Positions 1 to 63,994 of a DNA stretch of 63,994 nucleotides are shown piece by piece. Below the pieces are notes generated by a model, which worked only from the letters and a program-made list of their open reading frames with translations, was not told the origin of the DNA and searched no databases. Position numbers and translations under genes: made by a program. The stretch comes from a virus. Position 1 is the stretch's first letter; every line of letters starts with the position of its first letter. The DNA is taken from positions 1 to 63,994 of the IMG/VR virus record IMGVR_UViG_3300036670_000273. One strand, written 5' to 3'.

Positions 1-423
1 ATCTTCAATTTCTTTAGCAGCATCTTCTTCAAGTTTCTTGGCAGCCTCATCACTAATACCATCTAGCTTTAGTTTTTTAGGCTCTCCTTTTTTATTGATT
101 GCATCTTCAATTTCTTTAGCAGCATCTTCTTCAAGTTTCTTGGCTATAGCTTCTTTAATTGTTAACTTCATACTTTTTGTAGATCCTTTTGCATTAAGTT
201 CATCTTCTATTTCTTTAGCTCTATCTTCGCTAATGTCTTGTTTCATTGTAACTTCTTTGACTAAAGCTTCTAATTTAATTAAAAGATTTTTTTCTTTTTT
301 AAGTTCATGAATGTTGTTAAATCCCATTCCTTTTATTAATTCAAGTAAAGCGTTAGAGTCTATTGATTCTAATATAGATTTAGGTTGGTTTATTTCAGTT
401 GAAAACTTTTTGATAGGGTTCAT
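1..423 (-). CDS. Repeat-containing acidic/lysine-rich protein, 3' end cut off by window
   Basis: The first 141 codons of a minus-strand gene are visible, starting at ATG 423-421 and running off the window edge without a stop. The translation begins MNPIKKFSTEINQPK and is rich in Lys, Glu and Ala, suggesting long helices. The distal part contains a 34-residue (102-bp) tandem repeat with the core AKKLEEDAAKEIEDA: bases 1-46 and 103-148 are nearly identical. An upstream A/T-rich leader with a late-promoter-like core lies at 446-454. Function is not recognised; a charged helical repeat protein near virion genes could be a scaffold or an internal head component. It is the next gene downstream of the UvsW C-half. 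Confidence 0.7.
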   Translation of the reverse strand, partial: MNPIKKFSTEINQPKSILESIDSNALLELIKGMGFNNIHELKKEKNLLIKLEALVKEVTMKQDISEDRAKEIEDELNAKGSTKSMKLTIKEAIAKKLEEDAAKEIEDAINKKGEPKKLKLDGISDEAAKKLEEDAAKEIED

Positions 424-445
424 TATATGTTTGTTTTTTTAGTAA

Positions 446-454
446 TTTATATAT
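446..454 (-). promoter_or_regulatory. Late-promoter-like core TATATAAAT
   Basis: On the minus strand the sequence reads TATATAAAT about 23 nt upstream of the ATG at 423. It matches the core seen before other virion or lysis genes in this window and resembles the T4 late consensus TATAAATA. Confidence 0.45.
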
Positions 455-485
455 ATATCAATGTTTATTTAAAAGATAATTTAGT

Positions 486-1421
486 TTAGATTTTTATATC
501 TTGTACATCAAATGGAAAGTTTTCTTCTTTATAAATTTTACGACGTTCTACACCATGTCGGTATACATAGTTTACCCAATCATGATCTTCAGACTTAATC
601 CTAAAATCATCAATAAAATCGTAAATTTTAACAACGTCCTTATTTGAATGTAATCGTAAGCCTCTACCAATAGATTGTCTTATAATAACCTCGGACTTAA
701 AAGATTCTGTAAAAAACACGTTATGTATATTTTTAATAGATATACCGGTAGAAAACGTACCAAATGATGCTACAATAATAACATCATCATTTTTTTCCAT
801 TCTAGATTTAAACTCTTCTCTAATATCAGCATTTATGGAACCATCTACGTAATACACTTTTTTATTAGTAATTTCTCTAAGCTTTTGATAAAGTTTTTCG
901 CCATACGCTATTTTATGAAATAATACCAATGAGTTAGCTGTTGATTTTTTAATTACATTACAAACAAAATTTAATCTAACTTCATTTTCATTAATGAAAT
1001 TCTGTTCTAATGCAAATAGTTTTTGGCGATCTTGTGGGTTTTTAGAAAGATGTGAAAATGCTTCTTTTTGTGCAGTTGTTGCATAATCAATATGAATTTG
1101 TAAAACTTTACACTTTGCAATGTGACCTTCATCTTGTAAATAGTTTGCTTTAATTTGAGTAACTAAAGGACCCATTGCTGACATAAGACTAAGTCTATTA
1201 ACAGTTCCTTTTTTTGGTATGGTACCACTTAAGCCAAATCGGTAGTCACAGTGCCAGCATTTATCCATAATACTCTGAATTGATGCTGCTTTAGCTTGAT
1301 GACAATTACTTACATTTTGATTGTTTGCAATATAATTATGATTTAAACCGCTTTCTGATTTAATTCTTAAATTATATACATCACCCGTATAATCTATTTT
1401 TCTTATTGATTTAATTTTCAT
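486..1421 (-). CDS. uvsW: UvsW helicase C-half, preceded by intein C-fragment (split intein, trans-splicing)
   Basis: 311 aa. Residues 1-39 are an intein C-terminal fragment: block F-like YTGDVYNLRI and HNYIANN, then block G ending NVSN just before Cys40. From Cys40 the protein reads CHQAKA, which continues a helicase motif II (DECH) whose DE lies at the end of the N-half gene at 5758-6759. The remaining 272 aa hold helicase motif III (LSGTIP), a motif V-like stretch (SFGTFSTGISIKN) and motif VI (QSIGRGLRLH) of a superfamily 2 ATPase, as in T4 UvsW. UvsW unwinds branched DNA and converts R-loop-initiated to recombination-dependent replication. The joined exteins total 500 aa, close to T4 UvsW. 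The penultimate intein residue is Ser, not the usual His. The split arrangement is seen directly; protein splicing is inferred. Confidence 0.93.
   Translation of the reverse strand: MKIKSIRKIDYTGDVYNLRIKSESGLNHNYIANNQNVSNCHQAKAASIQSIMDKCWHCDYRFGLSGTIPKKGTVNRLSLMSAMGPLVTQIKANYLQDEGHIAKCKVLQIHIDYATTAQKEAFSHLSKNPQDRQKLFALEQNFINENEVRLNFVCNVIKKSTANSLVLFHKIAYGEKLYQKLREITNKKVYYVDGSINADIREEFKSRMEKNDDVIIVASFGTFSTGISIKNIHNVFFTESFKSEVIIRQSIGRGLRLHSNKDVVKIYDFIDDFRIKSEDHDWVNYVYRHGVERRKIYKEENFPFDVQDIKI
1305..1421 (-). other. Intein C-fragment (IntC, 39 aa) coding segment
   Basis: This segment encodes the N-terminal 39 residues of the UvsW C-half. It ends in Asn immediately before the extein Cys (TGT at 1304-1302), as expected for Asn cyclisation with a Cys +1 nucleophile. 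Its length fits the C-part of naturally split inteins (about 35-40 aa). It pairs with the N-fragment at 5761-6075. Confidence 0.9.
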
Positions 1422-1442
1422 ATAACGTGTTAAGTTGATTAA

Positions 1443-2114
1443 TTAAACTTTGCTAACACTAACATTAACTTTAACACCCGATGTTAGTGTAGTATCAGTA
1501 GCTTGTTCATTTACATTTACGGTTACCTTTTTAGATAATTTTATTTTAAATGTATCGGACCATGGTATAAATAAATTACCATCAGCAACTACTTCAAGTT
1601 TAATAATACCAATATCACCTTCCTTTAAAATTCCTAATTTTTTTATAGGAACAATACATTTACCATTAGCAATAATCCCTGGAAAAACAAGAGACCATTC
1701 TGTTGTTTCAATTATAATTCTTGTATAAGATTCTGCAATATTAGCTCCTTCTATTGATATATCACAAGAAAATTCCTCGTTAATATCTTTATATAGTTTG
1801 TAATGCTTATCATCTTCAGCTAATATAGGAGGTGTAACTGGTAAAAGTGTTTCCTGTACTAATTCAGCTTCTTTTTCAATTATTTTAATCAGTTCAACTA
1901 CTTCGGCCTCAATTGGCAGTATATCTTCAACTAAAATTGGTTCAGCTGCTTCAGCTTCAATTGGCAGTATGTCTTCAACTAAAATTGGTTCAACTGATTC
2001 AGCTTCTTGTATAACTGGAATTATCTGAGACTTATTATCAGTTGTAGAATTAATACTATGTTTAGTATTCTTTTCCATGAAGTCTTTAAAACTAAAAACA
2101 TCAATGTTTTTCAT
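1443..2114 (-). CDS. Putative capsid-targeted internal protein with 16-aa tandem repeats
   Basis: 223 aa. The N-terminus MKNIDVFSFKDFMEKN resembles the capsid-targeting peptide shared by several proteins here, and an I-x-E site (VIQE) follows near residue 36. Residues about 40-75 contain a 16-residue repeat (EPILVEDILPIEAE), encoded by a 48-bp DNA repeat near 1909-2005. The C-terminal 110 residues look beta-rich and end in a basic strand region. It lies between the two UvsW halves, 21 bp upstream of the C-half. No enzymatic motif is visible. I infer a virion-internal protein. Confidence 0.7.
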   Translation of the reverse strand: MKNIDVFSFKDFMEKNTKHSINSTTDNKSQIIPVIQEAESVEPILVEDILPIEAEAAEPILVEDILPIEAEVVELIKIIEKEAELVQETLLPVTPPILAEDDKHYKLYKDINEEFSCDISIEGANIAESYTRIIIETTEWSLVFPGIIANGKCIVPIKKLGILKEGDIGIIKLEVVADGNLFIPWSDTFKIKLSKKVTVNVNEQATDTTLTSGVKVNVSVSKV

Positions 2115-2167
2115 AAATTTTACTATTTTTTATTACTTACTATATTATATATTGAAAATTAATATTG

Positions 2168-2515
2168 TTAGTTTTTATTTTTTAAAACCTTAACGTTAAT
2201 CGTTATACGTTCTCTAATACTATGCTCAATAAATAATGAAAAATCAGATCCAATTACTTTAATATTTTCATCAATTTCACGTGATTCATTATATACAAAA
2301 CCTTTATATTTACAATAAAGTTTAATGATCCGTTTTGTTTTTTCATCACCGAGATCTTTTTTAAGTCTTTCTTTAGGATGCCCATAAACAGAATGGCCAC
2401 CTGCTCTTTTTATTATAAAATCAACTTCAATTAAAATAGATACATCTGACCAAATGTCATTAGTAGTTTTCCAAAAACTAACTTCATTCCATTTAAGATA
2501 TTTTTTTTGTGACAT
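2168..2515 (-). CDS. Hypothetical protein, 115 aa
   Basis: Starts MSQKKYLKWNEVSFWKTTND. It is a basic protein with a beta-rich composition and ends VKVLKNKN. No family is recognised. It sits between a hairpin terminator that closes the adhesin gene upstream and the putative capsid-targeted protein downstream, and is one of six genes lying between the UvsW halves. Confidence 0.7.
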   Translation of the reverse strand: MSQKKYLKWNEVSFWKTTNDIWSDVSILIEVDFIIKRAGGHSVYGHPKERLKKDLGDEKTKRIIKLYCKYKGFVYNESREIDENIKVIGSDFSLFIEHSIRERITINVKVLKNKN

Positions 2516-2549
2516 ACCTATATTTTAATTACTAAGTCATATTTAATTA

Positions 2550-2583
2550 AATAAGCTTACCTATTTAAATAGATAAGCTTATT
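2550..2583 (-). terminator. Long hairpin downstream of the adhesin gene
   Basis: A near-perfect palindrome has 16-nt arms (AATAAGCTTACCTATT and its complement) with one G-T-type mismatch and a very short loop, directly after the stop at 2597. It is the only strong stem in this intergenic gap and probably ends transcription of the tail-fibre module. Confidence 0.6.
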
Positions 2584-2596
2584 TATTATTATTATT

Positions 2597-4678
2597 TTAA
2601 ACCATACTTATATATCCAATACCTGAACCTGTGATTGCACTAATAGCCGTAGTATTAAATTCTAGGTTGCTATAAGCACCAATGTGGGTTCTACCAATCT
2701 GATCGCCAATTGCTGCCGTACCTACCATGCTCAACTGAACACCTTCTGGTGAACGGAATCTAATTGGTGTTTCAACTGCTCCAATACCCTGTTGTCTGTA
2801 AGTTACCATAAGTATTTTCGCTGGTACACCGCTTCCAAATGAAACCCAGTTATTAGCTGTTGGAGTTGTTGATGATAATAATAATGTTTGAAGTGATTTC
2901 AAGTAAGTAACCGCTGATGCAGAACCTGCTAATGCTGCAACTGCTACTGTAGATGTAAATATAGCTGCTTTGGCTATTGAACTACCAAACAGAGATCCTA
3001 GTAAAGTATTGTTAGAAACATAGCTTGCCATTGCTGGTGCTGAATTTACTATTAATCCAATTGCTACTGCGTTTCCTATTGCTATCTCAAAATTAGAATT
3101 ATCTCCAAGTGCTGTAAGTGCTGCTGGATTAGCAACGAATCCTGTCATAATAAGACTATTTCCAACTACTATACTAAAGTTTGCACTTGTAGCTAAGGCA
3201 AGCATCGCGTCTGCGTTAGTTGCTAATACTTCTGATGCTCCTGCGTTTTCATTTACTAGTGTTAAAGCTGATGCTTTAGCTATGATTTGAGTAAAGGTTG
3301 ACATTATTAAAGTTATTCCTGCAAGATTATAAGTTATTGCAAAAGCATTATCTTCGTAGTAGGGGCTATCTTTAAATTCACCCCATCTTGTAACATTTGC
3401 ATTAATAGAGGTTATTGAAACGGTATTATTGGATACCGCTGTCATTGCTGTTTCAGAGTTAAAAATAATATCTCTTATTCCTACTGTAGAGGTCTCTCCA
3501 ACTAAAATTCCAACAGATATTGAATTAGCTGATAATTTAGCCATTCCTACGGTGTCGTTAATGGCAAGCGTTAAATTAGCGTGAGTAGATAACGCTGTTA
3601 TACCTGCTGAATTACCAGCAAGCGCAGTCATTATTACTGAATCACCTTTTACAAGTGAAAAATTTGTGCTTGTAGCTATGTTAACCATTGCCGTATTATT
3701 GCTAGCCAATGCAGCCATAATAACTGTATTACTTGTTACGATAGAAAGATTAGCGCTTGCACCCAATGTTAGCATTGCATCACTACTTGAAGCTAATGCT
3801 TCGGATGCGCCTTCATTTGCGTTAACTGCTCCTATTGCAACAGCGTCATTTATAATATCGTCAATTGTTGCAAAAGATAAAGGGTCAACTCCTGCTAGGT
3901 TTGCTATTGTATTTTTTAAATTTGCCACAAAGAAATCACTACCTTTATAGGAAGCTCTTGCAACACTATTAGCATATATGGTATCTACCGCTATCTTACT
4001 ATTGGAAATAGCAGCTACAGCCAATGCCTTTGTAGAGAGTTCTAACATAGCTATTGTGCTATTAGCAATAGCTGTCATACTTCTTTGAGAAAACGTGATA
4101 TAGCTTAAAGCAGTTGCATTTGTAGCTACAAGCTCCATACCTATACTATTGACTGATGTTCTTAAAACTAAATCATCATCTTCTATGATAGCTCTAATTG
4201 CATTAGTACTAGCTATGATTTGTGCCATTGCTACAGGGTCTGCAAACACATAGTTTCTGTCAGGATATACTACTAAGTCTAGCCCAGCAAAAACCGCAGC
4301 AGCATAACCAAGATTATCTATAGCATAGGGACTTTGCAAGTATACGTCCCACGCTACTTGATTATTTATGATTGTAGTTAAAGTTGATAGGCTAAGCGAC
4401 ACATTAAGCATTGCTAAAGGACTTGCAGCCATTGCTTGTGCTGCTGTTGAATTATTTATACTAGCTGCTCCAAAAACTGAAGCCGTTGCAATTGAGCTAC
4501 CAATAATAGCAGACACTGCTAATTGGTTTGCTGCTAAACTTCGTGTTTCACTTCTCATTGAAAGTGTTTCTTCAAAACCTGCTTTTACACCTGGGTCGGC
4601 TAGTTTTGTTTCAAATTCTGGTCCAAGTACTGTTCCTGATTTTACCGCAGTTAGCAGTCTTCTTGTTGATAATTGCAT
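2597..4678 (-). CDS. Large repetitive tail fibre/adhesin-like protein
   Basis: 693 aa, very rich in Ala, Ser, Asn, Thr and Val, and almost free of Cys and Trp. Most of it is a degenerate 29-residue repeat: for example NNTAMVNIATSTNFSLVKGD followed by SVIMTALAG, with neighbouring copies of exactly the same length. This pattern suggests a regular solenoid or fibre. The C-terminal 95 residues are non-repetitive (from about NNWVSFGSG) and end GSGIGYISMV, as for a small distal head domain. The first 45 residues form a separate N-terminal unit. It follows three short fibre-associated genes in the same direction. Known receptor-binding families were not recognised; the virion adhesin role is inferred from repeats and context. 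Confidence 0.7.
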   Translation of the reverse strand: MQLSTRRLLTAVKSGTVLGPEFETKLADPGVKAGFEETLSMRSETRSLAANQLAVSAIIGSSIATASVFGAASINNSTAAQAMAASPLAMLNVSLSLSTLTTIINNQVAWDVYLQSPYAIDNLGYAAAVFAGLDLVVYPDRNYVFADPVAMAQIIASTNAIRAIIEDDDLVLRTSVNSIGMELVATNATALSYITFSQRSMTAIANSTIAMLELSTKALAVAAISNSKIAVDTIYANSVARASYKGSDFFVANLKNTIANLAGVDPLSFATIDDIINDAVAIGAVNANEGASEALASSSDAMLTLGASANLSIVTSNTVIMAALASNNTAMVNIATSTNFSLVKGDSVIMTALAGNSAGITALSTHANLTLAINDTVGMAKLSANSISVGILVGETSTVGIRDIIFNSETAMTAVSNNTVSITSINANVTRWGEFKDSPYYEDNAFAITYNLAGITLIMSTFTQIIAKASALTLVNENAGASEVLATNADAMLALATSANFSIVVGNSLIMTGFVANPAALTALGDNSNFEIAIGNAVAIGLIVNSAPAMASYVSNNTLLGSLFGSSIAKAAIFTSTVAVAALAGSASAVTYLKSLQTLLLSSTTPTANNWVSFGSGVPAKILMVTYRQQGIGAVETPIRFRSPEGVQLSMVGTAAIGDQIGRTHIGAYSNLEFNTTAISAITGSGIGYISMV

Positions 4679-4702
4679 AAATTTTATTTTAATTTGATTT
4701 TT

Positions 4703-5311
4703 CTACTTTGTTACAAAAAAAGGTGTTAATCTACTTGTTTCATCTTCATCAAGTTCATCTCTAAAATTTCTATCGTCGGTTGCCCATGCAGATTGTAAAT
4801 CAGGAGCTGCTACATTTAAAAGCCACTGTCCGAATGGAATTGATGTTACTGGGTCTACTGCGGTAAAGCAGGTTTCGTCATCATCAGGTTCTAAGGTTGA
4901 TTGTACAAATATTAAAAGCCCAATACCTTCTATAACTACTGAATCATCAACTGATGCTAAGGGTAAAGTAGGTGTTCTTAAATTTCCCCTATTTTCATAT
5001 GTTAAAGTTTCAAGCTCTGTTTTGCTTCTCTCTATTACTAAAGGAGTGCCACCAACAATAGATTGACCATTTATAGTAACTAAATCATCTATATTTGCTT
5101 TTAAATTTAGCGCAGTAACGGCGGCGTCGCTTAAAGGTTTATCAAAATCTGATGTATTATCTACATTATCAAGTTCATTAGCAACTCTATCTATAGTATC
5201 AGCAAACTGATCAACCGCATCTGCTACAATTAGTTGTTGAGCTATAACTGCGGTTGATAACGCTGTTGTTGCTGTTGTTAATGCTGCTATTAATTCTTCA
5301 GTTGTTGCCAT
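4703..5311 (-). CDS. Tail fibre-associated protein with fibre-type repeat
   Basis: 202 aa. The N-terminal 60 residues are a helical, Ala/Thr-rich segment. Then follows SDAAVTALNLKANIDDL, a motif typical of phage tail-fibre stalk repeats, and a C-terminal beta domain ending with a short acidic segment (DELDEDE). Its stop lies 24 bp upstream of the large adhesin start. Probably a virion fibre or collar component; the specific role is unknown. Confidence 0.65.
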   Translation of the reverse strand: MATTEELIAALTTATTALSTAVIAQQLIVADAVDQFADTIDRVANELDNVDNTSDFDKPLSDAAVTALNLKANIDDLVTINGQSIVGGTPLVIERSKTELETLTYENRGNLRTPTLPLASVDDSVVIEGIGLLIFVQSTLEPDDDETCFTAVDPVTSIPFGQWLLNVAAPDLQSAWATDDRNFRDELDEDETSRLTPFFVTK

Positions 5312-5312
5312 G

Positions 5313-5516
5313 TTATCTATTTAATAGTGTAATTAATAAAGCTTGTGTGTTAATTAAATTTGTACTTACAACAAATAATGGTTCAATTGCTTTATTTTCT
5401 GATTCTACTACAGAATCAGAAATAAGTTGTGAAACTCCATCTCGGAGAGATACACATGTATCTAATAGTGATGTTGTTTGTGTAGTTAGGTCAGATATTA
5501 CAGCTTCAATTGTCAT
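5313..5516 (-). CDS. Small helical fibre-module protein
   Basis: 67 aa from ATG 5516 (MTIEAVISDLTTQTTSLLD). I chose this start because it overlaps the upstream gene's stop by 11 nt; the longer reading frame would need a TTG start. The protein is a hydrophobic-heptad helix, likely a trimerising coiled coil. It has no recognised family. Genes on both sides look fibre-related. Confidence 0.55.
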   Translation of the reverse strand: MTIEAVISDLTTQTTSLLDTCVSLRDGVSQLISDSVVESENKAIEPLFVVSTNLINTQALLITLLNR

Positions 5517-5715
5517 ATGATTTAAAAATAAATTTTGCAAATACGTTTTGCGTTTGAATTAAATTAGTTGCTAATCTAATTTGCGAAATAACAGAATAAC
5601 CAATATCAAGTGTTTCACCTAATCCATTAAAGAACATGCCGCTTTCATCAGTTTGTACTAATCTTTGGAATGTAGCAGATATCTCTTCTTCTGTTAAATC
5701 TAAAGGGTTACTCAT
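5506..5715 (-). CDS. Small fibre-module protein, 69 aa
   Basis: Starts MSNPLDLTEEEISATFQRLV and has helical character throughout. It is the first gene of a four-gene fibre-like module that runs 5715 to 2597, and it follows the stop codon of the UvsW N-half. A late-promoter-like core lies 20 nt upstream. Function not recognised. Confidence 0.6.
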   Translation of the reverse strand: MSNPLDLTEEEISATFQRLVQTDESGMFFNGLGETLDIGYSVISQIRLATNLIQTQNVFAKFIFKSYDN

Positions 5716-5734
5716 TTGTTTATTAATTATATTA

Positions 5735-5743
5735 GTTTATATA
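5735..5743 (-). promoter_or_regulatory. Late-promoter-like core TATATAAAC
   Basis: The minus strand reads TATATAAAC about 20 nt upstream of the start at 5715. It would let the fibre module between the UvsW halves be transcribed late, independently of uvsW. Confidence 0.45.
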
Positions 5744-5757
5744 TCTCTATTTATTTT

Positions 5758-6759
5758 TTAACAATTATTAATGACTTGATAATCAGAAAAACTTAATATT
5801 TCATCATCCGTTGTTAATTCATCAACTCTTTTATAAATACCTGTAATTAATTTAACTTTATGATTTCCTGTAATTTTAATAATAGAAAGATCAGCCATTT
5901 CTAATTCAAACATTTGATTACCATGTGATAAATTCTTATGAACATAATCAACTTGATTATGTTCAACTTCTAAAGTTTTATCATTAATAGTTTTAACCCA
6001 ATCACCTTCTTTAATTTTTGAAATTAGTTTAGTACTACCATCAGTTAACATAATTTGTGTATCAGGATGTAAACATTCATCTACAAATACTGCATCAAAT
6101 TGACTAAAATATTCTTCATCATATTTAACAAGAGATTGATATGTGCCAATGACAATATTTGAGCTAGGTCTAAGTTTAACGCCAGCATAAATTTGTTGAA
6201 TTTTTATAGGTACTCTACTTTTATTATACTGCTCAAAATCGCCAGATGCCTGAACAACAAGACTGACATTCGGAACAATCATAAGTATTTTTTTCTTACT
6301 TAATTGTTCAAGCATATAAGCAACAACAATAAATGAAATTAATGTTTTACCAGCTGATGTTGCTAATTCTGCTAAGCATCTCCTGTATCTTAATATTTTA
6401 AAAGCAGCATCTACTTGATAATCTCTTGGTTTTATATCAGCCTTTTCAAAAAAATCAATAACCCAAGAATTAAAGTTGTCAATATTTAATTCAGAATCAA
6501 AAATATCTGTAATTTTGTTTAAAGTAAATTTTAAATCGTATTCTTTACAAATATCAATAACTTCTTTCCAAAGCCCTGCTGGTATTTTATTACCCTTAAT
6601 AAAAGTAATATTTCCATCCCATATTTTCTTTTTCACAAGAGGATGAAACCGCCACCCTTCTATTTTCTTAGTAAGGCTAGATTTTAACTGCTCATATTCT
6701 AATTCAGTACATGAATCAATAACTAAAAATTTTTTATTGTCTGTAAGTGATAATTCCAT
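5758..6759 (-). CDS. uvsW: UvsW helicase N-half fused to intein N-fragment (split intein)
   Basis: 333 aa. Residues 1-100 match the DNA-recognition N-domain of T4 UvsW (GWRFHPLVKKKIWDGNI near 35-51). A Q-motif-like PRDYQVDA lies at 111-118, Walker A TSAGKT at 134-139, and IGTYQSL before motif II. The helicase sequence stops at VFVDE (residue 228). Cys229 starts a 105-aa intein N-fragment with block A (CLHPDTQI) and block B (ITGNHKV), with no endonuclease domain, then a stop. The missing helicase half is at 486-1421 and resumes with CH, rebuilding DECH. The start overlaps the uvsY stop by one base (TAATG), so uvsY and the N-half are co-transcribed. The half alone lacks motifs III-VI and should be inactive without splicing. 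Confidence 0.94.
   Translation of the reverse strand: MELSLTDNKKFLVIDSCTELEYEQLKSSLTKKIEGWRFHPLVKKKIWDGNITFIKGNKIPAGLWKEVIDICKEYDLKFTLNKITDIFDSELNIDNFNSWVIDFFEKADIKPRDYQVDAAFKILRYRRCLAELATSAGKTLISFIVVAYMLEQLSKKKILMIVPNVSLVVQASGDFEQYNKSRVPIKIQQIYAGVKLRPSSNIVIGTYQSLVKYDEEYFSQFDAVFVDECLHPDTQIMLTDGSTKLISKIKEGDWVKTINDKTLEVEHNQVDYVHKNLSHGNQMFELEMADLSIIKITGNHKVKLITGIYKRVDELTTDDEILSFSDYQVINNC
5761..6075 (-). other. Intein N-fragment (IntN, 105 aa) coding segment
   Basis: It begins with TGT (6075-6073, Cys1) directly after the codons for the extein VDE and ends at the stop codon. Block A and block B (T-x-x-H) signatures are present. With the 39-aa IntC this gives a 144-aa mini-intein, a normal size for split inteins. 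Confidence 0.92.
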
Positions 6760-7208
6760 TATATTTGTTCATCATCGAGTCTAATGCGATTTCTTATAGC
6801 GAAAGCTAAATTGTCAAGGGTTTTAATACAATCATAATAATAATCAACATGAGATTGTAATAAATCCATTTGTGTTCTTAATGAGGATAAATCTGCCTTT
6901 ATAAATTGATGTTTTTCGCCGCTCGTTAGTTTAACATCATAATTTAAAGTATACTCTCTATATTGTGATCTATAGTATCTATCCCAAGTACCATTTCTTT
7001 TATATATCATTGTTTTAAAATCAGTAACTTTATCTAAAAGAATTTGTCTATACGATAACATATTAACTTGGCAATCAGATAATTCATTCATATTTTTAAT
7101 TTTATGAACAAGTGTATTGATTTTATCTTTCCACTCTACTCTATCTTTTGATAATCTAGGCTCTAGTTCATCATTAGCAGCTCTTGTTTGTTCATCATCA
7201 AATGCCAT
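6759..7208 (-). CDS. uvsY: UvsY-like recombination mediator
   Basis: 149 aa and mostly helical. T4 UvsY (137 aa) loads the UvsX recombinase onto gp32-coated ssDNA. The candidate shares size, an all-helical composition and a C-terminal segment (DNLAFAIRNRIR) resembling the UvsY end, and it sits next to uvsW as in T4-type phages. The middle has a basic, Tyr-rich stretch (WDRYYRSQYREY) suited to nucleic-acid contact. Start and stop both overlap neighbours (TAATG), so translation is probably coupled. The assignment rests on weak similarity plus synteny. Confidence 0.65.
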   Translation of the reverse strand: MAFDDEQTRAANDELEPRLSKDRVEWKDKINTLVHKIKNMNELSDCQVNMLSYRQILLDKVTDFKTMIYKRNGTWDRYYRSQYREYTLNYDVKLTSGEKHQFIKADLSSLRTQMDLLQSHVDYYYDCIKTLDNLAFAIRNRIRLDDEQI

Positions 7209-7426
7209 TAGAAAATACCTTTATTTTTGTTTGTATTCATTATCTTTAGTTTAGGTTGAAATTTTTTTTTAAATTCATTTACTTTAATTTCAGTACGTTC
7301 ATAGTTGTAAGAAAATGTTGAAAACGTGGAAAAAAGTCTTATGTTTTTTTTACTATTAGCAAAATCTTCAAAAAAGTCATCTAATTGCTCATTTACAAAA
7401 GAGCTAAATGTTTTTAAATTGTTCAT
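7208..7426 (-). CDS. Small capsid-targeted protein candidate, 72 aa
   Basis: The N-terminus MNNLKTFSSFVNEQLDDF fits the capsid-targeting pattern seen in several proteins of this window, with V-N-E as a possible prohead protease site. The remainder is short, basic and Phe-rich (FSTFSTFSYNYER). It lies between primase and uvsY with overlapping stop and start codons. Function after cleavage is unknown. Confidence 0.6.
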   Translation of the reverse strand: MNNLKTFSSFVNEQLDDFFEDFANSKKNIRLFSTFSTFSYNYERTEIKVNEFKKKFQPKLKIMNTNKNKGIF

Positions 7427-8490
7427 ATAAAAATAAGATCTAAATGATTATTTGTAAAATAGTTTTCTAAATGCTGTAAACATCCTGTTCTATTTTGATA
7501 TTCATATTTAACAAGATCATTCAAATCTTTAACCTTTTTGCTAGGTATATTATAATCGCCTAAAAACTTGCTCCAAAGAAACACAGTTTGACCAGACTTA
7601 AGTTTTTCAATCATTTTAATTTTACCTTCATAATCATTATCAAAAAAATATCTTGTAGTTGGAATTTCATTAAAGTCTACAATTTGTTTCTTAACACCAG
7701 TTAAACCTATCGAATTAGTCATAAACATAGCATCAATAGGACCTTCAAACACAGTAAAGTTACGACTTAAATCTGCAGTTAAAATACCAAATAACATAGA
7801 TATTTTATTTAGATTATCTGTATCTTCATCTGACATCTCTATAGGCTTTTTTAATCTATCATATATTCTTTGGATGTTCCATGTTTGATATTTAGGACCA
7901 CTGCCATCTAAATCTCTAGTTTGAAAACCTACAATTTTGTTATCTGCAGTTAAGTTAAAAACATATAATTCTTTACGACGAGGATCATATCCGAATTGCT
8001 TTAATTTATGATGAAGCAATCTACTTTTTAAATATGGATATGCTCGATAAGTTAATTCATTAATTGGATAGATGTTAAAGCCAAGTGATAATTCATCAAA
8101 TGTTAAAGCAAGTTCTTTGATTTTATCGAATAAATAAAAATCTAAAGATTCGCCATAAGATATACTTTTTTTATTTTCTTTAATGTAATTTAAAACATTA
8201 ACTCGATCATCACCTTCAAAATTTTCATTAAAATCTTGTAAAAATGAATCTAGTGATACATGCTCTGAACAGTTGTAACAGTGAATGTATAAATCATTCC
8301 AATAAAGGTTTCCTCGTTTTTTTCGTGTGTTTGTTGTAGAGTCTCCGCAATATGGACATGCAAAATTTAAACGATCTCTGCCTTCTAATAATTGTCTTTT
8401 GTCTGAGTGTGTATGATTACAATGAAGAACTCGGATTACTTTATCAATAATCCGAGATCTCATTTCAGAAGAAATTACTTCTGTTGTCAT
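7423..8490 (-). CDS. 61: DNA primase (T4 gp61 type)
   Basis: 355 aa. An N-terminal zinc-binding domain has Cys45, Cys48, Cys71 and Cys74 (CPYCGDS and CYNC). It is followed by the DnaG-type catalytic core with a TOPRIM-like glutamate in VFEGPIDAMF and an acidic FDND further on. In T4, gp61 joins the gp41 helicase and makes pentaribonucleotide primers. The length matches T4 gp61 (342 aa). It is four bases downstream of the gp32 gene and overlaps the next small gene by four. Confidence 0.9.
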   Translation of the reverse strand: MTTEVISSEMRSRIIDKVIRVLHCNHTHSDKRQLLEGRDRLNFACPYCGDSTTNTRKKRGNLYWNDLYIHCYNCSEHVSLDSFLQDFNENFEGDDRVNVLNYIKENKKSISYGESLDFYLFDKIKELALTFDELSLGFNIYPINELTYRAYPYLKSRLLHHKLKQFGYDPRRKELYVFNLTADNKIVGFQTRDLDGSGPKYQTWNIQRIYDRLKKPIEMSDEDTDNLNKISMLFGILTADLSRNFTVFEGPIDAMFMTNSIGLTGVKKQIVDFNEIPTTRYFFDNDYEGKIKMIEKLKSGQTVFLWSKFLGDYNIPSKKVKDLNDLVKYEYQNRTGCLQHLENYFTNNHLDLIFI

Positions 8491-8494
8491 TGTA

Positions 8495-9430
8495 TTAAAG
8501 GTCTAAACCGTTGATAAAATCATCAAAGTCATCTGAACCAGCAGCCTCAGGTATATTATCTACAACCTGAATAGATTCGCTTACTGGTGCCATGCGTGCG
8601 GTTTGAGTTCCGTCGTTAGTTGGAACTTGAGTTGCTCTGTTAGTTGGAGCTTTACTCGTAAGAGCGCCAATAGAAGAACCAGGTGAACTGAATTGAGAAA
8701 GAACATTCATAACCTTTGTTCGCTGCTCATCATTCCATACTTTGTAATCAAAGTTACCTAAATCAGGTGCATCTTTTAAATAATCTAATATTACCTTACG
8801 ACCTTCATCAGTATTACTAACAGCAGTTTCATTAATATTCATTGTTGTTTGTGATCCTTGAAATTTACAAGAATCATAATTAGGATATCCACCTTTTTTT
8901 GAAATAACTAATTCAAAATTCTTACCTTCAAACGGATCAAATATTTGAGTTGGTTCATCAAATTGTGGATTTAGTTCCTCATCAATTTTTGCCTTAATTT
9001 TGTAGCCAAATTTAATAACTTTAATTTGACCTTCAAGATCACGATTTTGCGGATCTTTAACAATCTGAACTAATCCATAAAATACTTCTCTACGCTTTAA
9101 TCCTTCTGATATTTTTTTATCAACAGCAGATTCACTGTTACGAAGTTTAAAGAATAAATCCTGTACTGGGCATTTGTCTCCAACCGTTGATGGTGAATCA
9201 GCGTAAAAGCCGTTACCTTCACGATCTTCTAACCAATATACAAATTTACGTACATAAGGTTTGCGTGGATTTTTAATATTAGGAAGAAACCTAATTAAAG
9301 AGCGGTAAGTACCGTCTTGACCCTGATCGGGTTTTGGTGAGTAAAGATCTGAACCTCCAGATCCTAGTCTATCTCCAGTGTCTAAGTCTTTAACGCTTAC
9401 GCTGAAAATGTCAAATTCATTTGTTGCCAT
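8495..9430 (-). CDS. 32: Single-stranded DNA-binding protein (gp32)
   Basis: 311 aa, close to T4 gp32 (301 aa). The OB-fold core contains IRFLPNIKNPRKPYVRKFVYW and a VGDKCPVQDLFFKL stretch; in T4 the equivalent region binds zinc, though the full Cys/His set is not obvious here. The C-terminus is the typical acidic recruitment tail (DDFDDFINGLDL) after a Ser/Thr/Pro-rich linker. It coats ssDNA in replication and recombination and partners UvsX, UvsY and primase; the latter two are encoded just downstream. A long 170-bp leader precedes it. Confidence 0.92.
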   Translation of the reverse strand: MATNEFDIFSVSVKDLDTGDRLGSGGSDLYSPKPDQGQDGTYRSLIRFLPNIKNPRKPYVRKFVYWLEDREGNGFYADSPSTVGDKCPVQDLFFKLRNSESAVDKKISEGLKRREVFYGLVQIVKDPQNRDLEGQIKVIKFGYKIKAKIDEELNPQFDEPTQIFDPFEGKNFELVISKKGGYPNYDSCKFQGSQTTMNINETAVSNTDEGRKVILDYLKDAPDLGNFDYKVWNDEQRTKVMNVLSQFSSPGSSIGALTSKAPTNRATQVPTNDGTQTARMAPVSESIQVVDNIPEAAGSDDFDDFINGLDL

Positions 9431-9571
9431 GTGATGTGCCTTTTTAATTTTTAAAATTTAGTTGTTTAAAAGCCTAACTTAACATTGTTTATTTTGCTTG
9501 CCCGGGATTTGCCAATATTCTTTGCCGTATTAATGCCTTTCAAAAGATGCTAATAAAATCAGTACCTTTGT

Positions 9572-9579
9572 TATTTATA
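9572..9579 (-). promoter_or_regulatory. T4 late-type promoter core TATAAATA
   Basis: An exact TATAAATA on the minus strand lies about 140 bp upstream of the gp32 start, in the 170-bp leader between the GroES-like gene and gene 32. The long leader also contains GC-richer sequence around 9500, which could be a translational operator; that part is speculative. Confidence 0.5.
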
Positions 9580-9600
9580 TATTCTAATTCTAAATTAGTT

Positions 9601-9888
9601 TTAAAAAATCTTAATATTTTTATCTTTAATTACTGCAATGATATCTTGTTCTATAATACTGTAAAAAATTTCATCATCTACAGTAAACTCAAAACCGGCA
9701 AGATCGTGAAACGCTACCAATGCACCAACATAATAATCAGGGTCAGTGACAGTTGAACCGATAGATACAATAGTACCTAAATATGGAGGGGCAAATTTAC
9801 CAGTAGTTTTTGGAATATAAATTGAACCGATTTGATCAGGTAATTTATTTTTTTTAATAAATATTCTATTTTTTATTGCTTTTATCAT
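9601..9888 (-). CDS. groES: GroES-like co-chaperonin
   Basis: 95 aa, the size of Cpn10. MIKAIKNRIFIKK matches the conserved first strand and GTIVSIGS the usual G-x-V-x-x-x-G segment. IIEQDIIAVI matches the conserved C-terminal strand. The mobile loop region (about 17-32) reads LPDQIGSIYIPKTTG, consistent with the GroEL-binding hydrophobic tripeptide. T4 uses gp31 in the same way to let host GroEL fold the major capsid protein. It stands alone in front of gene 32. Confidence 0.82.
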   Translation of the reverse strand: MIKAIKNRIFIKKNKLPDQIGSIYIPKTTGKFAPPYLGTIVSIGSTVTDPDYYVGALVAFHDLAGFEFTVDDEIFYSIIEQDIIAVIKDKNIKIF

Positions 9889-10001
9889 AATAATGTGAAA
9901 CTAAATTGAAAACTGTATATATAAAATACATCTAATTAAGTCTAAGAATAGATAGTAATGCTTAGCAAAGAATAAGTCTTTAAGTTCTCTAAATTTAAAC
10001 T

Positions 10002-10667
10002 TTATTTGTTATCTAAACATTTTAACTTTAAAGTTGATTGTAATATAAAATAAGAGTCAACTAGATCATCAATTGGTTTAGGAATCTTTTCGCTAAAGTC
10101 TTTACCTTTACACCAATTCCATATTATAGAATTCTCTAGAGATAAATCATTTAATACATTATCTTGAAATGATTTAACCATATAATGTTTATTTCCATTT
10201 CCCTTTCCTGCTAGTTTTTTAACATGAGATGGTTGAAAAATAAAAATGTTATCTGCGCCATAAGTTTCAGTTAATCGATATCTTAAAAAAGAATTATATT
10301 GAACAATGTCAATAAAAGAATTTCCAGTAGAACCATACGAAAATCCCTCTAGTGCAACCTGAACTTCATCATCTAGAATTGTTGACTTTAAATAATTAAC
10401 AATCAAATTTGCAATCATATCACCATCAATCAATTTTTCACGCTCTCTTAATAAAAAGTCTTTGTTTCCAACTAATCTATTATATGAAATTTGAGTTAAC
10501 GCATTAATGCTTTCTAATTCAACATGAGTTTGAAATTGTTTTAAAATTGGTTTTTCAGGAGATCTCCCTTTATTATTATAAAAAGAAATAAACTCATAAG
10601 AGTTATCTTCACGTTTAATACAAAGGCCCGGGCTATTAAGAGAAAAATCAATTCCTACGTAAATCAT
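10002..10667 (-). CDS. RuvC-like Holliday junction resolvase/endonuclease
   Basis: 221 aa with an RNase H fold signature: first acidic strand IYVGIDFSLNSPG (Asp7), second acid in ALEGFSYGS (Glu), and the C-terminal KPIDDLVDSYFIL with paired Asp residues. This is the catalytic pattern of RuvC-type resolvases found in phages and poxviruses. T4 itself uses the unrelated gp49 (endonuclease VII). Likely role: cleaving branched DNA before packaging. Its start overlaps the upstream gene's stop by four bases. Confidence 0.78.
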   Translation of the reverse strand: MIYVGIDFSLNSPGLCIKREDNSYEFISFYNNKGRSPEKPILKQFQTHVELESINALTQISYNRLVGNKDFLLREREKLIDGDMIANLIVNYLKSTILDDEVQVALEGFSYGSTGNSFIDIVQYNSFLRYRLTETYGADNIFIFQPSHVKKLAGKGNGNKHYMVKSFQDNVLNDLSLENSIIWNWCKGKDFSEKIPKPIDDLVDSYFILQSTLKLKCLDNK

Positions 10668-11038
10668 ATTCTTTTACCCAATGACGATCCTAATGCAGCA
10701 CCAACCAATCTACTTACTAATAAGTCATATAGTATTCCTTTTTGAATTCCTAATATTTTTGCAATTGCTTTTCCTATGGTAGATCCTAACGCAAAACCAG
10801 TAAGTCCACCAAAGATGCTACCTAATATACCTTCACTAATAGCTTCATTTAATATTTCATTTAAATCTTTACCATTATTATACTCAGCAATGATTTGACT
10901 AACAACAGAATCAACTGCAATTTCTTGATCTGCTGTTAACTCGTATGATTCAGTTAGCATATTGTGAATATCATTCATTGACTCTTTGTCTTCATCTAAA
11001 AAATCTTTAAATGTTTTCATATCTTTAAATGTTTTCAT
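10664..11038 (-). CDS. Capsid-targeted glycine-zipper (membrane-active?) protein
   Basis: 124 aa. The N-terminus carries a duplicated MKTFKD (an exact 18-bp tandem duplication of the start region, so two ATGs seven codons apart), then MKTFKDFLDED, which fits the capsid-targeting pattern with an L-D-E cleavage site. The C-terminal half is hydrophobic with glycine-zipper spacing (GSIFGGLTGFALGSTIGKA and GAALGSSLGKR), typical of peptides that insert into membranes. It could be a head-packaged protein that acts on the host membrane during ejection; this is inference. Confidence 0.65.
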   Translation of the reverse strand: MKTFKDMKTFKDFLDEDKESMNDIHNMLTESYELTADQEIAVDSVVSQIIAEYNNGKDLNEILNEAISEGILGSIFGGLTGFALGSTIGKAIAKILGIQKGILYDLLVSRLVGAALGSSLGKRI

Positions 11039-11049
11039 ATCTTTTTTAT

Positions 11050-11604
11050 TTAAGTTAAATTAACTGCTATATCTAATCTATTATATATAAATGTAATGTC
11101 AAACGTTTTGAACTCAACAGTGTTGCTTGAAAAGTTAAGATCTAATGACCCAACAGAAGACATTAACATATCTTTGAGATTAACTGTTACTAAAGCATAA
11201 CCCTCACCATCTAACATTTCAATACCAACGCCTTCTGGTATATATTGATTTTTGCTACCTAATGCATAGTAATAATCAAAAATTTCAACAGCCATCCAGT
11301 AGTTAACCCAGCCATCAAAAGCTTGCATTGTAACTGTTAAAGATGTATCAATTAATTCTTCTTTAGGTAAACTTGATCTAAACCGACGTGTAATACCAGG
11401 GGCATCATTTTGTTCAACTGGTGTGAAAGAAGGACCCGGTAAATTAATAGACTGTATACCGTAATTAAAAAAGTCAATAGGTTCTTTAATTAAACCGCCT
11501 GGCATTTTATTAAAATAGCTTCTATATTTATCTGCTATCTGTTTAGGTATAAAGTTTCTCGGAAATGAAAAACTAAATTGATTGTTTCTTGCGCTTACTA
11601 ACAT
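11050..11604 (-). CDS. Tail tube-like protein (gp19 superfamily)
   Basis: 184 aa. The pattern resembles phage tail tube proteins: an N-terminal strand with FSFSFPRNF, a central SINLPGPSF, LTVTMQAFDGWVNYWM, and a closing strand pair VEFKTFDITFIYNRLDI. T4 gp19 (163 aa) has the same order, with a tryptophan-containing helix in the middle and a final 'FEVTLAL' strand. It opens the run of tail and baseplate genes. It may be the tube itself or a tube-like baseplate cap (gp48/gp54 class). Confidence 0.6.
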   Translation of the reverse strand: MLVSARNNQFSFSFPRNFIPKQIADKYRSYFNKMPGGLIKEPIDFFNYGIQSINLPGPSFTPVEQNDAPGITRRFRSSLPKEELIDTSLTVTMQAFDGWVNYWMAVEIFDYYYALGSKNQYIPEGVGIEMLDGEGYALVTVNLKDMLMSSVGSLDLNFSSNTVEFKTFDITFIYNRLDIAVNLT

Positions 11605-11610
11605 ATTATA

Positions 11611-12474
11611 TTATATATCCGAGCTTGTAATTGTATTGACTCCAGTTATGTTTGATCTTAGTTGAGCCGCCGCCAATGCAAAGAAAGCTTTCTTTTTTGC
11701 TTTTGATTGATCAGCTTGTTGGATTTTTTTTATTGACTGAATATTTAGTCTTTGTAGTTTAACATTTTCTTCCGCCTTTTGAGCTTCTTTTGCTTGTTGT
11801 AATAATTCAATTGAAACTGATGATGAAATTTTATTGCTAAGTACATCGATTTCATTTGATAAATTTTGATTGCTAATCCGCAATACGTCTATTACTGTAA
11901 CTTGTTCAGCTATTAAGCTGTCTTTTTTCGATATATCAGTATTAACAATATCTATTTGTGATTGTAATAATGCAAGTTGTTTTGAATATTCTATTTGAAC
12001 ATCTTCAAGTTCTTTTATTTTTGTTGCCTTTGCTGCTTCATTAAACGCTAAAAAAGTTCCAGTATAAATAATAGATTCATCAGAATTTCCATCAGGATCA
12101 ATCATCATAGTAGAGATATAAAAACTTCTATTTTCTAAAGCAAGAATTTTTTGAGAATTATCTTTATCTATTCTAAAGAGTACTTCTCCAGTAGACATAT
12201 CTATATCTTGCACTTTTGTGTAATTTGGGATCCTAACTTCAGTATTGTTTCCAATAAAAACAATATAAATAGTACCAACATTACTTAAATCTATTGGTGA
12301 GTCAATTCCAGAGATTTCATCATATAATGTAAAAATAAAATAATCATCAAACGGCGATATTCGAATAACACCTTCACCTTGTGGTTTTGGTGTTTCATTG
12401 ACTGATAAGTTTTTAAATTTTTTATAAAATTGTACCTCATTTTTGCTAAGAGCAATGTCAGTAAGTATTTCCAT
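11611..12474 (-). CDS. Virion protein: beta N-domain plus long coiled coil
   Basis: 287 aa. Residues 1-150 form a beta-rich domain (FIFTLYDEISG, DLSNVGTIYIVFIG) resembling N-terminal attachment domains of baseplate or fibre proteins such as BppU. Residues about 155-250 are a strong coiled coil (heptads of Leu/Ile, many Gln and Lys). The last 30 residues are Ala-rich. It ends two bases from the next gene. A structural tail component is inferred. Confidence 0.6.
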   Translation of the reverse strand: MEILTDIALSKNEVQFYKKFKNLSVNETPKPQGEGVIRISPFDDYFIFTLYDEISGIDSPIDLSNVGTIYIVFIGNNTEVRIPNYTKVQDIDMSTGEVLFRIDKDNSQKILALENRSFYISTMMIDPDGNSDESIIYTGTFLAFNEAAKATKIKELEDVQIEYSKQLALLQSQIDIVNTDISKKDSLIAEQVTVIDVLRISNQNLSNEIDVLSNKISSSVSIELLQQAKEAQKAEENVKLQRLNIQSIKKIQQADQSKAKKKAFFALAAAQLRSNITGVNTITSSDI

Positions 12475-12475
12475 T

Positions 12476-13837
12476 TTATTCTATTATGTTTTGTATTTTA
12501 ACAGGTGATATCGCTGCTTTAATATTAAGCCTATCTCTAAATGCAGTTACATATTTAGTTTTAACAACGAGCTGCGCTGATATTTGATCTGATGTTTGGC
12601 CACTGCGATTTCCTACCGATGATCCTGTTGAAATTATAATGTTTTTACCATCTTTTTGACTAATTTGATTTACTACAGTTGCTACATTTGGAACAACTCC
12701 TAGATTTATTTTCATTAATCTCCTTCCATATTTTTTTACATTAAATGAAGTTAGTCTTGCATTTTTAATAATTTGAGTATTATCACTCCTGTTATAAAGT
12801 CTAAGAACATAATTAATTGCAAATGAAACTGCAATAGAACTATTTAAAATTATTGGTCTATATAATATAGGTTCATCAAAGTTATTAGTTTGAGAAACTA
12901 TTTGATTGCCTGTTTGTATAAACGTTAAGCCTATTTGTTCGCTTAACGTAATTTCATGTAGAACAATATAATTACCTCCTGCTGAATTAAGTTGTGCAAT
13001 AAAATTTGATAAAGAAGAGCCATTAACAAGACCACTTAATTCGAAATAATCACCAATTTGAGATTCTACAACATTACTATAAAGATTGTCATATATATCT
13101 CTATTCGTTATTACCGTTGCGTTAATTTCTTTTACATCATAAAAGTTATAACCATTAACAACCGTTGTTTTTAAAATACCAATTCCTCTTATTGTTAAAT
13201 AAGGCGACCCAATAAAACCTTGCCCTTGTGTTAACTTGTAAGCTAAATCATTTGAGTTGTTTACATTAAAATTAATATTCATATAGAATAAAGAAGGCAG
13301 CTGCCATTCTATATATGTTGAATACAACTTATCAGCAATTAAGAGAGGATCAGGATTAAAAACAGGAGTATCTGTTTTTAAGAAATTAATGGAAGATAAT
13401 ATAATTTCTTTATTATCACGTCTAGCCGTAGCTATTTCAAAAATAATTCCATCAAAATCTGAAAAAGAAAATCCTGCTACAAAATGTACTCTTATTCTAT
13501 CATATTCAATATTAATGTTTGGCGTAAAGGTTTGAATTAGATTAGCTGAATCTGTTAATTTTGGATCAAAATCGTTATATGGTACTCCTACACTAGTATC
13601 TAAATATGCATATTTAGTTTTTCCTTCATTAATCGGAACAACTGATATATCTCTGTAATTACCTATAATAGAAGAAACACTATCAGTATTAAAAACATAA
13701 GATCCTCCAGTATAATCATCCCTTAATATCTCTATTGGGTATGCACTTGTATTATATATAGTTGGATCAGCTTGGTCAGTATATACATACTCTACTAATA
13801 TCCCATCTGATAATTGTATAAATTTTGATGATTCCAT
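12476..13837 (-). CDS. Virion structural protein, probably baseplate/tail
   Basis: 453 aa with a beta-rich composition (IRVHFVAGFSFSDFDGIIFEI, FNVKKYGRRLMKINLGVV). There is no signal peptide or enzymatic motif. It is sandwiched between other tail genes with spacings of a few bases, so it belongs to the late virion operon. The specific role is not recognised. Confidence 0.6.
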   Translation of the reverse strand: MESSKFIQLSDGILVEYVYTDQADPTIYNTSAYPIEILRDDYTGGSYVFNTDSVSSIIGNYRDISVVPINEGKTKYAYLDTSVGVPYNDFDPKLTDSANLIQTFTPNINIEYDRIRVHFVAGFSFSDFDGIIFEIATARRDNKEIILSSINFLKTDTPVFNPDPLLIADKLYSTYIEWQLPSLFYMNINFNVNNSNDLAYKLTQGQGFIGSPYLTIRGIGILKTTVVNGYNFYDVKEINATVITNRDIYDNLYSNVVESQIGDYFELSGLVNGSSLSNFIAQLNSAGGNYIVLHEITLSEQIGLTFIQTGNQIVSQTNNFDEPILYRPIILNSSIAVSFAINYVLRLYNRSDNTQIIKNARLTSFNVKKYGRRLMKINLGVVPNVATVVNQISQKDGKNIIISTGSSVGNRSGQTSDQISAQLVVKTKYVTAFRDRLNIKAAISPVKIQNIIE

Positions 13838-13850
13838 TAAGTTTATTTAT

Positions 13851-14621
13851 TTACCACTGCAAAAATCTTGGAGTGTAATTTAATCCAATCCCAACATATG
13901 GGCCTATACCTTCACTAGTAACACCATATCCAATATGAAGCCCTAAGCCTAGTGTTTTTCTATTTTGTGATTGCAAATCTTTAAAACCAGCACTACTTTG
14001 ATCAATCATAATACCCTTTGCGCTATTAAATGTTGTACCTGGGTAATCTGTAGATAAGTTAACAAAGACTTCTTTTGTTTTTTTATCTCTTACAATTGAT
14101 GCAGTTAAAAAAATATTTTGTTCTAAATCAATTGTAGCCTCACCGAATGTTGCTTGATTTCCTAACACTAAATATGGAACTGTTGTTTTAATAGTCCTAG
14201 AACTATTTTTCCATGCTGTTGATGATTTTATTATGGCAGCAGATGTAAAGCTACCTAATATTGTATCAATTTTAATTACTTCAACATCTGTTAGTTTTTC
14301 AACAATTTTAGTTTTGTACTCAATAATAGTAATAGGAGTTTTATTTTTTTCAAATTTTAGTAACTCGTTTGCTTCATCAAGTGTTAAGGTGAGAGCCCTA
14401 ATTTCAGCTGCAGAGTTACCATTATTATCAACGTAATTACGAATAGTATCCTGTGATGCTTTTAAGTTATTGCTAATTCTAGTTGTTTCCCATTCTGCCT
14501 TTCTAGTTTCTTCACATTGCCTAACTAATAAAGTAAACAATACAGCAAACCCAATAAATATTAGTATTCTAGTATTTTTAGAATTTGTTAAAAATGAAAA
14601 TATTACTTTTAAAAAAATCAT
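13851..14621 (-). CDS. Membrane-anchored protein, spanin-like candidate
   Basis: 256 aa. A single N-terminal transmembrane helix at about 17-34 (ILIFIGFAVLFTLLV) is followed by a charged coiled-coil segment to about 110, then a beta-rich C-domain ending in strand repeats (LGLGLHIGYGVTSEGIGPYVGIGLNYTPR). This one-helix, coiled-coil, exported-domain layout is like i-spanins or Rz proteins of phages infecting Bacteroidota. It overlaps the small upstream gene by four bases. The spanin role is an inference; a lysis accessory or surface protein is the alternative. Confidence 0.5.
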   Translation of the reverse strand: MIFLKVIFSFLTNSKNTRILIFIGFAVLFTLLVRQCEETRKAEWETTRISNNLKASQDTIRNYVDNNGNSAAEIRALTLTLDEANELLKFEKNKTPITIIEYKTKIVEKLTDVEVIKIDTILGSFTSAAIIKSSTAWKNSSRTIKTTVPYLVLGNQATFGEATIDLEQNIFLTASIVRDKKTKEVFVNLSTDYPGTTFNSAKGIMIDQSSAGFKDLQSQNRKTLGLGLHIGYGVTSEGIGPYVGIGLNYTPRFLQW

Positions 14622-14860
14622 TTTGTTTCATTATATATTTGTAAAAGTTTATGTGGTGTAACTTCTGATGCTCCATATTTATTAATAAGATCATTCATAA
14701 AAATAAACTCATTATTTTTTAAATCATCAAGTTTATTAAAAAGAACATCTCGCTTTTCCGCTAAACTTATTATGCTTTTTTGCATTAAATCTATAGAAGT
14801 TTCAATTTCTTTATAGCTATCTACGTAATTTACTAAATTTGTTTTTTCCTTTTTATTCAT
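14618..14860 (-). CDS. Small helical protein, 80 aa
   Basis: Starts MNKKEKTNLVNYVDSYKEIE. It is predicted to be mostly alpha-helical with a heptad pattern (IDLMQKSIISLAEKRDVL). It overlaps the start of the membrane-anchored gene by four nucleotides and begins three bases from the end of the collagen-like fibre gene. It may partner the membrane protein, since two-component lysis pairs often have this spacing. No family is recognised. Confidence 0.6.
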   Translation of the reverse strand: MNKKEKTNLVNYVDSYKEIETSIDLMQKSIISLAEKRDVLFNKLDDLKNNEFIFMNDLINKYGASEVTPHKLLQIYNETK

Positions 14861-14862
14861 AA

Positions 14863-17223
14863 TTAATTTGTAAAATTTATATTACTCTTGCTTACAAATG
14901 AGTTGCCTGCTCCTCCGCTTATTACATCTGTACCATTTACTACCATCCAACCTCTATTTGCATCAAAAACTGTAGTGCCTCCTAAATTTTGTTGCTCTGC
15001 TGTATTATAAGTTCTGCCAATCCATATTAATTCAATATAAAATTCAACTCCATTAAAATTGTTAACGTTTGCAGTATCAATAGGAATTGGCAAAGATGCA
15101 ATAATTGTAGAACTTGCATTTTTCCAATTTGATGCAATTAATGAAACTGAACCAACACCATAAGCACTACCACCGTTGTCATTAGGCCATGATCTTACAA
15201 GATCATCAATAGCAGAATATGTGGCAGACATTCTTGCAGCTATTAAATGTATATTAAATCTTTGTCCTGAATATAAACCATCGGGTATTAAAATAGATAT
15301 ATCATTACTTGACATGTTATCTGCTGGAAAGCCTAAACCATCCCAACCAATCGATATATCTAAAAATGAACAGTCCATAAAAGTAGCAGGTATTGTATAA
15401 TTACCAGTTATTCCAGCTGATAGTGGATTAATGTTTAGTGTCTTTCCTACGTACTGAATTCTATTATGAACTTCTGTAGTGTCTTCCGTTGCATTAAATC
15501 TAGTTTGCAAATTAGTGTTACCACTACTTCGATCTATTCCAATTAATTTGTAACCAACATTATCTTTTTGTATTTGAACCGACTCATTTTCAACAGTATG
15601 GCCAACAAATACTGCAGTGTTGCCTGTATTTTTAATAGAAGTTGATGCAGTATACAATCTATTATATTCAGTTGCAGTATCATATGAAGAACCTTTAAAT
15701 ATGTCTATCATTAAACTTCTACCAACAGTTGTTCTATTATCTGCTAAATACACAGGAGCTGATGCTAATTCTAAAGATGTACTCTTATTAATAGTAATAT
15801 TTCTATGTGTTGTTACGGCCGGTAATGCAGTAGTTAAAGTAGAATGCCATACAATGTTTCCTTTTACTTTAATGCCACCAGTATTAATTGTAGTGTTATC
15901 TATAATTACTACGTGTGATGCGTTTTGATTTAGCCCAGTCACTGTTATTTTATTAGATAAAATATCAATATCACTAGTTGCGGCAATTCTAATTAAACCA
16001 ACAGCAGATATATTTATGTTATTTGCAGAAGTTAACACAATATTTTGTAAAGCAGTGGTTATTAACTGAACTGGGCCAGTATTACCTCTTATTATTAAAT
16101 TAGATGGGCTTATATTTAAACCATGCAGTGCTGAAATTCCTATTTTTATGTTAGTATTTGCAATAATACCAATACTACCAGCCTCAATTAAAGCATTACC
16201 TGTTCTTATAGTGGTTTCATTTATAATTATACTACCCCCCAATTGGAACAACGTACTTCCAGTAGCAGATGTTGTTAAAACTGAAAATTTAGCAGGTGTT
16301 TGCGGATTACTAGTATTTACAGTAAATGATATATCAGAGATCTCACCGACAAATGCAAGATTTTGATCAGTACCTGAAATAAAATTTATATGCTTACCTG
16401 CTCGAAACTGCTGGCCCCTTAAAATTGTATTTATATTTAAACCAATCAAATCAGATAGATTAGTTGGATTAGTTGCCCCTTTCCTTACATTTAAATTTAA
16501 AGAATCATCAGCACCTAACGAAATATTAGAAAGCTTACTTAAATCAAATTGTTCATAGTTGTCATTTGGATTTACTCCACCACCCATAAAAACAATTGAA
16601 GATGCAGTTGAGTCTTTTTGATGAATTAATAATGATAACAAACTAGAATCTAACTGAGCTATCATTTGATTAGATATTTGATATGCATTGGTATAAGTAA
16701 TACCTGGAATTGAGATCGCTGTTGATCCAATGCCACCAATTAAAACTGTAGATACTCCTTGATTTGTTAATTGGTTTGCGCCGCCGTTTATACCATTTGG
16801 CATAGGTGGTACAAATGCAACATTTTGATTATCTATTGATGCGGGGCTTTGATTTATTCCATTGTAACCACCTACATAATTAAAGCCTACACTTGAACCA
16901 ATAGGTCCAATAGGTCCACTTAAATTAATTAATGTACTAGTCCATACTGTGCCGTTATATTGCCATACTAAACCGTTACTTTGCAAGAAATAATCACCAG
17001 TGTTAATACCTACAATAATTAATTCATTCGGATTATCATTACCATCATACCAAGAAGATCCTTTAATACCCCTACCACCACCAGGACCTGTAGGCCCAAA
17101 TAAACCACGAGGACCAGCTGGACCACCACCATTTAATAGTATTTGATCAAAATTAAAATTAATTTTGTCAACACCTTGAGAAATTGTGTCAGATGATATT
17201 AACTCTTTTATTAGAATGGGCAT
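14863..17223 (-). CDS. Tail fibre protein with short collagen-like segment
   Basis: 786 aa. MPILIKELISSDTISQGVDKIN is an N-terminal attachment segment. Residues about 32-56 are a G-x-y run (GGGPAGPRGLFGPTGP). A long Asn/Ile/Thr/Gly-rich beta-helical stretch follows (INISAVGLIRIAATSDIDIL, IIANTNIKIGISA). The C-terminal 180 residues form a more globular domain with the usual SLIASNWKN-type strands. The layout is typical of phage fibres. It follows the 1537-aa structural gene by nine bases. Confidence 0.72.
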   Translation of the reverse strand: MPILIKELISSDTISQGVDKINFNFDQILLNGGGPAGPRGLFGPTGPGGGRGIKGSSWYDGNDNPNELIIVGINTGDYFLQSNGLVWQYNGTVWTSTLINLSGPIGPIGSSVGFNYVGGYNGINQSPASIDNQNVAFVPPMPNGINGGANQLTNQGVSTVLIGGIGSTAISIPGITYTNAYQISNQMIAQLDSSLLSLLIHQKDSTASSIVFMGGGVNPNDNYEQFDLSKLSNISLGADDSLNLNVRKGATNPTNLSDLIGLNINTILRGQQFRAGKHINFISGTDQNLAFVGEISDISFTVNTSNPQTPAKFSVLTTSATGSTLFQLGGSIIINETTIRTGNALIEAGSIGIIANTNIKIGISALHGLNISPSNLIIRGNTGPVQLITTALQNIVLTSANNINISAVGLIRIAATSDIDILSNKITVTGLNQNASHVVIIDNTTINTGGIKVKGNIVWHSTLTTALPAVTTHRNITINKSTSLELASAPVYLADNRTTVGRSLMIDIFKGSSYDTATEYNRLYTASTSIKNTGNTAVFVGHTVENESVQIQKDNVGYKLIGIDRSSGNTNLQTRFNATEDTTEVHNRIQYVGKTLNINPLSAGITGNYTIPATFMDCSFLDISIGWDGLGFPADNMSSNDISILIPDGLYSGQRFNIHLIAARMSATYSAIDDLVRSWPNDNGGSAYGVGSVSLIASNWKNASSTIIASLPIPIDTANVNNFNGVEFYIELIWIGRTYNTAEQQNLGGTTVFDANRGWMVVNGTDVISGGAGNSFVSKSNINFTN

Positions 17224-17232
17224 GCTTTATTT

Positions 17233-20200
17233 TTATTTTTTAATTATAGTTATACTAAATCCATATGAATTAGAAAAACCACCCCTTTTATTATATATTA
17301 GACTTAAATCAAATAGATTTGTATTAAGAGTTTTTGTTGAAATATTTTGATCAACTATTAAATTTTCGCTAAGTTTTTTATTATTAGTTAACTCTGCTGT
17401 TGTATATATATCATCGATAATATCACGGCTTTGTTTTGTATAAAAAACAACAGATTCTATCTTGTATAAACTAAGTATGTTTTGTTCGATGTAAGAATTA
17501 ACGTCATCATCTAGTGTATCAGTATTTCCAAAACTAAATTTAGTATTAACATATTTTTCAAATATTGGCTTTATAAAATCAAACAAATGTTCTATTAATC
17601 TTTTTTGTATTAATAAATAAAATATAACAGATGATGAAACATCATCATACATAAACGTTCCATCTATCAAAGAAGTATCTTTAATTGCACCTTTATTAAA
17701 TACTGAAGGTTTAAATGTTTCTAGCATAATATGTTGTGGTACTTTTAAATACTTAGACGCAAAGAAAGCCTTTTTTTCTTTCATTGATCTTGTACCTATT
17801 ATTGATTGTATTTTAGATTTATCAATACTTTTTGTAAAATAACCAGGTTCCCAATTAGATGAAAAAATATAATAATTTTTAAAATCAATGCCAACTTCAT
17901 TAATGAGCGGGTATAAACTTAAAAATGCTCGGTTTGTTGATAGTTCTAAAACTGATGAAGGATCTTCTTCATTTACTTTATGATAAAAATAGTTTTTAAG
18001 CAGTCCGAAATTTTGGTGATTGCTATTAAATTGCGTATTTTTATATCTACATAGATTAAATACTTTAAACTTATAAACATCGTCTGGATCTATTTCTCCG
18101 GTATTAGATGTTATACTAAAATCTAAATCAGCATTATAGCTATCACTAAACATTAAATCTACATAAGGGTCCTTAAAAAATATAATATCTTTAGCTAAAG
18201 GTTTATATAAACCTGAATGTCTAGCTATAGGATTAATTCTTGGTTTAGATTGCAATGATAAATCATATCCGATAACTTTAGATAAGTTAAATACAGTAGG
18301 CTTATTTGGATCCGGTAAAATACCAATATAGTTTGATTTAAGAATGTCGTCTTGCGATCTTAATTCTATAACAAACGTTTGCGCTTTACTAGTGTCAGCA
18401 TTAAATACGATGTTTCCATTAATATCAATAGTTTCATATACAATGGATGGGTCACCATTATTAATATCGTTAAAAATATTACCGAAACCAATTTTATTTA
18501 ATGCTGATGTATACTCATTATATCCACCACCTTTAATAAAATATGAAGCTGACTTTAAAGAAATTGAGTCTGGTATTGGAGAAGGTAAAATAAATTCATC
18601 ATTGTTTTTAGTAACAGTTGTAGCATAAAGTTGATTATTTGAAACTATTTTAGAAATTCCTGAAATTCTATAAGTATCCCCATCCACTTCAAATTCAATA
18701 GGATTATACTGACCATTTAAGCCAATTGAAATATCATTAAAAAATGAAGTGGCAATTCCAGATAAATCTTCAGTTCCCTGAATCATTAATTGACCTGTTT
18801 CATTAGATAATGCAGAAGATGCAAAACTTAAAGAGCCTTGCATAATAGAATCTTTATATTCTATCGGACCTTCTATATTACAATTTTCCAATGTTTTTAC
18901 ATTGCTATTTATTGAATATAACAATGTTCTATCTATAGAGTCAGTTGTACTGTTTAAACATTCGCTTTCAAATGAAATAAATATTAACATTACGATAGTT
19001 TTCCACTTTTCATTTTTTATTACTTTAATTTTATTTTTTATTTTTTCTTCACTAGGTACAACCATTACAGAAAATCTATAATCATTAAACTTACCATTCG
19101 CAACATAAGATAATTTTTTTGCATTAAAATTTTGCTTTTCATCACCGGATGATTTTGACTTTGCAATAACTTTAACACCTCTTAAAAAACACTCAGCAAA
19201 ATTTTGTGTATTTCCACCTGAAAATCTACCAAATCTTAATTGGCGATCTATTATATGTACATCGTTATTAACATTAAATCTATCAGTAATAAAATACTCA
19301 TCAAATTTATTAATATCAGTTCTTTGAAATGTACCTGGTACAAATACTTGATTATTAATTAAATTTTGATCAATATTATCAATAGGTTTTTCATTAAAAT
19401 AACTCCATGAACTTTTTATTGCATCTGAATCAAAATACTCAGGAAATTTACATAAATAATACCACTCATGTGTAAATGCTTCTGCTGATCTATTCAAATC
19501 CCATTTTGATGGTGCGAAATTATTAAGACCAAATGCAAGATTAAGATTAAGTCTATATGGGTTATTTCTAACATCAGTACCATCATCGTACCATACCCAT
19601 TTATTTATGTACGGTATTATTCTTGAAGCAACCGCTTGTTCCTTTAAAAAGTTTTCTTCTAATCTCTGATATTCCGACAATATATTAATATCAAATGTTA
19701 CATCAGGATCTGCCTCTTTTAACAATCCAATTAAATTAGAAAATCCGCCATTATTATAAAAATTTTCAATATCAGGCCATCCGCTAACGCCATTATTATT
19801 TGATACATTTTTATTATAATAAGCATTCTCAAAATTAAGTTCTCCTAACTTACTGTACATTTCACTATAAAAATCAAAATCAAAATCTTTAATTGGATAA
19901 AACGAAAATCTACCAAATGATGGTTTAAATTCAGCATATAATGCAACTTGACCTAATCTAGTAATTTCAATTTGATTGTCATCTAACGAAATTACAACAT
20001 ACTTGTCAACATCTCTAATCTTAATTTGAGTACCGTTACTACTTACGACAGGTTCATCAATATACGGCGCCCAGTCTATTATTTTTGCAAAACTAGCCTT
20101 AGTTTTTACATACTCTCCTTTTACAAATCGATTTTGGTCGCCTTTTTCAACTAATAATAATGAAAACTCTTTATCAGTTCCACCTACAAAAAATGCAGAT

Positions 20201-21846
20201 TCATTTAAACTACTTGTTATTGGATATGTTATTAAGCTATCAACAAGCTCAGGGTATTCAATCCAACTAATGCTAAACTTTAATTGATTAAACCTAGTTC
20301 CGCTCAGTCTTGATTGTAGATATACAGTATTCTTGTCTATTAAAGATTTAAAAATTATAGTTTCTTCATTAATGCCAAATTTAATTGCTTTGTTTATTGC
20401 ATATGCAATTTCTTGTGTTGTACCCTTTGGATTAAAAAAGCTTTCAAATGAAGTACCAGGGCCGGCTGTTAATGATTCATTTGCTGTTATTATTGCTGTT
20501 TGAATATTGCCATTAAAAAATGTAATTGTTATTCCGTCAGGCAACTCTGCATTAACCGTAATTGACGCACTTGCTCTACCTAATCTTTTTAATATTTGTG
20601 CATTTGCAAATGTGTCTGGTTTTTCAAATCCTGTAAATGTAGAAACATCAATGTTAGTATCAAATAATCTTATTTCGTTTTTATTCCAATACGATCCTTT
20701 TTTTACTGTATGAAATTGTTCAGTTTTATCTTTTACGTAAAAAATAGACTCCACTTCGCTAACTCTTTTATGAGTAGGTATTCCTGTATCTGTTACAATT
20801 GATGGCTCATCTATATATAAAAGAACACCTCTACTATTATTTATATGAAGTGGTTTATTTAGAAATTTTGATACTTCAGTAATTGTTTTTATTTTAGGTA
20901 ACTGTGTTTTTTCAATATTGCTATAAAAGCCATCTCCTGATATTTTAAAAGAACCTTCATTAACATCATTAACATATAAACCAAAATAACGATTAATTGA
21001 ATAATCTTCAGAATTATTATCAGAAAACAAAAATTCTAAATTAATTAAATTTGCTGATAAAATGCCATTTCTTTGAAATCCTTGCGTAAAAAAATACTCA
21101 TTTTGTAATATTGTTGCATCTTTTGTAATTAAAGAGTCATATGAATAACTACCGCTTGATGTAAACCCTCCTTTTGCATAAGATATACCATTCCATAAAA
21201 TAGGTTCGTCCTTTCTCCATGTTGTCGTAAGCGGCGCTTTAGGAAACGCGTCTTGATTAACATATCTCCTAATATAAGAACCTAATTTTGTTTTTTCTGT
21301 TAAATCAAATGTTTTAATAGCAGTACAATTTTGTAAAACAAACTCATTAAATTTATCTGATGTTTGCGCAAAATCTGTTCCACTATTTGGTGCTATTGTA
21401 TTAACATTGTTTACAGACAATGGGTCATTCATTTTAAATACAACAAAGTAGTTTGGTATTTGTTCATTTAGCCATATTGGTGATAACATTCCGATATCTT
21501 CACTGTATGACGTTGACGAAAGAGACCTGGCACCAGCCGAGTAAAACATTTCGTATTGATTACTGTACGATGATAATACTGAAGTATCTTCAAATTCTTG
21601 AAAAACTTCATATGCCAAATCAGTTGGTACTGTTCCTTTTTTAAAAAACTTATGCACATCCTGATCGTATGTTAACGTACCATCAATTTTAAATGCTTTA
21701 AATGAAGATGACGATAATATATTATTTGCACTAAAAGACTCTAAATAAATCTCGTTACCATTTGTAAGAAGTTTTACATTACCAGTTAGTTTAGGATTAG
21801 TACGTACAAGACTATATGATGCTTTATCAAGTATTTGTTCGGCCAT
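17233..21846 (-). CDS. Very large virion structural protein (baseplate/tail), 1537 aa
   Basis: Starts MAEQILDKASYSLVRTNPKLTGNVKLLTNG. It is one of the largest genes in the window. There are no transmembrane segments and no obvious catalytic motif. Composition is beta-rich with many Asn, Tyr and Phe; blocks such as SDSYNADLDFSITSNTGEID suggest multiple folded domains. It is the second of a run of four large proteins (1279, 1537, 704 and 1109 aa) between the gp6 and gp19-type genes, where T4 places peripheral baseplate wedge proteins. The baseplate role is inferred from position. Confidence 0.62.
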   Translation of the reverse strand: MAEQILDKASYSLVRTNPKLTGNVKLLTNGNEIYLESFSANNILSSSSFKAFKIDGTLTYDQDVHKFFKKGTVPTDLAYEVFQEFEDTSVLSSYSNQYEMFYSAGARSLSSTSYSEDIGMLSPIWLNEQIPNYFVVFKMNDPLSVNNVNTIAPNSGTDFAQTSDKFNEFVLQNCTAIKTFDLTEKTKLGSYIRRYVNQDAFPKAPLTTTWRKDEPILWNGISYAKGGFTSSGSYSYDSLITKDATILQNEYFFTQGFQRNGILSANLINLEFLFSDNNSEDYSINRYFGLYVNDVNEGSFKISGDGFYSNIEKTQLPKIKTITEVSKFLNKPLHINNSRGVLLYIDEPSIVTDTGIPTHKRVSEVESIFYVKDKTEQFHTVKKGSYWNKNEIRLFDTNIDVSTFTGFEKPDTFANAQILKRLGRASASITVNAELPDGITITFFNGNIQTAIITANESLTAGPGTSFESFFNPKGTTQEIAYAINKAIKFGINEETIIFKSLIDKNTVYLQSRLSGTRFNQLKFSISWIEYPELVDSLITYPITSSLNESAFFVGGTDKEFSLLLVEKGDQNRFVKGEYVKTKASFAKIIDWAPYIDEPVVSSNGTQIKIRDVDKYVVISLDDNQIEITRLGQVALYAEFKPSFGRFSFYPIKDFDFDFYSEMYSKLGELNFENAYYNKNVSNNNGVSGWPDIENFYNNGGFSNLIGLLKEADPDVTFDINILSEYQRLEENFLKEQAVASRIIPYINKWVWYDDGTDVRNNPYRLNLNLAFGLNNFAPSKWDLNRSAEAFTHEWYYLCKFPEYFDSDAIKSSWSYFNEKPIDNIDQNLINNQVFVPGTFQRTDINKFDEYFITDRFNVNNDVHIIDRQLRFGRFSGGNTQNFAECFLRGVKVIAKSKSSGDEKQNFNAKKLSYVANGKFNDYRFSVMVVPSEEKIKNKIKVIKNEKWKTIVMLIFISFESECLNSTTDSIDRTLLYSINSNVKTLENCNIEGPIEYKDSIMQGSLSFASSALSNETGQLMIQGTEDLSGIATSFFNDISIGLNGQYNPIEFEVDGDTYRISGISKIVSNNQLYATTVTKNNDEFILPSPIPDSISLKSASYFIKGGGYNEYTSALNKIGFGNIFNDINNGDPSIVYETIDINGNIVFNADTSKAQTFVIELRSQDDILKSNYIGILPDPNKPTVFNLSKVIGYDLSLQSKPRINPIARHSGLYKPLAKDIIFFKDPYVDLMFSDSYNADLDFSITSNTGEIDPDDVYKFKVFNLCRYKNTQFNSNHQNFGLLKNYFYHKVNEEDPSSVLELSTNRAFLSLYPLINEVGIDFKNYYIFSSNWEPGYFTKSIDKSKIQSIIGTRSMKEKKAFFASKYLKVPQHIMLETFKPSVFNKGAIKDTSLIDGTFMYDDVSSSVIFYLLIQKRLIEHLFDFIKPIFEKYVNTKFSFGNTDTLDDDVNSYIEQNILSLYKIESVVFYTKQSRDIIDDIYTTAELTNNKKLSENLIVDQNISTKTLNTNLFDLSLIYNKRGGFSNSYGFSITIIKK

Positions 21847-21897
21847 TTAATTTTTACTTTTTTTATTTATTCATTACACTTTATGAATAATTTAAAG

Positions 21898-21924
21898 TTT
21901 CAGACAATGTCATATTATCTGAAA
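21898..21924 (-). terminator. Small stem-loop over the stop codon of the 1279-aa gene
   Basis: TTTCAGA and TCTGAAA arms of 7 bp flank a 13-nt loop spanning the TAA at 21917-21915, followed on the minus strand by a T-rich stretch. It is weak; it could lower read-through into the 1537-aa gene. Confidence 0.3.
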
Positions 21925-24900
21925 AACCCTGAGGGGTTTCCATTATCACCGCCACTAGCATTACCTGTGTTTATTGAAGGGCGAGTAACTCTAGTTTGTG
22001 TTAAATTAGGCCTTAAACTACTTATAACTTTTTCAAGATCACCTAGTCCTCTTGTAACTGTAGCTGCTGGAAATACATCAATATTAAGATTATCTGATTT
22101 AAATTTAGCAAAAAATTCAATATCATATTGAAACACGTTATCGCTGTTCGGCCATATATCAAATCCAATTTTCTTAGCATACGTTAAGTTTGTAGTTGCA
22201 TTTAGCAGATCTCCAATAATATTACCAATACCGCCAGATGATCCACTTCCTATCCCATAATAATCAGTCATTCTATATTGAAAAACTATAGGTATATTAA
22301 TTGAATTTGTACCACCAAATTGTATAATTTTGTTTGATTGAATCGAATCACCATTAGACTGTAAAAATTGATGATCATCAGCAGACATAAACAAATAAGA
22401 TCCACATGATTCTTTGCCTAATAAATATTGATCAAATGATTCAAACGAAGTTTTAGTATTCCTAGAGTACTCAACATTGCTTAACTCATCTATAAACATT
22501 AAAGAAGGGCTTGCTTGCAATTCCTGACTGTTATTAAATGTAATTGGATTTGCTGTTGCAAGATCATTTAACTTTACTATATTTTCATTTAAATAAATTG
22601 ATTGTTGTTTACCTTTAAATTGATCGGAAAGAAGAGGTATAAATTTAGAGTGTCTAAACATTACTCTTGCTGTGCCATTTCCACCAGCAGTACAATCAAG
22701 CGGAGCTGTTAATGTAATTGGTAAAGTTGTATCATCCCCAGTTAAAGAAACATATGCATTGCGATACGCAGCATAAGATGCAACCAATGGGTGTGTAATG
22801 TGAATTTCAATAGACTCATCCCCTTGTATACTATCATAGTTAGCTGCAGTTGTTGGCAAACCATTAGCAGTAAAAGCACCACCCCAAATAAATTCACCAG
22901 TTGTTATGGTAAGAGAAGCTGACAATTTTTCAAAAGAATTTTCGCAAGTATCTAAATTAAATGTAAATTCATCGTCTATATTTATATAATTATAAAAACT
23001 TTCTTCAGATGACACATCTTTATATCTTGCATATATAAATTGATTTTTATTTTGTGTAGATTGATATGGAGCTAATGATGTAATTTGTCCAAATTTGTTA
23101 ATAGAATTAACTGATGGGTTTGTTAATAGAACAGGCGTTAAATCATATTTACGAATAGTGTTATAATCACTATCGTTTGCGAGATAAGTAGGTCTACCGT
23201 CACTCTGATTTAATGAACTATTGTTTAACCATGAATATGTTGCAGGCAATATCACAGTTCCATTTTCAACTTCACCAGCAGAATAACCTGGATTTTCTGA
23301 CTGTTTTGTCATTCTTGTTCGAGTTCCTGATATTCTTGAAACTAATGCTAATGCCGTTTGCTGACTATTTGCAATATTAATAAAGAAAGTTTTACTTACA
23401 ATTGCACCTCTTTGATCGTCTAATGATTTTACTTCATTGAAGTAAAATCCAGCAAAAACTTTTGTTGTAGAATTACGGTTAAGATTAATAACATTTCCTT
23501 GATCATCTACTAAAGTAACACTTAATTCACCTTGCGCGTTTTGTAGCAATTGTCCAAACTCGCTAAGTTTTGCTTGCATTTCTATTAATTTACTAAATAA
23601 ATCAATAGGTGTTTGATTTTCTGATAAAAAACCAGATGAAATTGCCTGTGCAGAGTGCGCGTAGTATTTTTCATTAGATGTAAAAGAGCTACTTAAATGC
23701 TCATCAATACCTTTAGCATTTAAAGTTTCTTGTAAGCTAACTTTTGCTAAGTCTTGTTTATTTTGAGATAATATTGATTCTATTGCATTGTCAGAACTTA
23801 AATCTGCTGGAAACACTATTCTAATAGGTGAAGACCACTCACTTTCCAGCGGGTTTGATGGCCAACCTGCTTCTGAAATTGACTTTACTTGAACTTCAAC
23901 TATTTCACCCTTTCGTATTGCAATGTCAAGCTGATTAATATTTATCGCATCTGCATTGTTGTTATCTATTGATGCCCACTCATATACATTAGTAATTGCA
24001 TTTTTTACTCTAGTTCTTAATACGCTTTCTATTATTTCATAATTTGAAAAGGCACCTTGGCTATTAGACCCACCATCAGTAAATGTAAATTGATCAATTG
24101 GATTTGCTGCGCCATCTTGAGATAAATACCGATATCTTATTTTATACTTAATGATTGACTGCGATCCTGTACTTGGCGTAGATTTTTCTTGAGGCATTGA
24201 CCAAAAACCTCTAGCTCTATACTTAGGAGTAATACTCGCAACAGAATTATCTTTACTTTTTGCATCAATTTCTTTAACTAATGAAGAATATAATTCAGCT
24301 TGAGAACTTCTTTCTGTGATTAATCCTTGTATTGCGTTTTTATCAGCATCTCGCTCAACTTCATTTGCATAATTAGTTGTTTGTATTTTAGTTCTATTTT
24401 GAAATATTGAAGTGTTTAATTCTTTAAGTGTAGCATCTAATGTATTTTTTTGATTACTAAGATCTTGCAATTCAACTATTGCATTTGCATTTGCTACTTG
24501 TCCATTTACTAACTTTACTTTAAAATTGGAAGATTCTAAAACAGGTTCATTTGGTATAAGTCCTTCTCGACTTGTCGGTATTTTATCAGCAGCAAATGAT
24601 AATAAAAACTTACCAAAATCAACTGCGTTTTTTTGATAATATTCTGACAAATTTTGCAGAGTACCATCTTCAGCTATAGTTGTTAAATTATTTGTATAAA
24701 AACCAGCACCCGGAGACCAGTTAACTGCGGGTATTTTTGAATTAGGATCAATTGGCTTAACAAAAGTAACACATCTTTCATTAAATCCAACAGTTACATC
24801 AACTTGAACACTATTATTAAGAGTAGAACCTATTTTTAAAATATCCGCCCCAATCTGTATCGGCATTGTACCTTCAACAATATCAAGAATAACAGTGTTA

Positions 24901-25754
24901 GTGCTTGAGTCTACGCTTTTAATAACATATCTAGTGTTTATAGTATCGGCTAATACCTCTAAGCTATCACCAATTTTTAATTGTACAGTGTCATCAAAAT
25001 CAGCCTCAGAGTCAGTATAAAAAAGTTTATTAAGTTTGTACTGCTTTTTCTTGGATGTTACTGAAATTCCGTTAATTTCTTCAGTAAAATCAATATTAGC
25101 AATTCTATTAATACTGAACTTCCCACCGTATCTTTTTGATCTAGGTGGCAAATCAACAACAGCTTCATCTAAAACATAAGAAATATTTCTTTCAACTATT
25201 TGTTGCAAGAACATTAAATAATCAATGTTAGACTTTCCATTAAAATTATTTTCAAAAAATTGAATTTTTGCTTGTGTATTTGTATCTAAAATATACCTTT
25301 GCACTATTGCTCTTTCTGTATCAATAGGTACTTGATTTGTTAAATCAAATGAAATGTATAAAAGAGGATTAATAAGATCCTCAAAGAACCAATTTGGTTT
25401 TATACTAAACTCATTAACAGAGTTAATAGATGTTACATCAGGTGCTTCTGTTGGTATTTTAGCTAACACTAGCTTTCTAAAAGTACCATCAGCTAATCTA
25501 ATTGAGCTGCCACCGCCATTAACATTAGTAATAGTATTTATGTTTTCTTGTAATCTATCTATAGAATTTTTTAAAAAACCAAAAGATGGAATAGTAACTC
25601 GAGAATTTGTACCATCATCATTTTGGATGTTAATTGTAACTGACTCTCTGTTAGATGTTATTGCTTGATTAACTTTTTCAAAACCTTCTAATGAGTTATT
25701 AAAAAGTCTTAATAGTTCGGGCAACATTGTTGATAGTGAATTATTTTCAGTCAT
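21915..25754 (-). CDS. Very large virion structural protein (baseplate/fibre), 1279 aa
   Basis: Starts MTENNSLSTMLPELLRLFNNSLEG. The first 100 residues are helical (oligomerisation or attachment). Then come beta-rich domains (RYVIKSVDSSTNTVILDIV), a coiled coil at about 430-480, a fibronectin-like segment (GFWSMPQEKSTPSTGSQS, ESVLRTRVKNAITNVYEW), a further helical region near 690-740, and a C-terminal Gly/Ser-rich tail. No enzymatic motif is visible. Position between gp6-side genes and the tail fibres suggests a peripheral baseplate component. Confidence 0.62.
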   Translation of the reverse strand: MTENNSLSTMLPELLRLFNNSLEGFEKVNQAITSNRESVTINIQNDDGTNSRVTIPSFGFLKNSIDRLQENINTITNVNGGGSSIRLADGTFRKLVLAKIPTEAPDVTSINSVNEFSIKPNWFFEDLINPLLYISFDLTNQVPIDTERAIVQRYILDTNTQAKIQFFENNFNGKSNIDYLMFLQQIVERNISYVLDEAVVDLPPRSKRYGGKFSINRIANIDFTEEINGISVTSKKKQYKLNKLFYTDSEADFDDTVQLKIGDSLEVLADTINTRYVIKSVDSSTNTVILDIVEGTMPIQIGADILKIGSTLNNSVQVDVTVGFNERCVTFVKPIDPNSKIPAVNWSPGAGFYTNNLTTIAEDGTLQNLSEYYQKNAVDFGKFLLSFAADKIPTSREGLIPNEPVLESSNFKVKLVNGQVANANAIVELQDLSNQKNTLDATLKELNTSIFQNRTKIQTTNYANEVERDADKNAIQGLITERSSQAELYSSLVKEIDAKSKDNSVASITPKYRARGFWSMPQEKSTPSTGSQSIIKYKIRYRYLSQDGAANPIDQFTFTDGGSNSQGAFSNYEIIESVLRTRVKNAITNVYEWASIDNNNADAININQLDIAIRKGEIVEVQVKSISEAGWPSNPLESEWSSPIRIVFPADLSSDNAIESILSQNKQDLAKVSLQETLNAKGIDEHLSSSFTSNEKYYAHSAQAISSGFLSENQTPIDLFSKLIEMQAKLSEFGQLLQNAQGELSVTLVDDQGNVINLNRNSTTKVFAGFYFNEVKSLDDQRGAIVSKTFFINIANSQQTALALVSRISGTRTRMTKQSENPGYSAGEVENGTVILPATYSWLNNSSLNQSDGRPTYLANDSDYNTIRKYDLTPVLLTNPSVNSINKFGQITSLAPYQSTQNKNQFIYARYKDVSSEESFYNYINIDDEFTFNLDTCENSFEKLSASLTITTGEFIWGGAFTANGLPTTAANYDSIQGDESIEIHITHPLVASYAAYRNAYVSLTGDDTTLPITLTAPLDCTAGGNGTARVMFRHSKFIPLLSDQFKGKQQSIYLNENIVKLNDLATANPITFNNSQELQASPSLMFIDELSNVEYSRNTKTSFESFDQYLLGKESCGSYLFMSADDHQFLQSNGDSIQSNKIIQFGGTNSINIPIVFQYRMTDYYGIGSGSSGGIGNIIGDLLNATTNLTYAKKIGFDIWPNSDNVFQYDIEFFAKFKSDNLNIDVFPAATVTRGLGDLEKVISSLRPNLTQTRVTRPSINTGNASGGDNGNPSGFFR

Positions 25755-25771
25755 TTATTTGAACACTTTTA

Positions 25772-27886
25772 TTATTTAATAATATCATAAACAAAACTTA
25801 TTACACCTTGTTCGGTGCATATCAATTCAATGATAGGTGTTGAGCTTATTTTTATATTTGGTATTGTAGCTATATTTATGCCGTACACACCTTGATTAAG
25901 TCTATTTAAAGAATCTGTGAAAATCTTTATATTATAAGATCCTATTAAAAGATCATTATTAAACACTAATCTCATAGTCTGTCCTTTTTTCCACTGTGTT
26001 GAACTATCATCTATGTATATACTCAAATCTCCATTTGCAGTATTAATAGTGTCAATTCTTAACATATTTGTAAAGGGTAAAAGATAAGTAAACACTTGTG
26101 GTGTTATTGCACTAAGTTCAACTGGATTAGCAAATGAAATTTCATCGCCATTCTCATCAAACGGTATCATTAATTCATACTGCTGTGTTATCATGTCAAG
26201 TCTAACTTGATTCGGCGTATTTTTATTAAGTGCAATTCCAGGCCCTGATCTAAGTACATCAGCATTATACTGTAATGATATTGATACATTACCGTTTGCC
26301 AATGATTGAATTTCATCAGAATTTTTAGAAATTAAATCCAATAAAGTTGTACTAGAAGACATTGATAGCGATGCATTTTCGAGTTGTTCTTGTACACTAT
26401 TTATTTGTAGTTGTAAAGAATTTACTGTGTTTAATATACTGCTTTTATTTTCTAAATCTTGTATTTTTTGTTCTAATTCACGTACTAAATTTTGTTGCCT
26501 TTGGAATATTTTAACAGATTCCTGTAATTGCGTTGATGCATCAACAAACAACCCCATTGAGAATGTATTATAGTCATTAATTATTGTAGAAACGCCAGAA
26601 GTTCCAGGCGATGCGTCAAATCTTAAATTAATTTTAAAACCATAACTATTTCCATTTTGACCAGTTATTTTATTTGGTTTAAATTTTGGATATCTTTGAA
26701 TAAATCCACCATCTGTTGTTGGGGTAACATTGTCCAACATAAGTAAACCATACAAATTTGATGTAGTATTACCAGGATTGCTTGTATCAACTAAATCATA
26801 ATAAACTAAAACCGAATTAAATTCAAATGTTGAAGCTAAATCTGTCCCATTAAATTGCTGTATTGTTGAAACCGCAGGATTTTGTACAATTTGTTGATAG
26901 TTGTTAGGATTAAAATCAACTGAAATTCCATCTAATCTACTTCTTTTATACGCAACGCCAGTAAACCCACTAGGGCTATTATAATCAGCAGGATATTTTC
27001 TAATATCATCATTTAAAGAATCTTTAAATGTTGTAGGTTCTGTAAAATATGAATCAACTGAAGTTGGTGGCGTTGTCTCACCCATCCAATTCGCTGTAGG
27101 ATCAGTATAACCACCAGGGCCACCGCCTAATAAAGGTTGATCATAGTCATAAAATGCAAAAATATCTAAACCCTGTGGGTGTATAGTATTAACGTTTCTG
27201 CCTTCTATAAATTCGCTGTTTCCAGTGATTTTAAGACCAGGTTGATAGTTATTATCAGTAACAGCATCAAAGAGTACTGTGGGTGTACTACCTGCTTCTG
27301 TCGGTACATTAATGTATAACTCAGTGTATGCTTCGCCACCACTATCAACATTATTTACAATATCGATATCTCCAATATATTTTACTACTTTTCGGTATTG
27401 AATTTGACCGTTGAGTTGTTCATCTTCTTCTACAAAAAGATCATCTGTATTAACATTACTTTTTTCTAAAGATGTGGCTTTTCTAAATCTTATCGCTCCA
27501 GTTTCTTTTAACCATTTAAAAAATACTCGTTCAGCAACAGATTTTTTTTCAGTATTATCATAAGATGGGTTAGATAAAATAGATTGTTCTAAATTTAATG
27601 CATAATTTTGTAAACTCTCAGCCCAATTAACGTTAGGGTCACCTTTTAATCCACCATTTGCAATCATACCATCAATAGTATCAAATTGCATATAGTTTTG
27701 AAAATTACTAAAAGTAGTAGGATCTAGTCTATCAAAATCTGGTATATTAATAAGCACAAACTTAGAAAAGACTAATCTAAGATTCTCATTATTTAGAGTT
27801 TTTGATAAGTCTCTAGCAGCAGATGAAAATGTATAAAACGTTCCTCCATCTGCTTGTGGAGTTTTAATTAAAGGCGTTGTTGCCAT
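25772..27886 (-). CDS. Virion structural protein, baseplate-associated, 704 aa
   Basis: Starts MATTPLIKTPQADGGTFYTFSSAARDLSKTL. The first 180 residues look like an attachment domain, the middle is beta-rich, and a coiled coil at about 455-515 (VRELEQKIQDLENKSSILN) separates it from a small C-terminal beta domain. Such a coil-plus-distal-domain organisation suits a trimeric wedge or fibre-holding protein. It follows the 212-aa fibre-like gene by 18 bases. Confidence 0.62.
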   Translation of the reverse strand: MATTPLIKTPQADGGTFYTFSSAARDLSKTLNNENLRLVFSKFVLINIPDFDRLDPTTFSNFQNYMQFDTIDGMIANGGLKGDPNVNWAESLQNYALNLEQSILSNPSYDNTEKKSVAERVFFKWLKETGAIRFRKATSLEKSNVNTDDLFVEEDEQLNGQIQYRKVVKYIGDIDIVNNVDSGGEAYTELYINVPTEAGSTPTVLFDAVTDNNYQPGLKITGNSEFIEGRNVNTIHPQGLDIFAFYDYDQPLLGGGPGGYTDPTANWMGETTPPTSVDSYFTEPTTFKDSLNDDIRKYPADYNSPSGFTGVAYKRSRLDGISVDFNPNNYQQIVQNPAVSTIQQFNGTDLASTFEFNSVLVYYDLVDTSNPGNTTSNLYGLLMLDNVTPTTDGGFIQRYPKFKPNKITGQNGNSYGFKINLRFDASPGTSGVSTIINDYNTFSMGLFVDASTQLQESVKIFQRQQNLVRELEQKIQDLENKSSILNTVNSLQLQINSVQEQLENASLSMSSSTTLLDLISKNSDEIQSLANGNVSISLQYNADVLRSGPGIALNKNTPNQVRLDMITQQYELMIPFDENGDEISFANPVELSAITPQVFTYLLPFTNMLRIDTINTANGDLSIYIDDSSTQWKKGQTMRLVFNNDLLIGSYNIKIFTDSLNRLNQGVYGINIATIPNIKISSTPIIELICTEQGVISFVYDIIK

Positions 27887-27904
27887 TTATGTTTATTTTT
27901 TTTA

Positions 27905-28543
27905 TTAAGAAATTGTGTATCCGCTGCCACCAACTACATACCATTCACCGTTACCTGTACCATCATCAATACACAATAAGTGAACAGATTTACCCTTTTC
28001 ATCTAATTGAATATTAAGACCACCTTGTACAATAATTGCGTTTATAGCCCCTTTAATATCAACAGTACCTGTTGTTGCATCTGCATAAACAAAAAATATT
28101 TCTTGACCAATTACACCATCGTTAAGTTCAATTGTAAGAGTACCTGTTGTATTATTACTAACGCGTTCAACCGAATATGCTGGACTTGCTGTACTTGTTC
28201 CAACAGCTATTGTCATACTAGGACCGGCAAGAACATCGTTTAATATTTGTGGATCTGTATTATTTCTAATTAAGCCACCATTAAGGTTAATATCACCATT
28301 TATTTTAATAGATGTTAATATATCAAAAATATTTCCATTAATGATAAGCTTTGGTGTAAGTAAACCTACTCTGAATGATTCGGTTTTAACATCAACAAGG
28401 TTATTTAATGTACCAGCGATAGGATTAAAATATATTTCCATTGCATTAATCTCGCTCTCAAGAATGTTAAAATTGTCATTAAGTACGAGTCTTGACCCTG
28501 ATAATGAATCTGTTCCAAGAATTTCTGTTACTGATATAGCCAT
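27905..28543 (-). CDS. Fibre-like virion protein, 212 aa
   Basis: Starts MAISVTEILGTDSLSGSRLVLNDNFNILESEIN. That opening is similar in kind to the start of the 786-aa fibre (an LxGSDSxSxSRxxLNxNF-type motif, common in phage fibre tips of this group). A beta-helix-like middle (IKINGDINLNGGLIR) and a C-terminal strand domain (KSVHLLCIDDGTGNGEWYVV) follow, a typical trimeric fibre end. It probably attaches to the large neighbours. Confidence 0.65.
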   Translation of the reverse strand: MAISVTEILGTDSLSGSRLVLNDNFNILESEINAMEIYFNPIAGTLNNLVDVKTESFRVGLLTPKLIINGNIFDILTSIKINGDINLNGGLIRNNTDPQILNDVLAGPSMTIAVGTSTASPAYSVERVSNNTTGTLTIELNDGVIGQEIFFVYADATTGTVDIKGAINAIIVQGGLNIQLDEKGKSVHLLCIDDGTGNGEWYVVGGSGYTIS

Positions 28544-28568
28544 GTTTTGATTTTTATTTTTTAATTAG

Positions 28569-31500
28569 TTATTTTATTATTAGTATGTTTCTACTTTTTT
28601 TATATTTATTCCCATTTGAATCTGTAAGTTCTAATCCTATTTCATACTTACCAGGTTCTTGAAAAAGATAAGTTAAATATTTGCTTTCAAAATATATATC
28701 AGCTATGCTAGTGTTAGATGTATTTCTTATAAACCATTTAGGTTTATCTTTGCCACTTATCTTACATTTATCATAAACAAACATAGCCCACGTTAGTTTA
28801 GGTAAAGTTACTCCATCATTTATAAATTTAGCAGTAGACCAAGATGGATTGCTAGACGTATGTAGACCTTTTTTATATATAAGGCTATCACAAGTGTCAC
28901 CTGTATTACCAGTGTCACCTGTATAACCTGTATTACCAGTGTCACCTGTATTACCGGTTACACCTTCACCTGCGCATATCATATTATTATTAACATCAAC
29001 AACATCAACGCTCAACCAATCACCATACACACCAAAATATCTGGAAACAGCTTGCACAAATTTTTGATTTAGTGCAGCATCATACACTACATTATAAATA
29101 TACTTATTTATGATTGGATCAATACTTAAATTTAATTTTAATGCAGCCTGTGCTAATGTAGTTGTAGTTTGATCAAAATAAAATGTACCTATGTTACCCT
29201 TAATATCAACTATTTTAAGATAACTATTTTCTTCGATTTCTTTAAACTGAAAAAATGCAGGAGAATCACCAGTGATTGATGTTAAATCCCACCAAATATG
29301 ATATGAATCATTCCATGTACATTTTTTTATATTGTTCCAAAAATACGGACCTGTGAAACTCGTAGATCCATTATTTTGAAAGTTAAGAATCGTAAAATTA
29401 GGAGAAGACCCTAAGCCAAAATTATTTAAAATCGCATTAACTCTATCAAGAGATTCATAAAGACTAGGAGTTTCGTCATCCCATGTAACACTAGGTTCAA
29501 TTGGTAAGTTCCAACTTGAACCATAGTCATCCCAATGCCACTTGCCTTCATTTGCCCATGTGTATGTTTCTTTTCTAGACTGATACCAACCTGAATATTC
29601 AACTTCTTTTGATTCCACACAAATAGTATCGGTTTTAACTATAGATGAAATATTATTAAACATATCGTATAACCTCATCTCTACTGTATAATCACCAACA
29701 TACGGTAATGTTATTGGTAATGTTTCATACTGATTAATAGATCCTCTTACTGATGAAAAATATGAAGGTGATATATCAGTTTCTTCTTTAAATATAGTCC
29801 ATTCAATTTCACTAAAATTACCTCTCCCTATACTACCCCATGTATATAAAGTTTCGCTAGGATCGTCTATTTTAGTAAACACTGCTCCACTTACTAGAGT
29901 TTTAATAACTCTTGTATTTATTTGCTGAGTATTACTTCCAAATATTCTTATTGCATTTTCGGTATTTGATACTGCAATATTTGATATATCTAAATGTAGC
30001 CAAGGAGTAATCGCATTACTTTTTAAATTTAATAATTGACTAAATAATGAAGCTACGATGTCATTGTTATTATCACCTGCTTGTGCTGTGTATGTTGCGC
30101 CTGTGTTTGTAGTAACATCATTTATTATAAAAACATCACCTATGCTACCACCTTGTGGTCTTAAATCAAATGTATGAAATTTATTTGCGTTTGTTATCTG
30201 ATTAAATGTCATGTTTACCTCTGACCACGTTACTTTTTCAAAACTCGTATTTTCTAAAACCACCAAAGCCCCTACTGGGATATTCGGTTTATCTGGTAAA
30301 TATAAAGATGAATAGCCTGCCTTTGGTGTACCTATTTTATTTAGATTTGGTGCATACTTACTAAAATATGAGAAAAATACATCTGCTATTTCGCTAATTG
30401 TAAAAGTTTGACCTCCAACTGGCTTACCTAGTACACTATTAACATTTGGTCCAAATGGCGCAACTGGTAAAGGATCACCTTGATTATATTCACCTAAAAG
30501 TAAATTTCGAGAAGATGTTTCACCACTTGATGAAACAAAAAGTGGAGCAATAAATGAGTTACAAAAATTAATAACTGCCTCACCTACTATTGCTTCTTGA
30601 TTAAAACAAAAATCTGTAAATGATCTTAAATCTTCTAAATATATACAAGAATCCGGCGTAACTTTAAAATCAACAGAAATTCCTGCATTTATGTTTCTTT
30701 TATCATTTCTACTGATTGTGTTTGTTATAGCAGCAGATCCAAAAAAATCAGCCTCACCTGTAATATCTTTAATGTGAGCGTTTAATGGTAAAAATTCGTT
30801 TTCAAGTTTTCTTTTAAGTCCAAATAATTTAATAAGTACTTCCTCTATTGTAAAGTTAAAAACTTCTTCAGTTAATGGCAGATCTTGAAAATCATATTGA
30901 TTCTCTTTTACTTTATTAATTTTGTAAATTAAGCTAAACATGCTAGTCTTTCTAAAATTCTTATTAGGTAAACTTATAGAGGTATCGTTATAATTAACAG
31001 TTGGATCAAATATATTAATAGGATTAGATTGTATGTATTTTCCATATCTAGTTGAAGATTTGTTAACATTTTTCCAAAACTCTTTTACTTGTAAATTGTT
31101 ATAACCAAAAAACTTAATAGCGTTAATAAGACCTTTATATGAACCAATAAATGGATATATGTTATGACCTTCTAACATTATTTCTTTTCGTTTTCTGTTT
31201 AGCTCAACAAAATTTGGTAACTGCTCATTTATATTAGTATCTTTAAAAATTAAGCTATCTTCAGCTGTTATATTATAACCTAAATTTTCAGTCATAACTT
31301 TAAGTCTTTCATCTTCACTTATAGTTTCAGCATACACCACAAATTTACCAACAATAGTGCCGGTACATTCATCTTTAATAATTAATGTTCTTTTAAAAGT
31401 ATTTTCCTCATCTGAATTAATTGTAAAGTTGATTTGAATAACTTCAGATCTAATTTTATCTGTTACAACATAATCATTAATATCAATACTTTGATTTGCA

Positions 31501-31898
31501 TCATAATCCAGTGGGACGTTAATTTCTTCATATTTTACTAATTGCGGTCCTATTTCTTCAACTAATAATGCGGATTGTGTATCTGTAACAAAATCTTGAT
31601 TAAACTGAAACAAAAAAATATCTTCAGGATCTGACGTTTCCCATTCAATAATAAAATCGCATTCACTGTTACTCTCTAAATTATTAAGCTCATATGAATG
31701 AGGATATCCAAACTTTTTTAAATTTGTAGACTCTTGTATAAATTCTTGTAAAATAAATAATTGACCAACTTCAAACAAACCAGTCGATACAGCTGGTAAA
31801 TAAATATTTCCCATCCACATATCAACAGATTCATTATAATCAAAATTATAATTTTTACCTTCTTTATCAAAAAAATATATATGTTTCCAATAATTCAT
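28569..31898 (-). CDS. Large baseplate wedge-like protein with G-x-T collagen-like insert
   Basis: 1109 aa. The N-terminal third contains a tail-protein-I-like stretch (GHNIYPFIGSYKGLINAIKFFGYNNL near 250-280), where baseplate wedge proteins contact the gp6-like protein. The middle carries PKD/Ig-like beta segments (LPYVGDYTVEMRLYDMFNN, and GKYEIGLELTDSNGN at the C-terminus). Near residue 980 is a run of eight G-x-T triplets (GNTGDTGNTGYTGDT), an unusual collagen-like spacer. It begins one base from the stop of the small 89-aa gene. In T4 the position after gene 6 belongs to gene 7, also a very large wedge protein (1032 aa); homology is plausible but not proven. Confidence 0.62.
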   Translation of the reverse strand: MNYWKHIYFFDKEGKNYNFDYNESVDMWMGNIYLPAVSTGLFEVGQLFILQEFIQESTNLKKFGYPHSYELNNLESNSECDFIIEWETSDPEDIFLFQFNQDFVTDTQSALLVEEIGPQLVKYEEINVPLDYDANQSIDINDYVVTDKIRSEVIQINFTINSDEENTFKRTLIIKDECTGTIVGKFVVYAETISEDERLKVMTENLGYNITAEDSLIFKDTNINEQLPNFVELNRKRKEIMLEGHNIYPFIGSYKGLINAIKFFGYNNLQVKEFWKNVNKSSTRYGKYIQSNPINIFDPTVNYNDTSISLPNKNFRKTSMFSLIYKINKVKENQYDFQDLPLTEEVFNFTIEEVLIKLFGLKRKLENEFLPLNAHIKDITGEADFFGSAAITNTISRNDKRNINAGISVDFKVTPDSCIYLEDLRSFTDFCFNQEAIVGEAVINFCNSFIAPLFVSSSGETSSRNLLLGEYNQGDPLPVAPFGPNVNSVLGKPVGGQTFTISEIADVFFSYFSKYAPNLNKIGTPKAGYSSLYLPDKPNIPVGALVVLENTSFEKVTWSEVNMTFNQITNANKFHTFDLRPQGGSIGDVFIINDVTTNTGATYTAQAGDNNNDIVASLFSQLLNLKSNAITPWLHLDISNIAVSNTENAIRIFGSNTQQINTRVIKTLVSGAVFTKIDDPSETLYTWGSIGRGNFSEIEWTIFKEETDISPSYFSSVRGSINQYETLPITLPYVGDYTVEMRLYDMFNNISSIVKTDTICVESKEVEYSGWYQSRKETYTWANEGKWHWDDYGSSWNLPIEPSVTWDDETPSLYESLDRVNAILNNFGLGSSPNFTILNFQNNGSTSFTGPYFWNNIKKCTWNDSYHIWWDLTSITGDSPAFFQFKEIEENSYLKIVDIKGNIGTFYFDQTTTTLAQAALKLNLSIDPIINKYIYNVVYDAALNQKFVQAVSRYFGVYGDWLSVDVVDVNNNMICAGEGVTGNTGDTGNTGYTGDTGNTGDTCDSLIYKKGLHTSSNPSWSTAKFINDGVTLPKLTWAMFVYDKCKISGKDKPKWFIRNTSNTSIADIYFESKYLTYLFQEPGKYEIGLELTDSNGNKYKKSRNILIIK

Positions 31899-31899
31899 A

Positions 31900-32169
31900 T
31901 TAATTTATATGTTGATAATCTTTAGGTACTGCAAAATTATAATAAATTCTCAAATACTTTACACTGTTAATATATGAAACCATAATAGGATTTAGATAAT
32001 CGTTAATGAATACAGACAATCTACTGTTCTTAAACATATAAGAAGATAACATTTTAGTCATTAATAATGACGTATAGTCAAAGCCAGTATTTTTAAGCTC
32101 CCAATTACTTTCGTATGTAGCTTTATATAAACTAGGATAACCTTTTCTTTTTTCCGTTAAGTATTCCAT
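31900..32169 (-). CDS. Small baseplate-region protein, 89 aa
   Basis: Starts MEYLTEKRKGYPSLYKATYESN. It is aromatic-rich, with helices in the centre (SLLMTKMLSSYMFKNSRLSVFI). Its start codon overlaps the stop of the gp6-like gene by one base and its stop is one base from the 1109-aa gene, so the three are translationally coupled. No family is recognised. Confidence 0.65.
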   Translation of the reverse strand: MEYLTEKRKGYPSLYKATYESNWELKNTGFDYTSLLMTKMLSSYMFKNSRLSVFINDYLNPIMVSYINSVKYLRIYYNFAVPKDYQHIN

Positions 32170-34025
32170 TACATGTTTTTAATAATTTTTTGTGTAGATT
32201 CTCCATCAAGCCTACCAGCATTCATAGATCTTGCATTATTACCTGTTGCTATCGTTGTGCCTCGATTACGTCTTAACTTATTAAATTTATCTTGCTGAGT
32301 TTTATTATAAAGATTAGACTTAACCATATCCTTAAAAAACACATTTAAAGAACCTATACTATTTGGCTTAGGAACCTCTTCATATTCGGTATTATTCCTA
32401 TCTGACCAACCACCTCTAATAACAATAATATCATTAGAATTAATAATAATATCACCAAATTCGTCTAAACCTAATTGCGGATCTTCATCAGGCTTTAGTA
32501 TAATTTTTTTGTTTTCAATTAATGTTTTTTGATCTGTTGCTGGATCAATACCAAAAACAGGTACAAAATAAAAACCATTTTTAATTGCTTCCTCATTTTC
32601 TTTTGATAAGAAAAACAAATTAACAGAATCAACACCCTCTATATCTTCAATCATTGCTATTAAATCAGATCTAGGAACTCTATCTCTTCTATTTACTGTT
32701 AAGAAATAATCATTTAATGTTTTTCTTATTGCAACTCTTAGTGCATCTTTATCATAACCTTCTATCCATCTGATAACTACATTTATAATGTATTTCTTAA
32801 TATCAGGATTATCTATTCTGACTTCAGCTGTTATTACTTGTCTACCACTTTTATTTAATGTATCTATAATTTGAATCTTTTCATCTTCTGTTAACGTGAA
32901 TTCTTCCAAAGGAACTGAAAAATAATCGGTGTTACTTGATATTTTTTTCTTAATGTCAGGTATTAAAAACAAATAAATAATGTTGTTATCATTAATATAT
33001 TCATCATCTTTAGTGTTATACGCATTAATAAATGAAAAGAAGTCATACTTGCTTAAATAATAAATATAGTTATTAGGATTTGCTAACACAAAGGAATTAC
33101 TTTGGTATGGCGCAATTAATCGTGTAAATTCTGGATCTTCACTATCAGAGCCAAGATTAGGATTTCTAATAACATCAATTGATGTTATATCAGTAAGATC
33201 AACACCTTCACCTAAAAAATTAGTTCCACTATCTTTAAATTTAATTTCTATATTTTTTCCACCAATATTTCCATTACTTCCACCTGTTATGATATAAGTA
33301 ACAATAATAATTGATCCAAGTGGTGGCAAATAACCAAATTGATTATTTCCAAAGAAAATGCTAAGACCACCATTTACGCTAGTTTTACACATAAATGTTT
33401 TTTCAGACGGGCCCATGTCATATAAAGAGTCAACCTTTTTCCATAGCTGCCCATCAACATTCACTGTTACCATATAGTGATCAGTTAGTTCTTTTGTTGT
33501 TAAATTATAACTTTGTAAAGCTTCCCCACTGCCACTAAACGTTTGTGTATTAATTTCACCTTGAATAATTTCAACGTTTATCCAATCTTTATTAGTTTTT
33601 TCTAGTCTAATAAAATCACTATCAAATTTTAAGAAATATGATAAACCATTGTTACCAACCTCTAACGCAGCACCGTTAAGTATTTGTACATAGTTTCCGC
33701 TAAACGCGTTAGCTGCATTATTATTAAGTCTGAGCGCGATAATTCCTCTAGCTGATATTCCTCTAGTTGGATCATGACCAGTTAATCTCGACAAGCCATA
33801 TATTGATTCAATATTTCTTGCTCTAGATATATTAAGCTCAGTTGCAACAGATTCAATATAATAAAAAATTAGTTCACCTAAATTTGCAACAACAGTTAAT
33901 AGCTGCCCAAATGGTGAAGCAGGTGAAAATGCTTCTGACCCTTGCTGATAAGTTTTTTGTAAGTATTCAAAAGAGTCATAAAACAACTCGCTTGCCTTTA
34001 ATCTAGTTTTGCTAAAAAATGACAT
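32169..34025 (-). CDS. 6: Baseplate wedge protein gp6 (baseplate J family)
   Basis: 618 aa, near T4 gp6 (660 aa). The helical N-terminus (KASELFYDSFEYLQKTYQQG) is followed by the conserved NISRARNIESIYGLSRLTGHDPTRG, where the baseplate J family has its characteristic alanine/threonine helix. A beta domain comes next, then the dimerisation region with INVVIRWIEGYDKDALRVAIRK and the RRDRVPRSDLIAMIEDIEGVDSV motif typical of J proteins. It forms the inner baseplate ring with gp25 and gp53; the gp25 gene is directly upstream. Confidence 0.85.
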   Translation of the reverse strand: MSFFSKTRLKASELFYDSFEYLQKTYQQGSEAFSPASPFGQLLTVVANLGELIFYYIESVATELNISRARNIESIYGLSRLTGHDPTRGISARGIIALRLNNNAANAFSGNYVQILNGAALEVGNNGLSYFLKFDSDFIRLEKTNKDWINVEIIQGEINTQTFSGSGEALQSYNLTTKELTDHYMVTVNVDGQLWKKVDSLYDMGPSEKTFMCKTSVNGGLSIFFGNNQFGYLPPLGSIIIVTYIITGGSNGNIGGKNIEIKFKDSGTNFLGEGVDLTDITSIDVIRNPNLGSDSEDPEFTRLIAPYQSNSFVLANPNNYIYYLSKYDFFSFINAYNTKDDEYINDNNIIYLFLIPDIKKKISSNTDYFSVPLEEFTLTEDEKIQIIDTLNKSGRQVITAEVRIDNPDIKKYIINVVIRWIEGYDKDALRVAIRKTLNDYFLTVNRRDRVPRSDLIAMIEDIEGVDSVNLFFLSKENEEAIKNGFYFVPVFGIDPATDQKTLIENKKIILKPDEDPQLGLDEFGDIIINSNDIIVIRGGWSDRNNTEYEEVPKPNSIGSLNVFFKDMVKSNLYNKTQQDKFNKLRRNRGTTIATGNNARSMNAGRLDGESTQKIIKNM

Positions 34026-34039
34026 TTATATTTTTATTT

Positions 34040-34405
34040 TTAAAAAAGAGCACCAATTACTCTATTTTGATTTATGTAAATATCAACTAGAGCGCCGTTT
34101 CTACTATCAGTTTCAAAAAATGAAACCTTAGTGTTTACTTTGAATCTAATATCGTAATCAAGTAAACAATATGATTGTATTTGGCTACTAATCTTTTGCT
34201 CAATAACTGAAGCATTTACAACTAGAGAAAAAACAAGATCTTCTAAGTTGCAGCCAAAATCAGGTACTCCTAATACCTCGCCTTTCCTTGTAAATAGGGC
34301 ATTTTCAATCTTTAATATTAGTTGAGAAAGACCATCAGTTACTTCTATTATGTTAGGAGAATACTTATTTTCATCTTCACCTCTACTATAAATATCAATT
34401 AACAT
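34040..34405 (-). CDS. 25: Baseplate wedge protein gp25
   Basis: 121 aa (T4 gp25 is 132 aa). It contains the gp25/gpW-like signature: an early helix (LSQLILKIENALFTRKGEVLGVPDFGCNLEDLVF) with the R-x-GE-x-x-x-x-x-x-FG core, then IQSYCLLDYDIR and two closing strands. It initiates sheath assembly at the baseplate. It is placed 15 bases upstream of gene 6, the typical contractile-tail pairing. Confidence 0.9.
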   Translation of the reverse strand: MLIDIYSRGEDENKYSPNIIEVTDGLSQLILKIENALFTRKGEVLGVPDFGCNLEDLVFSLVVNASVIEQKISSQIQSYCLLDYDIRFKVNTKVSFFETDSRNGALVDIYINQNRVIGALF

Positions 34406-34468
34406 AGATAATGATTCTTTTTAGTATATATATACTCTATTAAAAAATAGCAATTTAGATTATAAAAA

Positions 34469-35311
34469 TTATCCTGTGTAAAAATAATCCAAACCTTCGT
34501 CTGCTTTTATCTCTTCAATAATTTCAGTTAATTCATCTTTACCTTCTGATGCAATCATATCATAATTTATTGTAATATTTCCAGGTAAATTAAATGAAAA
34601 CGTACCTAATATTCTTGCTAATTGTACTTTTGCTTTGGCTATACAATATCTAACAAAAATCTCATCTTGAAATAATGAGCAATCTGGTATAGTGTTGTAT
34701 ATTTGAAAAATACAAGCTCCTTTAGGCAACTCTCCTTGAAATCTAAATTTTCTAGTTAAGCGATTATATGAATATGAAATTTGAGATAACAAAATTTGTC
34801 GTGTCATATCAATAAAACTCGAATTAACAACATATGCCATTAAGTTCTCAGATCCTAGACCTGCACCGTATGAATCTGAGTATATAAATTTTTCAATTGA
34901 AAAATCAACATCACCAGCTGAAAATGAACTACTACCATAACCACCATCTTCACCTGCAAATCCACTCCACTCAAATACGTTGTTAACAGCAAAAACAGTT
35001 GATGGCATAGGTACAATTCCCCTAGAACTATTTACGTTTGCTTTTGATAATGTTTCATTTTCATCTAATATACCCTTTTTAAAGCTATCTTTATTCCATG
35101 CAGATGCTGGTAATGCAATATACATTTCCTCAACGCTGTCTTCATATATTTTATAAAAATAATCCTTTGCTCTTGTAATAATTCTCGCTAATTCTTTTTT
35201 AGGAACTGTAAATGGTAATTGACAACCAACAGTTAATTCATCATTAATTTCTTTAATTAGCGCGTCTAGGCATGCTATAGATTCCGGACTGTTACAATCA
35301 ACGTATGGCAT
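34469..35311 (-). CDS. Virion neck/head-completion candidate
   Basis: 280 aa. A helical N-terminus (KKELARIITRAKDYFYKIYEDS), a central beta region and a helical C-terminus (FVRYCIAKAKVQLARILGTFSFNLPGNITINYDMIASEG, ending EIIEEIKADEGLDYFYTG) resemble structural proteins found next to tail genes in T4-like phages of Bacteroidota; I suspect a neck or connector role. It is followed by a 63-bp gap before gene 25. The exact T4 equivalent is uncertain. Confidence 0.55.
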   Translation of the reverse strand: MPYVDCNSPESIACLDALIKEINDELTVGCQLPFTVPKKELARIITRAKDYFYKIYEDSVEEMYIALPASAWNKDSFKKGILDENETLSKANVNSSRGIVPMPSTVFAVNNVFEWSGFAGEDGGYGSSSFSAGDVDFSIEKFIYSDSYGAGLGSENLMAYVVNSSFIDMTRQILLSQISYSYNRLTRKFRFQGELPKGACIFQIYNTIPDCSLFQDEIFVRYCIAKAKVQLARILGTFSFNLPGNITINYDMIASEGKDELTEIIEEIKADEGLDYFYTG

Positions 35312-35312
35312 A

Positions 35313-36614
35313 TTATAATTTAATTTTTTCTATTTCAATAACTTTAGTGCTACTTGAAATGTTTGCAAAGTTAGTTGCACGACCTTCTTTAAATACACCA
35401 CCTTCCATGTTTCCACTAAATACACTATGTTTACCAAATATAAATGAGTTGTTAATTTCTACATTTTTGCTAATATAAGAATCTTCTATTTTACATTTTT
35501 TACATGTAGTTGATCCAAATAAATTTGATTTAATTATACGTGTATCGCTAATTTCACAATCAAAAATATCACAGTTTTTTATATTACCCTTAATTGTACA
35601 TTGGAATATATCTACATCAGAAATTTCAAAGCATTGTTTTAAATTAGCATCTTTTATTTGTATTCTACTTGAATCGCTGTCATAATTAATTAGACCACTT
35701 TTCATATTAGCTTTTGTTAAAAACTCAAAAATCTTTTCTCTTATTTTTGGATAGTATACCTCAATTATTTGAGGAGCAGTTTTTAAATCAATCATTAAAG
35801 AAATTTTTGGATATTTTTCATTAAATTTTTTATATGTTTTATATCCTTGTACTACTTCTTTATGATCTGCTATAACTTTATCTAATTTTGTAAGGTCTTC
35901 TTCTGAATATGTAGGGTTTTTTAAAATTTCATATAATGAAGTAATAAAATGCTCAATCATTAAAAGCATTTTTTGATATTCGTTTTCATAATTAGCACCA
36001 CCTAGATATTTAAACGTAAGATAATTATCAGAAATTGTGTTAAAATTAATTGCGTAATAATCTTCATTAACAAACATATAGTTTTGCCATGAATTTTTAC
36101 TTGGTGATGATTGAGTCATGCCACCTAGCGGCAGCATAAATTTAATTGATTTTGCATAAATCGAATTTTTTCTATTAGGAAAATTTTCATAAACAAGATC
36201 TTCATTAAAATTAAGAACAAACTTACCAATATCTAATTTAGTTATATTAGCAGTAGGTCCTATTTTCTTGTCGTTAAATGAAATATTAACGCCAACAGAG
36301 CATCTGCTATTTGTAGAAGCATTCTCTTTAATCCATTTTAATGTTTTAGATAAAATTAATTTAGCTTCAACGAATGGCATGTTATAAGTTACAAAATCAA
36401 TCATTCCAGTTTCACCCGAAATATCATGATCTAGTGTAAACATTTCTATTTGTGTAGAAATATTGTTTTTTTCATTTTTACCTATCTGTATTTTTTTATT
36501 TAATACAGATGAAATACTTTTTTTTACTATTTTAATATTATCTTTAGTAAAAAAATTAAAAGAAAATCCTATTTGCGAAAAATGAATTGCATTAAGTTGT
36601 TCATTAGAATACAT
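35313..36614 (-). CDS. Amidoligase-like protein fused to a beta-helix repeat domain
   Basis: 433 aa. Residues 1-280 show the layout of phage 'putative amidoligase' proteins: an N-terminal strand, a DHDISGETGMIDFVTYNMPFVEAKLIL-type core, then CSVGVNISFND, NFPNRKNSIYAKSIKFMLPLGG and a closing helix. The typical H-x-N core appears as GVN, so a catalytic His may be missing. Residues about 315-420 are a coiled array of short repeats (DVDIFQCTIKGNIKNCDIFD and similar) characteristic of right-handed beta-helix or pentapeptide-type folds. A ligase-like enzyme in the virion region could modify peptide or protein termini. Start and hairpin are discussed at 36613-36658. Confidence 0.55.
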   Translation of the reverse strand: MYSNEQLNAIHFSQIGFSFNFFTKDNIKIVKKSISSVLNKKIQIGKNEKNNISTQIEMFTLDHDISGETGMIDFVTYNMPFVEAKLILSKTLKWIKENASTNSRCSVGVNISFNDKKIGPTANITKLDIGKFVLNFNEDLVYENFPNRKNSIYAKSIKFMLPLGGMTQSSPSKNSWQNYMFVNEDYYAINFNTISDNYLTFKYLGGANYENEYQKMLLMIEHFITSLYEILKNPTYSEEDLTKLDKVIADHKEVVQGYKTYKKFNEKYPKISLMIDLKTAPQIIEVYYPKIREKIFEFLTKANMKSGLINYDSDSSRIQIKDANLKQCFEISDVDIFQCTIKGNIKNCDIFDCEISDTRIIKSNLFGSTTCKKCKIEDSYISKNVEINNSFIFGKHSVFSGNMEGGVFKEGRATNFANISSSTKVIEIEKIKL

Positions 36615-36658
36615 GTAATATTGTAATTTGTTTATATATTCAAATTACAATATTACAT
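36613..36658 (-). promoter_or_regulatory. Perfect 18-bp inverted repeat with late-promoter core in its loop, overlapping a start codon
   Basis: The arms are ATGTAATATTGTAATTTG and its exact complement (36613-36630 and 36641-36658), with a 10-nt loop. On the minus strand the 3' arm ends within the ATG at 36614-36612 of the amidoligase-like gene. The loop and arm edge contain TATATAAAC at 36638-36630, a late-promoter core seen elsewhere. Transcripts reading in from the S1 gene could form the hairpin and hide the start; transcripts starting at the late promoter would lack the 5' arm. Confidence 0.7.
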
Positions 36659-36671
36659 ATACCTTAATATG

Positions 36672-37832
36672 TTATGTTAAATCAACAATAGACATTGCTA
36701 TTTTTCTTTCAGCTGTATTTACACTATGTATTTTAATAGTTACTATGTCTCCTTTATTTAAAGAAATTTCTTTAAGTTTGGATTTATGAATAAGCCCACT
36801 TATACCTTTCTCTAATTCAACAAATGCCCCATAGTTTGTTATTTTAGTAACTGTACCTGTTGTTGTCATCATTGGTTTATACTTTTCGTTAACAATATCC
36901 CATAAGTCTTCTTTTGGGCCAGTTTGACTTAGTATAATTTTTTTATCAGATATGATATCTTTTGTCCAAAATTCAATAACATCGCCTGGTTTAATTTCAT
37001 TTTTATTATATTTTCTTAATGTAATTTCATCAAATTCAGAATTCGGTATTAAACCGGTTAAACATTCATTGAATTCAGCAAATATACCAAACTTAGTTGT
37101 TCCGGTAACAATTCCAGTTAATTTAGTTTTAATATTTTCATTAAGATCACTTATTGAACTTGGAATTAATGTTGATAAATATTCTCTATGAGAAACTATA
37201 ATTGTATTTTTTTCATTTGAATACGATATTGGCATAATAATTAAAGTCTTTCCAATAATTGATTCAAAATCCCATAATTTATTTAAACCTGCTAATGAAC
37301 CTGGCATAAAACAACTTATACCGCCAACTTCTACCCAGTATCCACCGTTGATTAACTCAATGATTTTACCAGTAAAACCAACTGCTTTATTACCAATAGC
37401 TTTAAATATTTCATTAAATTTAACCTCATTCATTGCATCTGATATTGAAGCAATTATTGTTCCATTTGCTAACGTTTTAATCTTAACATCAATATCCATC
37501 CCAACTTTTAATTGACTAACTATTTCTTTATCTTCTTTTAATAATGAACAGTACGCAGTAAATTTGGAATCTATATCAATAAGCGCGCTTTCTTTAACGC
37601 CATCAGAATTTAAATTTATACGAACAATCTCACCAACAGTAATATACTTCTTTCCACTATCACATAATTTTTTATCATTATTATCTGTGTCGGTTAGTCC
37701 ATACATTGCTAATGCCTCTAATGCATAGTGTTCATTACATAATATTTTAGTACCGTTTGGTACTGCTACTTTAACCTTTCTTACGTCAAATGGATTTTCG
37801 CCAATTTGAATTGAAATTTCTTGTTCTATCAT
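36672..37832 (-). CDS. Ribosomal protein S1-like protein with four S1 domains
   Basis: 386 aa. After a short N-terminal unit there are four OB-fold S1 modules: about 63-135, about 145-225 (GFTGKIIELINGGYWVEV), about 230-310 (KLTGIVTGTTKFGIFAEF) and about 315-385 (TTGTVTKITNYGAFVEL). The last two are the best conserved, with the G-x-V-x-x-x-x-x-x-G-x-F-V pattern. Bacterial S1 presents mRNA to the 30S subunit. Phage-encoded S1-like proteins are known from metagenomic surveys. It lies alone between virion genes, with the switch hairpin immediately downstream. Confidence 0.85.
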   Translation of the reverse strand: MIEQEISIQIGENPFDVRKVKVAVPNGTKILCNEHYALEALAMYGLTDTDNNDKKLCDSGKKYITVGEIVRINLNSDGVKESALIDIDSKFTAYCSLLKEDKEIVSQLKVGMDIDVKIKTLANGTIIASISDAMNEVKFNEIFKAIGNKAVGFTGKIIELINGGYWVEVGGISCFMPGSLAGLNKLWDFESIIGKTLIIMPISYSNEKNTIIVSHREYLSTLIPSSISDLNENIKTKLTGIVTGTTKFGIFAEFNECLTGLIPNSEFDEITLRKYNKNEIKPGDVIEFWTKDIISDKKIILSQTGPKEDLWDIVNEKYKPMMTTTGTVTKITNYGAFVELEKGISGLIHKSKLKEISLNKGDIVTIKIHSVNTAERKIAMSIVDLT

Positions 37833-37918
37833 TTTTTTTTATTAAGGTGTTAATTATAGATTATATATTACCTTTATTAATTTAAATATTTTACACACAA
37901 ATTAAGCATTTGTTTCAT

Positions 37919-38551
37919 TTAAATAATTCCAATAAACGGTAATGGTGGTCCTGCTATTGGGGATGGTGCAGCAGGAATAAGGCCATTAAATACACCGGTA
38001 ATTTTAAGTAAATGTTTAGAATATGCAAGAACAAGACCTGTAATAAACACATTAAACGCAACATCTTGGTTAAGTTCAGTTTGGGCGATAAAAAATGCTT
38101 TTGCTAAATCTTGCTTAAGAGAATTTGGATCTCCGGGTACGATAACGGTATACCCGGCTGTTGCCGATATATATCCAGGTGGCGTTACAGAAGGTGTGAA
38201 GGTTTCAGTTAACCATTCTGTGCATATTGCTACAGCTAATGGTTCAAAAATAGACTCAATTTTATCATTAGATGAACTTTTATTAGCATTAAAGTTGTTG
38301 CCTTTATAATCCGGTGTTAATTCTATAGTTTCATTAGACAGCTTAGTAAAAACATCAGTATATGCTCTTTTAATATTGTCTTTATTTAAACCACCTGAAA
38401 CTTTACTTAATGACAATATAATAGTTGCTGAAGTAATGGCATTAATATATTCAGTAGCATGTAATTCTGCTAAATCTGAAATAGTGATTTCATTAGGAAT
38501 ACCTAACGATTTTTTCATATTACTTTTAAAGTTAACCCAATTAGCTGGCAT
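37919..38551 (-). CDS. Virion structural protein, 210 aa
   Basis: Starts MPANWVNFKSNMKKSLGIPNE. A helical N-terminus with ATEYINAITSATIILS is followed by a proline-rich section and an apolar helix (AFNVFITGLVLAYSKHLL), then a Pro/Gly-rich C-terminus. It is separated by only two bases from the central spike gene, so it is probably baseplate hub associated. No family is recognised. Confidence 0.6.
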   Translation of the reverse strand: MPANWVNFKSNMKKSLGIPNEITISDLAELHATEYINAITSATIILSLSKVSGGLNKDNIKRAYTDVFTKLSNETIELTPDYKGNNFNANKSSSNDKIESIFEPLAVAICTEWLTETFTPSVTPPGYISATAGYTVIVPGDPNSLKQDLAKAFFIAQTELNQDVAFNVFITGLVLAYSKHLLKITGVFNGLIPAAPSPIAGPPLPFIGII

Positions 38552-38553
38552 AA

Positions 38554-39450
38554 TTATTTAGTTTTCGAAACTTTACTTAACGTAGATTTCATTGATACCA
38601 CCGGCTTTGAACTTGGTCCCGCTGGAGTTGGGTGAATATGATTATCAAAAAGTGTAGCAAAAAGATCTCCTTTTATTATTGATTCGCTTGCACCTCTGCC
38701 TAATTCAATATTAGGAGAATCTATTATAGCTTTAGAGCTAGCAGTTATATCTGCATTTGCACAATTTACAATAATATCTTTACAATTAATTTCAGTATTA
38801 TCTGTTGTATTTATGATTAGTTTAGCAGTGTGAGTAAATGTAATATTTCCATCATTTAACATTATAATACTATCACCGTTTGCATTAATTATTTCAATAC
38901 TGTTGTCCGGTTTTATATTAACTTTACTTGAACCCATTACAGTTGTATAATCTAACATTAAACCAACCTCTTCAGTAAAAAAAACTTTTATACTTTCACC
39001 GGCTCTTTCGTTTACAACTTTTTCATTACCACCACCAGTCAAACCAAATGCAGTATCATAAATAAGAACATGGGAATTTTGATAAGAATTTTGTATTAAT
39101 TCTATAAGTTCAGCTGATGGATATACTGACTCATGATACACTGGAGAATAGTAAGTTCCATTATCAAAAGTTACTCTTACAAAAGTACCTAATTTCGGTA
39201 CTGAAAATGTACCGCTTCCACTATTGCTTCCACCTGATGATGCAACCGATGGCCTCGCCCATGGTATTGCTTCAATTGGTAAAATATAATCACTAGTTAT
39301 GTCTGCTTGATCAATTCTTTGATCCATTTTACCTAACACCCTAACTTTGCATCGACCTTCAAATAGATCATCATTATTGTTTTCAACAATACCAATCCAC
39401 TGCGTTGCTAATAAATTGTCACTTTTTAAATCCTTTGAAACTATCTTCAT
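38554..39450 (-). CDS. 5: Baseplate central spike protein (gp5/gpV-like, no lysozyme domain)
   Basis: 298 aa. An N-terminal OB-fold (WIGIVENNNDDLFEGRCKVRVLG to PIEAIPWARPS), a loop with GTFSVPKLGTFVRVTFDNG, then a C-terminal beta-helix of short strands (IEIINANGDSIIMLNDGN) that would form the trimeric needle. T4 gp5 carries a lysozyme domain between these parts; here none is present, so cell-wall cutting must come from another protein. Its start overlaps the upstream gene's stop. Confidence 0.82.
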   Translation of the reverse strand: MKIVSKDLKSDNLLATQWIGIVENNNDDLFEGRCKVRVLGKMDQRIDQADITSDYILPIEAIPWARPSVASSGGSNSGSGTFSVPKLGTFVRVTFDNGTYYSPVYHESVYPSAELIELIQNSYQNSHVLIYDTAFGLTGGGNEKVVNERAGESIKVFFTEEVGLMLDYTTVMGSSKVNIKPDNSIEIINANGDSIIMLNDGNITFTHTAKLIINTTDNTEINCKDIIVNCANADITASSKAIIDSPNIELGRGASESIIKGDLFATLFDNHIHPTPAGPSSKPVVSMKSTLSKVSKTK

Positions 39451-40853
39451 TAATTAAATACGTTATTAGAAGTTAATGGTGGTGGCCCTGATGGCCCTGA
39501 GCCAAAAACATTTGATGATCTTAGTTGTAAATTATTTCTAGGTACTAATCCAGCTGTTACATTACCCGCAGTTAAAGAAGAACTCGGTTGATCAACACTG
39601 CCTAAAATATTATCTCCTAATTTAATATTGCCACCGTTCCCACCACCTGATCTATTTTGTAATAATGCCCCGGACACAATATTAGATAATGCACCTGGGT
39701 TTTGCAAACCTGCTATAATTTGATTTCTTAAACCAAAGGCATTACCAAATAATAAGCTTTGTGCAGCTGCTGTACCGCTTGATGCTGCTCTATTTGCAAA
39801 AGCTTCCCCTGCCTTCAATGCTTGATTTTTTGTAGCGTTTTTAACAGCATCACCTAATTTACCACCATGTTGGTTTCTAGCAGAATCATTAAGTTCTTGA
39901 TCAATTCCAGAAAAATCTGATATTATTGAAATTTTACCAAACTTAAATTTCATACTAGTCGTAGTCATGTCAGCACCACCTAAATTAGTAACATTTTCAA
40001 AAACTTTGCCACTTTGTGACAAAATCCATTCGCAATCTTCTAATTTGAAAGTAATCCTTGATGTATTTTCATTTAGGAATCTATCAACATCAGTTGCTTT
40101 TCCTTTATTTGTAATTATAGATAGTAAAGAGGCAGCAGCTTTAAATCTTCTAATTTCATAAACATCAATATAAATTGAAAAATGCTTTAAGTTATTAGGA
40201 AGAACCATTCTTCTATATTCAACATCAAGTACTGCTGCTTTATAAAGATTAAACAATGCACTTATTTTTAAATCAAGAGCTTCTAAGCAGCCTATTGTAA
40301 TACCATCTTCATCAGCTGTTCCCTGAAATGGATCTATTATACTTAATGATTTGGTCCATGCTTCTTCTAAACCATTTATGGTTTGCCAATAGTATGGTCT
40401 AAACTCATTTACTTCGCGTAAACCTTGTGTAAACATTTGTAAATAAGAAGCTCTAGTTTTTTCTCCAACTTTCATAAGATAGCCAAATGCAGACTCTCCG
40501 CCTGCAATATTAGGGTCAGGTAAAGGTTGATTATTGTCTAAAGTATTTTTACTATTACTCTTAATCAAAGATCCTATTACTGCATCAGATAACGGTGATT
40601 CAGATGGAGGCTTCATTGGATCTCCTGTCGTGGCACCATTAAATAATGGGCTTAATATATCAAATCTTAGTGAAAAGCCAAGATACGTTGGATCTTCTAA
40701 GCTAGTTACACCATTACCACCACCTGATACTGTTTTGCTGGGTTGCACAAATCTTTTAATCACATCACTAGAAGGTTTTCTTGCAAACCTGTCAAATGCT
40801 TCTTCTCTAGTACCTGGTCTTGAATTACTATTTATAGTTGAATCCTTTATCAT
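39450..40853 (-). CDS. Baseplate/tail-tube-initiator-like structural protein
   Basis: 467 aa. The middle (NNLKHFSIYIDVYEIRRF and ITFKLEDCEWILSQ) resembles tube-like domains of the gp48/gp54 class that cap the hub and nucleate the tube. The N-terminus is Pro/Ser-rich and the C-terminal 130 residues are low-complexity Gly/Asn/Ala. It lies between hub (gp27-like) and spike (gp5-like) genes, an appropriate place for a hub component. Confidence 0.55.
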   Translation of the reverse strand: MIKDSTINSNSRPGTREEAFDRFARKPSSDVIKRFVQPSKTVSGGGNGVTSLEDPTYLGFSLRFDILSPLFNGATTGDPMKPPSESPLSDAVIGSLIKSNSKNTLDNNQPLPDPNIAGGESAFGYLMKVGEKTRASYLQMFTQGLREVNEFRPYYWQTINGLEEAWTKSLSIIDPFQGTADEDGITIGCLEALDLKISALFNLYKAAVLDVEYRRMVLPNNLKHFSIYIDVYEIRRFKAAASLLSIITNKGKATDVDRFLNENTSRITFKLEDCEWILSQSGKVFENVTNLGGADMTTTSMKFKFGKISIISDFSGIDQELNDSARNQHGGKLGDAVKNATKNQALKAGEAFANRAASSGTAAAQSLLFGNAFGLRNQIIAGLQNPGALSNIVSGALLQNRSGGGNGGNIKLGDNILGSVDQPSSSLTAGNVTAGLVPRNNLQLRSSNVFGSGPSGPPPLTSNNVFN

Positions 40854-40866
40854 CCTGTTATTTCTT

Positions 40867-42348
40867 TTATGTAGTTGGTGTTACTTCCCGTCTACGTAAA
40901 TGTAATTTTTGTTTTAATATACCTGGTGCTAATAAAGTATATTCAAAGCCAGTAATTACATAAAATCCACTTAAATATTCGTTTAAAACACCGTTATTTG
41001 ATGTAACCTCATTTTGTGAATTATCTTCGTTTTCTGTTCTTCGTTGTGATCCTTCTGGTATATTCTCATCATTACCAGGTCCTGTTAAAACACTTTTAAC
41101 ACTTTGTGAGTATTCTAGTATTTTACAATATATCCTGCTATATCTCAATATTGAAGGATTAACGGAATCTAATTCAATAACCATACCAGATTTATTAATT
41201 TCAGCTAAATTTTGATAATTAAGAATTGCGCTGTACATATAATTAGAATGTACATTATCACCTTGTGTGCCTAAATATTTATATTTAACTTGATCATTGC
41301 GAGGACCTTCAACTTCACCGTTAATTAGTCTTCCTTTCGTTATCGGTATCATACCGGGTGTATCGTTAACAATAGGATCTACAAATTCGCTAATAAATTC
41401 CTTTGCGTTTAAATCAAAAAATTGTGAGAATCTTTTATATCCATTATTTTTACTTATTTGCCCACTATTATTAATTTGTTGATATGTAGAAATGTACATA
41501 GAACTACCCTTTAATACTAAATCATTAGTTAACATGTACGGTATTGTTGGATCTATTTTAAGAGGATCACCTGATCCCATTGTATCTGTTGCATTAAATG
41601 AAAACCCTAGAGTTTCTTCTAATGCAGTATCTTGATCAAATAATTTATTTACATCAACTAATGTTAAATAATAGTATGGATCAATATATGATGTAAAAAA
41701 GGAATCATCATTAAGATATGTATTTGCTACAATATCTTGTATAAATTTCATTGATGTATCATATGGATTTGTCCATGTTTGACTATCATCAGTATTATCT
41801 ACATTAGATGCATAACCAAGCTGAAGATCTTCTGCTATATTTAATAAAGCATCCCAACTATTACCAATTTTAAATTCAACCCTTTCGGTAAAAAGATTTG
41901 GAATATTCATTCTACATTCAATCAAAAGCTGACTAGATGAGTCGGTATTACCCCCACCCCCTAATGAAATTATATCTTCAACCGTAAAATCTATTCTAAT
42001 TGGTTTAAATGTAGTTTCTTCACCAGCAGATCTTATGTAAACTTGAACAATGTCTCCATCTTTTGGAAAATGTCTAGCTGTAAATAAGCCATCTCTATCA
42101 AAAAAAGAAAATCTACAAGTAGGATAAAACCCAGTACAGTTAAGTTCAAACATAATAAGTCTATCACCTTGTACATCATATTGATTAACTCTGATAATAG
42201 GTATAATGTTAGTAAATTTAGAAGGCGGTTCTTTTACGCTTGCACCATTTGAATTTTCAGTACCGCTCTCAACATCGGGTATTGCCAACTCATCTAAAAT
42301 AATAGTTGGCTCAATTATAGTTAATATGTTTCTTTCTATTGCAGACAT
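40867..42348 (-). CDS. 27: Baseplate hub protein (gp27/gpD family)
   Basis: 493 aa. A first beta barrel (IRVNQYDVQGDRLIMFELNCTG, RFSFFDRDGLF), then VQVYIRSAGEETTFKPIRIDF and a second barrel with NSWDALLNIAEDLQLGYASN and the conserved hub loop DDSFFTSYIDPYYYLTLVDVNKLF. The C-terminal domain ends GFYVITGFEYTLLAPGILKQKLHLRR. This is the organisation of trimeric hubs such as T4 gp27 (391 aa). The spike gene lies downstream, as expected. Confidence 0.75.
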   Translation of the reverse strand: MSAIERNILTIIEPTIILDELAIPDVESGTENSNGASVKEPPSKFTNIIPIIRVNQYDVQGDRLIMFELNCTGFYPTCRFSFFDRDGLFTARHFPKDGDIVQVYIRSAGEETTFKPIRIDFTVEDIISLGGGGNTDSSSQLLIECRMNIPNLFTERVEFKIGNSWDALLNIAEDLQLGYASNVDNTDDSQTWTNPYDTSMKFIQDIVANTYLNDDSFFTSYIDPYYYLTLVDVNKLFDQDTALEETLGFSFNATDTMGSGDPLKIDPTIPYMLTNDLVLKGSSMYISTYQQINNSGQISKNNGYKRFSQFFDLNAKEFISEFVDPIVNDTPGMIPITKGRLINGEVEGPRNDQVKYKYLGTQGDNVHSNYMYSAILNYQNLAEINKSGMVIELDSVNPSILRYSRIYCKILEYSQSVKSVLTGPGNDENIPEGSQRRTENEDNSQNEVTSNNGVLNEYLSGFYVITGFEYTLLAPGILKQKLHLRRREVTPTT

Positions 42349-42893
42349 TATAAATTATTGTTGAGTGTATTTCTAGATGGTAAATTTGATCCTAATTTAA
42401 TTTCGCCTGAATTAAATAATTTAGCAGATTGATTAGGTTGTAGCATATTCGGTAAAATTGGTGTATTTACACCTGATTTCTTTTCTTTTGCCTTTTGTAA
42501 TAATCTTTGTATTCTTGATTGATCTTTTTGCGATTGTCTGCCAGTATCTGTATATGGCTTTATTGCCGGCGCAGGTCTAGACGCAGTGTTAGGTCTTTGA
42601 TATACAAGATCAGGATTTCTTAAATTTGGTATAACTAAAACATCTCCTTCTTGTATAGAAAAAGGATTAAAAATATTGTTAATTACACAAATTGCATCAA
42701 TATTTTCAGATGAACCAAAATAAATTTCTGATATTTTATCTAATCTACCTACTTGATCACTCATTACATAATGCAATGCTTTAACTCCTAAATCTGCATC
42801 ATAAATAAATGATGGAGCTGTTAAATCAAAATAACTTTCTCCTGTATTTTCATCAACTAATTGATTTTTTAATGTTAAAGATTTAATATTCAT
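42348..42893 (-). CDS. 53: LysM-domain baseplate wedge protein (gp53-like)
   Basis: 181 aa. Residues about 40-100 contain a LysM module (GRLDKISEIYFGSSENIDAI to GDVLVIPN). T4 gp53 likewise has a LysM fold and links neighbouring wedges. The C-terminal 75 residues are Pro/Gln-rich and probably disordered. Stop and start overlap the hub gene. Confidence 0.75.
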   Translation of the reverse strand: MNIKSLTLKNQLVDENTGESYFDLTAPSFIYDADLGVKALHYVMSDQVGRLDKISEIYFGSSENIDAICVINNIFNPFSIQEGDVLVIPNLRNPDLVYQRPNTASRPAPAIKPYTDTGRQSQKDQSRIQRLLQKAKEKKSGVNTPILPNMLQPNQSAKLFNSGEIKLGSNLPSRNTLNNNL

Positions 42894-42904
42894 CGTTGTT
42901 TGTT

Positions 42905-44668
42905 TTATGAATCAACCATCATTGAAATGAGGTTTGATATGTATGCTGCATCAACACCATTGTCATTTTCTGCATTGAATTTTTTAGTTCCATTTCCAGG
43001 TTTCGTATTACTTATTACAGTATCTGATTGCTTAGCACCTGCTTCTTTAGATTGTAGCTTTTGTAGATTAGATTTACCTGCCTTTACAGATCCGTATGTT
43101 TTGACGTCAACTCCTGCTAAATTTAAAATATCACCTTCATTTGCAACAGATGCATATATTCGTCCACGACCTGCATTAAACATGTTTTCAATGTCACCTT
43201 TATCTCTAGGCTTTCCATGTTTTAAATCAATTTCAAACTTAACATCCATTGGAAAGTCATCATAGCCTAAACCATTACCTAACGTCATTATAGTGTTGTC
43301 GCAATACATATTACCCATTGAAACAATAGGATTAAGTGGATTCCCAACAGTGATATGCCAATTACCTGTAGGTTCAGCACTAATTAAAGCAGCCGTTGCG
43401 GTACTTCCGTTTATCGCACCCATATTATCACCTAGAAAACCACCCAGCATATTACCAAGACCAGTTGTAGCTAATTTTTTAATTCCATCAAGTATGTTAA
43501 ATCCTCCATCTCCGCTCCCAAATAAACCTTTGAATCCTTTATCTACGTCTTTAACAACACTGCCAATGTATCCACCAAAATCACCCTTTCTTAATAAACC
43601 CATATTTCCAAAAGTACTAGCGACATAACCTGCACTTCCATAATATCTATGGCCACCTCCAAAAAACTGAGCATTATTAGTTGTCATTGTTAGCATATTG
43701 CTAATAATATCAATCATTGCAATTTTTGGATTAATATAGTTTAAAGATTTAAGTTCATATTCAAATGCTAATTTAATATCATTTTCAAATTTAAGTCCAG
43801 TATCTCTAACTGTAGTTTGATCAACTACGTTAACTGGCCCTATCACAAAATTTGCGTATGTAGTACCAAATCTATCACCTCCTGCATCAGGATTGTTTTG
43901 GGCTCTAAATTTAGCTCCTGGTGATACCCCCTTTAAAGCGTCTGCTGTTGCTCTTCCAACTGCACCAATCTTATTATAAAAAGGTTGTGATGTATAACTA
44001 TTTTTATTACTTTCAACAGACTCCATTTTAGATTGAATGTCTTTCCACTTTAAGCCATACGTAAATTTAAGAATATCATCTAATTTATTTCCTGCAGTTT
44101 CACCTAAGTAAGTAACTGCAGTAACACCAGCAACCTGATTAACATCAGCTATTTTCTCTGTAGATTCTACAGAATCTGGATTTTCATTATATTTAACACT
44201 TAAATCAAATATATTATCATTAACAGGTGTTGGGAATCTACGTAATGTAATTAAATGATTGACTGGAATTTTTCTATAATACTTAAGATACAAAAAATCT
44301 TGAGCTCTATATCCAATTTTAGGATAATTATTTCCAAAAAACTCAATAAGTTTAGTTATTGAAACATTACGAGCCCCTTCACCTCCCATTAATTCATTGT
44401 TTGGGCTGTCTTTATAATTATCAAACGGCATGTCAGTATTTAAATTACCATACAAACCTCTAAAATTAAATAAAGCATATTCATTAAAAATAGATTTAGG
44501 TATTGGTGCACTTAAACCTTTAGCGACAGTATAAACATCTGCCTCTGCTCTGCTGCCATAAAAAGCTTGAGACATTCCATGTTCTACATCAGCGGCAAAT
44601 CCAGATGATTCACCACTAGAAAATCCTATTGTTCCAAATTGACCATTATCTGCCATTCCATTGTACAC
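42905..44668 (-). CDS. Virion baseplate protein, 587 aa
   Basis: Starts MYNGMADNGQFGTIGFSSG (a second ATG lies four codons in). The protein has a Gly-rich middle (GFGSGDGGFN-like stretches near 380-410) and a conserved-looking C-terminal half (NWHITVGNPLNPIVSMGNMYCDN, KFEIDLKHGKPRDKGDIENMF) that reads like a tube/hub-type beta domain. It heads the hub gene block. Specific T4 equivalent unknown. Confidence 0.6.
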   Translation of the reverse strand: MYNGMADNGQFGTIGFSSGESSGFAADVEHGMSQAFYGSRAEADVYTVAKGLSAPIPKSIFNEYALFNFRGLYGNLNTDMPFDNYKDSPNNELMGGEGARNVSITKLIEFFGNNYPKIGYRAQDFLYLKYYRKIPVNHLITLRRFPTPVNDNIFDLSVKYNENPDSVESTEKIADVNQVAGVTAVTYLGETAGNKLDDILKFTYGLKWKDIQSKMESVESNKNSYTSQPFYNKIGAVGRATADALKGVSPGAKFRAQNNPDAGGDRFGTTYANFVIGPVNVVDQTTVRDTGLKFENDIKLAFEYELKSLNYINPKIAMIDIISNMLTMTTNNAQFFGGGHRYYGSAGYVASTFGNMGLLRKGDFGGYIGSVVKDVDKGFKGLFGSGDGGFNILDGIKKLATTGLGNMLGGFLGDNMGAINGSTATAALISAEPTGNWHITVGNPLNPIVSMGNMYCDNTIMTLGNGLGYDDFPMDVKFEIDLKHGKPRDKGDIENMFNAGRGRIYASVANEGDILNLAGVDVKTYGSVKAGKSNLQKLQSKEAGAKQSDTVISNTKPGNGTKKFNAENDNGVDAAYISNLISMMVDS

Positions 44669-44728
44669 TTATTTTAGTATTAGAATTGAATTTATTTAAC
44701 ATATACTACGATCTTTTTTAGTATATAT

Positions 44729-45292
44729 TTAGCTTAAGCTTTTTAGATATTTATTAATGTCAATATTTGACTTTTCAAATTTATCTAACCAACCTCGCTT
44801 AAATCTAACATCAAATTCATTTACGCTATCTAGAGATAATAAACCCTTAAAAAAAGGTCTTACTGAACTTTCTCTTATTTCTTTGAAATTTTTTGAAATA
44901 ATATAAAACTGCACTTTTTCAAATAGTTCTTTTAAATCTATTTTAGTTTTTGTACACATCACAGATTCAGCTATAACGTAATATCTGGCATAATCGGTTT
45001 GATTAAATCTATCCTCGAGAGACTTTGTTGTATTAAAATCTTCTTTTTTTAATGGCATTGGTCTTGCCCGATCACTAAAATTATAACGGAATTTCATATC
45101 AAAAAAGTTCGTTTTAAGGAACTTCATATTATCATACATTTTGATAATTTTTATTTTGTATAAAGGATTAACAGGGTCCCATTGCGTATCAATAATAATA
45201 CCCTTTACTGGTAACATTAAATTAGGTTTACTATATGATGAAAGTAAACAATACACATACTCGCCTTTTGTAAAAATTCTGTGAGCTTTCAT
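44729..45292 (-). CDS. Hypothetical protein, 187 aa
   Basis: Starts MKAHRIFTKGEYVYCLLSSYSKPN, which reads like a small SH3-type beta barrel, then a basic helical C-terminal part (KRGWLDKFEKSNIDINKYLKS). No family is recognised. It overlaps the next upstream gene by one base and is followed by a 60-bp gap with a weak palindromic ATATACT/AGTATAT pair. Confidence 0.6.
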   Translation of the reverse strand: MKAHRIFTKGEYVYCLLSSYSKPNLMLPVKGIIIDTQWDPVNPLYKIKIIKMYDNMKFLKTNFFDMKFRYNFSDRARPMPLKKEDFNTTKSLEDRFNQTDYARYYVIAESVMCTKTKIDLKELFEKVQFYIISKNFKEIRESSVRPFFKGLLSLDSVNEFDVRFKRGWLDKFEKSNIDINKYLKSLS

Positions 45293-45690
45293 TATATAGT
45301 AATGTCAAAGTCAACAGCTTCACTAAACAATTCAACAACACCATCTAAATTAGTGTCAGGTGTATAGAATATTTTGTAATTAATTTTTTTAGTGGTTAAT
45401 GTTTTTATATAACTCTTAATACCATTGATTGTAATTTCATCTAATGTACCTAATACATAGTATACATTTTGTGTAGTTGATCTACTTAAAATAAGTTGAA
45501 GATGTTTCATTAAGTAAGAAGAAACTACTGCATCTGATGGTTCAAGCTGAAGATAATCATTTTTAGACAGCTTATTATAAACGTCCATATAATTTATGCA
45601 TTCAATACTTCTTGGTATTGAACCTAAAAATGTTTTAATTTTTACTGCATCTTTGGAGTATACGAAATAAAATTCTAAAGTTTCTTCCAT
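45292..45690 (-). CDS. Hypothetical protein, 132 aa
   Basis: Starts MEETLEFYFVYSKDAVKIKTF, with alternating strands and helices (AVVSSYLMKHLQLILS, NVYYVLGTLDEITING), possibly a Rossmann-like small fold, but no nucleotide-binding loop is visible. It overlaps both neighbours. Function not recognised. Confidence 0.6.
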   Translation of the reverse strand: MEETLEFYFVYSKDAVKIKTFLGSIPRSIECINYMDVYNKLSKNDYLQLEPSDAVVSSYLMKHLQLILSRSTTQNVYYVLGTLDEITINGIKSYIKTLTTKKINYKIFYTPDTNLDGVVELFSEAVDFDITI

Positions 45691-45998
45691 TTTTTTAGTA
45701 GTTGAAGCTCGGCCTCAATTTTTTTTATTCTAATCTTTATAGCTTCATCACTTGGGCGATAAGAAGAGCCCCATTCTTTTTGTATGGTTATAACTTCATT
45801 ACTAAATTTGTTACCTAGATTAATTCCTAAGTCTCCGCATAAATCAAAAAAGAAGTTAACAACATAATTAAGTTTATCATTAGGCAGTTCTTCGTAAACT
45901 TCAGTAGTTGTCCATTCTTCATCCCCACCACCATGATTACTATCTATAGTTTTTTTTATTAAACCATTACTTGCTGTCTCTAATATAACTTTGAACAT
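45675..45998 (-). CDS. Hypothetical protein, 107 aa
   Basis: Starts MFKVILETASNGLIKKTIDS, followed by a Gly/Glu loop and a helical C-terminus rich in Lys and Glu (IKIRIKKIEAELQLLKKWKKL). It overlaps the downstream gene by 16 nt and starts four bases after the upstream stop. No family is recognised. Confidence 0.6.
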   Translation of the reverse strand: MFKVILETASNGLIKKTIDSNHGGGDEEWTTTEVYEELPNDKLNYVVNFFFDLCGDLGINLGNKFSNEVITIQKEWGSSYRPSDEAIKIRIKKIEAELQLLKKWKKL

Positions 45999-46001
45999 AT
46001 G

Positions 46002-46364
46002 TTATCTGGTATTATTATTTCTAACTTGTTTAATTAAATTTCTTGCAATTTTTTTGTCATTATGATAATTATCGCAATCTTTTACTGATAATATTGCATA
46101 AGCCTCTCTAAGTTTGTCAATTTCTTGAGAAGAATAACCCTCATTTTTCCAACCCTCTATCATTGCTAATTCTCGCTCCTCAAACTGTTCTGACTTAGAT
46201 AGCTCAAAGGCTTCTTTATTTATATCATACATTTGATTACCTATCTTAGCAGTTTCTTTTGTAACTTCAACCCATTTATTAAAAGGTAGTTTACTTTTAG
46301 ATTTTAACACACCATGGTGTTTCATTGCATTTCTTCTTTCTTTGCGAGTAGGTATTCTATTCAT
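46002..46364 (-). CDS. Small basic helical protein, 120 aa
   Basis: Starts MNRIPTRKERRNAMKHHGVLKSK, a strongly basic N-terminal segment suited to nucleic-acid or protein docking, then amphipathic helices and an acidic centre. The size and charge would fit a transcription or assembly cofactor, but no motif allows an assignment. Confidence 0.6.
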   Translation of the reverse strand: MNRIPTRKERRNAMKHHGVLKSKSKLPFNKWVEVTKETAKIGNQMYDINKEAFELSKSEQFEERELAMIEGWKNEGYSSQEIDKLREAYAILSVKDCDNYHNDKKIARNLIKQVRNNNTR

Positions 46365-46410
46365 AATATCTTAATTATAGTTGTTATTTAATATATATAT
46401 TGATTGATTT

Positions 46411-46890
46411 TTATGCAGTTTTAAATTTATCAATAATTAATTGTTCTATTGAATCTCGTAAAGCTTTCTTTAAAATTTCTTTATCTATTTGATTTGATAT
46501 AAATGAATCTAATTCTAAGAGTACTTCATCTGAATCGAACGTCATACTTATTATGTTAAAAATATCAGCTGTTGGTATCTTTATAGAAAAATTAAGATTT
46601 AAATTAACTTCATCTGTTTTCTTTTGTTTTGCAAATAAAGTTTTTATCGGATTGTCTTTGATTTCTTTTTGTGAAATTATATGTGGAACTTCAGTTTGAT
46701 TACTACCAGTAAAATCTAAAAGTTCACCAGATACGGTAATCATAAACTCATCAATTAAATCCGTTGCAATTCTAGATCCGCTTTTAAAGACGGTCCAAAC
46801 GTTGTCTTGTGAATCTATTGTTTCAGGATTTCCTATTTTATCACCTTTAATCCACTGTAACTGTTCTGCTGACTTAACACTATTATTCAT
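46411..46890 (-). CDS. Hypothetical protein, 159 aa
   Basis: Starts MNNSVKSAEQLQWIKGDKIGN. The middle has a beta region (EVNLNLNFSIKIPTADIFNIIS) and the C-terminus is a helix ending RDSIEQLIIDKFKTA. No family is recognised. It is in the late block between baseplate genes and the 288-aa gene; flanking gaps are AT-rich and contain TATATAATA-type promoter-like boxes. Confidence 0.6.
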   Translation of the reverse strand: MNNSVKSAEQLQWIKGDKIGNPETIDSQDNVWTVFKSGSRIATDLIDEFMITVSGELLDFTGSNQTEVPHIISQKEIKDNPIKTLFAKQKKTDEVNLNLNFSIKIPTADIFNIISMTFDSDEVLLELDSFISNQIDKEILKKALRDSIEQLIIDKFKTA

Positions 46891-46997
46891 TGTTTTATTT
46901 TTATATCAAGATATTTTGATTAGTTTATTATATACAAAGATCGTATTTAATGGTTCTACACAAATGTAGTGTTCTAAATTAAATGACTATTAACTCT

Positions 46998-47864
46998 TTA
47001 TAAGTTAGCTAGTTGATCTTCTTTATTGTTCTTTTGCTGTATTAAGTCTGATAAAGTTTGAGAATTCAGCGTATAAATTGGCATATTTAATAAATAGTTA
47101 TAACTTCCAGTTATTTTAACAAATTCATTTTCTTCAAGATAACTAATAATATTTGGTAGTGGTGTAGTGTTAATATTTATAGAGTTATTTACAATGTTTT
47201 CTATAAAGCTTATTCGGTTCGCTAAAACAATTATTTCTTGCTTTAGTGTTAAAATAAATTTTTCTTTTTTAACTTCATAATCATTTATTACAGTTGTAAT
47301 AGGCTGTGATCCCGTTGGTCCTGTATTTATTTCTTCAATTACTGCATTGCTACTATTAAGCATACTGGCTTTTAATTTGCTTGAGTACACTGTAATTTCA
47401 CCCCAGTTTGGTACTGCATATAATGGAGAATATGAACCTGTTACAAATATTTTTTTTAGTTCAGCATAAGAATTTGAATAGTCTTTAACTGTTTCATTAA
47501 TAAAAAGTATTTGTCTATTAATCAAAGAGACTCTTTGGCTATTTCTACTTTTATCAAATTGAGAACCTGCCGTTAATGTATTGCTGCCAGTAATATCAGA
47601 TATTTTATAGTTTGTAGTAAAATTATACAAATCACTAATACCATCAAATGCTATTATTGAACACAATACACTAATGTCGTTATCGTTTACTACTCTATAA
47701 TTCAAGTTAAAGTATGAGTCTACTTGTGTAATATCTTCATATGTAACAAATTCATAATTTATCTTATCCCAAAACTTAATCTTAATATTAGACACTACAA
47801 TTCTATTCTTTTTAAGATATTGTAAAAAATCCAATATTAATTTAAATGATAAAGCTTCAAACAT
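46998..47864 (-). CDS. Hypothetical virion-region protein, 288 aa
   Basis: Starts MFEALSFKLILDFLQYLKKNR. The beta-rich N-terminal half (NIKIKFWDKINYEFVTYEDI) is followed by a helical segment (KEKFILTLKQEIIVLANRISF) and a short coil-like C-terminus. It is the first gene of the virion block as transcribed after the small capsid-targeted gene. A structural role is likely but unproven. Confidence 0.55.
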   Translation of the reverse strand: MFEALSFKLILDFLQYLKKNRIVVSNIKIKFWDKINYEFVTYEDITQVDSYFNLNYRVVNDNDISVLCSIIAFDGISDLYNFTTNYKISDITGSNTLTAGSQFDKSRNSQRVSLINRQILFINETVKDYSNSYAELKKIFVTGSYSPLYAVPNWGEITVYSSKLKASMLNSSNAVIEEINTGPTGSQPITTVINDYEVKKEKFILTLKQEIIVLANRISFIENIVNNSININTTPLPNIISYLEENEFVKITGSYNYLLNMPIYTLNSQTLSDLIQQKNNKEDQLANL

Positions 47865-47882
47865 TAAAGTGTTGTTTTGTGA

Positions 47883-48104
47883 TTATATATTTAAATCTTT
47901 ATGCAACACTTTCATAAAATCACCAAAGGTATGCTCACCAAAATTATTTTTTAATATTACACCAACTGCTAATGCAAAATCAGTATAACTCATAGAATCA
48001 TCAATTTTAATCATTGCTTTATCAATTTGCGTTGATAGCTCATTTGATTTTTTTGATTCACTGATTATATTTAAAAACTCTTTGAATAATTGTAAATGTT
48101 TCAT
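47883..48104 (-). CDS. Small capsid-targeted protein candidate, 73 aa
   Basis: MKHLQLFKEFLNIISESKKS fits the shared N-terminal pattern (M-K-x-x-x-x-F-x-x-F-L) with an I-S-E site before residue 17. After possible cleavage about 55 residues remain, mainly helical (TQIDKAMIKIDDSMSYTDFAL). Function unknown. Confidence 0.6.
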   Translation of the reverse strand: MKHLQLFKEFLNIISESKKSNELSTQIDKAMIKIDDSMSYTDFALAVGVILKNNFGEHTFGDFMKVLHKDLNI

Positions 48105-48200
48105 AATCTGTTTAGTTTATTTTAAGATCTTTTTAATAATTTGTTTACACATAGGTTTTACCACTTATTGAAATAAGTTGTTTGATACGCACAAGTGTAC

Positions 48201-48341
48201 TTACTCTGTTAAAAACACTTTAAGAGTTTGACCGTCATCCTGAAACTGTAATTCAATTTCGCTAAATGATTTATTAACATATGATCTTCCATCTCTGTCA
48301 ATAATTTCAATCCGAGTGACTTTGTTTAAATTATATCCCAT
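48201..48341 (-). CDS. Small protein, 46 aa
   Basis: An ATG at 48341 opens a 46-codon frame ending TAA at 48201. The translation starts MGYNLNKVTRIEIIDRDGRS and ends LKVFLTE, with alternating strands typical of a compact beta protein. It has its own promoter-like core five bases upstream of the start (see 48346-48354) and fills an otherwise empty gap. Small acidic proteins like this are common in T4-like genomes. Confidence 0.6.
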   Translation of the reverse strand: MGYNLNKVTRIEIIDRDGRSYVNKSFSEIELQFQDDGQTLKVFLTE

Positions 48342-48345
48342 CTTA

Positions 48346-48354
48346 ATTTATATA
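48346..48354 (-). promoter_or_regulatory. Late-promoter-like core TATATAAAT
   Basis: GATATATAAATTAAGATG is read on the minus strand directly before the 46-aa gene. The same GATATATAAA context occurs before the pentapeptide gene and the plus-strand capsid-cargo gene. The core lies only five bases from the start codon, so transcripts would be nearly leaderless, or it may serve the next gene. Confidence 0.4.
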
Positions 48355-48366
48355 TCAGTTTAATAT

Positions 48367-48822
48367 TTAGTAATATAATAATTTCTTTATATTTCCATGC
48401 TGAATACCGCAATCTTTTAATATTGAAAGGTGGCTTAAGTCACGGTATTCAGTAATCCAATAAATATGTTTAAATCCTGCATTAACTAAAACTTTTGTAC
48501 ACATTTTGCAAGGTGATAAAGTTAATATTATAATATAGTTTTCAGGATCATATTCCTTAAATTTAGCAATCATGTTAATTTCTGCGTGTATAAAACCACT
48601 CTCGCCTGGTTCTAGTGATTCCTCTTCAGTTCCAGTTAACTCATTTATTAAGGCACCACTATAAGACCCATTATAACCAAAACTAGCTATTTTACTAAAA
48701 TCTTTTTTTAAAGCAATACATGCAACTTTTGTAGTAGACGCATTTGATAGTGTTTTAATATTATTTAAAACCTTAATAAACGTATTAATTTTTAGGTTTA
48801 GTTTTTTGTTTTTATCTACCAT
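48367..48822 (-). CDS. cd: Deoxycytidylate (dCMP) deaminase
   Basis: 151 aa. Zinc-dependent cytidine deaminase motifs are present: HAE at 79-81 and PCKMC at 104-108. In T4, dCMP deaminase makes dUMP for thymidylate synthesis. It fits with the serine hydroxymethyltransferase gene at 56342, which supplies the methylene-folate cofactor. It stands between a small gene and DNA ligase with 115 bp of upstream intergenic sequence. Confidence 0.9.
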   Translation of the reverse strand: MVDKNKKLNLKINTFIKVLNNIKTLSNASTTKVACIALKKDFSKIASFGYNGSYSGALINELTGTEEESLEPGESGFIHAEINMIAKFKEYDPENYIIILTLSPCKMCTKVLVNAGFKHIYWITEYRDLSHLSILKDCGIQHGNIKKLLYY

Positions 48823-48937
48823 ATCACTATTGTATAAAGTTCATGTTATCACATCAATTTTAAATTAAATTAAGTTATGTAATAATTAGTGTCGCTTTAT
48901 TTTAAACTTATTAAAAGCAATCTATTGCATATTAGAC

Positions 48938-50242
48938 CTAACAATCTCTACCGTTTTTATATATATGCTTTATGACTGGAAACCTTAATGAATACCCCCC
49001 ATTTTGATTTTCAGTTTGCTCAAAATATTGTATGCAAACAGTTTTACCAATAAGCTCATCATGTCTGTTTAGATAAAACTCACGCTGTTCTTTTGAAAAA
49101 CCAGATCCTACAGATACTCTACAACCCTTATGCTCAATGATAATACTACTTAAGCATTCTTTTTCAATTTGCTGCCCATTCTCAGTCCATCTAATAGATC
49201 CGTTTATACATTCCAAAACAACATATTCATCATCATAGAATTTTTTTACTTTTAGTAAATTATTTGATCTCTTACCTTCGTATGAAATATTTTTACGAAC
49301 CATTATACCTTCATAACCACTAATCTCAGCATCTTTAACCATTTCAGTAAATTGTTCTTCAGTTTTTAATAAAACTTGATCAACTATATTTAACGTAGTA
49401 TAGTTGTTATTTTTTATTAAATTTGAAGCTTCATAATTTTGACGGTCTGATAATTTAGTAATGCCTTTATGATTATCAAACTCTTCTAAAGTAAGGCAAT
49501 CAAAAATTAAAAACTTAGGGTTTTCAATAGTATGTCCCTTTTTCCGTATTTCTTTCATAATACCTTGGAAGTCTTCTGTACCGTTTTTATTAACAATACA
49601 AATTTCCCCGTCCAATATAAAATTACCAGGAATCTGTTTCAATTCAGCAGCAACAGAATCTAAGGTTAAAAATTCATTACCATTTCTTGAATAAAAATTA
49701 ATTGAATTGCCTTCTTTGCGACAGATACATCTAACCCCATCAAGTTTACGAGAACCAAACCATTCTTCATTTATAAAGTCAACTCGAGTAGGAGAATATG
49801 GTAGAGCTAAAGCTACTTTAAAAACCGGAACAATATTAGGATGTACTTTAAGTATTGAATTAATAGATGCACCCATACGAAGATCACGATCTAATATGAT
49901 ATGTATTAAATGCTGTAACTCAATTGGTAATTTATTTACGAATGAATTCACTGCATAGATAGCAGCATGTCCAGTGATATTGCTTTCTGCTAAGTCATCT
50001 AATAAATCAAAAATATTAGAGTATACAGTTGTAGGTAATACTAAACTAGAATTCTTTTTAAGTATTTTAGTGTGTACACCATATCTTTTAAAAGGATTAT
50101 AAGTATAGTAAAAAACTTTTTTTAAAAACTCATTAGCAGAATACTTGTGTAATGTTAAAATTTTGTAATTACCTGATGAAGATTCGTTCATTTCAGTTAT
50201 GAATGAATCGAGTTGTCTTAAGTCTTTGATTAAATTTTCCAT
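48938..50242 (-). CDS. 30: ATP-dependent DNA ligase (gp30-like)
   Basis: 434 aa (T4 gp30 is 487 aa). The helical N-domain is followed by the nucleotidyltransferase motif I at 166-169 (KLDG, Lys166 as the adenylation site), then IPGNFILDGEICI (motif III region), GYEGIMVRK (motif IV) and LLKVKKF (motif V). The C-terminal OB-fold ends with FPVIKHIYK. It seals nicks in replication and repair. A Bacteroidota-like promoter lies just upstream. Confidence 0.92.
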   Translation of the reverse strand: MENLIKDLRQLDSFITEMNESSSGNYKILTLHKYSANEFLKKVFYYTYNPFKRYGVHTKILKKNSSLVLPTTVYSNIFDLLDDLAESNITGHAAIYAVNSFVNKLPIELQHLIHIILDRDLRMGASINSILKVHPNIVPVFKVALALPYSPTRVDFINEEWFGSRKLDGVRCICRKEGNSINFYSRNGNEFLTLDSVAAELKQIPGNFILDGEICIVNKNGTEDFQGIMKEIRKKGHTIENPKFLIFDCLTLEEFDNHKGITKLSDRQNYEASNLIKNNNYTTLNIVDQVLLKTEEQFTEMVKDAEISGYEGIMVRKNISYEGKRSNNLLKVKKFYDDEYVVLECINGSIRWTENGQQIEKECLSSIIIEHKGCRVSVGSGFSKEQREFYLNRHDELIGKTVCIQYFEQTENQNGGYSLRFPVIKHIYKNGRDC

Positions 50243-50250
50243 ATTCTTTT

Positions 50251-50270
50251 TTAATTATAGTACAAATATA
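50251..50270 (-). promoter_or_regulatory. Bacteroidota-type promoter (TATATTTG -7 box) for DNA ligase
   Basis: The minus strand reads TATATTTGTACTATAATTAA about 9-28 nt upstream of the ligase start. The first eight bases match the Bacteroidota -7 consensus TAnnTTTG. The same 20-nt block with one change precedes the genes at 55479 and 60291. Confidence 0.7.
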
Positions 50271-50361
50271 ATACTTTTTATTAAGAATTGAAAATATTTA
50301 TTACAATATTTTTTTTATTTTAAAGAAAGTCACTAACAATATAAAACTTCATGAAATCGTA

Positions 50362-50634
50362 TTAAACGATTTCAAAACACAGTACGTAAATACTACATAG
50401 TTTACAAGCCATGCAAAAACAGTAAAACAGTTGTTCCCATTTTTTTGCCTTTCTTACATAGGCAGTTCCGACCGTATCTTCCTTTCCATTATGTTTGTAA
50501 TAAACAACACCAAAGTCATTATCTACTCTGTGTGTTTTGAATATACGTGGGAAGTTTACCGCACCCTTAAATCGGTCAGAAACTAATACATCTCCTACGC
50601 AAAACGATCTATCTAAGTTTTGTGATTTAATCAT
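50362..50634 (-). CDS. Hypothetical protein with Cys-rich tail, 90 aa
   Basis: Starts MIKSQNLDRSFCVGDVLVSDRF, probably a small SH3-like barrel, and ends with a Cys- and hydrophobic-rich stretch (FYCFCMACKLCSIYVLCFEIV). The Cys pattern (CxxxCxxC) may bind metal or be a membrane-associated tail. It begins five bases after the DnaJ-like gene. No family is recognised. Confidence 0.55.
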   Translation of the reverse strand: MIKSQNLDRSFCVGDVLVSDRFKGAVNFPRIFKTHRVDNDFGVVYYKHNGKEDTVGTAYVRKAKKWEQLFYCFCMACKLCSIYVLCFEIV

Positions 50635-50639
50635 AATTT

Positions 50640-51473
50640 TTAGTTTTTAAATTCATTTCTTTCATCTAACGCCTTTTTTACGTCTGCGATTAAAAGTAAT
50701 TCATTTTCATTTAGATTTTTTGGTAATTCAATTAACACATTAATATACAAGTCACTAAATTTGTCTAACTTATTATAGATAGGAAATCCCTTCCCCTGAA
50801 TTCTTAACATTGTTCCATTTTGTGTACCTTGTGGAATTGTAAAATTAATTTTTTTATCAAATATATTTATAAAAGACTTGCCACCTAGTATTGCATCAAA
50901 CACACATATTTTATGTATTTTATGAAGCCCTTTATTATCAATCATGTAATCCAAATGATCTAATATAATAATAGTAAGTATTAGATCACCGTTTAATTCG
51001 TCACGCGTACCCTTTTGACCTAATCCCTTTAGCCTTAATCTCTGACCGTTAATAATGCCAGGTTGGATTGTTACCGAAATTGATTTTAAACCTAACCTTA
51101 CTTCTCGCTTTACTCCGAAATACGCTTCATCTAAAGTTATATGTATTTGTGACGTAACATTTACACCCTTTGTGTTTTGATTCCAGTTATAAGCTGTATT
51201 AAAGTTATCAGCAAAACTATTGTGTCGAAAAAACTCGCTAAACATGTCATCATTGAACACATTCTCCATTGAAGAATCTAATTTTAATTTTGACCTTTTT
51301 ATAGGATCGTTTATTATTTCATACGCATTTGAAATCTCTTTAAATTTTTCATCATCACCGTTATTTCTATCTGGGTGAAATTCTAATGCTAACTTACGGT
51401 ATGCTTTTTTGATTTCATCATCTGTTGCAGATGAGTGCAATCCTAATGTTGTATATGGGTCTTTCATTTCCAA
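50640..51473 (-). CDS. dnaJ: DnaJ/CbpA-like J-domain co-chaperone
   Basis: 277 aa. The J domain at about 5-70 has the HPD signature at 33-35 and the usual helices ([20 protein letters not shown]). A short linker leads to two DnaJ C-terminal beta domains (about 105-265, including [19 protein letters not shown] and [21 protein letters not shown]). The zinc-finger module is absent, so it is CbpA-like. It would recruit the host Hsp70. Together with the GroES-like protein at 9601 it points to phage control of host folding. Confidence 0.9.
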
Positions 51474-51808
51474 AATAATTGAACTAAAATTAATGATATT
51501 GCTAAACCTAAAGATACAATAGTTTTTAAGTTTATGCCTTCTTTCATAAGAAAATGTGTTAATATTGTAAACACTAATATGCCTACACCAAAACTAAGAA
51601 ACTTACCTGGCCAAATTAAATCATTAAAATATATGTATGAAAAATATGTTGCTTTAATAAAAATATAACTTGCAACCCCACCTAATGTAAACGAAACTAA
51701 TATTGGATTGTTTTTCCACCACGGCCAAATAAATTGCCCGTTTGATTGAACCCATATTATTATTTGACCTAGCATAATAAGAAAGAAAGCCTTAATTAAA
51801 TTATTCAT
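51464..51808 (-). CDS. Small four-helix membrane protein
   Basis: 114 aa from ATG 51808 ([19 protein letters not shown]), chosen over an upstream TTG because it gives an 8-nt overlap with the preceding gene. Four hydrophobic helices are visible, at about 5-20, 35-55, 65-85 and 95-112. It resembles small DMT-like membrane proteins in aquatic phages ([13 protein letters not shown] segment). Function unknown. Confidence 0.6.
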
Positions 51809-52067
51809 TGCTGTAATATTTATAACCTTCTCTTTCTTTAAAATCAATCCAATGATCAATATATGTTGCTATAATCAGTGAAGACTGTTCAATTCCAGTT
51901 TTATTAGATCTTGCGATGTTCATAAACCATTGATTATTTGTGTAACCTTCATTTTCCCACCATAACCAAATTTTTTGTCTAGATTTAGGTTTCTGCATAT
52001 AACATTTATTCCACTCTTTTAAACATTTAATAAATTCTTCTTTACTAATTTCGTTGTCTTTAATCAT
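51801..52067 (-). CDS. Hypothetical Trp-rich protein, 88 aa
   Basis: Starts MIKDNEISKEEFIKCLKEWNK and contains six tryptophans (WLWWENEGY, WFMNIARSN, HWIDF). Helical and basic. It overlaps the membrane protein gene by 8 nt. No family is recognised. Confidence 0.55.
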   Translation of the reverse strand: MIKDNEISKEEFIKCLKEWNKCYMQKPKSRQKIWLWWENEGYTNNQWFMNIARSNKTGIEQSSLIIATYIDHWIDFKEREGYKYYSNE

Positions 52068-52097
52068 GCTTAGTTATATGATATTAACTTTATTTTA

Positions 52098-52280
52098 TTA
52101 AAGCTTTGATATGTTTTTTATTTTTTGCTTAGTTAATCTTTCTTCAAGTTTAGATTTTTTTTCTTGAATTTTATTAAAGCTATCAATTTTTTTTGCGATA
52201 TTTTCTAGAGCTAATATTAGTCTTGGTATATCAGCCTCATAAAATTTGCGGCCTATCTGAGTTTTGTCAAAATCTTTCAT
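52098..52280 (-). CDS. Small coiled-coil protein, 60 aa
   Basis: Starts MKDFDKTQIGRKFYEADIPRL, then a Lys/Glu-rich helical heptad run. It is a simple helical protein with no family assignment. It is the first minus-strand gene beside the divergent promoter region 52281-52380. Confidence 0.6.
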   Translation of the reverse strand: MKDFDKTQIGRKFYEADIPRLILALENIAKKIDSFNKIQEKKSKLEERLTKQKIKNISKL

Positions 52281-52353
52281 AATCTTTATTATTATATACC
52301 GCTATTAAATAAAGTTTATTTTTGTTTTATTGAAAGATAATTAATAGTTGATA

Positions 52354-52361
52354 TATAAATA
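52354..52361 (+). promoter_or_regulatory. T4 late-type promoter core TATAAATA (plus strand)
   Basis: An exact TATAAATA in ATATATAAATAAA lies 20 nt upstream of the start at 52381. It drives the only plus-strand gene group, whose first two products carry capsid-targeting-like N-termini, consistent with late expression. Confidence 0.65.
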
Positions 52362-52380
52362 AAATAAAAAAATAAAAATT

Positions 52381-53406
52381 ATGAATATTTACGAAACCTT
52401 TACTGAATTTATTAACTCTCTACAACCTGGGGATACTTTAAATGAAGCCTTTGGCAGTAAAATACTAGCCTCTGTTCTAACTAAACAAGGTAACAACAAC
52501 AACAAAGAGTTAGCTAACACTTTTTATTCCACAACTAAAATAGCATTAGACAAAGTACAAGATGAAGATATCATTGTTACAACTCCTGCTGTTGCGTATA
52601 AGCAAAAATCGCCAAACACTATTATGTTTTACGTTTCCGATAAAGAAAAACCAAATAAATACGCTAACGATAATTCTTTTAGAGAATTCGGTGTTATACC
52701 AGGTGGTGGTTATTTGTTAGCAATTGCAAGCGGTGAAAACATTTTTTATGTAGATTCATGGCGCAGAAGCGGGAAAAGGACCTTAGAATTAAAAGACAAG
52801 TCTAGGGGAAGGGACGCAAATGGCATTGATGTAGGCATTTCTAAACAGAATGCAGGATGGAATGGAACTGGTCTTATTAATGTTAAAAGAATTGCAGAAG
52901 TTGCAGATAGAGCAATCATACTTGATATAAACCTGTTACAACAAAAATACTCAACTGATAGTAAAAGAAACGACAGATATATTGCCCAAGGCGGGGCAAT
53001 TGCATTTGTGTCTGATGAAGATTTTAAAGAAGAAAACATGTCAAGATATAGCGAGATTCTATCTTCTAAAGCGATGTCTTTACCATTAGATAAAATGGTA
53101 TTAAAAGCCATCGATGAATTAGCAGAACAAATGAAAGATGGAGTTACATCTGGTAACAAAACTAAATTTGGCGAGATTTTAATTGGTGTAGCACCAAATG
53201 GTCGCGAAGTTAAAGTAGGAGATGCTTCATACCTCATGAGAGGTATATTAGACGATTATGCTAGCTATGTCAGATATTCTGCTGATACTGCGGATGCAAT
53301 TGCTCGATTTGGAGAAGCCCCAGCATTTTATGCCAGAGAGGTTAAATCTTTTGCAAAACAGACAGTAGATAAAATTAAACAGATTAAATCATTTAGTTAT
53401 GCTTAG
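52381..53406 (+). CDS. Putative capsid-packaged protein, 341 aa
   Basis: The N-terminus MNIYETFTEFINSLQPGD matches the shared capsid-targeting pattern, and an L-N-E site (DTLNEA) occurs near residue 20-22. The rest is an alpha/beta protein with PGGGYLLAIASGENIFYVDSW near 110-130 and a helical C-terminus. No enzyme family is recognised. It has its own late promoter. An internal head protein delivered with DNA is a plausible role. Confidence 0.65.
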   Translation: MNIYETFTEFINSLQPGDTLNEAFGSKILASVLTKQGNNNNKELANTFYSTTKIALDKVQDEDIIVTTPAVAYKQKSPNTIMFYVSDKEKPNKYANDNSFREFGVIPGGGYLLAIASGENIFYVDSWRRSGKRTLELKDKSRGRDANGIDVGISKQNAGWNGTGLINVKRIAEVADRAIILDINLLQQKYSTDSKRNDRYIAQGGAIAFVSDEDFKEENMSRYSEILSSKAMSLPLDKMVLKAIDELAEQMKDGVTSGNKTKFGEILIGVAPNGREVKVGDASYLMRGILDDYASYVRYSADTADAIARFGEAPAFYAREVKSFAKQTVDKIKQIKSFSYA

Positions 53407-53437
53407 TCACGGCTGTTAATTGAAAAATAAAACAAGT

Positions 53438-53938
53438 ATGAAACATATAAAACTATTTGAAGATTTTATACCTCTTGGCTTTGGTGTTAGTACAATGTCA
53501 ACGTATTCATTAGGAGCAACTCCTAATATTAATACCGGATATAATATGGCTTCTGTTGTTGGTTCAGTTATGAAATTAAGTGAGCAAATAATAAAAGAAG
53601 CCTCTGTTTATGAATTAAATGATAATCCTAAACATACAGCAAACGAATATTTATCAGAAGCTAAAAAAAGCATTATTGAAATTATTGAAAATACATGCGA
53701 ACAGTATTCAATAACAAACGAAGCAGCGGATTATATTTATAATCCGACTGATCATGCAGAAAGATTAAAGCGTAGAGAAAAACAAAACATAGAAAGATTT
53801 AGAGCTGCACAAGATCGTCAAGATAATTATGCTATCTCTTTGTATGAACTAAAAATTAAAATAGATAAAATTGATTTAGAAAAGATTAAAATATTGGCAG
53901 CAATAAACAATCTTAAAAAACAAAATAATAAAATATAA
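53438..53938 (+). CDS. Putative capsid-packaged protein, 166 aa
   Basis: I start it at ATG 53438 (MKHIKLFEDFIPLGFG) because the six codons upstream need a TTG start and only ATG preserves the conserved capsid-targeting peptide. The middle is Ser/Thr/Asn-rich and the C-terminal 80 residues are a charged coiled coil (ERLKRREKQNIERFRAAQDR). It is 31 bp downstream of the 341-aa gene on the same strand. Confidence 0.65.
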   Translation: MKHIKLFEDFIPLGFGVSTMSTYSLGATPNINTGYNMASVVGSVMKLSEQIIKEASVYELNDNPKHTANEYLSEAKKSIIEIIENTCEQYSITNEAADYIYNPTDHAERLKRREKQNIERFRAAQDRQDNYAISLYELKIKIDKIDLEKIKILAAINNLKKQNNKI

Positions 53939-53943
53939 TTAAC

Positions 53944-54330
53944 ATGGCTTCCGAAGAAAATCCAAACCTATATAAAATTAGACATTATAAAGGAACTGTT
54001 GCGGATTTCAAATCTTATTGGGATGAAAAAGCAGGGACTAATACTAATGCGTTTAATACTCCAGCATATCAAGACTTCAATAATGTTCATCCTACAAGGG
54101 GCTCTCAACAAAGCCCACATTTGAAAGATAACAACGTATTAGAACAAGATAATCAAGATCATGAAGTAAGCATGGCTCAAAAACTATTAACTTCATTAAT
54201 TAATGATTCATTAAATTTACAAGAAAAAATAGGAAAGCAGGAAAAAGACATACCTGCATGGATTCAAGATCATATATCACAAGCTTATAATTATTTAAAG
54301 CAAGCAAGTGACGGTTATCATGAACTTTAA
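53944..54330 (+). CDS. Conserved-looking phage protein, 128 aa
   Basis: Starts MASEENPNLYKIRHYKGTVADF. The central region is polar and disordered; the C-terminal 50 residues are helical with KDIPAWIQDHISQAYNYLKQAS, a pattern I associate with small structural proteins of T4-like phages. It lacks the capsid-targeting peptide. It ends 4 bases inside the convergent glucosaminidase gene. Confidence 0.6.
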   Translation: MASEENPNLYKIRHYKGTVADFKSYWDEKAGTNTNAFNTPAYQDFNNVHPTRGSQQSPHLKDNNVLEQDNQDHEVSMAQKLLTSLINDSLNLQEKIGKQEKDIPAWIQDHISQAYNYLKQASDGYHEL

Positions 54331-54905
54331 TTTCTAATAGCAATTTTTTCTTTTTCAATTACGTTTTTTATTGTATTTATATAATTAGGATCCTCTGCAT
54401 AACTAGTGGATAGATACTGAAAATATTCATTTTTAGATCTTATTTTTGATAAGTATCTAGATTGATAAAAGGCGTAATCATATACGCTTTCTCTCCAATG
54501 ATTATAGTACGCATGATTGTATTGTGTTCCTTCTGCCGTTGTGATTCTCATCTTAGCCTCTTTCATACCAAAGAGGTTATTATTTTCTAAAAATATTTTA
54601 CTTCTCCATTTACCAGTCTCAACTGTAGATTGTGCTAACACAATATCTGGGTATTTTACATTAAGATCGTTTAACATTAAAATTAGCTTTTCCTTTGTAA
54701 AGGTATCAGCTTCTCTAATTAACACTATTTTTTCCATTTCGGTATATTCTATTATGTTACTTGCATTACTTGTTTTAACAAAATGTGTACCAACATTAAA
54801 CGATGTAAATGACACTATAGATATTACACAAATTAATATGCATATAGTTTTAAATATATTCAACTTGTAAAAATTGAGCTGTACTTTATCGTAACGGTAT
54901 ATCAT
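54327..54905 (-). CDS. Membrane-anchored N-acetylglucosaminidase-type muralytic enzyme
   Basis: 192 aa. An N-terminal transmembrane helix (ICILICVISIVSFTSF at about 21-36) is followed by a glucosaminidase (FlgJ/GH73-like) domain. Its motifs include VLAQSTVETGKWRSKIFLENNNLFGMK, where the Glu in TVETG is the likely catalytic acid, and AYYNHWRESVYDYAFYQSRYL. It probably cleaves peptidoglycan from the periplasmic side of the inner membrane during lysis. It differs from the soluble GH19 endolysin at 58452, so the phage carries two wall hydrolases. Confidence 0.82.
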   Translation of the reverse strand: MIYRYDKVQLNFYKLNIFKTICILICVISIVSFTSFNVGTHFVKTSNASNIIEYTEMEKIVLIREADTFTKEKLILMLNDLNVKYPDIVLAQSTVETGKWRSKIFLENNNLFGMKEAKMRITTAEGTQYNHAYYNHWRESVYDYAFYQSRYLSKIRSKNEYFQYLSTSYAEDPNYINTIKNVIEKEKIAIRN

Positions 54906-54924
54906 AATTATGTTTTTATAACTG

Positions 54925-55308
54925 TTAAAGTTTTAATTCAAATCTCTCATTCATTTTATCTATTACATGAGTTGGTACATTATGCGCATTTTTACCGTTG
55001 TGTCTATTTTCAACAATGAGTGAGTATACCATATATCCGAAATCTTTTGCAAGATCCATATATTTAGTCATTTCCCACTCTTGTGTAAATGTATTTGAAA
55101 CTACTATTTTAGTTTTATCATTAGACATTAAGCCAAATACTGAAGTAGAGCACCATGAGTGCGCATCCTTTATTTTAGTTGCATCAAACATATATTTACC
55201 ATCTATCATAAAATACATATCTGCTTCAATATGATGCCCACCAATTGACTTTGCTAACGTTGACTTTCCAGCACCTGGTAGCCCTCTTAACAAGTATAAT
55301 TCTTTCAT
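54925..55308 (-). CDS. P-loop nucleic-acid/nucleotide kinase (Pnk kinase-domain-like)
   Basis: 127 aa. Walker A GLPGAGKST at 9-17 near the N-terminus (ELYLLRGLPG), an Asp in EADMYFMIDG and the C-terminal NVPTHVIDKMNERFE resemble the AAA_33/T4 polynucleotide-kinase kinase domain (T4 Pnkp is one 301-aa chain). The lid region is shorter than in T4. The matching phosphatase-type domain is encoded separately at 57904. Likely 5'-kinase of RNA or DNA. Confidence 0.72.
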   Translation of the reverse strand: MKELYLLRGLPGAGKSTLAKSIGGHHIEADMYFMIDGKYMFDATKIKDAHSWCSTSVFGLMSNDKTKIVVSNTFTQEWEMTKYMDLAKDFGYMVYSLIVENRHNGKNAHNVPTHVIDKMNERFELKL

Positions 55309-55319
55309 AATTTTATTGT

Positions 55320-55454
55320 TTAATAGTTATAATCTAAACTCCATTTTAACCACAAAATAGAATTGCATCTTAATTTCTTGCTTATTTCTATTGTAGGTAT
55401 TAAGAATAACGATTCTCCTGAATTCCAATTGAATTCAATCTCTATTCTCTCCAT
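55320..55454 (-). CDS. Small protein, 44 aa
   Basis: An ATG at 55454 opens a 44-codon frame starting MERIEIEFNWNSGESLFLIP and ending KWSLDYNY. It fills the gap between the kinase gene and the nucleotidyltransferase gene, with an A-rich leader (AAAAAAG). It has no recognised family. Reality is supported by frame length and spacing only. Confidence 0.45.
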   Translation of the reverse strand: MERIEIEFNWNSGESLFLIPTIEISKKLRCNSILWLKWSLDYNY

Positions 55455-55478
55455 GTTCTTTTTTATTAGTATCATATC

Positions 55479-56231
55479 TTAATTGTTTTCGTGAGTTGAT
55501 TGTTTCTTGAATGTTGGTAATAACCTCATGCCATTCTTAAAGATTAAATCTAAAAATCCAGGGACAACCTCATCTACATCCATTAATAATCTAAAACTTC
55601 TAACAGTATTAAATTGGAACATCTTTGCGATTTCTTCTCTGATTCTTTCGCTACTTACAGTTAATTCTAATTTCTGTAAGATATTTGGTTGTTGCATTGC
55701 TTCCCATAAATCATTTGATACTGTGAAATCCTTTGTGATTATGAATCTTAACGCTCTTATGATTCTAAGTGGATCATCCATCATAGTCTGAGATGCATCC
55801 ATAGGAGTCCTTAGGATGCCTTTCTTTAGATCTTCAATACCATTAAACATATCAATAATATTCCCGTTAATGTCTTCAGCAAGAGCGTTAACTGTAAAGT
55901 CTCTACGAAATAAATCATCTGCTAGTGTACCTAACTCTAGAATAGGTTTCCGAGTTCCTTCAATGTAACCTATTTCTTTTCTTGCCATTACAAAATCTGC
56001 AACTAAACCCTCATTGGTATCGCCCTTTGGAAACTTTGCTCTAATCGTAAAGCAATCAGGAGTTTCTAGAAATATTTCGAAATTTCTTTCAATCATCCAT
56101 GTTTTCATTTCTCCCCAGCCTTCTTCTACCGTTTTGGAGTTTTCACATACAAATGTAAAATCAATATCTTTGGAATCTACACCAAGAAACTTATCTCTGA
56201 TGCAGCCGCCTACTTTGTAAATAGTTGCCAT
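55479..56231 (-). CDS. cca: tRNA nucleotidyltransferase/poly(A)-polymerase family enzyme (CCA-adding-like)
   Basis: 250 aa. Class II nucleotidyltransferase head: GGCIRD at 8-13, paired acids D22 and D24 (KDIDF), FRRDFTVNALAEDINGNIIDMFNG and DPLRIIRALRF. The arm and tail regions of full bacterial CCA enzymes (about 400 aa) are largely absent, so it is a minimal version. It could repair or mature tRNA 3' ends. It follows a TATATTTG promoter. Together with the kinase and phosphatase genes it suggests RNA repair. Confidence 0.82.
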   Translation of the reverse strand: MATIYKVGGCIRDKFLGVDSKDIDFTFVCENSKTVEEGWGEMKTWMIERNFEIFLETPDCFTIRAKFPKGDTNEGLVADFVMARKEIGYIEGTRKPILELGTLADDLFRRDFTVNALAEDINGNIIDMFNGIEDLKKGILRTPMDASQTMMDDPLRIIRALRFIITKDFTVSNDLWEAMQQPNILQKLELTVSSERIREEIAKMFQFNTVRSFRLLMDVDEVVPGFLDLIFKNGMRLLPTFKKQSTHENN

Positions 56232-56242
56232 CTTTATTTGTT

Positions 56243-56262
56243 TTAATTATAATACAAATATA
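56243..56262 (-). promoter_or_regulatory. Bacteroidota-type promoter (TATATTTG) before the nucleotidyltransferase
   Basis: The minus strand reads TATATTTGTATTATAATTAA, 11-30 nt upstream of the start. The ATTTTAACAAAA element lies at 56303-56314, exactly 40 nt upstream of the -7 box. Confidence 0.7.
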
Positions 56263-56341
56263 ATCAATCTAAATAAATACTAAATTATATTAATAGTTAA
56301 AGTTTTGTTAAAATATGTTATGCTAATAAATTCTGTTAAAA

Positions 56342-57481
56342 TTATTTAAGTAACTCACAAATTTTATAAGCCAATTCTTTAAACCAATTTACATCATGGC
56401 CTCGTGTGGTTTCTGCTGCTGTACCAATACGAATACCACTAGTTTCTATAAAATTACGAGGATCATTAGGAATACCATTTTTATTGACAGTAATACCATG
56501 AGCTTCTAATATATCGGCTGCTTCTCTTCCGCTATATTTACTAGTAGACAAATCTATTAATATAACGTGACTATCTGTTCCTTTAGTTTGTAATGACATT
56601 CCATATTCATTAAACACTTCGCACATAGCCTTTGCGTTGTTAATTACGTCTTTTGTATATTGCGTAAATTCCAAAGTGCTTGCTTCAATAAAACATTGTG
56701 CTTTTGCTGCAATTATATGCATAAGAGGACCTCCTTGTGTACCTGGAAATATAGCACTATTTATACGTTTAGTATAATCCGGATTATTCCATAGTATAAT
56801 ACCACCTCTTGGACCACGCAATGTTTTATGGGTAGTTGATGTGATAATATCTGCATGCGGTATTGGGGATGGATATGAGCCACCTGCTATTAAACCTGAA
56901 TAATGAGCCATGTCAACTAATAGTAAAGCTCCTACTTTATCAGCAATTTCTCTAAACTTTTTCCAATCAATTATTCTAGGATACGCACTTGCTCCTGCTA
57001 CAATCATTTTTGGCTTTACTCGTTTTGCTATTTCTAATATTTCATCATAGTCTAGAAGACCAAATTTGTTTACGCCGTACGTATATGCTTTATAAATTTT
57101 ACCTGATATGTTTGGTTTGCTTCCATGTGATAAATGACCACCACTGGCTAAATCCATTCCAAGTATTACATCACCTGGTTTTAAAAATGCTTGATATACA
57201 GCGGTATTTGCATTAGCACCACAGTGCGGCTGTACATTAGCGTATTCACATTTATATAACTTTGTTAGCAAAGAAATAGCTAAATTCTCAATTTCATCCA
57301 TGTGTAAGCACCCATTATAATATCGTTTGCCTGGATAGCCTTCTGCATACTTATTTGTAAAAACTGACCCTGATAATGCCATTACATCTTTACTTGTAAA
57401 ATTTTCACTTGCTATTAATTCTATAGTAGTTGATTGTCTAATTTCTTCTCTACTTAATATTTCTTGTATTCTTAAATTCAT
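56342..57481 (-). CDS. glyA: Serine hydroxymethyltransferase
   Basis: 379 aa, slightly shorter than typical bacterial GlyA (about 415 aa). It is a type I PLP fold: IELIASENFTS at the N-terminus, YPGKRYYNGC, a conserved HCGANANTAVY, MAHYSGLIAGG, and the PLP lysine K219 in STTHKTLRGPRGG. It makes glycine and 5,10-methylene-tetrahydrofolate from serine, the one-carbon donor for thymidylate. It fits with dCMP deaminase at 48367. The start overlaps the small gene upstream (TAATG). Confidence 0.92.
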   Translation of the reverse strand: MNLRIQEILSREEIRQSTTIELIASENFTSKDVMALSGSVFTNKYAEGYPGKRYYNGCLHMDEIENLAISLLTKLYKCEYANVQPHCGANANTAVYQAFLKPGDVILGMDLASGGHLSHGSKPNISGKIYKAYTYGVNKFGLLDYDEILEIAKRVKPKMIVAGASAYPRIIDWKKFREIADKVGALLLVDMAHYSGLIAGGSYPSPIPHADIITSTTHKTLRGPRGGIILWNNPDYTKRINSAIFPGTQGGPLMHIIAAKAQCFIEASTLEFTQYTKDVINNAKAMCEVFNEYGMSLQTKGTDSHVILIDLSTSKYSGREAADILEAHGITVNKNGIPNDPRNFIETSGIRIGTAAETTRGHDVNWFKELAYKICELLK

Positions 57482-57603
57482 TATTTATCTTTATATTTTT
57501 TACAATCTTCTTTACTTCCTTGGAATTTAACCTCATTAGTTTTAAGTTCAACAACTTGATAAACATCATTATATTCGCTTAAACCTATTATTTTTAATTT
57601 CAT
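57481..57603 (-). CDS. Small protein, 40 aa
   Basis: ATG at 57603, ending TAA that overlaps the glyA start by one base. The translation MKLKIIGLSEYNDVYQVVEL ends in a Lys-rich helix. The overlapping stop/start pair, also used between other genes here, suggests a real, translationally coupled gene. Function unknown. Confidence 0.5.
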   Translation of the reverse strand: MKLKIIGLSEYNDVYQVVELKTNEVKFQGSKEDCKKYKDK

Positions 57604-57629
57604 AGCGTCTCTTATATTTAATTGTATAA

Positions 57630-57917
57630 TTATCTTTCTAATATTACAAACTCACCGAATGCGTTGTCAAATGCTTGTATTGCGTGTTCATAATCGTGCG
57701 ACATCATATCATTAATTAAATTAGATCCTTCATCCACCCAATTTAATTGAATTGCAAACCTTCTAGCAAAAGCCATTAATGCAAATACATTACCATACGG
57801 TCCAGTAAGATCTATAATAATATTTTTTTTAAGAATCCCTTCTTTTTTTAATCTAATCATTTTTTTGTTTTTAGTTTTATTAGTATCTTTTAAATTTAAG
57901 AAATTAAAAGTTTCCAT
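57630..57917 (-). CDS. Conserved phage protein, 95 aa
   Basis: After a Lys-rich N-terminus the core reads IIIDLTGPYGNVFALMAFARRFA, a motif seen in small uncharacterised phage proteins next to DNA-metabolism genes, and it ends FVILER. It overlaps the HAD phosphatase gene by 14 nt. Function unknown. Confidence 0.65.
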   Translation of the reverse strand: METFNFLNLKDTNKTKNKKMIRLKKEGILKKNIIIDLTGPYGNVFALMAFARRFAIQLNWVDEGSNLINDMMSHDYEHAIQAFDNAFGEFVILER

Positions 57918-58365
57918 AATTTACTTGCATGCATGGAATTCCGCTTTCTCTCCACATTTTAACAACTTTATCTCTGTCATCAAAGGCACACATCACAGAA
58001 AAACCATCAGACTGAAGTTCGTTAAGCCATGTATTTTTTAAAATATCGTCTGGTGTGTAATTTCCATGATCTCTCATTTTTAAGATGTGTGGAAATATTT
58101 CATACTTATTTAACCATTGTGTAGTTTCAGATAAAGATATATCATCCCTTCCTGAAAATACACAAATTAAATATTCTTTTTCTAATGATTTTAGTATATT
58201 GATTACTGGTAGATTTGGCTCGTCTAATCCAATATTAATTGGATTAAAAAAAACATCCCAATTCATTTTACGGTTATCTTTAGTTGCTAATTTTTTACGT
58301 TTAGTGATGTCTGCTAAAGTACCGTCTAAATCAAAAATTATAGTTTGCTTTTGTAACATGATCAT
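57904..58365 (-). CDS. HAD-family phosphatase (Pnk 3'-phosphatase-domain-like)
   Basis: 153 aa. The HAD catalytic loop DLDGT at 12-16, an SGR motif (VFSGRDDISL) and the final FDDRDKVVKMWRESGIPCMQVNYG match the phosphatase domain of T4 polynucleotide kinase. A second possible start is two codons in. The kinase-like domain is a separate gene 2.6 kb away. Likely role: removal of 3'-phosphates on RNA or DNA ends. It is preceded by a promoter-like block at 58375. Confidence 0.82.
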   Translation of the reverse strand: MIMLQKQTIIFDLDGTLADITKRKKLATKDNRKMNWDVFFNPINIGLDEPNLPVINILKSLEKEYLICVFSGRDDISLSETTQWLNKYEIFPHILKMRDHGNYTPDDILKNTWLNELQSDGFSVMCAFDDRDKVVKMWRESGIPCMQVNYGNF

Positions 58366-58374
58366 TTTTTGTTT

Positions 58375-58394
58375 TTAATTATACTACAATAATA
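58375..58394 (-). promoter_or_regulatory. Variant Bacteroidota-type promoter before the HAD gene
   Basis: The minus strand reads TATTATTGTAGTATAATTAA, the same block as the other promoters with one mismatch in the -7 box. ACTTTAACTAT lies exactly 30 nt and the ATTTTAA-type element exactly 40 nt upstream, as in the 56243 promoter. Confidence 0.5.
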
Positions 58395-58451
58395 ACTAAT
58401 TTATATGAATAGTTAACTATTGTTATAGTTAAAGTTTTATTAAAAATGAAA

Positions 58452-59264
58452 CTATTTTAAAAGATTATAGTATTTATTAAAGTGTTCTAATCTGTCAGAC
58501 AATCCAATCGTTCCTCCATTTACCCTACGAGTTACTAAAGTAACTATATCTTTACTACTACCCTTGTCACAAATTAACCATAATTTATTAGAATCAAAAA
58601 AGTAAGCTGCTGACATTAATGGATACTTCGTAGATACTAAATCAGGGTTTAACATAATATCATCACTAACGGTTTTGTTAAATTTAGTATAGTTTGATCT
58701 GCCTGTTAATTGAATGTATCCCCTTCCTCTAAATTTCCAACCATCACCAGAAGATACGTCACCATTAGACATTCTATTTGCATATACTAAGTTTGCAATT
58801 TTTTCTGGTTTTTTTGCATACGGTAATGGATCTCTTCCAGCTGATTTAAAGTATTTAGCAAATATTTTATTTAAGCCAACTGCTGAATATCTTAAATTTT
58901 CACTAACTGCAGTAAAGCCGGCCGACTCATGTCCACACTGAGATAAAAAGTGAGCAAGTCTTAAACTTGTGGTAATATTGAATTTTTTACATGTTTCCGG
59001 TATTTGCCCGATTACTCTTAATGGAATATAACCATTAAGCTTATCTAATTTAAACTCTGTTTGCTGTACTACCTTTACTGTTGATTTATTTAATGCGGTT
59101 TGTGTTATACTACCAACAATTCCGTCATCATTTAATCCATTTGACTTTTGCCAACTTTTAACTGCTTCTTCTGTTAATGGTCCAAATAAACCAGTTTGCT
59201 TTACATTTAATCTGGCTTGTAGTTTTATTACATCATCTCCAGTTGATCCTCTTTTTAATATCAT
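58452..59264 (-). CDS. Endolysin: peptidoglycan-binding domain plus GH19 glycosidase
   Basis: 270 aa. Residues 1-60 are a PG_binding_1 domain (GSTGDDVIKLQARLNVKQTG). Residues about 75-270 are a GH19 chitinase/lysozyme-like domain with the catalytic pair in LSQCGHESAGFTAVSENLRYS (Glu and a second Glu), and GWKFRGRGYIQLTGRSNYTKF. No signal peptide is present, so it would need a holin for release. A late-type promoter lies 17 nt upstream and a strong terminator sits between it and the pentapeptide gene. Confidence 0.9.
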   Translation of the reverse strand: MILKRGSTGDDVIKLQARLNVKQTGLFGPLTEEAVKSWQKSNGLNDDGIVGSITQTALNKSTVKVVQQTEFKLDKLNGYIPLRVIGQIPETCKKFNITTSLRLAHFLSQCGHESAGFTAVSENLRYSAVGLNKIFAKYFKSAGRDPLPYAKKPEKIANLVYANRMSNGDVSSGDGWKFRGRGYIQLTGRSNYTKFNKTVSDDIMLNPDLVSTKYPLMSAAYFFDSNKLWLICDKGSSKDIVTLVTRRVNGGTIGLSDRLEHFNKYYNLLK

Positions 59265-59280
59265 ATCAAATCATTTTATA

Positions 59281-59288
59281 TATTTATA
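59281..59288 (-). promoter_or_regulatory. T4 late-type promoter core TATAAATA before endolysin
   Basis: An exact minus-strand TATAAATA lies 17 nt from the endolysin ATG, overlapping a second ATATATAAAA just downstream. Consistent with late expression of lysis genes. Confidence 0.6.
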
Positions 59289-59316
59289 ATGAGATGAAAT
59301 AAAAAATAAACAGCAC

Positions 59317-59346
59317 AAAAAAAGGGTCACCGATAGCACCCTTTTT
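59317..59346 (-). terminator. Rho-independent-type terminator
   Basis: The minus strand has AAAAAGGGT, a 10-12-nt loop, ACCCTTTTT and then further T residues: a compact stem and T-tract. It lies between the pentapeptide/87-bp-repeat region and the endolysin promoter. The rest of the 326-bp gap (59265-59590) holds the promoter, this terminator, a short TTGAAATAAATTTCAA palindrome and one 87-bp repeat copy; no gene or tRNA is seen. Confidence 0.8.
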
Positions 59347-59494
59347 GATAGATTTTGAAATAAATTTCAAGGTTTTCGAATTCTTTTATGTCTTATTCTG
59401 AAAGACTGAATATTAAACAATATTCAAGCACGATACTATTTTAACCTAACGCGATTCGGTTTTAAGCTTAATAAAAATAATAGAGTTAATTCGA

Positions 59495-59581
59495 TATAGC
59501 TACTTCATTATAAAAAATCTGCTACATAACATGTGCATTTCCATTTAGTTCAATTTTAAGTATAGTTTCTTTTTTATTTTC
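59495..59581. repeat. 87-bp direct repeat, copy 1 (downstream of pentapeptide gene)
   Basis: Identical over 87 bp to 60033-60119. It contains the last codons of the 60060 gene on the minus strand (KIELNGNAHVM and stop), so it is a duplicated gene end now left without its gene body. Confidence 0.95.
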
Positions 59582-59590
59582 AAAAAGTTA

Positions 59591-60010
59591 TTATTGCTGT
59601 ATCCCTATTACACCACTTAAACGAGCACCACTTAAATTAGCAACGCTTAAAATAGCACCACTTAAATTGGCACCACGTAAATCAGCTTTACTTAAATTAG
59701 CACTGTTTAAATCTGCATTACGTAAATTAGACTTACGTAAATCTGAACCACTTAAATCGGCACTTTCTAAATCGGCACCCGCTAAATTTGCACCCTTTAA
59801 ATTTATACCACTTAAATCAGTACCCCTTAAATCGGCACTACTTAAATCTGCCATGGCCTTAACTGCGGCTTCAACTGTTTTACCGATTGTGTTCCCTTTA
59901 ATCGTTATGCTGAATAATAATGATTCCTCAGTTGACATGATTTTAACTGTAGTTTCTCCTGCTGATTCGTTAAGATCAGTAAAGCTTTCGAAAGTTTTAA
60001 TGTATTCCAT
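59591..60010 (-). CDS. Capsid-targeted pentapeptide-repeat protein
   Basis: 139 aa. The N-terminus MEYIKTFESFTDLNESAGE follows the capsid-targeting pattern, with an L-N-E cleavage site. Residues about 54-134 are tandem A(D/N)LxG-type pentapeptides (ADLSSADLRGTDLSGINLKG and onward, about 14-16 copies), a right-handed quadrilateral beta-helix as in Qnr/MfpA DNA-mimic gyrase inhibitors. It has its own late-type promoter and is flanked by 87-bp direct repeats. A packaged DNA-mimic or structural pentapeptide protein is inferred; a role against gyrase is unproven. Confidence 0.85.
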   Translation of the reverse strand: MEYIKTFESFTDLNESAGETTVKIMSTEESLLFSITIKGNTIGKTVEAAVKAMADLSSADLRGTDLSGINLKGANLAGADLESADLSGSDLRKSNLRNADLNSANLSKADLRGANLSGAILSVANLSGARLSGVIGIQQ

Positions 60011-60016
60011 TTTTGT

Positions 60017-60025
60017 TTTTATATA
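60017..60025 (-). promoter_or_regulatory. Late-promoter-like core TATATAAAA
   Basis: GATATATAAAAACAAAAATG (minus strand) directly precedes the pentapeptide gene start at 60010. It gives the repeat-flanked cassette its own promoter. Confidence 0.5.
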
Positions 60026-60032
60026 TCTAAGC

Positions 60033-60119
60033 TATAGCTACTTCATTATAAAAAATCTGCTACATAACATGTGCATTTCCATTTAGTTCAATTTTAAGTA
60101 TAGTTTCTTTTTTATTTTC
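60033..60119. repeat. 87-bp direct repeat, copy 2 (contains 3' end of the 60060 gene)
   Basis: Exact match to 59495-59581. This copy contains the native 3' end of the adjacent 75-aa gene, so it is probably the parental copy. Confidence 0.95.
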
Positions 60120-60287
60120 TAGAACTTTTTGAATATATGCAGCTGGGTAATGTACATTATCATAAACTGCTATTCGATCTACATAATGTACCTTTACTAT
60201 ATTTGCAGATGATGATGCAGATAATGTGCTTTTTCTTTCTGTTGGTAAAATATGAATTTCATTTTTGAGGTATTCTTCAGTATCCAT
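60060..60287 (-). CDS. Hypothetical protein, 75 aa
   Basis: Starts MDTEEYLKNEIHILPTERKS, with a Ser-rich middle and a C-terminal strand (ETILKIELNGNAHVM). Its last 20 codons are duplicated in the 87-bp repeat. It is four bases downstream of the 90-aa gene. No family is recognised. Confidence 0.6.
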   Translation of the reverse strand: MDTEEYLKNEIHILPTERKSTLSASSSANIVKVHYVDRIAVYDNVHYPAAYIQKVLENKKETILKIELNGNAHVM

Positions 60288-60290
60288 AAC

Positions 60291-60563
60291 TTAACTATGT
60301 GATAAATTTAATTCATTAACATTAACATCGTAATATCTTTCTCCGCATATTTTATCTGCATGAGATTCCGCTGCGACTGGTCTAACAAACCAAGTTTTAT
60401 TTAAACCGCTTAATGCACCTGCTTGTACAACTCTCCCTAATATTTTAGTATCTCTAAATACAGGTAGTACATTTCCATCTCTATCAGTTAAACCTTCAGG
60501 GTGAGGTACACCTGCCATTTTTTTAATCCAGCTTACTTGATCTCCAATTTTAAAATTTTTCAT
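60291..60563 (-). CDS. Hypothetical SH3-like protein, 90 aa
   Basis: Starts MKNFKIGDQVSWIKKMAGVPH, a KOW/SH3-like opening strand, with WFVRPVAAESHADKICGERYY towards the C-terminus. No family is recognised. It is the first gene after a Bacteroidota-type promoter. Confidence 0.6.
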   Translation of the reverse strand: MKNFKIGDQVSWIKKMAGVPHPEGLTDRDGNVLPVFRDTKILGRVVQAGALSGLNKTWFVRPVAAESHADKICGERYYDVNVNELNLSHS

Positions 60564-60575
60564 GATTTTTTAGTT

Positions 60576-60595
60576 TTAATTATAATACAAATATA
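60576..60595 (-). promoter_or_regulatory. Bacteroidota-type promoter (TATATTTG) before the 90-aa gene
   Basis: The minus strand reads TATATTTGTATTATAATTAA, identical to the block at 56243-56262. The ATTTTAACAAAA element (60636-60647) is again exactly 40 nt upstream of the -7 box. Confidence 0.7.
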
Positions 60596-60649
60596 ACATA
60601 ATTTTATAACAGTAGTACTAGATTAAATGTTATTTTTTTGTTAAAATTT

Positions 60650-60910
60650 TTAATCTTTATTTAACATAACATTATTTTCACTTTTATTAGATTTAGAAAT
60701 ACCTCCAATAATATTATAAAAGAGCAAGTTAACTAACATAAACAAACAAAAAGAATTATAAATATTAATTGGGTTAATTGAAGATACTGCTTCGGCTAAT
60801 GAGTTGTTCCATAAGAATTGAATTGGCCACGCAAGAATTAGCCCTTGTGCTATTGTACCGATATTTATAGCTAATTCTATTGCAACAATCGTTAGTGATT
60901 TTTTATTCAT
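60650..60910 (-). CDS. Small membrane protein, 86 aa
   Basis: Two hydrophobic helices at about 8-30 (IVAIELAINIGTIAQGLILAW) and about 47-70 (INIYNSFCLFMLVNLLFYNII) with a short polar C-tail. No family is recognised. It lies in a run of small membrane or metabolic proteins and may act on the host membrane. Confidence 0.6.
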   Translation of the reverse strand: MNKKSLTIVAIELAINIGTIAQGLILAWPIQFLWNNSLAEAVSSINPINIYNSFCLFMLVNLLFYNIIGGISKSNKSENNVMLNKD

Positions 60911-60943
60911 AGTATTTAAATTAAATTGTAAAAATAATGTAAC

Positions 60944-61123
60944 TCATCTTTTAATACTACATATAAAAATAAATGCGTATAAAGGCCATACAAATATCCA
61001 AGTGAGCCTTTCAATATTAGTTATGTTATGATTAGGCAAAGTTGACTTCATTATTAATTCAACGCAGCCACCGAACAAAATACCTATACTAAAATATGCT
61101 AATACTATATGTTGCATCTGCAT
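60944..61123 (-). CDS. Small membrane protein, 59 aa
   Basis: ATG 61123 to TGA 60944 encodes MQMQHIVLAYFSIGILFGGC, continuing to IERLTWIFVWPLYAFIFICSIKR. Two transmembrane helices flank a polar loop. It starts one base after the stop of the thioredoxin gene, the tight spacing typical of real genes here, and otherwise fills a 214-bp gap. No family is recognised. Confidence 0.6.
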   Translation of the reverse strand: MQMQHIVLAYFSIGILFGGCVELIMKSTLPNHNITNIERLTWIFVWPLYAFIFICSIKR

Positions 61124-61124
61124 G

Positions 61125-61409
61125 TTACAGTATGAGTTTTTTAATATTATCTAATGTAAGTAAACCAGTTTGTCTTTGTTTGATTTCTCCATATTCCATA
61201 TAAACTAATGTTGGTAAATTTCTAACACTAAACTCATTAGCTAATTCAATATTCTCATCAACATTACAATAGTGGATTTTAATGTCAGTGTGATCGGTAC
61301 AAAATTCATCAATAATAGGTTTCATAATTTTACACGGTCCACACCACGGCGCCCAAAAATCAATAAGAATTTTACCTTCATTCAAAAAATCTATTTTTTT
61401 CATATTCAT
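61125..61409 (-). CDS. trx: Thioredoxin
   Basis: 94 aa. FWAPWCGPCKIMKPIIDEF holds the redox motif WCGPC at 22-26, with the conserved cis-proline in NLPTLVYM. The size fits a classical thioredoxin. T4-type phages use such proteins (T4 NrdC) as reductants for ribonucleotide reductase; no nrd gene is in this window. Either of two ATGs two codons apart could start it. Confidence 0.92.
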   Translation of the reverse strand: MNMKKIDFLNEGKILIDFWAPWCGPCKIMKPIIDEFCTDHTDIKIHYCNVDENIELANEFSVRNLPTLVYMEYGEIKQRQTGLLTLDNIKKLIL

Positions 61410-61418
61410 TTTAATTAA

Positions 61419-61556
61419 TTATTCTGTAATTATAAGATAAGTTGTATCGTTTAATGTTTGCTTTACCTCACCGTTTTTTACTAGTTCTTGTGCATATACA
61501 GGATCTTTTGCATATATGTATTTAAGAGTTTCATTCATGTAAATAAGTTTACTCAT
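61419..61556 (-). CDS. Small protein, 45 aa
   Basis: ATG 61556 to TAA 61419, MSKLIYMNETLKYIYAKDPV to TTYLIITE. Helix-strand composition. It lies in a 306-bp gap (61410-61715) that otherwise shows nothing recognisable in the 61557-61715 part. Function unknown. Confidence 0.5.
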   Translation of the reverse strand: MSKLIYMNETLKYIYAKDPVYAQELVKNGEVKQTLNDTTYLIITE

Positions 61557-61715
61557 TATGATTGTATTACTTATGTATATTTATTTTTTATTTCAACTAC
61601 AGGAAAGATATAATTTTTAATATTGCATAGCATTAAGTGTCGCTTTCTTTTATTAGTACTGCTTTGTTTAACTCAGCGTTTACTAATATTGCTATTAAGA
61701 TTAAAAGTTAAATTT

Positions 61716-62066
61716 TTATTCTATGTACATGTCATATGCTAACTGATATGAGTTTAGTTTTGAAATTGACGGATATTTTTTACGTATTCCCTCTGCTTCA
61801 TTGTATACTTCAGTTCTACGGCTATATGAGCCTGCCTCCAATAATATCTTTTCAATATCTAGCTCTTCTTCAAATAGCGTATACGAATTACGTTTAGTTA
61901 TTTTACGTATGTTTTTTAATATAGAGTGAATCCCGATTATTATTAAAGATGATAATAAAAAAAATAAACCTAATATGTTATCATGATTTACAATAGATTC
62001 ACATAACATGTAACCGCTAATAATAGCAAATAAGTTTTCATATAAAATAGTTATAACCTTTTTCAT
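61716..62066 (-). CDS. Membrane protein, 116 aa
   Basis: Two hydrophobic helices (about 10-25 and 30-50) are followed by a cytoplasmic helical domain with IEKILLEAGSYSRRTEVYNEAEGIRKKYP. No family is recognised. It has a late-like ATATAAAATATAAAA stretch before the start. Confidence 0.6.
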   Translation of the reverse strand: MKKVITILYENLFAIISGYMLCESIVNHDNILGLFFLLSSLIIIGIHSILKNIRKITKRNSYTLFEEELDIEKILLEAGSYSRRTEVYNEAEGIRKKYPSISKLNSYQLAYDMYIE

Positions 62067-62119
62067 TTTTATATTTTATATGTAAAGTCAATAATTAGTT
62101 TTCATATAAAATATAAAAA

Positions 62120-62329
62120 TTAAATTTTAGTAAAGTCTACTGATGGGAATTCTCTATGTCTACACTTAAAACTTTCACATAAGTGAATATACCCTTGTTC
62201 TGATGAATTTTCATACATAAAAACAGCAGGGGATGGACAGCGGTCACACTTTTTAGTTTTAGTATATTCCATTTGATCATTGTGCATATACTCCTTTAGC
62301 AATCTATTAATATCTTCAACATGTTTCAT
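62120..62329 (-). CDS. Zinc-ribbon-like small protein, 69 aa
   Basis: Starts MKHVEDINRLLKEYMHNDQ. A CDRC pair and a later CESFKC pair form a likely four-Cys zinc ribbon (residues about 29-56). Some metal-binding proteins of this size are transcription or host-takeover factors. Its N-terminus begins MKH but lacks the F-x-x-F of the capsid-targeting class. Starts two bases after the mini-ORF stop. Confidence 0.6.
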   Translation of the reverse strand: MKHVEDINRLLKEYMHNDQMEYTKTKKCDRCPSPAVFMYENSSEQGYIHLCESFKCRHREFPSVDFTKI

Positions 62330-62330
62330 A

Positions 62331-62444
62331 TTAGTCTCCTAGTTTTATTAAGACAAAAACTATAACCTTTGCAGCTCCTGCATTTGCTAATTGTTTTATC
62401 ATTTCTTTTATTGTGAAATCTTCGAATAGTGTAATTATTTTCAT
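62331..62444 (-). pseudogene. Remnant: capsid-targeting peptide fused to phosphoribosyltransferase tail (37 aa)
   Basis: ATG 62444 to TAA 62331. It begins MKIITLFEDFT (capsid-targeting-like) and continues straight into IKEMIKQLANAGAAKVIVF, closely matching the C-terminal tail of the phosphoribosyltransferase at 62795 (IKEMIKQLADAGAAEVIVF). The nucleotide sequence is also strongly similar to 62795-62880. It looks like a second copy of that gene with most of its body deleted. It may still be translated. Confidence 0.75.
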
Positions 62445-62445
62445 A

Positions 62446-62793
62446 TCATTCTGGTGATCTTACCATTGTTTCTTTAGTTTCATTCCTATAAGTATTCTTA
62501 ACAAATCCAAAATCCTTGTAGAAACCTTTAAGTCTATTTACTGATGAAGCACCAAAATCTTTAGATGGTGTCAGGTAAATCTTTTTATTTGCAGCGTCAG
62601 CAAAATCTATAATTCTTTGCATTACTTTAGAGCCAACTCCGGAACCTCTTGATTCTTTAGGAACTACAATACGTGAAAGTTCTAACCATTTACCATTATC
62701 ATAAAGATCTAATTCTATATTGAATTCAGTTTCTAATTCCTGAAGAATCATACCTTCGTTTATAAAATCTTCAAATACTTTAATATGTCTCAT
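62446..62793 (-). CDS. Capsid-targeted GNAT-family acetyltransferase
   Basis: 115 aa. The N-terminus MRHIKVFEDFINEG has the capsid-targeting pattern and an I-N-E cleavage site. Then a GNAT fold follows: LELSRIVVPKESRGSGVGSKVM with the acetyl-CoA-binding RGSGVG at 49-54, and LKGFYKDFGF near the C-terminus. It begins one base after the phosphoribosyltransferase stop. If packaged, it could acetylate a host target on entry; the substrate is unknown. Confidence 0.85.
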   Translation of the reverse strand: MRHIKVFEDFINEGMILQELETEFNIELDLYDNGKWLELSRIVVPKESRGSGVGSKVMQRIIDFADAANKKIYLTPSKDFGASSVNRLKGFYKDFGFVKNTYRNETKETMVRSPE

Positions 62794-62794
62794 G

Positions 62795-63562
62795 TTAATC
62801 CCCTAATTTTATTAAAACAAAAACTATAACTTCAGCAGCACCTGCATCTGCTAATTGTTTTATCATTTCCTTTATTGTTGTTCCACTAGTTTTATAATCA
62901 TCTATTAAGATTACTCTCTCTCCCTGTACAGCATTAAATAGTTTACGGTCATTTTGAGAATTAAAAATAATAAAATCCATAAAGAATTTTCTATATCTTG
63001 AAAAAATCTCTTTAATTTTGAAGGGTAAATCTGGATTTGTTGCCTTAATAAAAGAACTATAAATTGCTTTCTGTGTTTTTTCTGGTAACTTATCAACTTT
63101 TTCTTTATCTAACTTTATGTCGGTTGATGCCACTTTTACAAATGATTCAGGGAATAGTATAGAAACGCCACTCTTTTTTGCAAGTTGCGTGGATAACTCA
63201 GTTAAAATAAGAGATGAACTTTGCGGTACTATAATAGCATTAAATGTACTTGCATCAAAAACTTTGTTAAATCCTAGTACTGCTTTAGATATTAATTGTT
63301 GTATGTCTCGGCTACTAATATTATCATCCATCATTTTAATTGATTTTAATAACGGTGTAGATTGTTCAGATTTTCCTAATTGGTATGCATAGTAATATGA
63401 ATATTTAGTATCACCGAGTTTTTGTGTACGACCTTGATATTTTTTAAACCGCAAACTCATCACGTCTTCTGGTTTGTTTGTATTCCAGTCGAAAGTAAAT
63501 AAATCGCCAGTTCTTTGAATACCTTCATTTATAAATTTTTCAAATGACCTAATATGTTTCAT
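62795..63562 (-). CDS. Capsid-targeted phosphoribosyltransferase-like protein
   Basis: 255 aa from ATG 63562 (MKHIRSFEKFINEGIQRTGD). I chose this over an upstream extension because the conserved targeting peptide then lies at the N-terminus and the extension has no suitable leader. The type I PRTase/PRPP-binding motif is VILIDDYKTSGTT at 217-229. The C-terminal helix-strand unit (IKEMIKQLADAGAAEVIVF) is duplicated downstream. A second strand with IIVPQSSSLILTELSTQLAKKSG supports the fold. Function after delivery into the host is unknown. Confidence 0.82.
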   Translation of the reverse strand: MKHIRSFEKFINEGIQRTGDLFTFDWNTNKPEDVMSLRFKKYQGRTQKLGDTKYSYYYAYQLGKSEQSTPLLKSIKMMDDNISSRDIQQLISKAVLGFNKVFDASTFNAIIVPQSSSLILTELSTQLAKKSGVSILFPESFVKVASTDIKLDKEKVDKLPEKTQKAIYSSFIKATNPDLPFKIKEIFSRYRKFFMDFIIFNSQNDRKLFNAVQGERVILIDDYKTSGTTIKEMIKQLADAGAAEVIVFVLIKLGD

Positions 63563-63994
63563 AAGTACTGTTATTTTTATAATATATATATCTTTAGTTA
63601 TTTTAGTTGTCGCACATTGCAGCACACTTTTACCCATACGTCACTGGAACTCTAAGACTCTAAGAATGGAACTCTAAGAATGGAACTCTAAGACTCTACA
63701 TGCCAGCCCTTTCTTAGAGTTAAGTCTAAAACCACACGTCTCTGCCCTTTACCGCGGCTCATGTTTCTCTACATCTGTAAGTAGCTGGAGCAACAGATGT
63801 TAAGTTCTTTAAGTTCTCTAAGTTCTTTAAGTTCTTTAATACTCTAAGACTTAATTTACTCTAAACACTATAAGCGCGCATGCGAGTAATTACAGTATTG
63901 TGTGATGCAGTAGTCAATAGCTGTAAATCCGGGAGTACACACAGATAGCCTGCGGCATCTTGTGAGCGGTGCGCCGCCTCCCGTTAAAGTTTGC
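63563..63994. other. Gene-free repeat-rich and GC-structured region at window end
   Basis: I see no supported gene here. Bases 63650-63700 contain a 14-bp tandem unit (AATGGAACTCTAAG, twice in full plus partials). Bases about 63800-63850 contain five copies of a 9-bp unit (TAAGTTCTT and one-base variants). An 8-bp stem ACATCTGT/ACAGATGT lies at about 63768-63800. A nested GC-rich pair of stems is at 63930-63983. Base composition is clearly more GC-rich than the rest of the window. Confidence 0.6.
63930..63983. ncRNA. Candidate structured RNA/DNA element (nested GC stems)
   Basis: CGGGAG (63930-63935) can pair with CTCCCG (63978-63983) and, inside it, GCGGC (63952-63956) with GCCGC (63973-63977). 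Such stable pairing is exceptional in this AT-rich genome. No tRNA T-loop signature was found. It could be an RNA or an origin-type DNA element. The function is not established. Confidence 0.3.

Follow-up and report, generated by a model that had tools for sequence, protein, structure and literature searches.

Dassa et al. in 2009 reportedly defined a class of fractured genes, in which split inteins (gp41-1, gp41-8, NrdA-2, NrdJ-1 and IMPDH-1) are accompanied by a free-standing homing endonuclease. In the split DnaE system, the two halves are separated by unrelated genes. Here we describe a comparable locus in a viral record of 63,994 nucleotides, IMG/VR IMGVR_UViG_3300036670_000273 (the window, taken over its full length). 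A sequence-only reading of this DNA had proposed that its uvsW helicase gene is fractured, with a split intein inserted in motif II. Our results agree with this, and we put at about 0.92 the probability that the two UvsW halves are trans-spliced by the split intein to a seamless helicase, and that the locus is of fractured-gene origin.

In the window, uvsW, which encodes a DNA-repair helicase, occupies two minus-strand ORFs: the N-half at 5758–6759 and, 4.3 kb further downstream, the C-half at 486–1421. The N-half (333 aa) consists of a 228-aa extein (...FDAVFVDE) and a 105-aa IntN (CLHPDTQI...INNC), followed by a stop. The C-half (311 aa) consists of a 39-aa IntC (MKIKSIRK...HNYIANNQNVSN, ending NVSN) directly before a 272-aa extein (CHQAKA...). 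On translation, both junctions proposed by the sequence-only reading, VFVDE followed by a Cys-starting IntN and NVSN followed by CHQAKA, were found to be exact to the base. The layout is that of a split intein: there are two separate ORFs with one extein half each, and IntC has its own start. The break separates DE from CH within the helicase ATPase motif II. When the exteins are joined, a UvsW of 228 + 272 = 500 aa results, the length that had been predicted, and motif II reads V-D-E-C-H.

Features of the split uvsW locus (positions in the window)
Feature	Position	Strand	Remarks
uvsY-like gene	6759..7208	-	directly upstream of N-half; phrog_231 E 4e-4; order conserved in relatives
N-extein	6076..6759	-	UvsW residues 1-228, ends VFVDE (first half of motif II)
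IntN, 105 aa	5761..6075	-	starts with Cys1; block B TGNH; stop codon 5758-5760
Six-ORF block between halves	1443..5715	-	occupies the place of the relatives' nuclease-like ORF
ORFs of the block	5506-5715, 5313-5540, 4703-5311, 2597-4678, 2168-2515, 1443-2114	-	
IntC, 39 aa	1305..1421	-	own ATG; block F VYNL...NHNY; ends V-S-N
C-extein	489..1304	-	UvsW 229-500; starts Cys+1-His (second half of motif II); helicase C domain; stop 486-488
5' part of gene after C-half	1..423	-	compared by eye only with the L160/L198 gene

The Pfam matches of the N-half were UvsW_N (PF21241, 1.8e-5), ResIII (1.2e-17) and Hint (5.2e-7), and that of the C-half was Helicase_C (4e-7). The two halves together carry the UvsW N-domain and the SF2 helicase domains expected of a UvsW helicase. 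The search against intein families that had been suggested gave a score above the TIGR01445 intein_Nterm cut-off (NCBIfam) for IntN. IntC alone stayed under the Pfam cut-off (PF14890, E 3.1e-4); it was aligned residue by residue with its intein family. The PHROG family phrog_16259 covered the N-half together with IntN (residues 7–323, E 1.3e-54) and phrog_9690 the C-half together with IntC (residues 1–310, E 2.9e-68). The halves from Salmonella phage S16 match the same two families over their full length, and hence split halves have already been gathered there as 'DNA helicase'. The N-extein was 58–90% identical to intein-free UvsW. The uvsY-like gene adjoining the N-half makes the neighbourhood T4-like for recombination. 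An intact UvsW query matched only the two halves, so that the intact uvsW that would have spoken against a fractured gene was not found on the 63,994-bp record (which is possibly incomplete); by TIGR01445 there was no second intein on it. T4-type late promoters (TATAAATA) numbered 24, with 23.8 expected by chance, and their count is therefore uninformative on expression. A sigma-70 scan of the window gave 53 sites, no excess over the 50.6 expected.

When IMG/VR was scanned with the IntN alignment, 194 related stretches were obtained and 80 loci were kept, of which the 75 with both halves visible were scored. Sixty-four of these lay in UvsW (one judged from its C-half only) and 11 in a helicase of the XPD/DinG type (phrog_2488, Helicase_C_2). 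Removal of identical inteins left a non-redundant set of 63, which includes those of the window, S16, PM2 and Lak; the locus counts are not counts of independent events. The family thus comprises about 60 distinct inteins, located between DE and CH of motif II. It is carried by cultured Salmonella phages of the S16 group and by Proteus phage PM2, and also by metagenome-assembled Prevotella Lak-B megaphages. A scan of genome contigs gave only six weak relatives. In the annotation of S16, the halves are two helicases and the intervening ORF is hypothetical; the spliced junction of S16 UvsW would read NDE|CHLATGK. Split-intein uvsW was thus already present, though unrecognised, in PHROG families and in the cultured phages S16, STP4-a and PM2. 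Dozens of separate contigs are split at this very codon. Chance or an assembly artefact was ruled out on the ground that these contigs are independent.

The residues needed for splicing were conserved. Cys1 was present in the window and in all 75 scored loci, and so was Cys+1 in the latter, with CH at +1/+2 in 73. The block B motif TxxH was found in 63/63 non-redundant inteins (TGNH in the window), and IntC began with Met in 57 of them. Block F was present in the window, where the terminal Asn is followed by Cys+1 (N|C). The window intein has the class 1 features Cys1, TxxH and terminal Asn with Cys+1, and lacks the penultimate His. This His of block G, common in class 1 and not required, was seen only in S16/PM2 among the inteins examined. 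The sequence-only reading had pointed to the penultimate Ser as mechanistically interesting. The residue is there, but it is not special: at the 75 loci it was Ser in 67, Ala in 5, Lys in 2 and Glu in 1, and class 2 KlbA inteins likewise have Ser there, splicing without the penultimate His being known from other inteins too (PMC4031507). The Ssp DnaE intein is described as lacking this His in the title of a reference listed there.

The conserved residues bear on whether the halves are joined at all. They could instead form a helicase of two subunits, with either the intein fragments or the helicase domains keeping them together, and genes in pieces that function without splicing do exist; one example, cited in PMC10448857, is a ribonucleotide reductase that an endonuclease gene divides and that still functions as two peptides. 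We regard such a complex as improbable here. It would need no Cys1, Asn or Cys+1, whereas all splicing residues are conserved, and the break parts DE from CH inside an ATPase motif. Moreover, in the UvsW relatives examined, Cys+1 comes with the intein and is absent without it. Of 61 distinct alignments spanning the site, four were C-halves of intein carriers. The remaining 57, from intein-free UvsW, had Thr (54), Ala (2) or Val (1) at +1, and never Cys. Near kin of the window without the intein read VDE-THKAKA, and the Cys-less set includes both L005, a relative of the window with 89–90% identity in the exteins, and L198, a relative of L160. For the XPD/DinG-like helicase, Cys was found in 4/4 intein copies and Ala (11), Cys (6) or Ser (1) in 18 intein-free copies; since 6/18 have Cys without an intein, the Cys+1 test is weaker for that host. 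T4 UvsW itself has DECH and no intein. The helicase can therefore accommodate Cys at this site, and outside this clade Cys+1 and the intein do not always go together.

Trans-splicing, which we favour, would proceed as follows. The gene would be expressed as two polypeptides, UvsW(1–228)-IntN and IntC-UvsW(229–500), whose intein parts would associate and fold into one HINT domain. The N-extein would be carried by Cys1 and Cys+1 through thioester and then branched intermediates. On cyclisation of the terminal Asn, seamless UvsW with motif II V-D-E-C-H would be released. Splicing and the activity of the product are inferred here from the anatomy, the catalytic residues, the conserved site, the predicted fold of a fused homologue, purifying selection and the tie of Cys+1 to the intein. 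On this basis, a two-part self-splicing element very probably welds the UvsW halves at the active site.

The predicted fold was obtained from a natural fused form. In L155/L156 the same intein is unsplit and lies within a single 639-aa UvsW. AlphaFold, run on the L155 intein with the window sequences in the alignment, gave a model with pLDDT 88.9 and pTM 0.85. Its best PDB matches were inteins and intein-like domains, including gp41-1 and NrdJ-1 (prob 1.00). The HINT fold is thus predicted for the intein of this fused homologue. T4 UvsW (2oca) aligned to both L155 exteins, with the break at T4 DE|CH.

In comparisons with the window, dN/dS was 0.24–0.32 for IntN and 0.10–0.17 for IntC, and was also well below 1 for the exteins; these values are approximate because dS was high in several pairs. 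The low ratios indicate that the intein pieces are under purifying selection. They weigh against a broken and decaying uvsW, whose halves would be pseudogene remnants while another helicase did the job. The record may be a partial genome and the relatives' nuclease-like ORF is missing from it, as such decay would allow, but both ORFs are of full length and the same split persists in very divergent phages. We consider decay highly improbable.

The DNA between the halves differs between the window and most of its relatives. A full-length nuclease-like ORF was present at 58 of the 75 loci (gap 797–1116 nt, median 840), a partial one at seven, and none was found at ten; the latter had a gap below 400 nt in five cases, a larger gap in three and a cis-fused intein in two. 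In the relatives of the window it is a single ORF of about 270–310 aa. RS-W, E, DF and EI-P positions are invariant across the family, which matched PF08722 TnsA-like_N (2e-9 to 4.5e-4). Its fold matches, to TnsA (prob 0.99, E 0.03) and to the EDxHD homing endonuclease I-Bth0305I (3r3p; prob 0.93, E 0.06), were weak and below significance, and a sequence search of the PDB gave no match. The ORF is probably a homing endonuclease. On these weak matches, it probably corresponds to the Vsr-related homing endonuclease reported by Dassa et al. for fractured genes. The likeness to I-Bth0305I and TnsA concerns the relatives' ORF and does not extend to the window, from which this ORF is absent. The window thus lacks the endonuclease ORF between the halves that marks fractured genes, and no endonuclease of this family was found anywhere in it, in line with the earlier description of a mini-intein without an endonuclease.

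Instead of the nuclease-like ORF, the window has six tail-type ORFs over 4.3 kb, on which the sequence-only reading was silent. Two of the six products, of 202 aa and 693 aa, have tail-fibre PHROG matches. In L058/L160 and L168, whose exteins are 56–58% identical, the order N-IntN, tail-type genes, IntC-C is the same, and L055 has the order of the window with most of the tail part missing. The separate contigs L058/L160 and L168, which come from other metagenomes, and L055 with its partly missing block, make an assembly chimera or a misplaced C-half most improbable, although the C-half does lie near one contig end.

An intein-free relative of L160, L198 (76–79% identical in the exteins), has an intact uvsW with the equivalent block genes immediately downstream, and then the same next gene. 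Relative to L198, either the C-half and the block may have changed places, or an intact uvsW may have been restored upstream. By eye, the gene at 1..423 of the window resembles a 579-aa/595-aa gene of L160/L198, located there after uvsW or the block. The 223-aa and 693-aa genes were both absent from the available records of fourteen other intein-free kin contigs. In the intein tree, L002, whose nuclease-like ORF encodes 277 aa, groups with the window (support 0.93) and L168 falls outside; the nuclease-like ORF may have been replaced by the tail block in a single event or in two. In evolutionary terms, the locus would be a fractured-gene split intein that has lost its likely homing endonuclease, with tail-type genes now occupying the gap.

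The intein is patchy in its distribution, as the nearest UvsW relatives of the window (89–90% in the exteins) are without it. Among L055, L058 and L168, IntN, IntC and the IntC-adjacent genes were near-identical (dS about 0 to 0.1) and the exteins had diverged (dS 0.16–0.40), the near-identity being lost exactly where IntC meets the extein. At the other junction, it extended over the final ~180 nt of the N-extein in two of the three comparisons, which in these three contigs fits what co-conversion would leave. XPD-hosted inteins formed mainly one group in the tree; two outliers fell among the UvsW-hosted ones and would fit transfer between helicases sharing the DE-C-H site. A tentative and rather doubtful extension is that the split-intein gap offers exchangeable tail-type genes a protected place within an essential-type gene, with IntN, tail genes and IntC spreading between phages as one unit and the spliced helicase making the insertion harmless. 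We raise it because the intein and IntC-adjacent genes are near-identical against diverged exteins, because L058 has the tail part and L055 lacks it, and because in L198 this block follows a uvsW that is intact.

The sequence-only reading knew of no UvsW among split-intein hosts, and the literature searched gave no report of a UvsW split intein; Dassa et al. 2009, with its list of enzymes, lies outside that coverage. The mechanism would be the one established for split inteins, and UvsW as host appears unreported in the searchable literature. UvsW and a second SF2 helicase are hereby added as split-intein hosts cut within the ATPase motif, at DE|CH. The loci form a natural gradation that begins with the nuclease-like ORF and passes by way of remnants, tiny gaps and overlap to a fused cis intein, with a separate branch in which unrelated genes lie between the halves. 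This makes the origin and fixation of split inteins directly testable, including in the cultured T4-like phage S16. The inteins might also serve as new tools for orthogonal ligation.

As in the known fractured genes, a split intein interrupts a phage enzyme gene at this locus, IntN being about 100 aa long and IntC about 39 aa; a single nuclease-like ORF separates the halves in relatives of the window, and the L155 fold matches gp41-1 and NrdJ-1. The present case differs in its hosts, which are UvsW and an XPD/DinG-like helicase, each interrupted within motif II, and in the 4.3 kb of tail-type genes that the window, L058/L160 and L168 have where the nuclease-like ORF is gone. With cyanobacterial split DnaE (Ssp/Npu) it would share trans-splicing by a class 1 intein, and it has the same Cys1 and Cys+1; the host there is a chromosomal polymerase subunit and here a phage helicase, and the similarity of NpuDnaE (4kl5) to the L155 intein is at the level of the fold only (19% identity). 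Intact T4 UvsW (PDB 2oca, 1rif) is the same SF2 helicase, to which the exteins align nearly full length through L155, but it is one uninterrupted chain with DECH intact.

The intein of the window was also found in an unsplit form. In two related contigs (L155 and L156) it lay inside one contiguous 639-aa UvsW, from which the endonuclease was absent. This intein is a natural cis version of the split intein in the window.

When the DNA between the halves was compared among related loci, endonuclease remnants were seen in L262, L263, and L268. The halves were 45-70 nt apart in L254, L257, and L266 and 211 nt apart in L245, and the half ORFs overlapped in L276. Taken together, these loci look like successive stages in the decay of the intervening ORF, with the split intein being retained. 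The tail genes for the 202-aa and 693-aa products, located between the uvsW halves, differed in presence between the close phage relatives L055 (8959-10378) and L058 (8959-13196); from the 693-aa gene, L055 retains just the final ~38 codons.

The same split intein, along with a nuclease-like ORF, interrupted an XPD/DinG-like phage helicase (phrog_2488) in three loci, at motif II between DE and CH, as in UvsW. A related intein in L269 (6001-7283) occupied the site GSE-C / N-CNEM in place of DE-CH, and its 848-nt gap contained no recognised endonuclease. An intein N-fragment in L281 (1687-2031), a contig assigned by binning to the genome of an uncultured member of the Bacilli, was weakly related (39% identity).

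Helicase loci carrying the intein
Feature	Locus	Position
XPD/DinG-like helicase with split intein and nuclease-like ORF	L169	8388-11321
XPD/DinG-like helicase with split intein and nuclease-like ORF	L170	9449-12433
XPD/DinG-like helicase with split intein and nuclease-like ORF	L172	6516-9448
Contiguous UvsW with unsplit intein	L155	9320-11239
Fractured UvsW and nuclease-like ORF	L174 (S16)	3953-6679
Fractured UvsW and nuclease-like ORF	L175 (PM2)	3914-6685

Fractured UvsW, with the nuclease-like ORF between its halves, is present in the cultured phages S16 (Salmonella) and PM2 (Proteus), where the halves are annotated as two helicases and the ORF between them as a hypothetical protein. The penultimate residue of the inteins of both phages is His.
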